A stretch of DNA of 21,569 bases from a virus. The stretch is from positions 1 to 21,569 of IMG/VR virus record IMGVR_UViG_3300046777_002051; one strand, given 5' to 3'. Below, in pieces: positions 1 through 21,569 of this stretch. Each line of letters begins with the position of its first letter. The first letter of the stretch is position 1. The translations under genes were made by a program, and so were the position numbers. Below the pieces are notes generated by a model. That model saw nothing but the letters and a program-made list of their open reading frames with translations, had not been told where the DNA came from and made no database searches.

Positions 1-2
1 CT

Positions 3-857
3 CCCCAGCAGATGCTTGAGAAGGCTGGCCTTGATTGGACTGTCGAGAAGATCCCGTCCTACGTTACTGTTGCTGGCCAGCAGATTGCTACTGGCGATTC
101 TGCACTCGTTCGCTCGAGTGATAACTCGATCCTCTCTAACGTCTCTGGTGAATGGAATCCTGTCCAGAACGAGACTGCGTTCGACTTCTTTAACGACTTC
201 GTGATGGCTGGCGATATGGAGATGCATACTGCTGGCTCTCTCCGTGAAGGCCGTAATGTGTGGGCCCTTGCTAAGGTCAAGGACTCGTTTGAAATCCTCG
301 GTGGAGACAAAGTTGACTCTTATCTTCTCTTTTCTAATCCTCATGAGTATGGCAAGTGCATTGACATTCGTTTTACTCCTATCCGCGTGGTTTGTAATAA
401 CACGCTTACCCTTTCTCTTGCTGGTCGTTCCGACCTTATGGTTCGCCTTAATCATCGTCGCCACTTTGATCCTGATATGGTCAAGCGTACACTCGGCGTA
501 GCATCGTCGAAGATGGCTTCTTACAAGGAAGCCGCTGAGTTCCTTGCCTCGAAGCGTTACACCGTTGATAACCTCAATGAGTATCTCGCTACTGTGTTCC
601 CGTCTCTGACGAAGGACAAGGCTGCTCCTAAGCTGTCGCGTCCTGCAGAGGTTGCTCTGTCCGTTATGGATTCTCAGCCTGGTGCTGAGTTTGGTCGGGG
701 TTCGTGGTGGCAGGCTTTCAACTCTGTCACGTTCTCGATCGACCACGTCCTCGGACACTCTGACGAAACACGCCTCCAGTCTGCCTGGTATGGTCAGAAT
801 CGTCAGCGCAAGGTTGTTGCCCTTGAAAAGGCAATCGAAATGGCAGAGGCTGCGTAA
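3..857 (+). CDS. DUF932 / phage-plasmid-like protein, 5' truncated by window edge
   Basis: The frame is open to the left edge and has no stop upstream of the first ATG at 12. The visible N-terminus (KAGLDWTVEKIPSYV) matches an internal segment of the DUF932/TIGR03299 family, in which a start of about 30-40 residues precedes it, so the true start lies outside the window. Further family-like features are VVCNNTLTLSL, the HRRHFD segment, and a C-terminal half with GSWWQAFNSVTFSIDH and a basic ending. The family is common on phages and plasmids; its biochemical function is unknown. The gene reads towards a run of small co-directional genes, with 35 bases to the next start. The family call is firm; no role is inferred. 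Confidence 0.85.
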   Translation, partial: PQQMLEKAGLDWTVEKIPSYVTVAGQQIATGDSALVRSSDNSILSNVSGEWNPVQNETAFDFFNDFVMAGDMEMHTAGSLREGRNVWALAKVKDSFEILGGDKVDSYLLFSNPHEYGKCIDIRFTPIRVVCNNTLTLSLAGRSDLMVRLNHRRHFDPDMVKRTLGVASSKMASYKEAAEFLASKRYTVDNLNEYLATVFPSLTKDKAAPKLSRPAEVALSVMDSQPGAEFGRGSWWQAFNSVTFSIDHVLGHSDETRLQSAWYGQNRQRKVVALEKAIEMAEAA

Positions 858-892
858 TCGCAGCCTCCCTCTTTCCTGAAAGGATCTATTGG

Positions 893-1090
893 ATGTTTAT
901 TTACATCGTCTCATTGATTGGATTCGTTCTCACCTCGCTTGCCATCGTGTTTGCGGTAGTCGACACGTTTGGACAGTTTTCTCTCACTCCATGGGAGAAG
1001 GCCGCCGGCGGGCGAGCTAATTACTTCACAGCTCGCTTTGCAGTTGTCGTTGCTCTTTGGGTTCTCACTGGGTGGTATCTGTTCGGATGA
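893..1090 (+). CDS. Small two-TM membrane protein, 65 aa
   Basis: A GAAAGGA ribosome site lies about 9 bases upstream of the ATG. The protein has a hydrophobic N-terminal helix (about residues 2-25, IVSLIGFVLTSLAIVFAVV), a short polar loop with PWEKAAGGR, and a second hydrophobic helix (about 47-64). It therefore looks like a two-pass inner-membrane protein with a very short tail. The stop overlaps the next start as ATGA, which suggests translational coupling. No family is recognised. Confidence 0.7.
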   Translation: MFIYIVSLIGFVLTSLAIVFAVVDTFGQFSLTPWEKAAGGRANYFTARFAVVVALWVLTGWYLFG

Positions 1091-1368
1091 ACGAGTCGAT
1101 CATTGCCCATTATATGGCATCGAAGCGAAACTACCTGCTCGCCCAGTCTGATGGTCAGATGACGAGCGAGCAGCTCGATCGAGCAATCCACCAGGACCTC
1201 CAAAACATTCTCTCTTTGTTTTCTGGTGTTGTTGCAGATTGGGACCTTGAGCTCTATCTCACCGACCAAATCCGGATCTATGATGGAATGGCTGAGATGT
1301 ATGCTCCGGAGATGCGTGCAAAGTTCAGGTACGTACCAAACAAAGAAAAAAGACGCTTCCTTCCCTGA
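1087..1368 (+). CDS. Hypothetical phage protein, 93 aa
   Basis: The start is the ATG in the ATGA overlap with the preceding membrane-protein gene, chosen over an in-frame upstream ATG at 1057 that would lie inside that gene. The product (MNESIIAHYMASKRNYLL...) is soluble and mostly helical in composition, ending in a basic KEKRRFLP tail. It contains an acidic segment DWDLELYLTDQIRIYDGMAE. No domain is recognised. It is the last gene before the promoter at 1386. Confidence 0.65.
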   Translation: MNESIIAHYMASKRNYLLAQSDGQMTSEQLDRAIHQDLQNILSLFSGVVADWDLELYLTDQIRIYDGMAEMYAPEMRAKFRYVPNKEKRRFLP

Positions 1369-1370
1369 TT

Positions 1371-1414
1371 TTCTCAAAATAGCTGTTGCCTTTGGAACGT
1401 TCCTTTTGTAAGGT
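1371..1414 (+). promoter_or_regulatory. Early-type promoter P1 with extended -35
   Basis: TTGCCT (1386-1391) and TAAGGT (1409-1414) are separated by exactly 17 bases. The -35 is preceded by TTTCTCAAAATAGCTG, nearly identical to the sequence before the promoter at 4732. Predicted transcription start is about 1421, which puts the ribosome site GGAGA (1432) and the ATG at 1442 at normal distances. Confidence 0.7.
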
Positions 1415-1441
1415 AGGGACATGATGAAAACGGAGAGAGAC

Positions 1442-1726
1442 ATGCTTAAGTTTGATGAAGCCAACCTTGAATCGGTTGCCAAGATCGTGTTGATGACTAA
1501 CCCCCATGCAGCAGATCGATGGGAGAATGTCGATGAGCTGGTCTACAACATGCGTACGACTGCCTATGGTGGGTTCACCGAGGACCTCGGCTTCGTATCG
1601 ACTGCTGGCTACATGCTGACGTACTACAAGTCTGGCGAGGACGAGGTTAGCGTTCGTGCTTCGCTCACAGACTACAATCTTTTGAAGTTTTTTGAAAAAA
1701 GCATGTTGACGTCAACCAAGGGCTGA
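1442..1726 (+). CDS. Hypothetical phage protein, 94 aa
   Basis: The start at 1442 is preferred. Its ribosome site GGAGAGA lies 5-7 bases upstream, whereas the in-frame ATGs at 1421 and 1424 coincide with the expected transcription start of promoter P1 and have no ribosome site. The product begins MLKFDEANLESVAKIVLM and has a central YGGFTEDLGFVSTAGYMLTY segment, suggesting a small alpha/beta fold. No family is recognised. The 3' end of the gene contains the next promoter (1706-1734). Confidence 0.65.
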   Translation: MLKFDEANLESVAKIVLMTNPHAADRWENVDELVYNMRTTAYGGFTEDLGFVSTAGYMLTYYKSGEDEVSVRASLTDYNLLKFFEKSMLTSTKG

Positions 1727-1734
1727 GGTAGTAT
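1706..1734 (+). promoter_or_regulatory. Early-type promoter P2 inside the end of the upstream gene
   Basis: TTGACG (1706-1711) and TAGTAT (1729-1734) have a 17-base spacer, preceded by a T-rich and A-rich tract (TTTTTTGAAAAAAGCATG). The -10 is identical to that of the promoter at 3017. Predicted start is about 1741, just ahead of AAGGA (1753) and the ATG at 1766. Confidence 0.65.
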
Positions 1735-1765
1735 TAGGTATAGGTTGAAAACAAGGAACGAACAA

Positions 1766-1948
1766 ATGGACATCACCACTTTGAACATCGTTGCTGGTCG
1801 GCTCGAGAGCCTCGTTCGCCGCACTCACAACTACGGCAAGGATCTCGAGGACGTTCTCGATGAGCTGAGTGATCTTGCTGTTCACTACCGCAAACTTATT
1901 GATATCCAGCTTCGTGAAATGGCAGAAGCTGATGGGCAGGAGGCCTGA
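1766..1948 (+). CDS. Hypothetical phage protein, 60 aa
   Basis: The ATG at 1766 is chosen because AAGGA sits 8 bases upstream; an in-frame ATG at 1745 lacks a ribosome site. The product (MDITTLNIVAGRLESLVRR...) is almost entirely helical, with heptad-like leucines (LEDVLDELSDLAVHYRKLIDI). It is a small acidic protein that may form a coiled coil. It is the first gene of the operon from promoter P2. No family is recognised. Confidence 0.6.
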   Translation: MDITTLNIVAGRLESLVRRTHNYGKDLEDVLDELSDLAVHYRKLIDIQLREMAEADGQEA

Positions 1949-1949
1949 T

Positions 1950-2141
1950 ATGCGTAGCAATTGGACTTTTTCGTCGTATATGGAACAGATCATCCACCTC
2001 AGTGAGATTGATTACATGTTGGCAATTCGTGAGCTTCGCGATGAGCTGATCGAGGAAATGTGGGAAAAGTATCCCAGGGAATGTGAGGCAGTGGGCCTCA
2101 CCGATGGTCTCAAAAAGAACAAGGAAACTGCATATGCCTAA
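1950..2141 (+). CDS. Hypothetical phage protein, 63 aa
   Basis: The start ATG lies directly after the stop of the upstream gene and follows a strong GGGCAGGAGG site. The product (MRSNWTFSSYMEQIIHLSE...) is short, helical and acidic, with ELRDELIEEMWEKYPRE in the middle. Its end overlaps the next gene by 8 bases. The function is unknown; it probably belongs to the P2 operon. Confidence 0.6.
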   Translation: MRSNWTFSSYMEQIIHLSEIDYMLAIRELRDELIEEMWEKYPRECEAVGLTDGLKKNKETAYA

Positions 2142-2610
2142 TTGGTGCTCCAACTCTTTCACTCTCGCTGGTCCCCGTGACAAGATCAAGGAGATCTACG
2201 ACAACGTCATGAGCGAAGAAACGCTCCTGCTTAACGCCCTCGTCCCAATTAATGAATGGTCGTACGAAGAAGCCTCGGACAGCTGGGGAACGAAGTGGGA
2301 CGTCAACACCGATGTGTTCGAGTACAGCGAATCAGCTGACGGCAAAGATGGATGCATCACGGGAGCGTTTGATTCTGCGTGGAGTCCTCCTGTACAGGCG
2401 TTTGCTTCATATTGCAAGAACAATCAGGACGTCACAGGGTCGCTGGAGTTCTTCGAGCCTGGCATGCAGTTTACTGGCCAGTGGACTTCTGAGACGGGAT
2501 TGGATTATTATGAGATTGATCCAGAGGACCTGTCCAACATTCCGGAAGACCTCGTCGAGCAGTTTAGCATCGAGGAATGGTATGAGTCGGACGAGGAAGA
2601 AGAGGAATAA
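2134..2610 (+). CDS. Api92-like / DUF1281-type ferredoxin-fold protein, 158 aa
   Basis: The ATG at 2134 follows AAGGA and gives the N-terminus MPNWCSNSFTLAG, the hallmark of Api92-like/YubB proteins found on phages and plasmids. Other family-like features are LVPINEW, the WGTKWD motif, the FDSAWSPPVQAF segment and the E-x-G-MQFTGQW stretch. The C-terminus is very acidic (ESDEEEEE). Family members have no established enzymatic role. It overlaps the previous gene and is followed two bases later by another small gene, so it is probably mid-operon. Confidence 0.8.
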   Translation: MPNWCSNSFTLAGPRDKIKEIYDNVMSEETLLLNALVPINEWSYEEASDSWGTKWDVNTDVFEYSESADGKDGCITGAFDSAWSPPVQAFASYCKNNQDVTGSLEFFEPGMQFTGQWTSETGLDYYEIDPEDLSNIPEDLVEQFSIEEWYESDEEEEE

Positions 2611-2612
2611 AG

Positions 2613-2771
2613 ATGACTGCTGAATATGCTGACAAGCTTCGCAATCAGTTCATTGAGCTCTACACGAACAAGTATGGGTTCAAGCCTGCTCTCCCAACTG
2701 TCGAGAGCTACATGAGCAAGGATTGTGACCTCCGTCACATGATTCGTGAGAAGATTAGGACTTCCCGTTAA
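2613..2771 (+). CDS. Small hypothetical protein, 52 aa
   Basis: This short frame starts two bases after the upstream stop and uses the GAGGAAGAAGAGGAA tract as a ribosome site. The product begins MTAEYADKLRNQFIELYTNK, contains YGFKPALPTVESYM and ends basic (MIREKIRTSR). Codon choice resembles the neighbours. The spacing (2 bases upstream, 13 downstream) and uninterrupted frame support a real gene. No family is recognised. Confidence 0.55.
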   Translation: MTAEYADKLRNQFIELYTNKYGFKPALPTVESYMSKDCDLRHMIREKIRTSR

Positions 2772-2784
2772 TATGGAGATTGAT

Positions 2785-2997
2785 ATGACTAATGAAATCA
2801 AGCATGGCAGCCCTTATGATCGAGGTGGTGCTGACAGCTACTATCGTCGTGGTCGTCGGCCACACTACTACATCAACAAGGATACTCCTGGCTCTCGTCG
2901 GGTCGAGCAGAGCGAGATGACTGCAGAGCAGATTGCTCTCTATCACAAGGGCTTTGATGATAACGAGGAACGTCAGGAATATAAGGACTGGGGTTGA
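2785..2997 (+). CDS. Conserved phage protein with HGSPYDRG-ADSYY motif, 70 aa
   Basis: The start at 2785 has GGAG about 7 bases upstream; an in-frame ATG at 2773 is possible but poorly placed. The product carries the pattern HGSPYDRGGADSYYRR, then PHYY, an A-x-Y-x-x-GFDDNEE segment and a C-terminal KDWG. I recall this layout from many short uncharacterised proteins of tailed phages. It is rich in Tyr, Asp and Arg, and probably small and soluble. It ends just before promoter P3, so it is probably the last gene of the P2 operon. Confidence 0.7.
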   Translation: MTNEIKHGSPYDRGGADSYYRRGRRPHYYINKDTPGSRRVEQSEMTAEQIALYHKGFDDNEERQEYKDWG

Positions 2998-3000
2998 ACT

Positions 3001-3045
3001 TTTTTCGAAATAGCTGTTGACCCTACGGCTCATCTGTGATAGTAT
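3001..3045 (+). promoter_or_regulatory. Early-type promoter P3 with extended -35
   Basis: TTGACC (3017-3022), a 17-base spacer, then TAGTAT (3040-3045). It is preceded by TTTTTCGAAATAGCTG, sharing AATAGCTGTTG with the promoters at 1386, 4732 and 21529. It drives two very small membrane peptides and the genes that follow. Confidence 0.7.
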
Positions 3046-3072
3046 AAAAATACAGACAGAGAGGAATAAAAA

Positions 3073-3204
3073 ATGACGAACGCAGAAATGATCGTTGCGG
3101 CTGGTGGTGCTACCGATGGCACTCTTGCTCTTGCCCTCGCGCTTGTTGTCGTAGTGTCGGCTGCTGCTGTTGGGTACTTCCTCCTCCAAATTAAGGCTCG
3201 CTAA
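3073..3204 (+). CDS. Single-TM micropeptide, 43 aa
   Basis: A GAGAGGAA ribosome site lies 7-8 bases before the ATG, directly downstream of promoter P3. The product is MTNAEMIVAAGGATDGTLAL, then an uninterrupted hydrophobic stretch (about residues 18-38, LALALVVVVSAAAVGYFLL), then QIKAR. It looks like a single transmembrane helix with a basic cytoplasmic end. It is the first gene of a strong early-type unit, which suggests abundant early expression. Its partner and target are unknown. Confidence 0.6.
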   Translation: MTNAEMIVAAGGATDGTLALALALVVVVSAAAVGYFLLQIKAR

Positions 3205-3205
3205 C

Positions 3206-3313
3206 ATGGAATATTTGGAAGCTTTCACTGATGCTTACGGGTTCTATATCCTGTGCGCCATCACGGCAGTGTTCCTTTTCCTCATTATTAAGAACGCTGG
3301 TACGTTCAGGTAA
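3206..3313 (+). CDS. Single-TM micropeptide, 35 aa
   Basis: It begins one base after the stop of the upstream micropeptide. The product is MEYLEAFTDAYGFYILCAIT, then a hydrophobic helix (AVFLFLII), then KNAGTFR. It is predicted to be a single-pass membrane peptide with a basic end. Its position directly behind another TM peptide suggests co-expression and perhaps a two-component membrane factor (inference). No family is recognised. Confidence 0.5.
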   Translation: MEYLEAFTDAYGFYILCAITAVFLFLIIKNAGTFR

Positions 3314-3325
3314 GAAGAGATAGAT

Positions 3326-3583
3326 ATGAACATGCAGATTGACTTCGAAGCTCTCGCCCACGACCTCGCTGATGTCCGCGACCAGATGATGGAATTGCTG
3401 AACCAAGCAGAGTCTATCATGGGAGATGGGCCCGAGTTTGAATATGCTCGCGCCAAGGGTTATTGGATCGGCCACATGAAGGCAGCACTGGGCGGATACG
3501 GGTATACTTCTATGTGCTCCATGCAGGATTCTGTAAGCGAGCTTGAAGCGGTAGCATCTGATGAGGTAGATGCGAATGAATGA
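3326..3583 (+). CDS. Hypothetical phage protein, 85 aa
   Basis: The start follows AGAAGAGA. The product (MNMQIDFEALAHDLADVRDQ...) is helical and acidic in its first half (MMELLNQAESIMGDG). A middle part follows with GYWIGHMKAALGGYGYTSM, then an acidic end. No domain is recognised. It overlaps the next gene by 8 bases and belongs to the P3 unit. Confidence 0.6.
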   Translation: MNMQIDFEALAHDLADVRDQMMELLNQAESIMGDGPEFEYARAKGYWIGHMKAALGGYGYTSMCSMQDSVSELEAVASDEVDANE

Positions 3584-3770
3584 CGTTGAATACGCGTGGC
3601 GTTTGGGCTACGACAAGCGAATGGAAGTAGCTCTCTACGGTGCAGGATCGTTCCTTGCATCAGATCTCCAGCCTCCAGTCGATCTGACAGAAGAAGAAAC
3701 TGTGGCATGGCAAGAGGGCTGGAAGGATGCAACGGACAGCCTCAAGGCGGCTGCTTTTAGTGCTAAGTAA
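3576..3770 (+). CDS. Hypothetical phage protein, 64 aa
   Basis: The ATG at 3576 is preferred over that at 3570 because GAGGT (3564) is then about 8 bases away. The product begins MNDVEYAWRLGYDKRMEVAL and contains a second W-x-x-G-W patch (AWQEGWKDATDSL). This suggests two weakly repeated helical A/W-x-x-GY/W units. The function is unknown. Eleven bases separate it from the next start. Confidence 0.55.
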   Translation: MNDVEYAWRLGYDKRMEVALYGAGSFLASDLQPPVDLTEEETVAWQEGWKDATDSLKAAAFSAK

Positions 3771-3781
3771 AAAGGATTATC

Positions 3782-4450
3782 ATGGCTCACATTGTTGTTA
3801 ACCTGCCGCCTGTGCGTTGCTACGTACGGGCGGAATTTCTTTATGACTTCGAGAAAGGCTTTGGCGAGTTTGAACCTTGCTTTTGGGTCTCTCTCAAATC
3901 GATTCGGGGTGAAGCATTCCGGATTGAGGCTTACCTGACGAATTATGGAGCTCTGTACGATAAGCTCCCCCTTCATGCGTACGTGTGGAAGACTGACGTG
4001 AGCGACGATGAGCTCCTTCCCCTCGACCACCTCCAGCTTTGGGATGCCCTGTCGTATGATGTCACCCTGATCGAGAAGAAGCTGCTTAGCAACCTTCGTT
4101 GCAAGTTCTACACGAAGGGAAAGAAGTTCATGCACGGGGACTACATGTTCACGCTCGATTCCGCTTCTCCTGACCCCAACATCATCAACACGACGTTCAG
4201 CGAGGATATCCAGGACCACAAGTCGTATAACTTCATCAAGTGCGACAATGGCCAGTTTGCAGCTCAGCCCAACAACCGAATGCTTGTGTTTGAGCCTTCA
4301 AATAACCCTGAGCAGCTGAAATTCCCCGACTTCAAGGTTGCAACGAGAAAGTGGTCTGTCGAGCGAGAAGCGAAGTGGGCTCTCGGTGATACAACGACTG
4401 TGATGTATCTGAAAGAGGATGAACTCAAGGAGATCAAAGATGGTAAGTGA
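3782..4450 (+). CDS. Conserved hypothetical phage protein, 222 aa
   Basis: The start follows AAAAAGGA. This is the largest protein of the early block. It is soluble and rich in aromatics: an N-terminal MAHIVVNLPPVRCYVRAEFL, a middle KKFMHGDYMFTLD, and a later HKSYNFIKCDNGQFAAQPNN that looks conserved in character. No catalytic motif is evident and no family is identified with confidence. It overlaps the next gene by 11 bases, indicating coupled translation. Confidence 0.65.
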   Translation: MAHIVVNLPPVRCYVRAEFLYDFEKGFGEFEPCFWVSLKSIRGEAFRIEAYLTNYGALYDKLPLHAYVWKTDVSDDELLPLDHLQLWDALSYDVTLIEKKLLSNLRCKFYTKGKKFMHGDYMFTLDSASPDPNIINTTFSEDIQDHKSYNFIKCDNGQFAAQPNNRMLVFEPSNNPEQLKFPDFKVATRKWSVEREAKWALGDTTTVMYLKEDELKEIKDGK

Positions 4451-4703
4451 TGACTGGAAGGATGGGTACCGAGAAGGCTACCAGGATGGATTGAAGGATG
4501 GCAAGAAGAGTCAGGACGTCAACAAAAACAATCCAATCACAATTCCCTACCCATACGAACCAAACAAGCCTATTGGGAACACTGCTCCAATAACGTATGT
4601 CCACGCGTATAGGTGCCCAGAATGTGGTTTGGATTTCTCAAAGCCGATGGGGTACGTGTGTCCTAACATGAAGTGTCCCATTCAGCCTCGCGTAGGCCTA
4701 TAA
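4440..4703 (+). CDS. Zn-ribbon-like protein with repeated DGY/DG helix, 87 aa
   Basis: The ATG at 4440, inside the end of the previous gene, gives MVSDDWKDGYREGYQDGLKD, a typical D/K-x-G-x-x-x-G helix seen at the start of many small phage proteins. The C-terminal half holds CPECGLDF (about residues 62-69) and YVCPNMKCP (about 74-82), two cysteine pairs that could bind one zinc. A proline-rich linker lies between. Nucleic-acid or protein binding is possible but not shown. It ends just before promoter P4. Confidence 0.65.
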   Translation: MVSDDWKDGYREGYQDGLKDGKKSQDVNKNNPITIPYPYEPNKPIGNTAPITYVHAYRCPECGLDFSKPMGYVCPNMKCPIQPRVGL

Positions 4704-4712
4704 ACTTTTTTA

Positions 4713-4760
4713 GGTTTTTTCAAAATAGCTGTTGCCTTTAGCCGAAAGGTAGGCTAAGGT
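4713..4760 (+). promoter_or_regulatory. Early-type promoter P4 with extended -35
   Basis: TTGCCT (4732-4737) and TAAGGT (4755-4760) have a 17-base spacer, preceded by TTTTTTCAAAATAGCTG. Boxes, spacing and upstream sequence are almost identical to promoter P1 at 1386. Predicted start is about 4767; GAGGAAAG and the ATG at 4787 follow. Confidence 0.72.
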
Positions 4761-4786
4761 CAATTATCAACTGAGGAAAGACAGAA

Positions 4787-5215
4787 ATGACCACCACCTT
4801 CACCTACGAAGCCAACCTCGTCTCGGACCTCCACAAGGACGCTCGCGGGTTCCGCCCCACCGGTGCTTTCATGGACCTGTTCCGCGAGTCCTCGGACGAG
4901 GGCAAGCAGCAGATCTGGGACGGTCTCTGCCGCGAGCTCGATGATGAGCTCGCTCGGGAGAATGCAGAGTTCGCTCGTAAGACTGAGGAGTTCGAATCCC
5001 TCGTGGCTGCGTGCCTCGAGAATGGTGCAGCGGATCGTGGCACTGCTATTCGTTGGGTGCTCGAAGGGCTTCAGCTCGACGACAGCGACCTGATGTACGG
5101 CGGTTCTTATGTCTGCTTCCACCTCGGCCTTCCCTACTCGATGGCCGATCACTTCGACCAGGTCTGCAAGGATCTGCTTAAGGGTAAGTCTTTCACTGAA
5201 GTTTTTGGAGGTTGA
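4787..5215 (+). CDS. Conserved hypothetical phage protein, 142 aa
   Basis: First gene after promoter P4, with GAGGAAAG upstream. The N-terminus YEANLVSDLHKDARGFRPTG resembles a recurring phage motif (DLHKDARGxRP). Next come a helical acidic region (ELDDELARENAEFARKTEEF) and a C-terminal part with YVCFHLGLPYSMADHFDQV. GC and codon use are high here, with many C-ending codons, suggesting strong expression. No enzymatic motif is seen. The stop lies two bases before the next ATG. Confidence 0.65.
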   Translation: MTTTFTYEANLVSDLHKDARGFRPTGAFMDLFRESSDEGKQQIWDGLCRELDDELARENAEFARKTEEFESLVAACLENGAADRGTAIRWVLEGLQLDDSDLMYGGSYVCFHLGLPYSMADHFDQVCKDLLKGKSFTEVFGG

Positions 5216-5217
5216 GA

Positions 5218-5430
5218 ATGTTCGTCTTGGTGTTTGAAGTGGACTACGAAGGTCAGTCCGTGCTTGGGGTTTATGCGTCTCTGCGGGATGCGGTAGCTGC
5301 GGCTGCTCGCTTCCGGGATGACCGTGACCTTGTCGTCTACCGGTATGAAGTCGGTGCAGCAGCCGAATTTGATTCCGGTGTCTGTGTATGGGTAGCCGAT
5401 CAGGATCGGCGAGTTGCAGTGGAGGCGTAA
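5218..5430 (+). CDS. Hypothetical phage protein, 70 aa
   Basis: The ATG at 5218 has GGAGGT about 6 bases upstream; a TTG at 5212 is the alternative. The product (MFVLVFEVDYEGQSVLGVYA...) has alternating beta-like stretches and a helix rich in Ala and Arg (LRDAVAAAARFRDDRD), ending in VADQDRRVAVEA. It is a small soluble alpha/beta protein with no recognised family. The next start abuts its stop. Confidence 0.6.
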   Translation: MFVLVFEVDYEGQSVLGVYASLRDAVAAAARFRDDRDLVVYRYEVGAAAEFDSGVCVWVADQDRRVAVEA

Positions 5431-5580
5431 ATGAATTGGCTATGGCGAATCGACCACCAGACGCAGACCGGTGATGTGTCACGCAATGTCGTGGTGTACC
5501 GCAAGGTATCTCACTCGACAAAGCGTGGCAAATTCATGGGTCACTGCTATCCCAAGGTGCTAATCAACAAGGTTCTGTGA
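5431..5580 (+). CDS. Small basic protein, 49 aa
   Basis: The ATG follows the upstream stop directly, with GTGGAGG as ribosome site. The product (MNWLWRIDHQTQTGDVSRNV...) is basic, with RKVSHSTKRGKFMGHCY in its second half. Its stop overlaps the next start as TGATG. The chain of exact overlaps supports it as a real gene. The function is unknown. Confidence 0.5.
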   Translation: MNWLWRIDHQTQTGDVSRNVVVYRKVSHSTKRGKFMGHCYPKVLINKVL

Positions 5581-5750
5581 TGACTACCCTTTACGTTCTT
5601 ATCGTGGTCGCTAAAGTGTATTGGGGCTTTAACGTCTCCATGCAGGAGTTCAGTAGCCTTGAACGGTGTGAAGCCGCTAGGCAGGTGATCTCCCAGACCA
5701 TTGGTGCTAACTTTGACGACCGTGAAAAGGTGGAGTGTGTGCTGAAATGA
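5580..5750 (+). CDS. Small protein with N-terminal hydrophobic segment, 56 aa
   Basis: It overlaps the upstream stop by one base. The product starts MTTLYVLIVVAKVYWGF, a short hydrophobic segment that could be a signal anchor. A soluble part with two cysteines follows (ERCEAARQ and VECVLK), which could form a disulfide if exported. No family is recognised. Its end overlaps the next gene by four bases (ATGA). Confidence 0.5.
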   Translation: MTTLYVLIVVAKVYWGFNVSMQEFSSLERCEAARQVISQTIGANFDDREKVECVLK

Positions 5751-5902
5751 ATGATACCCGTGAACACTCGCTAGACGTTATCGTTCTGCAGGGCCTTATT
5801 CAGGAGCAGAAGGCAGAGATTGCTAAGCTCAAGAATGAAGTTGCTAGTTTAGAGCGTGAAGTTGAGTATTTAGAAGAAGTGATATGGCAAGAGAAGCCTT
5901 GA
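5747..5902 (+). CDS. Coiled-coil micropeptide, 51 aa
   Basis: The start lies in the ATGA overlap with the previous gene. The second half is a clear heptad pattern (IQEQKAEIAKLKNEVASLER and onward to VEYLEEV), predicting a dimeric coiled coil. The N-terminal 14 residues are polar. No ribosome site stands at the ideal distance, so translation is probably coupled to the upstream gene. A role as a small adaptor or host-protein binder is only a guess. Confidence 0.5.
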   Translation: MNDTREHSLDVIVLQGLIQEQKAEIAKLKNEVASLEREVEYLEEVIWQEKP

Positions 5903-5905
5903 GAA

Positions 5906-6109
5906 ATGACTGACATTGTAAAAGAACTGCGGGCAACTGCGTATGACAAGGACAACTTCCCGCGAATGAAGAGCGAATGGGCTTGTTCCGTAGAGTTGGC
6001 ACTGAAGGCTGCTGATGAGATTCAGCGACTTCGTCATGAAGTGGAGGATCTTGATTCTGAGTTGTATTCTTTATACTACTCACTGAGCTATGGAGGATAT
6101 GATATATGA
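5906..6109 (+). CDS. Helical small protein, first copy of duplicated module, 67 aa
   Basis: The product (MTDIVKELRATAYDKDNFPR...) ends in a helix with IQRLRHEVEDLDSELYSLYY. The LxSELYSLYY ending closely resembles the DELYSLYYAQSMEE end of the protein at 6667-6945, so the two look paralogous in their C-terminal coiled-coil segment. It overlaps the next start by four bases. From here to about 7500 codon choice is more A/T-ending than in flanking genes, hinting at a separate origin. Confidence 0.6.
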   Translation: MTDIVKELRATAYDKDNFPRMKSEWACSVELALKAADEIQRLRHEVEDLDSELYSLYYSLSYGGYDI

Positions 6110-6315
6110 GTACTGAACTGAAAACTGTTGCTGGTCGCAAGGGTAAGATTCTGCTGACCCAGTTTTATGGTGGTGAAAAAGATGGCAAGTGTCTGCAGCT
6201 GACAGGTCCAATGAATGGTTATATTACTCTGACGCCGACCCAAGCGTATCTACTATCACTAGCACTAGCTGAATGGTATCAGGGCGAATGGCCAGAGGAG
6301 GAAGAAAATGACTAA
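6106..6315 (+). CDS. Hypothetical phage protein, 69 aa
   Basis: The start is in the ATGA overlap, with GGAGGATATGAT just upstream. The product begins MSTELKTVAGRKGKILLTQF and has GGEKDGKCLQLTG, then a helix (TPTQAYLLSLALAEWYQGEW), and ends acidic (PEEEEND). It is probably a small alpha/beta protein. It has no counterpart in the second copy of the duplicated module. It overlaps the next gene by 8 bases. Confidence 0.55.
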   Translation: MSTELKTVAGRKGKILLTQFYGGEKDGKCLQLTGPMNGYITLTPTQAYLLSLALAEWYQGEWPEEEEND

Positions 6316-6670
6316 AGTTGTGATTAATACTGAGTATGGTGGCTTTGGACTTTCAGATATTGCTGTAGAACGCTACGGTGAATTAAAAGGACTTGGTCTT
6401 CATAAAGTATATGTGAGGAATTCAACCTCAACCGACATGTTTCATTGGCAAACTGCTAATGGTGTTGTTTTTATTCCTGGGTTGATTACTGACCGGCAAG
6501 ATCCTGCTCTAATTCGGGTTGTGGAAGAGTTAGGTATTGATGCAGTAAACAGCCCTTATTCTAGCCTTGAAGTAGTCGAGATTGCTGAAGGTACTGCTTA
6601 CCGTATTGGCGAGTATGATGGTTTGGAGTGGATTGAAGAGAGGGATAAGATTGAATGGAAGATAGCATGA
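6308..6670 (+). CDS. Conserved phage protein of the VINTxYGGF family, copy 1, 120 aa
   Basis: The start follows GAGGAGGAAG. The N-terminus MTKVVINTEYGGFGLSDIAV and the segment RQDPALIRVVEELG, followed by SLEVVEIAEGTAYRIGEYDG and a WIEERDKIEWKIA end, form a layout I recall from many tailed-phage proteins of unknown function. A close paralogue lies at 6946-7281, identical over much of the C-terminus. The two presumably arose by tandem duplication together with the coiled-coil gene in front of each. The function is unknown. Confidence 0.75.
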   Translation: MTKVVINTEYGGFGLSDIAVERYGELKGLGLHKVYVRNSTSTDMFHWQTANGVVFIPGLITDRQDPALIRVVEELGIDAVNSPYSSLEVVEIAEGTAYRIGEYDGLEWIEERDKIEWKIA

Positions 6671-6945
6671 GTGACATCGTGGAAAGGTGCACTGAATATC
6701 TTTCAGTGGGCGGCTTCTTCAATCCAGAAATGATGGACCACGAGAAGGTACGTGATCTTGTCATTGATTGTCGCACCGAGATCGAGCGGCTGCGGGAGGC
6801 ACTAGCTGGTAATGATCTCTATGTGAAAACATGGTCTGACGACTACGACGCAATGAAAATTGAGAACGAGCGGTTACGTGAAGAAGTGCAAAAGCTTCAA
6901 GATGAACTTTATTCACTGTACTACGCTCAGTCTATGGAGGAATAA
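6667..6945 (+). CDS. Coiled-coil protein, second copy of duplicated module, 92 aa
   Basis: The ATG at 6667 is chosen: it overlaps the previous stop as ATGA and has GGAAGA six bases upstream. The product begins MSDIVERCTEYLSVGGFFNP and carries two helical stretches (CRTEIERLREAL; IENERLREEVQKLQDELYSL). The end DELYSLYYA matches the end of the 5906 protein. It is immediately followed by the second VINTxYGGF gene, repeating the gene order of the first copy. Confidence 0.65.
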   Translation: MSDIVERCTEYLSVGGFFNPEMMDHEKVRDLVIDCRTEIERLREALAGNDLYVKTWSDDYDAMKIENERLREEVQKLQDELYSLYYAQSMEE

Positions 6946-7281
6946 ATGACTAAGATTGTTATTAATACCGCATATGGTGGCTTTTATCTTACTGAGGAAG
7001 CCACTGCACGGTATGTTGAGTTGAAAGGCAATGGTGCACGTAAGGTAGAGTCAGACGTCTATGTATACTGGGTGTTGCCTGATAGTACTGATTTTATTAA
7101 TGAAAACATTGATCGTGATGATCCGGTGCTAGTTCAAGTTGTTGAAGAACTCGGAGGAGAGGTAGCGGGTGATAGTCTTGAAGTAGTAGAGATTCCTGCT
7201 GGTACTACTTATCGGATTGCTGAGTATGATGGCAAGGAATGGATCGAAGAGCGAGATAAAATTAAATGGAAGATCGCATGA
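6946..7281 (+). CDS. Conserved phage protein of the VINTxYGGF family, copy 2, 111 aa
   Basis: The start follows TATGGAGGAATAA at once. The product (MTKIVINTAYGGFYLTEEAT...) keeps the same blocks as copy 1: YVELKGNGARKV, RDDPVLVQVVEELGG, SLEVVEIPAGTTYRIAEYDG and WIEERDKIKWKIA. It is about nine residues shorter, the difference lying in the central loop. Copy 2 looks closer to the form I associate with the family. Function is unknown; both copies appear intact. Confidence 0.75.
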   Translation: MTKIVINTAYGGFYLTEEATARYVELKGNGARKVESDVYVYWVLPDSTDFINENIDRDDPVLVQVVEELGGEVAGDSLEVVEIPAGTTYRIAEYDGKEWIEERDKIKWKIA

Positions 7282-7493
7282 GTGATGTAAAGAAACTATC
7301 TATAGCCTTTGAGATGCTTCCTGAAATGGTTGGTGATCCTATTTTAGAAGATGTTGCTATTAAAAAGGCACTAAAGCTAATGGCACAACGCTTACTAGAA
7401 GGTGGCTATATTAAAATCGATAAGGGAACCACGGATGGCACTCATTATATTGGGTTGTCTCTGTTAGTGAAGAAATTTCATGAGGTGAAGTGA
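7278..7493 (+). CDS. Hypothetical phage protein, 71 aa
   Basis: The ATG at 7278 overlaps the previous stop (ATGA) and has GGAAGA upstream, the same junction as at 6667, as expected if the duplication unit reached this point. The product (MSDVKKLSIAFEMLPEMVGD...) is helical, with an amphipathic segment AIKKALKLMAQRLLEGGYIK. Its N-terminus MSD- resembles that of the 6667 protein but the rest differs. No family is recognised. Confidence 0.55.
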   Translation: MSDVKKLSIAFEMLPEMVGDPILEDVAIKKALKLMAQRLLEGGYIKIDKGTTDGTHYIGLSLLVKKFHEVK

Positions 7494-7885
7494 TGGTAGA
7501 TATCGATTATAAGATCAAACAGTATATCACGGTCCTGCGCGATCCCAAGTACCATGTGTATTTCAAGCACAGGGAAGACTGGAAGTGGACAAGGATCCTT
7601 GACGTTGAATTCAACCTGTATAAGGAAGCATTGGGTTATGTGACCAAGCTCCAAAACGGAGAGCCAGAGCCCAGCACCTCTCGTCCCATTTCCTGGACTG
7701 TCCCTAACGGATTTGGGGGACAGGTGTATGTAGGTAGCGGTGGTGGTGGGGGGGCTGCCACGACTCCTCGCACAGTCGATGGTCTCAAGGCTGAGATTGC
7801 TTCTCTCAACTCAACAGTCGAATATCAAGCAGAGGTCATCAGAGGCCTGCGTGATGAGATCAGGGATCTGAAGCGATGGGATTGA
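7493..7885 (+). CDS. Hypothetical protein with Gly-rich linker and C-terminal coiled coil, 130 aa
   Basis: The start is the ATG in the TGATG overlap, with GAGGT six bases upstream; a GTG at 7490 is the alternative. The N-terminal 75 residues look globular (KYHVYFKHREDWKWTRILDV). A Gly linker follows (VGSGGGGGAATT, coded by a GGT/GGG run prone to slippage), then a helix (LKAEIASLNSTVEYQAEVIR) with coiled-coil character. The architecture of head, flexible linker and coiled coil suggests a binding or oligomerising protein. Confidence 0.6.
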   Translation: MVDIDYKIKQYITVLRDPKYHVYFKHREDWKWTRILDVEFNLYKEALGYVTKLQNGEPEPSTSRPISWTVPNGFGGQVYVGSGGGGGAATTPRTVDGLKAEIASLNSTVEYQAEVIRGLRDEIRDLKRWD

Positions 7886-8091
7886 CAAGGCAGACAGGGC
7901 GCATGCGCTATCGCGTAGTCACTACTGGATTGTTTGAAAAAAAGCAGCTGTTGGTGTTGCAATTTGAGTTTGAAGGTAGTAGGATGAGAATACTGGGTGG
8001 CCATCTTGAAAGGTATCAATCAACTTGGTGGGAAGATGCGACACCCGAGATGATAACTGTAACAGGTGGCAAGGTCGAAGAGCCTTGCTAA
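7876..8091 (+). CDS. Hypothetical phage protein, 71 aa
   Basis: It overlaps the previous gene by 10 bases. The product begins with a basic stretch (MGLTRQTGRMRYRVVTTGLF), followed by beta-like segments (KKQLLVLQFEFEG; MRILGGHLERYQ) and ends VEEPC. It is small, soluble and of no recognised family. Coding potential is supported by the overlap and by the lack of other frames here. Confidence 0.45.
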   Translation: MGLTRQTGRMRYRVVTTGLFEKKQLLVLQFEFEGSRMRILGGHLERYQSTWWEDATPEMITVTGGKVEEPC

Positions 8092-8103
8092 GTTAGGATT
8101 AGT

Positions 8104-8193
8104 ATGTTTGCGTTAGACCACATCCACATCGAAAACCTGATTGTCCTTGCGATGCAGGTTTACCTCGTATACAAAATGAAATCTCTCAGCTGA
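8104..8193 (+). CDS. Possible hydrophobic micropeptide, 29 aa
   Basis: AGGA lies about 7 bases before the ATG. The product MFALDHIHIENLIVLAMQVY plus LVYKMKSLS has a short hydrophobic centre and a basic end. It fills an otherwise empty gap between two genes and is followed closely by the next ribosome site GAAAGG. Evidence is limited to position, ribosome site and composition. Confidence 0.4.
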   Translation: MFALDHIHIENLIVLAMQVYLVYKMKSLS

Positions 8194-8208
8194 GAAAGGC
8201 CTAAAAAA

Positions 8209-8448
8209 ATGAATACCCTCGTTAACAAGTGGAACGCCATGAGCTCTCGTCGACGCGCAGGGATTGCGACTGGTGTGTTTGCTCTTGTAATTGCTGGAAT
8301 GAGCTACCTCCCTCCGTTCTTTGCAACCGGTGTGATGGTTCTGCTGTTCCTCGCTGTCGTCTACTCTGGTTTCGACCTCGTCTTCCATATCCTTGATATG
8401 AAGCGGAAGTGGAAGGAAGAAGATGAACGCAATTCCCGAAACGATTAA
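8209..8448 (+). CDS. Two-TM membrane protein, 79 aa
   Basis: GAAAGG precedes the ATG by about 9 bases. The N-terminus is basic (KWNAMSSRRRAG). Two hydrophobic helices follow (about residues 19-35 and 38-58, with PPFF at the turn), then a charged C-terminal tail (KRKWKEEDERN). This is a helical-hairpin topology with both ends probably cytoplasmic. The gene ends 26 bases inside the next gene. Function is unknown. Confidence 0.65.
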   Translation: MNTLVNKWNAMSSRRRAGIATGVFALVIAGMSYLPPFFATGVMVLLFLAVVYSGFDLVFHILDMKRKWKEEDERNSRND

Positions 8449-8755
8449 CGCTCACGCGGACAAGCTTCGGTTCATCGCAGATGGGTTCAACAACAGCAAT
8501 GTTGTTGACACCCAGACGCTCCGTGAAGCTGCTGACGAGCTCGAGCGACTGACAAAGAAGGCAAATGCTCTCGCTAGAATCGTTCGTCAACTTGACCTCG
8601 ACAGCTATCCTGAGATGTTCTTTATCTCAGGTGTCCTTGGTCAAAAGGATGAAATAAGTGGAATGCCAAGCCAAATTCTCGTTTGCCCTTCGTATGGTCT
8701 TGATGTATCATATGTGTATGAAAAAACAGACAGAGTGCTCTCACCTGAATGGTAA
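8423..8755 (+). CDS. Hypothetical phage protein, 110 aa
   Basis: The start lies within the end of the membrane-protein gene and has GGAAGAAG upstream. The first half is helical and starts with NAHADKLRFIADGFNNSN, then a leucine-rich stretch (LREAADELERLTKKANALAR). The second half is beta-like and ends VLSPEW. It resembles the many short phage proteins with an N-terminal coiled-coil helix, but no family is assigned. Confidence 0.6.
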   Translation: MNAIPETINAHADKLRFIADGFNNSNVVDTQTLREAADELERLTKKANALARIVRQLDLDSYPEMFFISGVLGQKDEISGMPSQILVCPSYGLDVSYVYEKTDRVLSPEW

Positions 8756-8758
8756 ACA

Positions 8759-8944
8759 ATGACTGAAAAGATATATACATCACATGGCTTTCCTACGCTG
8801 CACGACATTCGGATTGAGCTTCAAAAAAAGCTGTCTGATGCAATTTGGGAAAACCAGCCTGAACTTGCTGAACGTTTGAAGGATAGAATTAAGACTGTCG
8901 AATGGCGGATGGAGTACGGCGAAACGTACGATCCTCCCTTCTGA
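8759..8944 (+). CDS. Hypothetical phage protein, 61 aa
   Basis: It starts four bases after the previous stop. The product begins MTEKIYTSHGFPTLHDIRIE and has a long helix (LSDAIWENQPELAERLKDRI) in the style of UvrB/UvrC-type short helical hairpins, then YGETYDPPF. The spacing of Leu/Ile fits a coiled-coil hairpin. It ends eight bases before the tRNA-Met gene, so gene and tRNA are probably co-transcribed. Confidence 0.55.
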   Translation: MTEKIYTSHGFPTLHDIRIELQKKLSDAIWENQPELAERLKDRIKTVEWRMEYGETYDPPF

Positions 8945-8951
8945 TACAACT

Positions 8952-9027
8952 GGACCGGTAGCATAAAGGTCAATGCCATCAGCTCATAACTGATTTTATG
9001 GGGGTTCAAGTCCCTCCCGGTCTACCA
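8952..9027 (+). tRNA. tRNA-Met or tRNA-Ile2 (anticodon CAT)
   Basis: A complete cloverleaf with encoded CCA. Acceptor GGACCGG pairs with CCGGTCT (one G-U). The D arm is GCAT/ATGC and the anticodon stem ATCAG/CTGAT with loop CTCATAA. The T arm has loop TTCAAGT. It lies alone, 8 kb from the main tRNA cluster and inside the early-gene block. It is an elongator type, not an initiator, because the first acceptor pair is G-U. Whether it reads AUG, or AUA after lysidine modification, cannot be decided here. Confidence 0.88.
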
Positions 9028-9036
9028 ACTAAACTG

Positions 9037-9065
9037 TTGTCTTTTACGACAAAATTGCCTACGAT
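9037..9065 (+). promoter_or_regulatory. Early-type promoter P5
   Basis: TTGTCT (9037-9042), a 17-base spacer and TACGAT (9060-9065), ten bases after the tRNA-Met CCA end. The sequence before the -35 (AAACTG) keeps the CTG-TTG core of the other phage promoters. AAAGGAG and the ATG at 9090 follow. Confidence 0.5.
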
Positions 9066-9089
9066 GATTGAGAACAAAGGAGAACTGAT

Positions 9090-9275
9090 ATGGTTGTTAC
9101 TACATACGTTGTTGAATTTGAAAAGGTTCTTGCGTCTGGCGTTCTCAATGGTCTGACGATCAAGGATCGTATCCACTTTGCTGACGAAACCGATGCGAAG
9201 GAATGGGTACGTGATGTCAAGCGTTTCGATCGAGGCGCCCACTACACAAACTTCAACGTGAAGAAGGTTGCATGA
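9090..9275 (+). CDS. Hypothetical phage protein, 61 aa
   Basis: AAAGGAG precedes the ATG. The product begins MVVTTYVVEFEKVLASGVLN, continues with a helix containing DETDAKEWVRDVKRFDRG, and ends basic (NFNVKKVA). It is a small alpha/beta protein resembling many single-domain phage early proteins. It is the first gene after promoter P5. Its stop overlaps the next start. Confidence 0.6.
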   Translation: MVVTTYVVEFEKVLASGVLNGLTIKDRIHFADETDAKEWVRDVKRFDRGAHYTNFNVKKVA

Positions 9276-9508
9276 TGAATTTCAAGTTCCAAAGGATGGC
9301 CACTGGCGTCCTCATCATTCTTCTGATGACGAGCATTGTCAGCAATGTTCTTGAGGAGGATTGGAATCAGGTCCTTGCGTGGGGAAGTTGTTTGATGGCG
9401 TGGGGATATATTTTCTTCCTCGAGGGCAAGATAAAGCAGCTGCAGGATCTTCTTGATAAGATCCTTGCTGAGGTAATCATTGCTGAGAAGAAGGCTAACG
9501 ACGTCTGA
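9272..9508 (+). CDS. Two-TM protein with C-terminal helix, 78 aa
   Basis: Two adjacent ATGs (9272 and 9275) are possible; the second is better spaced from AAGG. The protein has two hydrophobic helices (about residues 10-27, TGVLIILLMTSIVSNV, and 34-50, LAWGSCLMAWGYIFFL), then a long amphipathic helix (KIKQLQDLLDKILAEVIIAE). The form is a membrane anchor with a cytoplasmic coiled coil. It converges with the holin gene, overlapping its 3' end by 14 bases; no terminator separates them. A lysis role is possible from context only. Confidence 0.6.
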   Translation: MMNFKFQRMATGVLIILLMTSIVSNVLEEDWNQVLAWGSCLMAWGYIFFLEGKIKQLQDLLDKILAEVIIAEKKANDV

Positions 9509-9875
9509 GGTCTTCCAGCTTCTCCTGACCTCGTGTCCAGGCAGCTACCCCAAGGATAGCACCAAACGCAATGTGGACGAGCCCACCATTTTCTAAGGTG
9601 AGGCTCGTCCATGGTTGATATGTATACTCAATCTGCAACGCTTTGTAGATGATAGGTTGGATTCCTGCAAGGAACGGAAAGCCAACGAAATCCATAAAAC
9701 AGATCAGCATATACAACCAGCCCATTGCTGGTCGCCAATATGTTTTGATCCAAGAAGGTTCTTTAGAATTGACGATAGGAGTGTAGACCAGGCCTTGTTG
9801 TGTTGGAGTCTGGTTGTCATAGTTCTCTTCTATCGTTGAGTCTGCGTCCTCATAGGCGCCAGCACGAATCGTCAT
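9495..9875 (-). CDS. Holin of the 3TM (gene-transfer-agent) type
   Basis: The only convincing minus-strand gene here, 126 aa. It has a polar N-terminal tail of about 45 residues, then a W-RPAMGWLYMLICFMDFVG helix, a segment QPWTSLTLENGGL, and a C-terminal helix HIAFGAILGVAAWTRGQEKL. The W-RP, DF, W-x-x-LTLxxGGLxHxxxGAILGVxAW-RGxEK pattern matches the Holin_3TM family (PF11351), known from gene transfer agents and phages of alphaproteobacteria. It would form membrane lesions that release endolysin; no endolysin is in the window. A late-type promoter at 9975-9982 (minus) suggests late expression. Confidence 0.7.
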   Translation of the reverse strand: MTIRAGAYEDADSTIEENYDNQTPTQQGLVYTPIVNSKEPSWIKTYWRPAMGWLYMLICFMDFVGFPFLAGIQPIIYKALQIEYTYQPWTSLTLENGGLVHIAFGAILGVAAWTRGQEKLEDLRRR

Positions 9876-9948
9876 AGTTTATCTCTTTTGATACATCATG
9901 ACGAAATGGCACATCGAGCTATCGAATTTAGGTATAGCAGATACGCCG

Positions 9949-9978
9949 TTGAAAATCCAACCAAAAAGCATATATATT
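9949..9978 (+). promoter_or_regulatory. Candidate sigma70-type promoter for hsp20
   Basis: TTGAAA (9949-9954) is followed 16-18 bases later by TATATATT (9971-9978). The predicted start near 9984 would place the GTAGCG hairpin at the very 5' end of the message and give a leader of about 57 bases. Confidence 0.45.
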
Positions 9979-9982
9979 TATG
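9975..9982 (-). promoter_or_regulatory. Candidate T4-type late promoter for the holin gene
   Basis: On the minus strand the sequence reads CATAAATA, one mismatch from the T4 late -10 consensus TATAAATA, about 100 bases upstream of the holin start. No -35 is needed for this promoter class. AT-rich sequence by chance is an alternative, since the same bases also serve as a possible -10 for hsp20 on the other strand. Confidence 0.4.
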
Positions 9983-10039
9983 TAGCGGCCTAAGAGGCGC
10001 TACAATCATTAACAAACCTTGCTTTAACAGGAGGTCTAC
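9982..10039 (+). promoter_or_regulatory. ROSE-like RNA thermometer in hsp20 leader
   Basis: Two hairpins make up the leader. The first is GTAGCG...CGCTAC (9982-9987/9998-10003), extended by CCT/AGG with one bulged G. The second pairs ACCTTGCT (10016-10023) with AGGAGGT (10029-10035) across the loop TTAAC, leaving one G bulged or in a G-G contact, so the whole ribosome site is masked. An anti-ribosome-site element U-U/C-GCU facing AGGA with an odd G is the signature of ROSE thermometers, which control small heat-shock genes in rhizobia and relatives. Function is inferred from sequence. Confidence 0.6.
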
Positions 10040-10555
10040 ATGACTACATTTCTTGGTGTGAACAACACTTCTCCATTTACTTCTCTTGATCGTTTTAGTG
10101 TCGGTTTCGACTCTATGTTTCGGAGAATTGAAGACTCGAGAGAAACTCTCTCGAAAGTGATGTCACAGAACTACCCACCTTATAATATCGTTAAACTTGA
10201 AGAAAACAAGTATGTAATTGAACTTGCAGTTGCCGGTATCTCTAAAGAGAATATTGATATCTCAACTCAAGACAACATACTGACTGTATCGGGAAAGACG
10301 ACCGTTGATGATCTGGTCAAGGAAGGTATTGAACTTACCTACTTGTATAAAGGGATCGCAGATCGCTCTTTCACTCGCAAGTTCACCCTTGCTGATACCG
10401 TAGAAGTCAAAAACGCAGAATTAGTAAACGGTATGTTGAGGATCCATCTGGAGAACATCATTCCAGATTCGAAGAGACCCAAGAAAGTAGAAATTGTAGA
10501 CTCTGTTGGTAAGGTGTCGGAAAAGACCCTACTCACAGAGGATAAAAATGGCTAA
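10040..10555 (+). CDS. hsp20: Small heat-shock protein, Hsp20 / alpha-crystallin family
   Basis: 171 aa. A variable N-terminus (about residues 1-45, with SLDRFSVGFDSMFRRIEDSR) precedes an IbpA-like alpha-crystallin domain: PPYNIVKLEENKYVIELAVA, GISKENIDISTQDNILTVSG, a loop with YLYKGIADRSFTRKFTLAD, and VKNAELVNGMLRIHLE. The G-x-L-x-I-x-L element is the usual dimer contact. A short polar tail follows. Such chaperones hold unfolding proteins as oligomers and are frequent in marine T4-like phages, where they are thought to help capsid or scaffold folding. AGGAGG lies 5 bases upstream of the ATG and appears masked by the leader. Confidence 0.93.
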   Translation: MTTFLGVNNTSPFTSLDRFSVGFDSMFRRIEDSRETLSKVMSQNYPPYNIVKLEENKYVIELAVAGISKENIDISTQDNILTVSGKTTVDDLVKEGIELTYLYKGIADRSFTRKFTLADTVEVKNAELVNGMLRIHLENIIPDSKRPKKVEIVDSVGKVSEKTLLTEDKNG

Positions 10556-10709
10556 CAAGATCACTACTGCACTTAATAGAATGAACCAGTACCTTACGAC
10601 AAAGAAGGAGCTCAGTGCTCTTACAGATCGTGAGCTAATCGATATCGGCATCTCACGCTGGGATATCAAGCAGGTTGCTCGCGAGCACGCTGCTAAGGTT
10701 TTCTACTAA
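10548..10709 (+). CDS. DUF1127 (YjiS-like) small protein, 53 aa
   Basis: The start overlaps the end of hsp20 by 8 bases and has GAGGAT upstream. The core LSALTDRELIDIGISRWDIK matches the DUF1127 consensus (L-x-x-L-x-D-x-x-L-x-D-I-G-I-x-R), preceded by a helical N-terminus (MANKITTALNRMNQYLTTKK). DUF1127 proteins are abundant in alpha- and gammaproteobacteria. At least one alphaproteobacterial member, CcaF1 of Rhodobacter, has been reported as an RNA-binding protein affecting RNA turnover. Coupling to hsp20 suggests joint heat or stress control. A phage role in host RNA metabolism is inference. Confidence 0.85.
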   Translation: MANKITTALNRMNQYLTTKKELSALTDRELIDIGISRWDIKQVAREHAAKVFY

Positions 10710-10710
10710 G

Positions 10711-10761
10711 ATGTGGCCTTACACTGTTGAAGAATTAGAGTTTATCAACGGACGTAAGTAA
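10711..10761 (+). CDS. Possible 16-residue peptide
   Basis: The ATG lies one base after the DUF1127 stop and the frame codes MWPYTVEELEFINGRK before TAA, directly ahead of the terminator. There is no strong ribosome site, but coupling to the upstream gene is possible. The composition (YTVEELEFI) is protein-like. It may also be only a spacer. Confidence 0.25.
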   Translation: MWPYTVEELEFINGRK

Positions 10762-10764
10762 CAA

Positions 10765-10793
10765 GAGGGGGCGAAAGCCCCCTCAACCTTTTT
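10765..10793 (+). terminator. Strong intrinsic terminator after hsp20-DUF1127
   Basis: Stem GAGGGGGC/GCCCCCTC (8 bp) with a GAAA tetraloop (10765-10784), followed by AACCTTTTT. It isolates the heat-shock unit from the replication genes. Confidence 0.92.
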
Positions 10794-10797
10794 CCCA

Positions 10798-10826
10798 TTG
10801 ACATTGTTGATGATAAATCGTACTAT
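10798..10826 (+). promoter_or_regulatory. Promoter for DNA polymerase operon
   Basis: TTGACA (10798-10803), a 17-base spacer and TACTAT (10821-10826), placed directly behind the terminator. Predicted start is near 10833, giving a leader of about 23 bases with AAGGAG (10838) before the ATG at 10856. It lacks the AATAGCTG extension seen in the small-gene promoters. Confidence 0.7.
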
Positions 10827-10855
10827 TGCAGGATTGCAAGGAGTAGCACTTTTTC

Positions 10856-13378
10856 ATGTCCAGATTCTATACAAATGTTTCCCTCTACCGAAATGAGATC
10901 CTCCTTCGTGGCTATGAAGGGAGTGAACGGATCCAGCAGAGGATTCCCTACAAACCGTACCTGTTCATCCACTCGAAGACTGGCAACAGTCCATATCGTA
11001 ACCTTCGTGGCAAGCCCGTAGATAAGATTGAATTTGACTCTGCTTCTGAGGCTCGCGACTTTGTGAAGCGTTACAACGATGTTGAAGGGTTCGACATCTA
11101 CGGGTTGACAAACTACGTCTACACGTTCATTAACGACTACTATAAAGGTGAGATCGACTACGATCCTAAGACTGTGTCGAAGGTCAATATCGATATCGAA
11201 GTCGCGGCTGACAAAGGGTTCCCTTCAATCCAGCATGCAGACAAGGAGATCACTGCAATCACAATGAAGAAGGACGACATCTACGTTGTTCTTGGTTGTG
11301 GTGACTTCGTTACGACTGATCCCAAGATCAAGTACATCAAGTGCAAGGATGAAGAGACGCTCCTGCTCAAGTTTCTTGACGTCTGGCGTTCGAAGTGGTT
11401 CTCTCCTGACCTCGTCACAGGCTGGAACGTTGAGTTCTTTGATATCCCGTACATCGTCAACCGAATCAAGCGTGTCCTGGGCGATGCGATGGCAAAGAAG
11501 CTGTCGCCGTGGGAAATCCTGGAAGAGAAGACAATCACGATTGCTGGACGTGATAATCAGGTCTACGTTCCCGTTGGGATCTCGATCCTTGACTACCTCC
11601 AGCTCTACCGCAAGTTTTCGTTTGTGATGCAGGAGTCGTATCGTCTCGATCACATTGCCCACATCGAGCTCGGTGAACGGAAGCTTGACTACTCTGAGTA
11701 CGAGAGCCTGTTTGACCTCTACGCAAAGAACTACCAGCTGTTCATCGAATATAACATCAAGGACGTTGAGCTCGTTGAACGCCTCGATGATAAGCTCAAG
11801 CTGATTGAGCAGGTGTTTGCTATTGCGTATGACGGCAAGGTTAACTACAACGACACGTTCACGTCTGTGCGGATGTGGGATATCATCATCCACAACTACC
11901 TGCTCAGCCAGAAGATTGTCGTTCCCCACTTCAAGCCTTCCGAGAAGGAACGCCAGATCATTGGTGCATACGTCAAAGATCCACAGGTTGGCAAGCACAA
12001 CTGGGTTGTATCGTTCGACTTGAACTCTCTCTACCCTCACCTCATCATGCAGTACAACGTCAGTCCTGAGACCTATGTTGGCCAGCTTCCTAACATTGCT
12101 GGTGAAGAGGGTGTGCAGAAGATCCTGGACGGATATCTCGACGAACCTTCCATCCGCAACCAGCTGATCAGTCAAAACCTCACGTGTGCAGCTTCTGGTT
12201 GCATGTTTGATCGTGACTATATGGGATTCCTTCCCAAGCTGATGCAGAAGATGTATGACGACCGAGTTGTCTACAAGAAGCGGATGCTTGAAGCAAAGCA
12301 ACAGCACGAGAACAACCCTACTCCTGAAACAGAGAAGGCAATTGCACAAAACCATAACATGCAGCTTGCAAAAAAGATTCAGCTGAACTCTGCTTATGGT
12401 GCTCTTTCGAATGCTTACTTCCGCTGGTTCGATAACAAGCTGGCCGAATCTATCACTCTGTCTGGTCAGCTATCGATCAAGTGGATTGAGCGCGAGATGA
12501 ATAAATATTTGAACAGATTGTTCAAAACAAAGGAAGTCGACTATGTTATTGCGTGTGATACGGACTCGATGTACATTACACTTGACAATCTGGTCCGCCA
12601 ATGCGGCCTTGAGGGGTCTTCGGTTGAGAAAATCGTCGCCTTCCTTGATAGTGTATGCACTGATCGCTTGGAACCATTTATTGATGAATGTTATGAACGC
12701 CTTAGCGGATACGTTAATGCCTTCTCCCAAAAAATGAAGATGAAGCGAGAAGCTATCGCCAACGTTGGCATCTGGTCAGCGAAGAAGCGATACATTCTCA
12801 ATGTGTGGAACAACGAAGGCGTTGCATATCACGAGCCCAAGCTGAAAATCATGGGTCTTGAAGCTGTCCGTTCATCGACGCCTGCAGTCTGTCGAGAGAA
12901 CATTAAGAAGTGCATCAAGGTTATCGTTGAGAAGGACGAAGATGCAACGATCGAGTTCATCAAAGCGTTCAAGAAAACGTTCAGGACGCTTCCATTCGAA
13001 GAAGTTGCATCCCCTCGAGGGATCAAAGGCTTGAACGAGTATGCCGATCCTCACTCGATTTATCGCAAAGCAACACCAATCCATGTCCGTGGTGCTTTGA
13101 TGTACAATCATGTGATCAAGCAGAAGAAGCTCGATCAGCGATTCCCAATGATCCAGGAGGGTGACAAGATCAAGTTCTGCTACATGAAGACGCCCAACCC
13201 AATCCGAGAGAACGTCTTTGCATGTCCCAACACTCTTCCCCGTCAGCTAGGTCTTGATCAGTACATCGACTACGACACTCAGTGCGAGAAGACGTTCATT
13301 GAGCCAATCAAGACAATCCTCGATGCGATTGGTTGGCAGGTTGAGAAGAAAGCATCGCTAGAAGCATTTTGGAGTTAA
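10856..13378 (+). CDS. 43: Family B DNA polymerase, T4 gp43 type
   Basis: 840 aa, slightly shorter than T4 gp43 (898 aa). It copies the phage genome in a replisome with clamp, loader and gp41. Exonuclease motifs are present: NIDIE (about residues 111-115), WNVEFFD (about 191-197) and YNIKDVE (about 299-305). The polymerase motifs are DLNSLYP (motif A, about 388-394), KKIQLNSAYG (motif B, about 506-515) and DTDS (motif C, about 568-571), then KKRY (about 642). All catalytic aspartates are present, so both proofreading and polymerisation should be active. The ribosome site AAGGAG is 12 bases from the ATG, unusually far. It is followed one base later by the next gene. Confidence 0.97.
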   Translation: MSRFYTNVSLYRNEILLRGYEGSERIQQRIPYKPYLFIHSKTGNSPYRNLRGKPVDKIEFDSASEARDFVKRYNDVEGFDIYGLTNYVYTFINDYYKGEIDYDPKTVSKVNIDIEVAADKGFPSIQHADKEITAITMKKDDIYVVLGCGDFVTTDPKIKYIKCKDEETLLLKFLDVWRSKWFSPDLVTGWNVEFFDIPYIVNRIKRVLGDAMAKKLSPWEILEEKTITIAGRDNQVYVPVGISILDYLQLYRKFSFVMQESYRLDHIAHIELGERKLDYSEYESLFDLYAKNYQLFIEYNIKDVELVERLDDKLKLIEQVFAIAYDGKVNYNDTFTSVRMWDIIIHNYLLSQKIVVPHFKPSEKERQIIGAYVKDPQVGKHNWVVSFDLNSLYPHLIMQYNVSPETYVGQLPNIAGEEGVQKILDGYLDEPSIRNQLISQNLTCAASGCMFDRDYMGFLPKLMQKMYDDRVVYKKRMLEAKQQHENNPTPETEKAIAQNHNMQLAKKIQLNSAYGALSNAYFRWFDNKLAESITLSGQLSIKWIEREMNKYLNRLFKTKEVDYVIACDTDSMYITLDNLVRQCGLEGSSVEKIVAFLDSVCTDRLEPFIDECYERLSGYVNAFSQKMKMKREAIANVGIWSAKKRYILNVWNNEGVAYHEPKLKIMGLEAVRSSTPAVCRENIKKCIKVIVEKDEDATIEFIKAFKKTFRTLPFEEVASPRGIKGLNEYADPHSIYRKATPIHVRGALMYNHVIKQKKLDQRFPMIQEGDKIKFCYMKTPNPIRENVFACPNTLPRQLGLDQYIDYDTQCEKTFIEPIKTILDAIGWQVEKKASLEAFWS

Positions 13379-13379
13379 C

Positions 13380-13634
13380 ATGACAAGAGATAGCATCGTA
13401 GATGTAGACTCAGACTTTGACTTTGGGTTTGAGTTTGGAGACGACGCAAAAGTCGAAGAGCTTGAAGTAGAAGCTCAGAAAGCACAAGATAAAGCACAGG
13501 CAATGTATGATGCGATCATGCCTTTGTTAAAGAATCTCAAGAGAAATCCTGAGAAGCCTAACATTGTATGGCCTGACCGTGATAAAAAGATTGACTTATT
13601 CATCAAAAAGTTAGATGGTATTCTTAAGTCGTAA
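13380..13634 (+). CDS. Small acidic protein between gp43 and UvsX, 84 aa
   Basis: It starts one base after the polymerase stop. The N-terminus is strikingly acidic and aromatic (DVDSDFDFGFEFGDDAKVEE). A helix rich in Ala and Gln follows (AQKAQDKAQAMYDAIMPLLK), and then a basic C-terminus with WPDRDKKIDLFIKKLDGILK. A small gene with such a DFDFGF start occupies the same place in cyanophage-like T4 relatives, as far as I recall. A replisome or recombination accessory role is plausible from position only. Confidence 0.65.
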   Translation: MTRDSIVDVDSDFDFGFEFGDDAKVEELEVEAQKAQDKAQAMYDAIMPLLKNLKRNPEKPNIVWPDRDKKIDLFIKKLDGILKS

Positions 13635-13654
13635 TTGTAAAGGAACAACTCGTT

Positions 13655-14695
13655 ATGTCGCTTATTGATCGTTTGATTAAGAACTCCACCATCAAAGACT
13701 CGTCTATCATGACAGAGAGCAAGATCTATGATAAGAAGGACATGGTTCGTACCAGCGTCCCGATGATCAACGTTGCTCTTTCTGGTAGTATTGATGGAGG
13801 TCTTACTCCTGGTCTCACTGTCCTTGCAGGACCCTCGAAGCATTTCAAGTCTGCATTCTCTCTCTTGATGGCAGCTGCCTACCTCAAGAAGTATCCTGAG
13901 TCTGTCCTTGTGTTCTACGACTCAGAGTTTGGCACTCCTCAGGCGTACTTCAAGTCGTTTGGGATCGACATGGATCGAGTGATTCACACCCCGATCACAA
14001 ACATCGAAGAGCTGAAGTTTGACATCATGAAGCAGCTTGGTGAGATCACTCGCCAGGACAAGGTCGTGATGGTTATCGACTCTGTTGGCAACCTTGCTTC
14101 CAAGAAGGAAGTCGAGGACGCTGAGAACGAAAAGTCGGTTGCCGACATGTCCCGTGCAAAGTCGTTGAAGAGCCTGTTCCGCATGGTCACTCCTCACCTG
14201 ACACTCAAGGACATTCCTCTCATTGCGATCAACCACACATACATGGAGATTGGCCTGTATCCGAAGGCAATCGTTGGTGGTGGTACCGGCATCTACTACT
14301 CTGCTGATACGATCTGGATTCTTGGTCGTCAGCAGGAGAAGGATGGCACAGAGGTCAGTGGTTACAACTTCATCATCAACGTCGAGAAGTCTCGCTACGT
14401 CAAGGAGAAGAGCAAGATCCCGATCTCCGTTACATTTGAAGGTGGTATCAAAAAGTGGTCAGGCTTGCTTGACCTTGCACTCGAAGGTGGGTATGTTGCT
14501 AAGCCGTCAAATGGTTGGTATCAGCTTGTTGACCGTCAAACAGGAGAGCTGGTTGGTAACAAGATGCGTGCAGCCGATATTGAAGATGATCGTGAGTTCT
14601 GGGGCAATCTCGTTTCTACAACTGATTTCCCAGAATGGATTAAGAATAAGTATACACTGTCCACAGGATCTCTCATAGAGGATGACGAAGTATGA
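13655..14695 (+). CDS. uvsX: UvsX recombinase (RecA-like)
   Basis: 346 aa. It forms filaments on single-stranded DNA and drives strand exchange for recombination-dependent replication. The Walker A loop is AGPSKHFKS (about residues 58-66), of the GPSKxFKS form typical of T4 UvsX. Also present are FYDSEFGTP, a Walker B strand KVVMVIDSVG (about 136-145), and a loop region with NHTYMEIGLYPKAIVGGGTG. The acidic C-terminal end (SLIEDDEV) is typical of recombinases of this group. AAAGGA precedes the start. Its stop overlaps the next gene (ATGA). It lies between polymerase and helicase, as in cyanophage-type genomes. Confidence 0.96.
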   Translation: MSLIDRLIKNSTIKDSSIMTESKIYDKKDMVRTSVPMINVALSGSIDGGLTPGLTVLAGPSKHFKSAFSLLMAAAYLKKYPESVLVFYDSEFGTPQAYFKSFGIDMDRVIHTPITNIEELKFDIMKQLGEITRQDKVVMVIDSVGNLASKKEVEDAENEKSVADMSRAKSLKSLFRMVTPHLTLKDIPLIAINHTYMEIGLYPKAIVGGGTGIYYSADTIWILGRQQEKDGTEVSGYNFIINVEKSRYVKEKSKIPISVTFEGGIKKWSGLLDLALEGGYVAKPSNGWYQLVDRQTGELVGNKMRAADIEDDREFWGNLVSTTDFPEWIKNKYTLSTGSLIEDDEV

Positions 14696-14895
14696 AATAC
14701 GTTATAAAGCTAAACATTAAGGACCTTAATCAGGCGCAGAAAGACTACCCTAACCCTGATGCTCTATACAATGCTCTTGTGCAAAAGTATCTTACGTCAA
14801 AGGGTGTTGTCCCTAATTCAGCTGATCAGATTACAGTTGTAACCCACAACCTCCCCTCTGCTCTGGAAGTGATTCCCGATAAGCCATACAAGTAA
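14692..14895 (+). CDS. Small protein between UvsX and helicase, 67 aa
   Basis: The start is in the ATGA overlap with uvsX. The product (MKYVIKLNIKDLNQAQKDYP...) is small and alpha/beta, with a central NALVQKYLTSKGVVPNSADQ and a beta-like ITVVTHNLPSALEVIPDKPY. A small gene at this spot is common in T4-like genomes of the cyanophage group. It may be a replisome accessory protein, but no motif shows this. It ends nine bases before the helicase start. Confidence 0.6.
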   Translation: MKYVIKLNIKDLNQAQKDYPNPDALYNALVQKYLTSKGVVPNSADQITVVTHNLPSALEVIPDKPYK

Positions 14896-14904
14896 GGATG
14901 TCTC

Positions 14905-16299
14905 GTGATCGAAAAAACAATCCTATCACACCTGCTGTTTAATGAGGAGTATGCTCGAAGGGTCGTTCCTTTCCTTAAGGACGACTACTTCCAGACTCAA
15001 TCGGATAAGACAGTCTATCAGCTGATAGATGGCTATATCAAGCAGTACAACAGCCCTCCCACGAAGGAAGTTCTCCAGATTGAGCTTCGCAACCGTGAAG
15101 GTTTGTCAGAGACTGTGTTCAAGGAATCAAAGGAAGTCATTGACAACCTAACGACTGATAACACACAGATCGAGTGGCTGATCAACAGCACCGAGAAGTT
15201 CTGTCAGGAGAAGGCTGTCTATAACGCAATCATGGCGTCGATCAAGATTCTTGACGACAAGAACAATCCATCATCGACTGGGATGATTCCCACGTTGCTA
15301 TCTGATGCTCTTGGTGTCAGCTTTGATGTCTCAATTGGCCACGACTACTTTTCTGATGCTAACTCCCGGTTCGACTTCTACCATCAGGCAGAAGAGCACA
15401 TTCCGTTTGATCTCGACTTTTTCAACAAGATCACAAAGGGTGGCCTTGTCCGCAAGACGCTGAACATTGCCCTTGCTGGCACGGGTGTTGGTAAGTCTCT
15501 GTTTATGTGCCATTGTGCTGCGTTCAACCTCACGCAGGGGAAGAACGTCCTTTACATCACGATGGAAATGTCAGAAGAGAAGATCGCAGAACGTATTGAT
15601 GCGAATCTCCTCAATGTGACAATCGACGAGCTTGCTATCCTTCCCAAGGATGCATACGACAAGAAGATTGAGCGTGTGAAGAGCAAGACGACTGGAAAGC
15701 TGATCATTAAGGAATATCCGACTGCTTCTGCTGGATCTGCTCACTTCCGTCACCTGATCAATGAGTTGAAGATCAAGCGGAACTTTGTTCCTGATATCAT
15801 CTACATCGATTATCTCAACATCTGCTCAAGCTCTCGTCTCAAGGCTGGATCGAATGTCAACTCGTACACGTACGTCAAGGCAATCGCAGAAGAGCTTCGT
15901 GGCCTCGCTGTTGAGTTCAATGTCCCGATCGTTTCTGCAACACAGACGACTCGTTCTGGTTATGGGAACTCTGACGTCGAGCTGACGGACACTTCTGAGT
16001 CGTTTGGCCTTCCTGCTACGGCAGATCTGATGTTTGCGCTGATCTCGACGGAGGAGATGGAGGCTCTCAACCAGATCCTCGTCAAGCAGCTCAAGAACCG
16101 CTACAACGACCCAACAATCCACAGAAGGTTCGTTGTTGGCATTGACCGAGCGAAGATGAGGCTATACAATACTGAACAAGAGGCCCAAGACGACATCGTC
16201 GATGATCGTCCTGTTTTCAGCAAGTCGAGGACAGGCGAAGCGATCGACGAAGAAGGCAAGGGCAGCTACAAGCAAAAGTTCAAACAGCTACTGGTATAG
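14905..16299 (+). CDS. 41: DnaB-type replicative helicase, T4 gp41 type
   Basis: 464 aa, close to T4 gp41 length (475 aa), with a GTG start preceded by AAGGATG. The N-terminal domain begins MIEKTILSHLLFNEEYARRV and includes the usual helical collar. The RecA-like motor follows: Walker A AGTGVGKS (about residues 191-198), the DMEMSEE-like TMEMSEEKIAER, Walker B IIYIDYLNI (about 298-306) and sensor ATQTTR (about 346-351). The enzyme unwinds the fork as a hexamer and stimulates priming. The primase (gp61) is not in the window. The last residues overlap no other gene; the next start is four bases on. Confidence 0.95.
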   Translation: MIEKTILSHLLFNEEYARRVVPFLKDDYFQTQSDKTVYQLIDGYIKQYNSPPTKEVLQIELRNREGLSETVFKESKEVIDNLTTDNTQIEWLINSTEKFCQEKAVYNAIMASIKILDDKNNPSSTGMIPTLLSDALGVSFDVSIGHDYFSDANSRFDFYHQAEEHIPFDLDFFNKITKGGLVRKTLNIALAGTGVGKSLFMCHCAAFNLTQGKNVLYITMEMSEEKIAERIDANLLNVTIDELAILPKDAYDKKIERVKSKTTGKLIIKEYPTASAGSAHFRHLINELKIKRNFVPDIIYIDYLNICSSSRLKAGSNVNSYTYVKAIAEELRGLAVEFNVPIVSATQTTRSGYGNSDVELTDTSESFGLPATADLMFALISTEEMEALNQILVKQLKNRYNDPTIHRRFVVGIDRAKMRLYNTEQEAQDDIVDDRPVFSKSRTGEAIDEEGKGSYKQKFKQLLV

Positions 16300-16303
16300 C
16301 ACC

Positions 16304-16552
16304 ATGTCAATCACCGAAGACGAATATCAGTCGATGGTGGAATATTACAAGGGCCAGCTCGAGGATTTCTACGGACTCTGCCTCGAAGCTGGCCTTTCTC
16401 ATTTCCACGATAGCGACTTCTACGCCTACCTCGGCATGCAGTATCCCGATGGGAAGCTTGATCGTATCCACATTATCAAGGAGCATACAGACAAACCATC
16501 AAACGTCGTCAGCCTCGAAGAATTCCGAAAGAAAAGGCAAAACCCTGGTTGA
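16304..16552 (+). CDS. Hypothetical phage protein, 82 aa
   Basis: The ATG at 16304 lies four bases after the helicase stop; a longer frame would run inside the helicase gene. The product (MSITEDEYQSMVEYYKGQLE...) has an acidic helical half, a central GLSHFHDSDFYAYLGMQYPD, and a basic end with VSLEEFRKKRQNP. No strong ribosome site is visible, so coupling with gene 41 is likely. It ends where the next promoter begins. Confidence 0.55.
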   Translation: MSITEDEYQSMVEYYKGQLEDFYGLCLEAGLSHFHDSDFYAYLGMQYPDGKLDRIHIIKEHTDKPSNVVSLEEFRKKRQNPG

Positions 16553-16576
16553 CCTTTCTTCCAATCCGTATATACT
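16549..16576 (+). promoter_or_regulatory. Promoter for the 16717 gene
   Basis: TTGACC (16549-16554), a 16-base spacer and TATACT (16571-16576), overlapping the stop of the upstream gene. Predicted start is near 16583, which leaves an unusually long leader of about 130 bases before the ATG at 16717. Confidence 0.65.
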
Positions 16577-16607
16577 GGGCTCTGCCAGATTAAAGATAGA
16601 GACCCAA

Positions 16608-16680
16608 ACAGACCACAGATCCGCCTGACAGACCAAAGATTGATATGATGGTTCGCAGGCAGTTGCTTTTAGATTGGTCT
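16608..16680 (+). repeat. Direct and inverted AGACCA repeats in long leader
   Basis: ACAGACCACAGAT (16608) and ACAGACCAAAGAT (16628) differ by one base and are 20 bases apart, about two helical turns. TGGTCT (16675-16680) is the inverse of the AGACCA core. The set could be a binding site or an RNA fold ahead of a possible DNA-binding protein gene. Confidence 0.35.
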
Positions 16681-16716
16681 TATGGGAATATAAGGAACGT
16701 TAAAAAGGAAATGCAA

Positions 16717-17154
16717 ATGACCAAGATCTCCAAGGTTGACCTCGTTGCCAAGCTCGTTGCAGAGAATCCGAATGTTTCCCGCAAGGAAATGATCTCGATG
16801 ATCATGACGACTGCGGTGATGAGCCAGGCTGCTGCTCAGACGTACTACTACAATGCCAAGAAGAAGGCTGGTGTTGTTGCGGCTCCGAAGGCCAAGAAGG
16901 AAAAGGCTGCTAAGAAGACGAAGGAAGCGACTCTGATCGTCGAGCAGAAGACTGCTGATGAGATTGCTAAGATCCGTGCTGAACGTCTCAAGATGATTCG
17001 TGAAGTCGGTCAGCGTTTCAACGAAGATCGTCGTGCTAACAACCCGTTCGTTGTCGAAGCGGTTGATAAGTTTGACGAAGAGGAAGAAGAGACGAAAAAC
17101 TACATTAATTCTCTGATTCCGAATGATTTTGTTGTTGCCCTCAGCGATGAATAA
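16717..17154 (+). CDS. Putative HTH-type DNA-binding protein with Lys/Ala linker, 145 aa
   Basis: The ATG at 16717 is seven bases after AAAAAGGA; the in-frame ATG at 16711 is too close and earlier ones lack a site. The N-terminal 50 residues (KVDLVAKLVAENPNVSRKEM...) look like a small helix-turn-helix or MrpR-like fold, in which substrate helices are followed by AAQTYYYNAKKKAG. A strongly basic linker follows (APKAKKEKAAKKTKEA), like those of histone-like proteins. A helical region and an acidic tail (KFDEEEEET) complete it. Nucleic-acid binding is likely by composition; the exact role is not known. It has its own promoter with a repeat-bearing leader. Confidence 0.65.
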   Translation: MTKISKVDLVAKLVAENPNVSRKEMISMIMTTAVMSQAAAQTYYYNAKKKAGVVAAPKAKKEKAAKKTKEATLIVEQKTADEIAKIRAERLKMIREVGQRFNEDRRANNPFVVEAVDKFDEEEEETKNYINSLIPNDFVVALSDE

Positions 17155-17190
17155 GATATATAGTATATAAGAGTTAAAAAGGACTGCCAA

Positions 17191-17283
17191 TTGACTAAAT
17201 CGTTCGTATCACAGCCAAGCATTAATGGAACAAAGCGTCCAGTCGATGCCGCATGGGGATACGAATCGCGTGCCCTGATGTAA
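17191..17283 (+). CDS. Possible 30-residue peptide with TTG start
   Basis: AAAAAGGA lies eight to nine bases before TTG. The frame codes a product starting (M)TKSFVSQPSINGTKRPVDAA and ending WGYESRALM. The gene would sit between the 16717 gene and the terminator, with the same leader style as its neighbour. Only position and ribosome site support it. Confidence 0.35.
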   Translation: MTKSFVSQPSINGTKRPVDAAWGYESRALM

Positions 17284-17312
17284 CTAAAGAGATCCAATCT
17301 CGAAGTTGCTCA

Positions 17313-17338
17313 GGGCGGTCCAAGAGGCCGCCCTTTTT
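17313..17338 (+). terminator. Intrinsic terminator before the tRNA cluster
   Basis: GGGCGG (17313-17318) pairs with CCGCCC (17328-17333), with two further C-G pairs beyond a bulged T and an AAGA-type loop. TTTTT follows. It closes the replication-gene transcripts ahead of the tRNA locus. Confidence 0.9.
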
Positions 17339-17370
17339 CATTTCCAGGTTGCTTTTGCAGTCTGTGCTAT

Positions 17371-17401
17371 TTGACATTGCTGAATTAAACGTTGAGATAA
17401 T
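17371..17401 (+). promoter_or_regulatory. Candidate promoter for the tRNA cluster
   Basis: TTGACA (17371-17376) is followed by GATAAT (17396-17401) at 19 bases, or by GAGATA at 17. It lies just behind the terminator and ahead of all tRNA genes, where a new start is needed. The -10 overlaps a hairpin GAGATAA...TTATCTC (17395-17415). Confidence 0.5.
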
Positions 17402-17408
17402 CGAAAGG

Positions 17409-17533
17409 TTATCTCTTCATAGATGCACCTTGACCCATCAGCTAATGGGTTCTGGAGGGATAGTGTTAAACACTAAGGTGGTTCGATTCCACCTGGGTCT
17501 GATCAACCCCTGGGTGCATCTTTGTAGAGATAA
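17409..17533 (+). ncRNA. tRNA-like RNA enclosed in a 16-bp flanking stem
   Basis: TTATCTC (17409-17415) pairs with GAGATAA (17527-17533), and AGATGCACC (17421-17429) with GGTGCATCT (17513-17521), separated by a 5x5 internal loop. Inside, GACCCA/TGGGTC (17432-17437/17494-17499) could be an acceptor stem. TAGT/ACTA with loop GTTAAAC could be an anticodon arm (TAA). GGTGG-TTCGATT-CCACC is a perfect T arm. There is no encoded CCA, unlike every other tRNA here, and no variable loop between the putative anticodon and T arms. It is a degenerate tRNA or a tRNA-derived RNA. Confidence 0.5.
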
Positions 17534-17535
17534 TT

Positions 17536-17610
17536 GAACCAGTAACTCAGTGGTAGAGTAGCGGCCTCTTAACCCGCTTGTCGTGAGTTCGACTCTCACC
17601 TGGTTCTCCA
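17536..17610 (+). tRNA. tRNA-Lys (anticodon CTT)
   Basis: Acceptor GAACCAG/CTGGTTC, then T and encoded CCA. The D arm is ACTC/GAGT with AGTGGTA. Anticodon stem GCGGC/CCCGC has one C-C mismatch next to the loop CTCTTAA. The T arm is GTGAG-TTCGACT-CTCAC. It decodes AAG. It directly follows the enclosed tRNA-like RNA. Confidence 0.88.
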
Positions 17611-17714
17611 AATTGTCAACGGTCAGGCCCTACGAAGGTTCTCTTCGAGACAAAAGCTGAACGTGCTAGGACTGGGAGGTCACTGCCTGGAAACAGAAGT
17701 GTGACTCGAGACAC
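17611..17714 (+). other. 104-base structured leader of tRNA-Tyr
   Basis: No gene is seen here. Hairpins visible are CGAAG-GTTCT-CTTCG near 17634-17648 and GTCAC...GTGAC with an inner CTG-GAAA-CAG near 17678-17705. The 3' end GTGTGACTC (17699-17707) is also complementary to the tRNA-Tyr D-arm side (17735-17743). The GTGAC segment can therefore pair in two exclusive ways, inside the leader or with the tRNA. Confidence 0.5.
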
Positions 17715-17800
17715 GGGTGAGCGGCGAAGTAGGAGAGTCGCACCAGACTGTAAATCTGGCGCTTATAGCTAAGTTGGTTCGATTCCATCCTCACCCACCA
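17715..17800 (+). tRNA. tRNA-Tyr (anticodon GTA)
   Basis: A class II tRNA of 86 bases with encoded CCA. Acceptor GGGTGAG/CTCACCC, D arm GCGA/TCGC, anticodon arm CCAGA-CTGTAAA-TCTGG. The variable arm CTTA/TAAG has loop TAGC, as expected of bacterial tRNA-Tyr. T loop is TTCGATT, with one T-T mismatch in its stem. GAGTCGCAC in the D/anticodon region is complementary (one G-U) to the leader just upstream. Confidence 0.9.
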
Positions 17801-17806
17801 AATTAT

Positions 17807-17881
17807 TGTCGTTTAGCTCAGAGGTAGAGCACTGTCCTGATAAGACAGGGGTGGAAGGATCGTTACCTTCAACGACAACCA
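17807..17881 (+). tRNA. tRNA-Ile (anticodon GAT)
   Basis: Acceptor TGTCGTT/AACGACA, A, encoded CCA. D arm GCTC/GAGC, anticodon arm CTGTC-CTGATAA-GACAG. The T stem GAAGG/CCTTC is perfect but its loop reads ATCGTTA instead of TTCRANN, so the normal T54-A58 contact is missing. It follows tRNA-Tyr by six bases. Confidence 0.85.
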
Positions 17882-17884
17882 ATT

Positions 17885-17959
17885 ATCGGTGTAGCTCAAT
17901 GGTAGAGCGGCGGTCTCCAAAACCGCGCGTAGTGGGTTCGATTCCTACCACCGGTGCCA
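17885..17959 (+). tRNA. tRNA-Trp (anticodon CCA)
   Basis: Acceptor ATCGGTG/CACCGGT (one U-G), G, encoded CCA. D arm GCTC-AATGGTA-GAGC, anticodon arm GCGGT-CTCCAAA-ACCGC, T arm with loop TTCGATT. It lies three bases after tRNA-Ile and looks fully functional. Confidence 0.92.
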
Positions 17960-17971
17960 GTTGCCGCTCTT

Positions 17972-18060
17972 GGCCCGTAGCGGAGAATAAGTCCACATGG
18001 GGTGCACACTCTGTGGGGTCACTAGGCAGATTCCAAGCTGCTCAGGCTAACGGGCCGCCA
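17972..18060 (+). ncRNA. tRNA-ended RNA without a proper cloverleaf
   Basis: A perfect 7-bp acceptor GGCCCGT/ACGGGCC, then G and CCA, gives tRNA-like ends 89 bases apart. Inside, CCACA/TGTGG closes a 14-base loop and GCAG/CTGC or AGC/GCT form small arms. No T loop of the usual kind sits beside the acceptor and no clear anticodon is seen. Upstream CCGCT (17964-17968) can pair with AGCGG (17979-17983), with the acceptor 5' strand in the loop. It is either a degenerate class II tRNA or a tRNA-mimicking RNA. Confidence 0.45.
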
Positions 18061-18066
18061 AATTCT

Positions 18067-18140
18067 TGGGGAATAGTTCAATGGTAGAACAGCGGACTCT
18101 GAATCCGTTAATCTTAGTTCGAGTCTAGGTTCCCCAGCCA
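18067..18140 (+). tRNA. tRNA-Gln (anticodon CTG)
   Basis: Acceptor TGGGGAA/TTCCCCA, G, encoded CCA. D arm GTTC-AATGGTA-GAAC, anticodon arm GCGGA-CTCTGAA-TCCGT (one G-U), T loop TTCGAGT. It follows the tRNA-ended RNA by six bases. Confidence 0.9.
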
Positions 18141-18192
18141 ATTGGTGTCTATAGCGAGATAGTTCGTGAGTGCCCATCGCCAGTCTCAATAA
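18141..18192 (+). other. Leader complementary to tRNA-Lys(TTT)
   Basis: Three segments pair with the tRNA just downstream: GGTGT with ACACC (18144-18148/18244-18248), TATAGCG with CGCTATA (18150-18156/18234-18240), and GTGCCCATCGCCA with TGGCGATGGGCGC (18170-18182/18209-18221, one U-G). About 25 pairs make a rod that excludes the tRNA's D and anticodon arms and leaves its acceptor 5' strand in a 26-base loop. Confidence 0.65.
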
Positions 18193-18276
18193 GGACCGGT
18201 GACCCGAGTGGCGATGGGCGCGGACTTTTAATCCGCTATACAAACACCGTGGGTTCGAGTCCCACCCGGTCCTCCA
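18193..18276 (+). tRNA. tRNA-Lys (anticodon TTT), atypical
   Basis: 84 bases with encoded CCA. Acceptor GGACCGG/CCGGTCC. D stem CCC/GGG with a long loop. Anticodon arm GCGGA-CTTTTAA-TCCGC. T arm GTGGG-TTCGAGT-CCCAC. The variable region TATACAAACACC is 12 bases without a stem, unusual for tRNA-Lys, and the D arm (GACCCGAGTGG) resembles Ser/Leu tRNAs. Its body is complementary to its own leader. It may be a converted class II tRNA; the anticodon reading assumes the symmetric 5-7-5 arm. Confidence 0.75.
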
Positions 18277-18418
18277 ACTGTGGTAAGGAAAGTGAACTGA
18301 AAGCCATCCTAGGTCACGGCAAATAAGTTCTGGCGGACAGATCATCCGCTAAAAGGAGAATGGGATGCCCTTTGTTTGGATGTTGGGCTGATACCTCACC
18401 TGCCACAAAACAGATCAA
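18277..18418 (+). other. 142-base non-coding stretch, partly foldable
   Basis: No convincing gene. A perfect hairpin GCGGA-CAGATCA-TCCGC (near 18333-18349) looks like an anticodon arm but lacks U33. TGTGG (18279-18283) faces CCACA near 18413-18417. A short frame MPFVWMLG (from 18365) follows GGAG, but is probably chance. Confidence 0.4.
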
Positions 18419-18488
18419 CCTTGGTATGGCAAAGTGCTGTCTGATGAGCTCCATTCTAAGTGCGGTGCAATTCCGACACCAAGGGCCA
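18419..18488 (+). ncRNA. Short tRNA-like RNA with perfect acceptor stem
   Basis: Acceptor CCTTGGT (18419-18425) pairs perfectly with ACCAAGG (18478-18484), then G and CCA. The whole is only 70 bases, shorter than usual. A CGG/CCG T-arm candidate has loop TGCAATT rather than TTCRANN, and the anticodon arm is weak (possibly CTCCATT). TGCCA just upstream can pair with TGGCA inside, again with the acceptor strand in the loop. It is probably a degenerate or minimal tRNA. Confidence 0.45.
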
Positions 18489-18498
18489 AATTTAGACT

Positions 18499-18680
18499 GG
18501 ACTTATTTCGTCTGTGGTAGATAGCGGAACTGCAGTCTGCGACCAGATGAAAGTAGTTTATTAGTAGAACGGCGAGTCGATTCCCCTTGCTCTGGTGAGA
18601 AACAGAGTCGACGGGTTTCAGTGATCCGGTGTGAGGTGCGATGCCTCACCTTTTGTTTCTACCACAGACGAAATAAGTCC
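18499..18680 (+). ncRNA. 182-base structured RNA closed by a perfect 23-bp stem
   Basis: Bases 18499-18521 are the exact inverse complement of 18658-18680 (ends GGACTTATTT and AAATAAGTCC). Inside are GTCGA/TCGAC (18576-18580/18608-18612) stacked on CTCTG/CAGAG (18590-18594/18603-18607) across a 9-base bulge, an arm GCGGA/TCTGC near 18524, and GTGAGGT/GCCTCAC (18631-18637/18643-18649) followed by TTTT. No open frame of note crosses it. It belongs to no RNA family I recognise. Confidence 0.6.
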
Positions 18681-18693
18681 TAATACCACAATT

Positions 18694-18896
18694 GAGGTGA
18701 CGACCCGAGCGTAAGCGTCCATGGCGTGAGAAGCTAAGATAATTAAATGTGCAGATGGTTTCGCACAGCCTCAAACTAATTTGTATGTGTGCCGTAACAG
18801 GTAAACGGGGATGTAGTAGCAGCGCGGAACGGGCAAAATACTATGAGGCACCTAGTGATCATAGAGTTGTGGGTTCGAGTCCCACCACCTCCACCA
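18694..18896 (+). ncRNA. 203-base RNA with tRNA 3' half (T arm and CCA)
   Basis: GAGGTG (18694-18699) pairs with CACCTC (18886-18891), and the end reads C, A, CCA. A perfect T arm GTGGG-TTCGAGT-CCCAC (18869-18885) abuts the acceptor strand. Between the ends lie hairpins TGTGC/GCACA (18748-18752/18763-18767), CCGT/ACGG (18792-18795/18805-18808) and CTATGA/TCATAG (18841-18846/18859-18864). The size exceeds a class II tRNA by about 115 bases. Possibilities are a tRNA with an insert or a short tmRNA-like RNA. No clear tag frame or P2 helix was found. Confidence 0.5.
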
Positions 18897-19005
18897 AATT
18901 CTGAGAATTGTGCTAGAGCTTGTTCACTCTACAGTCTGTGAAGTCAGACCGCATACAATATATGATCTTCACGCCTCTTATGAAAGCGCAACAGGAGATC
19001 GCAAC
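18897..19005 (+). other. 109-base leader of tRNA-Val
   Basis: No gene is seen. GTCTG-TGAAGT-CAGAC makes a small hairpin, and GTGAAG and CTTCAC about 30 bases apart are an alternative inverted repeat. Unlike the Tyr and Lys leaders, no long complement to the downstream tRNA is found. Confidence 0.35.
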
Positions 19006-19080
19006 AGTCGCGTAGCTCAGTGGTAGAGCACCACCTTGACATGGTGGGTGTCGTTGGTTCGATCCCAACCGTGACTACCA
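19006..19080 (+). tRNA. tRNA-Val (anticodon GAC)
   Basis: Acceptor AGTCGCG/CGTGACT (one G-U), A, encoded CCA. D arm GCTC-AGTGGTA-GAGC, anticodon arm CCACC-TTGACAT-GGTGG, T arm TTGG-TTCGATC-CCAA. The HAD phosphatase gene starts 14 bases later. Confidence 0.92.
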
Positions 19081-19094
19081 AATCGGAGAGTGTG

Positions 19095-19517
19095 ATGAAA
19101 GTTCTGTTTCTTGATGTTGACGGTGTACTGAACACTTTTAAGACGGGCGGGCTATATACACTGACTAAGACTAAACTTAAGTTGCTCCAAGAGATTGTAG
19201 AAGCAACTGATTGCAAGATTGTACTTTCTAGCACATGGCGAAAAGATGATTATGCATTTCGTAAGCTGATTAAAGCTCTCAGTTATCGTGGCATGACTAT
19301 CATGTCAAAGACTCCAGTTATATATTCTGGTCCTAGAGGATTAGAGATTGCAAACTGGATCGTAGAAAATGGTAATGTCGATAGATATGCCATTCTTGAT
19401 GACAATAGTGATATGTTAGATAATCAACTGCGAAACTTTTTTCAGACAGACGGTGATTATGGTTTGACAAAGACCATAGCTCATCGTATAATACAACACT
19501 TGAATACAGTCACGTAG
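19095..19517 (+). CDS. HAD phosphatase of the Swiss-Army-Knife RNA-repair type
   Basis: 140 aa. The ATG at 19095 has CGGAGAG upstream and follows tRNA-Val. An upstream in-frame ATG lies in the tRNA and is rejected. Motif I is FLDVDGVLN (about residues 5-13), with both catalytic aspartates. Motif II is IVLSSTWR (about 39-46). The motif IV area is YAILDDNSD (about 98-106). This compact pattern matches the HAD domain of Swiss Army Knife RNA-repair proteins (HAD_SAK group). The enzyme would remove phosphates from nucleic-acid ends or small substrates. Location between tRNA-Val and tRNA-Arg fits a tRNA-repair role (inference). Its stop codon TAG is supplied by bases 8-10 of tRNA-Arg. Confidence 0.78.
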   Translation: MKVLFLDVDGVLNTFKTGGLYTLTKTKLKLLQEIVEATDCKIVLSSTWRKDDYAFRKLIKALSYRGMTIMSKTPVIYSGPRGLEIANWIVENGNVDRYAILDDNSDMLDNQLRNFFQTDGDYGLTKTIAHRIIQHLNTVT

Positions 19518-19584
19518 CGCAACTGAATAGCGCATCGGTCTACGAAACCGAGGGTTGGGAGTTTGAGTCTCTCCGTGACTGCCA
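19508..19584 (+). tRNA. tRNA-Arg (anticodon ACG)
   Basis: 77 bases with encoded CCA. Acceptor AGTCACG/CGTGACT, G discriminator. D arm GCGC/GCGC, anticodon arm TCGGT-CTACGAA-ACCGA, T arm GGGAG-TTTGAGT-CTCTC. A34 would need deamination to inosine by host TadA. The first 10 bases overlap the HAD gene, whose stop is the tRNA's T8-A9-G10. Confidence 0.9.
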
Positions 19585-19590
19585 TAAATA
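19583..19590 (+). promoter_or_regulatory. Candidate late-type promoter
   Basis: CATAAATA, one mismatch from the T4 late consensus TATAAATA, overlaps the tRNA-Arg CCA end and lies 26 bases before the 19616 start. It matches the motif found upstream of the holin gene. Confidence 0.4.
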
Positions 19591-19615
19591 CCCAGTCTTA
19601 AACATGGAGACTAAT

Positions 19616-19876
19616 ATGTTTAGCTGGATTAAAAACAGAAATATCGTCGTCAACGTCATACTCGTCACTGTCGTTGTGACACTCTGCATTGTTGTTGCTA
19701 GCATGGTTGGTTCACTGCTGCATGCACTGCTTGATCCTGCAGTCGACAACAAGGACATATTTGCAATTATAGGACCTGCGTTTAGCACGATCATTGGTGC
19801 TTTTGTTGGATTGCTCGGTGGTCTTTCTATTACTAGAAAGCCAACAGACGATCCTTCTGCAGAACAAAATGAATAA
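19616..19876 (+). CDS. Two-TM membrane protein, 86 aa
   Basis: The ATG at 19616 has GGAG six bases upstream; the in-frame ATG at 19604 contains that ribosome site and is less likely. The protein starts MFSWIKNRNIVVNVILVTVV, with a hydrophobic helix to about residue 32. After a polar loop (DPAVDNKD) comes a second hydrophobic, Gly-rich helix (IIGPAFSTIIGAFVGLLGGL). It ends in a polar tail. The GxxxG-rich second helix suggests helix packing and oligomers. It ends three bases before tRNA-Glu. A holin-like or envelope role is possible but unsupported. Confidence 0.65.
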   Translation: MFSWIKNRNIVVNVILVTVVVTLCIVVASMVGSLLHALLDPAVDNKDIFAIIGPAFSTIIGAFVGLLGGLSITRKPTDDPSAEQNE

Positions 19877-19879
19877 GAT

Positions 19880-19955
19880 GGCACCTTCGTCTATCGGTTT
19901 AGGATAAGAGACTTTCAATCTCCAGAGACGGGTTCGACTCCCGTAGGTGCTACCA
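19880..19955 (+). tRNA. tRNA-Glu (anticodon TTC)
   Basis: Acceptor GGCACCT/AGGTGCT (first pair G-U), A, encoded CCA. Anticodon arm GAGA-CTTTCAA-TCTC, T arm ACGGG-TTCGACT-CCCGT. It is the last tRNA of the cluster and is separated by three bases from the upstream membrane-protein gene. Confidence 0.9.
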
Positions 19956-19958
19956 AAA

Positions 19959-19990
19959 AGATTTATGAAGGTTTTATGAACCTTTGATGT
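19959..19990 (+). promoter_or_regulatory. Pho-box-like direct repeats before pstS
   Basis: TTTATGA occurs at 19962 and 19973, exactly 11 bases apart, with a weaker third unit TTGATGT at 19984. On the other strand this reads TTCATAAAACCTTCATAAA, close to the 11-bp-spaced TCATAAA half-sites of PhoB boxes. The same bases also form the hairpin AAGGTT-TTATG-AACCTT, which is an alternative explanation. Confidence 0.45.
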
Positions 19991-19996
19991 CCAAAC

Positions 19997-20004
19997 TCTA
20001 AATA
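19997..20004 (+). promoter_or_regulatory. Candidate late-type promoter for pstS
   Basis: TCTAAATA differs by one base from the T4 late consensus and lies about 46 bases before the pstS ATG. The same octamer recurs at 21555-21562. It could combine with the upstream Pho-like repeats, or be chance in AT-rich DNA. Confidence 0.35.
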
Positions 20005-20023
20005 TTTCTATGGGGAGAACCCA

Positions 20024-20053
20024 ATGAAATGTTTTGATGAGGATACAACATGA
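20024..20053 (+). CDS. Nine-codon leader peptide overlapping pstS
   Basis: ATG at 20024 is seven bases after GGGGAGA and codes MKCFDEDTT; the TGA overlaps the pstS ATG as ATGA. The ribosome site is stronger than that of pstS itself (GAGGA at 20038). Translation of this leader would end exactly on the pstS start, so it may couple or regulate pstS translation. Confidence 0.45.
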   Translation: MKCFDEDTT

Positions 20054-21048
20054 AGTTAGCACTTGCTATAGGATTTACACTACTCTCTATCGTCTCTGCT
20101 GTTGCTCGAGATAATGTTACAGTTACTGGCTCGAGCACAGTTTTCCCTTTCACATCGCTCGCAGCTGAAAACTACGCAACATCGTACAATGCTGCATCGC
20201 CTGTTGTAGAGTCAATTGGCACTGGCGCTGGCGTCAAGTTGTTCTGTAGTGGTGTATCAGAAGAGACTGCAGACATCGTTGGAGCATCTCGTCCCCTTAA
20301 GAAGGATGAAGCTGAGACATGTGCAGCTAATAATGTAACACCAATTGAAGTCAAGATTGGTTATGATGGCATCGTGTTCGCAACAGCAACAAACGGTCCT
20401 GATCTTACAATTGAACCATCCGACATCTACAAGGCCCTTGCTGCCAATCTAGTGATCGATGGTAAGTTGGTTCCAAATCCATATACCAATCTAAGAGAAA
20501 TAAACCCAGCATTTCCTGATTGGAAGATTAGCTTCTTCATTCCAGGTGAAAAGCACGGCACTCGTGAAGTGTTTGAGAAAGAAGTGCTAGAAGCTGGTTG
20601 TAATAAAGAAGAATTAATGGCTGCTGGTGTCAGTAAAGATGATGTTAGCAAGCAGTGCGTCGCAGTTCGTAAGGATGGATATATATCCGATATTGATGGC
20701 GACTACTCAGAAACGCTTGCTAGAATTACTGCTGATCCACAGTCCATAGGTGTTTTTGGCTTTTCATTCTTTGTCGAAAACACCGACCTGATTAAGGTTG
20801 CCCCTGTTGAAGGGATCGTACCATCACTTGAGACAATTGCATCTGGTGAGTACCCAGTTTCACGCCCACTGTTCGTCTATGTGAAGAAGGAACACGTTGG
20901 CCAGATTGTTGGCCTCGAAGACTACCTGACAGAGCTGACGTCTGACGGAGCAATTGGACCTGATGGCTATCTGATTGATATTGGCCTGATCCCACTGCCC
21001 GACGATGAACGCGCTGCCGTTCAGCAGGTAATCACAAACCTCAAGTAA
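20050..21048 (+). CDS. pstS: Phosphate ABC-transporter substrate-binding protein PstS
   Basis: 332 aa, full length for the family. A signal peptide (MKLALAIGFTLLSIVSAVA, about residues 1-19) directs it to the periplasm. The phosphate loop VTGSSTVFPFTSLAAE lies at about 24-39. A second ligand element, GTGAGVKLFCSGVSEETADI (about 57-76), is followed by VGASRPLK. Other family-like parts are GYDGIVFATA, a GEKHGTREVFEKEVL region and IGVFGFSFF. It would bind phosphate and feed the host PstABC importer; phage pstS genes are known from cyanophages. Both leader features suggest phosphate-linked or late control. The gene is intact. Confidence 0.95.
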   Translation: MKLALAIGFTLLSIVSAVARDNVTVTGSSTVFPFTSLAAENYATSYNAASPVVESIGTGAGVKLFCSGVSEETADIVGASRPLKKDEAETCAANNVTPIEVKIGYDGIVFATATNGPDLTIEPSDIYKALAANLVIDGKLVPNPYTNLREINPAFPDWKISFFIPGEKHGTREVFEKEVLEAGCNKEELMAAGVSKDDVSKQCVAVRKDGYISDIDGDYSETLARITADPQSIGVFGFSFFVENTDLIKVAPVEGIVPSLETIASGEYPVSRPLFVYVKKEHVGQIVGLEDYLTELTSDGAIGPDGYLIDIGLIPLPDDERAAVQQVITNLK

Positions 21049-21051
21049 CTG

Positions 21052-21080
21052 TTGCCTTCTTCTGCCCTACCCTGTATACT
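21052..21080 (+). promoter_or_regulatory. Early-type promoter downstream of pstS
   Basis: TTGCCT (21052-21057), a 17-base spacer and TATACT (21075-21080), starting three bases after the pstS stop. AACTG precedes the -35 as in the other early promoters. AAAGGAG and the ATG at 21110 follow. Confidence 0.7.
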
Positions 21081-21109
21081 TGTCTCCGTAATCACAAAGG
21101 AGCATGTAG

Positions 21110-21325
21110 ATGGGTAGGGCACTTGAAGAAGTTCTCAACAAGATTGAAGACAAGATGGTTGAACTCCAGCATCTTGCAGAAAACAATCTCCACCTCACAC
21201 AGCCTCAAGATGTTCAAAACATTCTTGACTTCATCTACCTCTACTGGAAATATGTCCCCGAAGGCGACCAAGAGTACGCTGATGCCGTCCAGTGGGCAAT
21301 GAAACATGGTAATAAGTGGAAATGA
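21110..21325 (+). CDS. Hypothetical phage protein, 71 aa
   Basis: AAAGGAG lies about 9 bases before the ATG. The product (MGRALEEVLNKIEDKMVELQ...) starts with a long helix of coiled-coil type, then TQPQDVQNILDFIYLYWKYV, and ends with a basic WAMKHGNKWK. It is a small helical protein with no recognised family. Its stop overlaps the next ATG (ATGA). Confidence 0.6.
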   Translation: MGRALEEVLNKIEDKMVELQHLAENNLHLTQPQDVQNILDFIYLYWKYVPEGDQEYADAVQWAMKHGNKWK

Positions 21326-21525
21326 ACGATAACGAGCCAAAGCCAATTTACGGCTGGAAATATAAAAAAGCGCTCGAGCAGTACATCCGCGAAGAGCGTG
21401 CAAAGCTTGATATCAAGCCATATGGTATGATGGGCAATTGGGCCTTTGCTCTCAGGAAAGAACGTGAGTTCAAGGCGATGTGGGACGAAGCCTGGGCAAA
21501 AGAAAAAGACGACAGCTTCGAATAG
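21322..21525 (+). CDS. Hypothetical phage protein, 67 aa
   Basis: The start is in the ATGA overlap; a GTG at 21316 is the alternative. The product (MNDNEPKPIYGWKYKKALEQ...) is helical and highly charged, with YIREERAKLDIKPYGMMGNW in the middle and KAMWDEAWAKEKDDSFE at the end. The early-gene style continues here. A promoter starts at its stop codon. Confidence 0.6.
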   Translation: MNDNEPKPIYGWKYKKALEQYIREERAKLDIKPYGMMGNWAFALRKEREFKAMWDEAWAKEKDDSFE

Positions 21526-21562
21526 CTGTTGACCTTCTCCCGTGTTTGACGTATTCTAAATA
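21513..21562 (+). promoter_or_regulatory. Early-type promoter at window edge
   Basis: TTGACC (21529-21534), a 17-base spacer and TATTCT (21552-21557), preceded by TCGAATAGCTG as in promoters P1, P3 and P4. TCTAAATA (21555-21562) overlaps the -10 and equals the late-type motif before pstS, so the site may be read early and late. The gene it serves lies beyond the window. Confidence 0.65.
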
Positions 21563-21569
21563 CACAGTC

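What the first reader, a model, noticed from the sequence alone, without database searches (positions are those of the whole stretch)
9982..10042. ROSE-like RNA thermometer on a phage hsp20 gene
The ribosome site AGGAGG is fully paired with an upstream ACCTTGCT containing the TTGCT anti-site and an odd G, the hallmark of ROSE elements that control small heat-shock genes in rhizobia. A second hairpin stands at the predicted 5' end, matching the multi-hairpin plan. A phage-borne thermometer would time chaperone production by temperature.
Basis: partly seen in the sequence, partly recalled or inferred. Interest (0 to 1): 0.75.

Follow-up and report, generated by a model that had tools for sequence, protein, structure and literature searches.

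The report
ROSE-like RNA thermometer of phage hsp20
The chaperone gene of this virus carries, in front of its start, a small folded RNA of the type bacteria use as a temperature switch; nearly every related phage chaperone gene examined carries it too, so a switch known from bacteria turns out to be widespread in phages, although its response to heat is not yet measured.

Summary
Upstream of a phage hsp20 gene (10040-10555) lie a bulged-G hairpin (9981-10004) and a second hairpin (10016-10035). In the second, ACCUU-G-CU pairs with the whole Shine-Dalgarno (SD) sequence AGGAGG, leaving one G bulged. The same two-hairpin leader precedes about 83 of 89 non-redundant viral hsp20 genes found by protein homology, including 18/18 isolated phages examined. 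In some exceptions it has moved in front of a small gene that precedes hsp20. The U(U/C)GCU motif is in 82/88 hsp20 leaders against 7/110 other SD genes. The first hairpin shows massive compensatory change (169 two-sided changes against 49 shuffled). In 13/13 complete phage genomes the only strong match is at hsp20. Rfam's ROSE models miss it, but a covariance model trained mostly on phages finds the Pseudomonas ibpA leader type (a measured two-hairpin ROSE-like thermometer) and E. coli ibpB. The destabilising bulged G is kept and no perfect anti-SD occurs, which favours a meltable switch. Phage Hsp20 also keeps Arg93 and Tyr34 equivalents that IbpA needs to bind and repress its own leader. 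Most likely a ROSE-like translational switch; heat response is inferred. I found no earlier report in the held library.

The parts
9969..9976 (+). promoter-like box CATATATA (6/8 to the T4-type late promoter TATAAATA), ending 4 nt before hairpin I
   Evidence: Sequence. In 127 of 233 related leaders TATAAATA (at most 1 mismatch) lies upstream of hairpin I, in most cases ending 3-5 nt before its first pair. The window's own box is a weaker match; promoter activity is inferred.
9981..10004 (+). hairpin I, UGUAGCG-G-CC-UAAGA-GG-CGCUACA, with bulged G9988; thermostable 5' hairpin at the presumed mRNA 5' end
   Evidence: Compensatory changes in all 7 pairs that vary in alignment A8. Stem of at least 5 in 81% of leaders against 4% of dinucleotide-shuffled ones.
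10016..10023 (+). anti-Shine-Dalgarno ACCUUGCU with ROSE motif UUGCU (10019-10023) and bulged G10021
   Evidence: Sequence. U(U/C)GCU motif in 82/88 non-redundant viral hsp20 leaders against 7/110 other genes; perfect anti-SD in 0/88.
10029..10034 (+). Shine-Dalgarno AGGAGG, all six bases paired with the anti-site (hairpin II, 10016-10035)
   Evidence: Sequence. The outermost pair co-varies with the SD across phages (C-G 26, U-A 26; 0/1000 shuffles reach this).
10040..10555 (+). hsp20 gene (small heat-shock protein, 171 aa), the controlled gene
   Evidence: Pfam HSP20 E = 5.7e-17; PHROG 432 Hsp20 E = 2.3e-40. Carries the equivalents of IbpA Y34, R93, R97 and K98.
10548..10709 (+). small DUF1127 gene overlapping the end of hsp20 by 8 nt, possibly translated together with it
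   Evidence: ATG at 10548. The longer TTG-started reading frame matches Pfam DUF1127 E = 2.7e-10. Co-regulation is inference.

Best explanation
The leader is a phage-borne, two-hairpin ROSE-like translational switch. The hsp20 mRNA begins at or near hairpin I, which stays folded. Hairpin II closes the SD with the U(U/C)GCU anti-site, weakened by a bulged G and a U-G wobble, so translation is low. When warming (or another stress that opens the helix) melts hairpin II, the 30S subunit can bind and Hsp20 is made. Shown here: the anatomy, its conservation and covariation, its near-exclusive link to hsp20, and its likeness to the bacterial ROSE-like type whose melting has been measured. [quoted passage not shown]
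For: (1) 83-84 of 89 viral hsp20 genes below 80% identity, found by protein homology, have the SD/anti-SD plan; 18/18 isolated phages examined, one of them with UUGCG. (2) Alignment A8 of 63 leaders (59 viral, 4 bacterial): 96.3% of cells paired, 169 two-sided changes against 48.9 shuffled, covariation 0.529 against 0.155 and at most 0.106 when slid; RNAalifold predicts 13 of the same 14 pairs unaided. (3) 13/13 isolated phage genomes have one match below E = 0.05, directly upstream of hsp20, five of them not in the seed. (4) The model retrieves Pseudomonas ibpA-type leaders and E. coli ibpB; the Pseudomonas ibpA leaders were shown to melt in hairpin II only and to confer roughly 3- to 8-fold heat induction (PMC3669281). 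(5) The destabilising bulged G is kept and a perfect anti-SD never occurs (0/88). (6) Stability of hairpin II (window -2.6, phage median -1.5 kcal/mol at 37 C) is within or below that of the bacterial references (-1.2 to -4.1). (7) Apparent exceptions (L028, L459, L461 and pattern loci L268, L305, L122, L085) carry the element before a ~70-aa gene that precedes hsp20.
Against: No temperature experiment exists. Nearest-neighbour folding of the window leader with coding sequence gives SD accessibility of 0.12 to 0.06-0.08 between 10 and 45 C, i.e. no predicted opening, though the parameters are poor for such helices. Many hosts live in waters of small temperature swing. Rfam ROSE and ROSE_2 do not match. 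L019 is a true exception with hairpin I but no UUGCU.
Confidence: 0.75

Rival explanations
1. Autoregulation or aggregation sensing: phage Hsp20 binds its own leader and represses its translation, as E. coli IbpA does; when misfolded or abundant virion proteins titrate Hsp20, repression lifts. The hairpins are then protein-binding sites and temperature is secondary. This may act together with melting.
For: IbpA self-repression needs R93, an aromatic at Y34, and positive charge at R97 and K98 (PMC10474464). In 83 phage Hsp20s with the element the R93 position is R in 81 and K in 2, Y34 is aromatic in 83/83, R97 is R/K in 76/83, and the window has all four. Hairpin I has an invariant bulged G and conserved CC/GG, more than a plain mRNA cap needs.
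Against: K98 is cationic in only 13/83. These residues may be conserved for chaperone structure. No binding data exist for phage Hsp20. R93K is inactive in IbpA.
Confidence: 0.35
2. A static attenuator: the weak hairpin only sets a low translation rate and does not respond to temperature or protein.
For: Predicted accessibility is lower than for other AGGAG genes (0.33 against 0.45 at 20 C, p = 0.004) but changes little with temperature in the model.
Against: A static attenuator needs neither a conserved bulged G and U-G wobble nor a specific 5' hairpin, nor restriction to hsp20; the bacterial counterparts do respond to heat (PMC3669281).
Confidence: 0.12
3. Hairpin I is only a 5' mRNA stabiliser coupled to the late promoter and unrelated to the SD hairpin.
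For: It lies 3-5 nt after the late-promoter-like box in most leaders that have one, i.e. at the likely 5' end.
Against: The same bulged-G CC/GG hairpin occurs in bacterial ROSE leaders with other promoters (E. coli ibpA and ibpB, Pseudomonas, alphaproteobacterial L576, L578, L579).
Confidence: 0.2
4. Chance pairing of a strong SD with a pyrimidine stretch, or recent spread of one sequence.
For: A strong SD often finds a partner by chance: 7/110 other genes have the motif.
Against: 82/88 against 7/110; compensatory changes with all four Watson-Crick pair types in hairpin I; hsp20 proteins below 80% identity.
Confidence: 0.01

Closest known systems
Short ROSE-like thermometer of Pseudomonas ibpA (Krajewski et al. 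2013, PMC3669281)
   Same: Two hairpins only; stable hairpin I; U(U/C)GCU with bulged G against the SD in hairpin II; small heat-shock gene; found by the phage-trained model; hairpin I also has a bulged G before CC/GG in L565 and L566.
   Different: Bacterial gene transcribed by sigma-32 and GC-rich; melting and heat induction were measured there. The phage element is AT-rich, has a shorter and usually weaker hairpin II and often a T4-like late promoter; heat response is untested.
ROSE element of rhizobia, Rfam RF00435 (B. japonicum hspA type)
   Same: Same 3' anti-SD motif and gene class; RF00435-found loci L576, L578, L579 show a bulged-G CC/GG hairpin.
   Different: Three to four hairpins and about 94 model positions; RF00435 gives no relevant hit in phages even at E = 10.
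E. coli ibpA/ibpB ROSE-like leaders (Rfam RF01832 ROSE_2)
   Same: Bulged-G hairpin and UCGCU against AGGAG; the phage-trained model hits the ibpB leader.
   Different: Bacterial and with more sequence between the hairpins; RF01832 does not reach the phage elements.
Known phage thermometers: lambda cIII, SPbeta blyA fourU, sigma-70 fourU (PMC11182007)
   Same: Thermometers in phage genomes.
   Different: Not ROSE-type and not on chaperone genes.
Cyanobacterial hsp17 thermometer (PMC4477652)
   Same: Small heat-shock gene, RBS hairpin.
   Different: Single hairpin with a 1x3 internal loop, no UUGCU. Cyanophage hsp20 genes carry the proteobacterial ROSE plan instead.

Membership tests
ROSE-like RNA thermometers | 3'-proximal hairpin pairing U(U/C)GCU with the SD | tested here: met
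   Window 10016-10035; 82/88 homologous leaders.
ROSE-like RNA thermometers | Bulged G and non-canonical pairing in that helix | tested here: met
   G10021 bulged and U10020-G10031 wobble; in A8 the pair is U-G 40 or C-G 23 beside the bulge.
ROSE-like RNA thermometers | Two to four hairpins, the 5' ones stable | tested here: met
   Two hairpins; hairpin I supported by covariation; its stability rests on folding only.
ROSE-like RNA thermometers | Upstream of a small heat-shock gene | tested here: met
   Hsp20 by Pfam and PHROGs; sole strong match per isolated phage genome lies at hsp20.
ROSE-like RNA thermometers | Heat-dependent melting and translational induction | not testable with these tools
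   Needs probing or reporters; in silico melting is inconclusive.
Rfam RF00435 (ROSE) | Score at or above the gathering threshold | tested here: not met
   No match in the window or in phage genomes at E <= 10.
Rfam RF01832 (ROSE_2) | Score at or above the gathering threshold | tested here: not met
   None in the window; only sub-threshold chance matches away from hsp20 in 11 other genomes or records.
fourU thermometers | Four U paired with AGGA | tested here: not met
   The anti-site is ACCUUGCU, with no UUUU.
IbpA-type self-repressing sHsp | R93, aromatic Y34, cationic R97/K98 equivalents | tested here: met
   All four in the window's Hsp20; R93 position R 81/83 and Y34 position aromatic 83/83 among phages, but K98 cationic in only 13/83. 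Self-repression itself was not testable.

The most novel reading that the evidence does not exclude
A viral family of ROSE elements in which the phage chaperone represses its own late mRNA through the element, so that the leader senses protein-folding load during virion production as well as temperature: a thermometer co-opted as an aggregation sensor for phage assembly.
Probability: 0.25. Interest if true: 0.85.

Novelty: new variant of a known kind. Interest (0 to 1): 0.66.

Why it matters
Only two or three phage RNA thermometers are described (PMC11182007), none of the ROSE type. Here a ROSE-like element is attached to nearly every hsp20 examined in T4-like phages of cyanobacteria, Pelagibacter and Methylophilales, and one occurs in a jumbo Pseudomonas phage. 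If it melts, marine phages sense host temperature or folding stress, and it may be among the most abundant RNA thermometers. It gives a direct handle on why phages carry Hsp20, and a covariance model for annotation that Rfam lacks.

Tried and rejected
Rfam scans at gathering and lax thresholds: no ROSE hit. DNA-level search in phages: no match. Plain MAFFT alignments mis-set the arms because loop lengths vary, so equal-length seeds (A6) and covariance-model realignment were used. Chance pairing rejected. Terminator reading of hairpin I rejected: no U-run follows it in the window. Nearest-neighbour melting of the full leader is uninformative. L019 looked positive by regular expression but is a chance hit. 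Pseudomonas phage Y7 (L540) is an unverified record with a Pseudomonas-like leader and may be bacterial DNA; it was not counted among the 18 isolated phages. Searching further bacterial genomes with the model gave few hits under strict filters.

Full report
What was checked. The window is a 21.6-kb viral record with T4-like replication genes: family B polymerase, UvsX-like RecA and DnaB-type helicase, plus ten tRNAs. The gene at 10040-10555 is an Hsp20 (Pfam E = 5.7e-17; PHROG 432 E = 2.3e-40).

Is it more than chance? Viral hsp20 genes were gathered by protein homology, not by leader sequence, and isolated phages were added. Of 89 genes below 80% protein identity, 84 have [UC][UC]GC[UC] before the SD by regular expression; one of these (L019) is spurious. 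Against the background, 82 of 88 hsp20 leaders with AGGAG have the motif and 7 of 110 other AGGAG genes do (p = 2e-39); a perfect anti-SD occurs in none of the 88. A scrambled control gave 0 of 120. Several of the remaining real-motif hits are hsp20 starts cut off by the end of the stored stretch.

Structure. Hairpin I varies in sequence and keeps its pairs. In the 63-sequence alignment A8 (59 viral, 4 bacterial) 96.3% of cells pair, 169 cells have changes on both sides (shuffled 48.9), and the covariation score is 0.529 (shuffled 0.155, slid at most 0.106). A8 was fitted to the model, so this leans towards the structure; RNAalifold run on it predicts 13 of the same 14 pairs on its own. My own hairpin search finds stems of at least 5 in 81% of real leaders against 4% of dinucleotide-shuffled leaders. 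In hairpin II the SD is nearly fixed, so little covariation is possible, but the outermost pair switches between C-G and U-A with the SD (26 and 26 of 83; 0 of 1000 shuffles reach the observed pairing). L036 and L030 replace UUGCU by a pairing CCUGCCU that still holds a bulged G.

Specificity. A model of 13 leaders not including the window hits 9981-10034 at E = 1.6e-6. The broader model R2 gives E = 5e-10 there and nothing else below 0.2 in the window (the window was in its seed). In 13 of 13 isolated phage genomes the only match below E = 0.05 lies directly upstream of hsp20. These are phages of Synechococcus, Prochlorococcus, Pelagibacter and Methylophilales, and the jumbo Pseudomonas phage Callisto. 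Genes that seemed to be exceptions (L028, L459, L461) carry the element in front of a small 71-74-aa gene followed by hsp20, and so do L268, L305, L122 and L085, so the element has followed the operon. Only L019 looks like real loss of the anti-site.

What it works like. The known element of closest plan is the two-hairpin ROSE-like thermometer of Pseudomonas ibpA, where hairpin II melts on warming, hairpin I does not, and removing the bulged G together with the U-to-C change abolishes regulation (PMC3669281). R2 found leaders of that type among 299 Pseudomonadota genomes (L565, L566), as well as the E. coli ibpB leader and an alphaproteobacterial ROSE locus. The same bulged-G CC/GG hairpin is present in E. 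coli ibpA and in loci found with Rfam's ROSE model, so it appears to be a common ROSE signature. Four bacterial hsp20 leaders from marine genome assemblies also carry the plan. Rfam's ROSE and ROSE_2 models do not reach the phage elements. Hence 'ROSE-like' is supported, and 'Rfam ROSE member' is not.

Mechanism and its limits. The computed stability of the ROSE pairing in hairpin II is -2.6 kcal/mol at 37 C for the window and -1.5 median for phages, against -1.2 to -4.1 for the bacterial references. The SD of phage hsp20 genes is predicted to be less accessible than that of other AGGAG genes in the same loci (0.33 against 0.45 at 20 C, p = 0.004), but the model shows little change with temperature, and for the window none. 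Heat response is therefore an inference from precedent and from the conserved destabilising bulge. In 127 of 233 leaders a TATAAATA-like box lies upstream of hairpin I, mostly ending 3-5 nt before it, so many of these mRNAs probably start at the hairpin from a late promoter; the window's box is a weaker 6/8 match.

A complementary rival is autoregulation. E. coli IbpA represses its own translation through the leader, and R93, an aromatic at position 34 and positive charge at 97 and 98 are needed (PMC10474464). The window's Hsp20 has all four equivalents. Across 83 phage proteins the R93 position is Arg in 81 and position 34 is aromatic in all, while position 98 is often not charged. Sensing of folding load could be more useful than sensing temperature in the open ocean; this is untested.

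Prior knowledge. The library searched (open-access papers only) holds no report of a thermometer on phage hsp20. Phage thermometers named there are lambda cIII and fourU elements. Papers on cyanophage Hsp20 proteins exist, and the one read does not mention a thermometer.

Noticed in passing
L028:2684-2739; L459:645-691; L268, L305, L122, L085: The same element stands before a 67-75-aa gene of unknown family (phasin-like by eye, no Pfam match) that precedes hsp20, suggesting a two-gene heat-shock operon in some phages.
   Followed up: partly
G003 (194.5-kb viral contig of L250): 6541-6591 and 16191-16241: Two copies of the element in one phage: one before an Hsp20-like gene (L560), one before a 63-aa gene without hsp20 next to it (L250). 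L211 shows a similar lone small gene. A small thermometer regulon?
   Followed up: partly
L565, L566, L576, L578, L579, L581: Bacterial ROSE leaders (Pseudomonas ibpA type, E. coli ibpA/ibpB, alphaproteobacteria) share the bulged-G CC/GG 5' hairpin seen in phages; possibly a general, unremarked ROSE signature.
   Followed up: partly
L526-L529: hsp20 leaders of marine bacterial assemblies (three alphaproteobacterial) carry the plan; L527 and L528 have a further bulged-G hairpin upstream.
   Followed up: partly
window 10548-10709: A DUF1127 gene overlaps the end of hsp20 by 8 nt and may be translationally coupled to it.
   Followed up: no
window 9970-9981 (minus strand) and 9495-9875 (-): CATAAATATATAT read on the minus strand resembles a T4-like late promoter pointing at a holin-like gene (PHROG 3427), so the region between the two genes may hold divergent promoters.
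   Followed up: no
window 20050-21048: PstS-like phosphate-binding protein gene in the phage (Pfam PBP_like_2, E = 2.9e-45), as in cyanophages.
   Followed up: no
L530:1-74 (-): Record of Synechococcus phage S-CREM1 annotates a glnA RNA (riboswitch) about 600 nt from its hsp20 gene.
   Followed up: no

Follow-up and report, generated by a model that had tools for sequence, protein, structure and literature searches.

According to Monttinen and Loytynoja (2022, PMC8794818), RNA hairpins can arise by template switching, in which a local reverse-complement copy, made in one event, provides one of the two arms. Similarly, PMC7202029 and PMC3820800 present template switching as the mechanism of quasi-palindrome-associated mutations, whereby the arms of imperfect inverted repeats become more alike through templated synthesis. 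The possible consequences for a tRNA are illustrated by the mouse n-Tr20 C50U variant, for which PMC8915964 describes a stable non-native fold, in competition with the cloverleaf, that impairs processing at the 5' end, RNase P being slowed 20-fold on the precursor. The locus described below, a phage tRNA-Lys(TTT) gene whose leader is largely complementary to the tRNA itself, resembles these systems and also departs from each of them. Whereas the histories of the RNA genes were reconstructed in PMC8794818, the source is a phage tRNA here and the ancestral state is judged from distant homologues only. Whereas existing imperfect repeat arms converge in the quasi-palindromes (PMC7202029, PMC3820800), about 43 nt of new complement needs explaining here. 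Finally, the effect of n-Tr20 C50U, a single-base change in the body of the tRNA, was measured (PMC8915964), whereas the competing fold is predicted here and involves a complementary leader. The literature searched contained nothing on a self-antisense tRNA leader. The locus is most likely best read as a one-off inverted duplication and not as a new class of RNA switch.

The tRNA-Lys(TTT) gene and its array

The window, i.e. the whole stretch of DNA analysed, is IMG/VR record IMGVR_UViG_3300046777_002051 (21,569 bases). Its reading frames include what look like a B-family DNA polymerase, a RecA/UvsX-like protein, and a DnaB-like helicase (names based on our own reading of the translations, without a family search), and its gene set looks like that of T4-like phages. 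The DnaB-like helicase has hundreds of relatives in IMG/VR. A tRNA array was located by ARAGORN at 17.5-20 kb of the window, in which a leader separates the tRNA-Gln(CTG) and tRNA-Lys(TTT) genes (Table 1). Two other spacers of this array measure 6 nt (Tyr-Ile) and 3 nt (Ile-Trp), and 48% of the tRNA-tRNA spacers overall (n = 695) are at most 12 nt long, about 4% being 30-70 nt long. No promoter site was listed on the + strand of the leader.

Table 1. Coordinates of the leader, its tRNA genes, and copies of the structured RNA that heads phage tRNA arrays
Feature	Position	Strand	Remark	Basis
tRNA-Gln(CTG)	18067-18140	+	upstream neighbour, bounds the leader	ARAGORN, Rfam
Leader (tRNA-Gln / tRNA-Lys spacer)	18141-18192	+	52 nt	sequence; tRNA bounds from ARAGORN
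Rod 5' arm	18144-18185	+	probable inverted (reverse-complement), slightly diverged copy of tRNA 18206-18248	collinear alignment, best of 462 phage tRNAs; fold
Strongest helix, 5' strand	18172-18182	+	GCCCATCGCCA, partner 18209-18219	fold; pair probabilities 0.86-1.0
tRNA-Lys(TTT)	18193-18276	+	intact cloverleaf, long variable region, U73	ARAGORN, Rfam 47.8 bits, homologues
Rod 3' arm	18206-18248	+	tRNA segment from D loop to variable region, apparent copy source	fold, alignment
Structured RNA, L009	8338-8490			
Structured RNA, L140	7862-8250		three in tandem	
Structured RNA, L010	5270-5414			
Structured RNA, L164				
Structured RNA, L006	4733-5225			
Structured RNA, L006	6779-6881			

The tRNA-Lys gene was assigned anticodon ttt by ARAGORN and belongs to Rfam family RF00005 (tRNA) with 47.8 bits, against a gathering threshold of 29; it has all four arms and a CCA end. 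In the region of the leader and its predicted fold, the tRNA family alone reached the Rfam gathering score, the other overlapping matches being below threshold. Judged from its sequence, the gene is an intact, ordinary-scoring member of a phage tRNA-Lys type with a long variable region. The same type occurs in Rhodobacter phage RcXuper (79.8% identical, blastn), Ruegeria phage V10, the Caulobacter phiCbK group, and Brevundimonas phage Kikimora, as well as in 25 IMG/VR stretches (e.g. L115, L104, and L113). The suggestion of the preliminary description that the locus encodes a decoy RNA merely mimicking a tRNA finds no support in a gene that scores as an ordinary tRNA, of a type common to many phages. 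Given the long variable region and U73, the amino acid that the predicted tRNA-Lys(TTT) would carry is not obvious. A long, class II-like variable region with U73 or A73 was observed in the tRNA-Lys (CTT, TTT) genes of many phages (the gene of the window; L092 4013-4100 and 6508-6595; L093 516-697; L101-L125), and these genes are close in sequence to the tRNA-Tyr gene of L006.

Pairing of the leader with its own tRNA

Three collinear blocks of complementarity join the leader to the tRNA, exactly where the preliminary description had placed them. They comprise 5 pairs between GGTGT (18144-18148) and ACACC (18244-18248), 7 pairs between TATAGCG (18150-18156) and CGCTATA (18234-18240), and 13 pairs, one of them U-G, between GTGCCCATCGCCA (18170-18182) and TGGCGATGGGCGC (18209-18221). 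The loop between the two arms of the resulting rod indeed spans 26 nt (18183-18208). The pairing as such was thus correctly recognized, but the count of about 25 pairs was too low, as RNAfold gives about 33. This is due to two extra helices in the minimum-energy fold, namely GAT (18158-18160) with ATC (18231-18233), 3 pairs, and AGTTCGT (18161-18167) with GCGGACT (18220-18226), 7 pairs including two G-U. The latter helix competes with the final two pairs of the 13-pair block, and the best register, with small bulges between the helices, is 5+7+3+7+11 = 33 pairs, collinear between leader positions 18144-18182 and tRNA positions 18209-18248.

Folding of positions 18141-18276 (RNAfold) yielded a minimum free energy of -59.5 kcal/mol (z -4.9, dinucleotide shuffles of this whole stretch), versus about -41.6 kcal/mol for the leader (-9.3) and the tRNA (-32.3) folded separately; the drawn cloverleaf on its own amounts to -27.1 kcal/mol. 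In the ensemble of positions 18067-18300, the pair probability of the acceptor stem was 0.0 and that of the main rod block was 0.86-1.0. Hence, the mutual exclusion of rod and cloverleaf proposed earlier holds in prediction, the rod being far more stable, by about 18 kcal/mol, in calculations that omit modified bases, Mg2+-dependent tertiary contacts, and chaperones and are therefore biased against tRNAs. According to folds of the growing transcript, a helix between the leader and the D arm is possible from nt 75-82 of the leader-tRNA transcript, when the anticodon arm, the T arm, and the 3' acceptor strand are still absent.

The complementarity between the leader and the tRNA is real and not a product of chance, as had been surmised from the 13-pair block. 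The energy of the duplex was -52.7, compared with a mean of -29.0 for 5000 dinucleotide-shuffled leaders, the strongest of which reached -49.4; none of these 5000 matched the real duplex, and a Gumbel extrapolation gave a p-value of about 2e-4. In an identical test on 661 distinct phage tRNA leaders, the leader ranked first by z (-7.3) as well as by folding gain (-17.9; runner-up, -13.7), and z values across the tests of leader-tRNA pairing ranged from -6 to -7. Furthermore, its best partner among 788 phage tRNAs was its own tRNA, followed by the homologous tRNA-Lys(TTT) of L115. Other tRNAs with z < -4 in the 661-leader test were those for Met in L103, Trp in L150, and Ala in L101. The tRNA-Trp was rejected as a similar case, since a neighbouring tRNA inside its leader explains the signal. 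The leader of the tRNA-Ala (L101 2481-2607; z -4.3, gain -7.3) resembles an inverted, though weaker, copy of the T-arm half of that tRNA, and may be a second fragment of this kind.

Origin and possible role of the leader

A comparable leader was found in none of the 27 other tRNA-Lys genes scored by the same pattern, some of which are near-duplicates of one another (z -2.6 to +1.4, versus -6.6 here). Similarly, no comparable complementary leader was found in further annotated phage tRNA-Lys genes, including those of RcXuper, the phiCbK group, and V10, which are of the same tRNA type. The tRNA-Lys(TTT) of RcXuper was considered as a homologous rod, as its leader pairs with the D arm with a gain of 10 kcal/mol, but its z is about -2.5 and its sequence is unlike that of the window leader, so that this faint partial analogue was not counted as conservation. 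The rod-forming tRNA segments are present in homologues that lack the leader (TGGCGATGGGC in L104 and L113; CGCTATACAACACC in L115), as are the CGCTATA..ACACC segments in the same tRNAs. Hence, it is the leader that changed; the tRNA side appears to be old and the complement to have been acquired by the leader. Neither kept complementarity nor compensatory changes, as would mark a conserved regulatory leader or RNA switch, were seen among the 27 other tRNA-Lys genes, and the sequences examined gave no evidence for conservation or function of the leader rod. Intact tRNA genes without conserved complementarity, i.e. the pattern that the preliminary description itself had named as contradicting its proposal, are what the homologous tRNA-Lys genes display, and a conserved class of such RNAs is not supported.

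The leader alone had no match in 50,697 phage records, and the exact core of the tRNA-Lys of the window had none in viral contigs. Two neighbouring genes used as anchors retrieved nine distant loci for one gene and none for the other. No relative with the order Gln-Lys was found elsewhere, in records that may omit those nearest to the window, nor was a close relative with an empty site, free of the insert. L005 carries a tRNA-Gln similar to that of the window, without an adjoining tRNA-Lys. Among the sequences examined, the complementary leader appears to be private to the window contig, but it may be shared within the nearest lineage.

We consider it probable that the leader, specific to this contig, goes back to an inverted partial duplication or a template-switch insertion, has diverged slightly since, and most likely lacks a selected role. 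In the order of events that we infer, a contiguous stretch of about 43 nt, from the D loop to the variable region of the tRNA-Lys(TTT) gene, would have been copied in reverse complement into the short upstream spacer, with template switching in replication or a foldback duplication as the most likely mechanism, and the copy would afterwards have gained small indels and a few changes. The resulting transcript would fold as a rod, about 33 bp long, with which the cloverleaf is incompatible. If this predicted rod is true, RNase P would act poorly on the precursor, and maturation of this one tRNA would probably be slowed or blocked.

Indeed, the reverse-complemented leader aligns collinearly and with small gaps to its tRNA segment, as expected for an inverted copy, and its alignment score with the adjacent tRNA-Lys (17.5) was the best among 462 phage tRNAs. 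The copy fills the spacer, as it starts three bases past tRNA-Gln and ends about seven before tRNA-Lys; the spacer minus the copy would be about 10 nt long, which fits the short spacers of the array and the general distribution. In addition, all collinear blocks are accounted for together if a single contiguous segment was copied once in inverted orientation. Copy and target differ by a few small indels, two changes giving G-U pairs, and one mismatch, as counted on the alignments. Three points speak against this reading. The differences are rich in indels, and of the three base changes, two preserve the pairing as G-U, which also fits weak selection for the rod. Furthermore, the donor may have been another class II tRNA, since the tRNA-Tyr of L006 matches the copy almost equally (15.5 versus 17.5). 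Finally, the searches yielded no close relative with the empty site.

Preserved pairing in the copy would also suit a processing switch, in which the rod holds back maturation of the tRNA and has to be resolved first, by some condition, a helicase, or an RNase, allowing the phage to set the amount of this tRNA. The mutual exclusion of rod and cloverleaf is compatible with this, as is a rod that is favoured in energy and can form first in transcription; however, no homologue has a complementary leader and nothing points to a partner, a ligand, or an alternative fold of the leader, so that we hold a switch to be unlikely. That a self-antisense leader holds the phage tRNA as a rod and releases it under certain conditions, which would constitute an undescribed cis-acting maturation switch, is more doubtful still. 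As to the donor, the leader may be a decayed inverted copy of another class II tRNA gene, e.g. tRNA-Tyr, its complementarity to tRNA-Lys being a by-product of shared tRNA sequence. The reverse-complemented leader has AGAC, GGGCACT, and ATAGA in common with the L006 tRNA-Tyr, but its score with the adjacent tRNA-Lys is higher and no possible source lies nearer, which makes such a donor quite unlikely.

Another role would be that of an RNase III substrate, the rod serving to be cut as double-stranded RNA, or of a decoy that occupies an anticodon nuclease attacking tRNA-Lys(UUU). With about 33 imperfect pairs, the rod is plausible as a double-stranded substrate, and tRNA-Lys(UUU) is targeted by a bacterial immune nuclease that a phage tRNA-Lys variant can evade (PMC12409363). 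However, the tRNA itself would be cut together with the rod, most of the anticodon-loop bases are placed in a rod helix or a 4-nt bulge and not in a tRNA-like loop, and the leader pairing is not conserved, so that both roles are very unlikely. Given the homologous tRNA-Lys genes without a complementary leader, neither the processing switch nor the RNase III site put forward in the preliminary description found support. An artefact of metagenome assembly or amplification, by which an inverted fragment became attached to the tRNA, would be in line with the single contig, but is highly improbable, as chimeras are normally exact copies, whereas this copy has diverged by indels and base changes and ends neatly between two tRNA genes. 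Finally, chance complementarity, selected because many stretches were inspected, is scarcely credible: tRNA stems are partly self-complementary, which makes moderate leader-tRNA pairing common, other spacer pieces of the same array reach -45 to -46 kcal/mol, and one leader among 661 is extreme by construction, but no shuffled leader was equally strong and the collinear blocks span the entire 43-nt segment.

Neighbouring structured elements and implications

Positions 17403-17541 (+) of the window represent a member of a conserved structured RNA that heads phage tRNA arrays, the long stem of which (GUUGUCUCUUCAUGGRUACAUC / GAUGUAUCCUUGWAGAGACAA) encloses a variable interior. This RNA was found at 46 places in the collected loci (31 distinct sequences), 43 of which lie within 500 nt of a tRNA, in all 43 cases on the same strand as the tRNA; many copies end 3-10 nt before the first downstream tRNA. 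The consensus of the main subfamily (23 sequences) has 32 pairs, with 17 of 736 cells unpaired and 14 pairs showing two-sided changes, the conservation of the stem being partly built in, as the loci were gathered by the stem pattern. The interior of the window's member differs from that of the main subfamily; a T-arm-like interior was seen in the versions of the window, L164, L010, and L006. No Rfam match at gathering score was obtained in the sources searched, and no convincing match of the main subfamily was found among annotated phage records.

The array contains further structured sequences. Tracts that are tRNA-like, including acceptor-like ends and tails of GCCA or ACCA, yet were not called by ARAGORN, occur at 17971-18058, 18426-18489, and 18807-18896; for the last of these, a match to the tRNA-like ends of tmRNA scored 26.7 bits, under the gathering score. 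At 18499-18680, a perfect 23-bp inverted repeat (GGACTTATTTCGTCTGTGGTAGA) flanks 136 nt that contain tRNA-like pieces and, at 18631-18649, a terminator-like hairpin. This inverted repeat and the stem at 17409-17533 were considered as parts of the leader rod and rejected, as they are separate elements. Elsewhere, L155 11684-12008, on a viral contig with many tRNAs, matches permuted and alphaproteobacterial tmRNA (98.7 and 67.8 bits, respectively).

The structured RNA heading the arrays is a more promising nearby object than the leader rod. As a switch, the latter would, if true, represent a cis-antisense control of tRNA maturation without precedent to our knowledge, a reading that the comparative evidence does not support. 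As a mutation, the probable inverted duplication offers a clear example of one local inverted copy giving a tRNA gene a long hairpin that is predicted to be disabling, and it bears on the loss of tRNAs in phage arrays and on the birth of new RNA hairpins.
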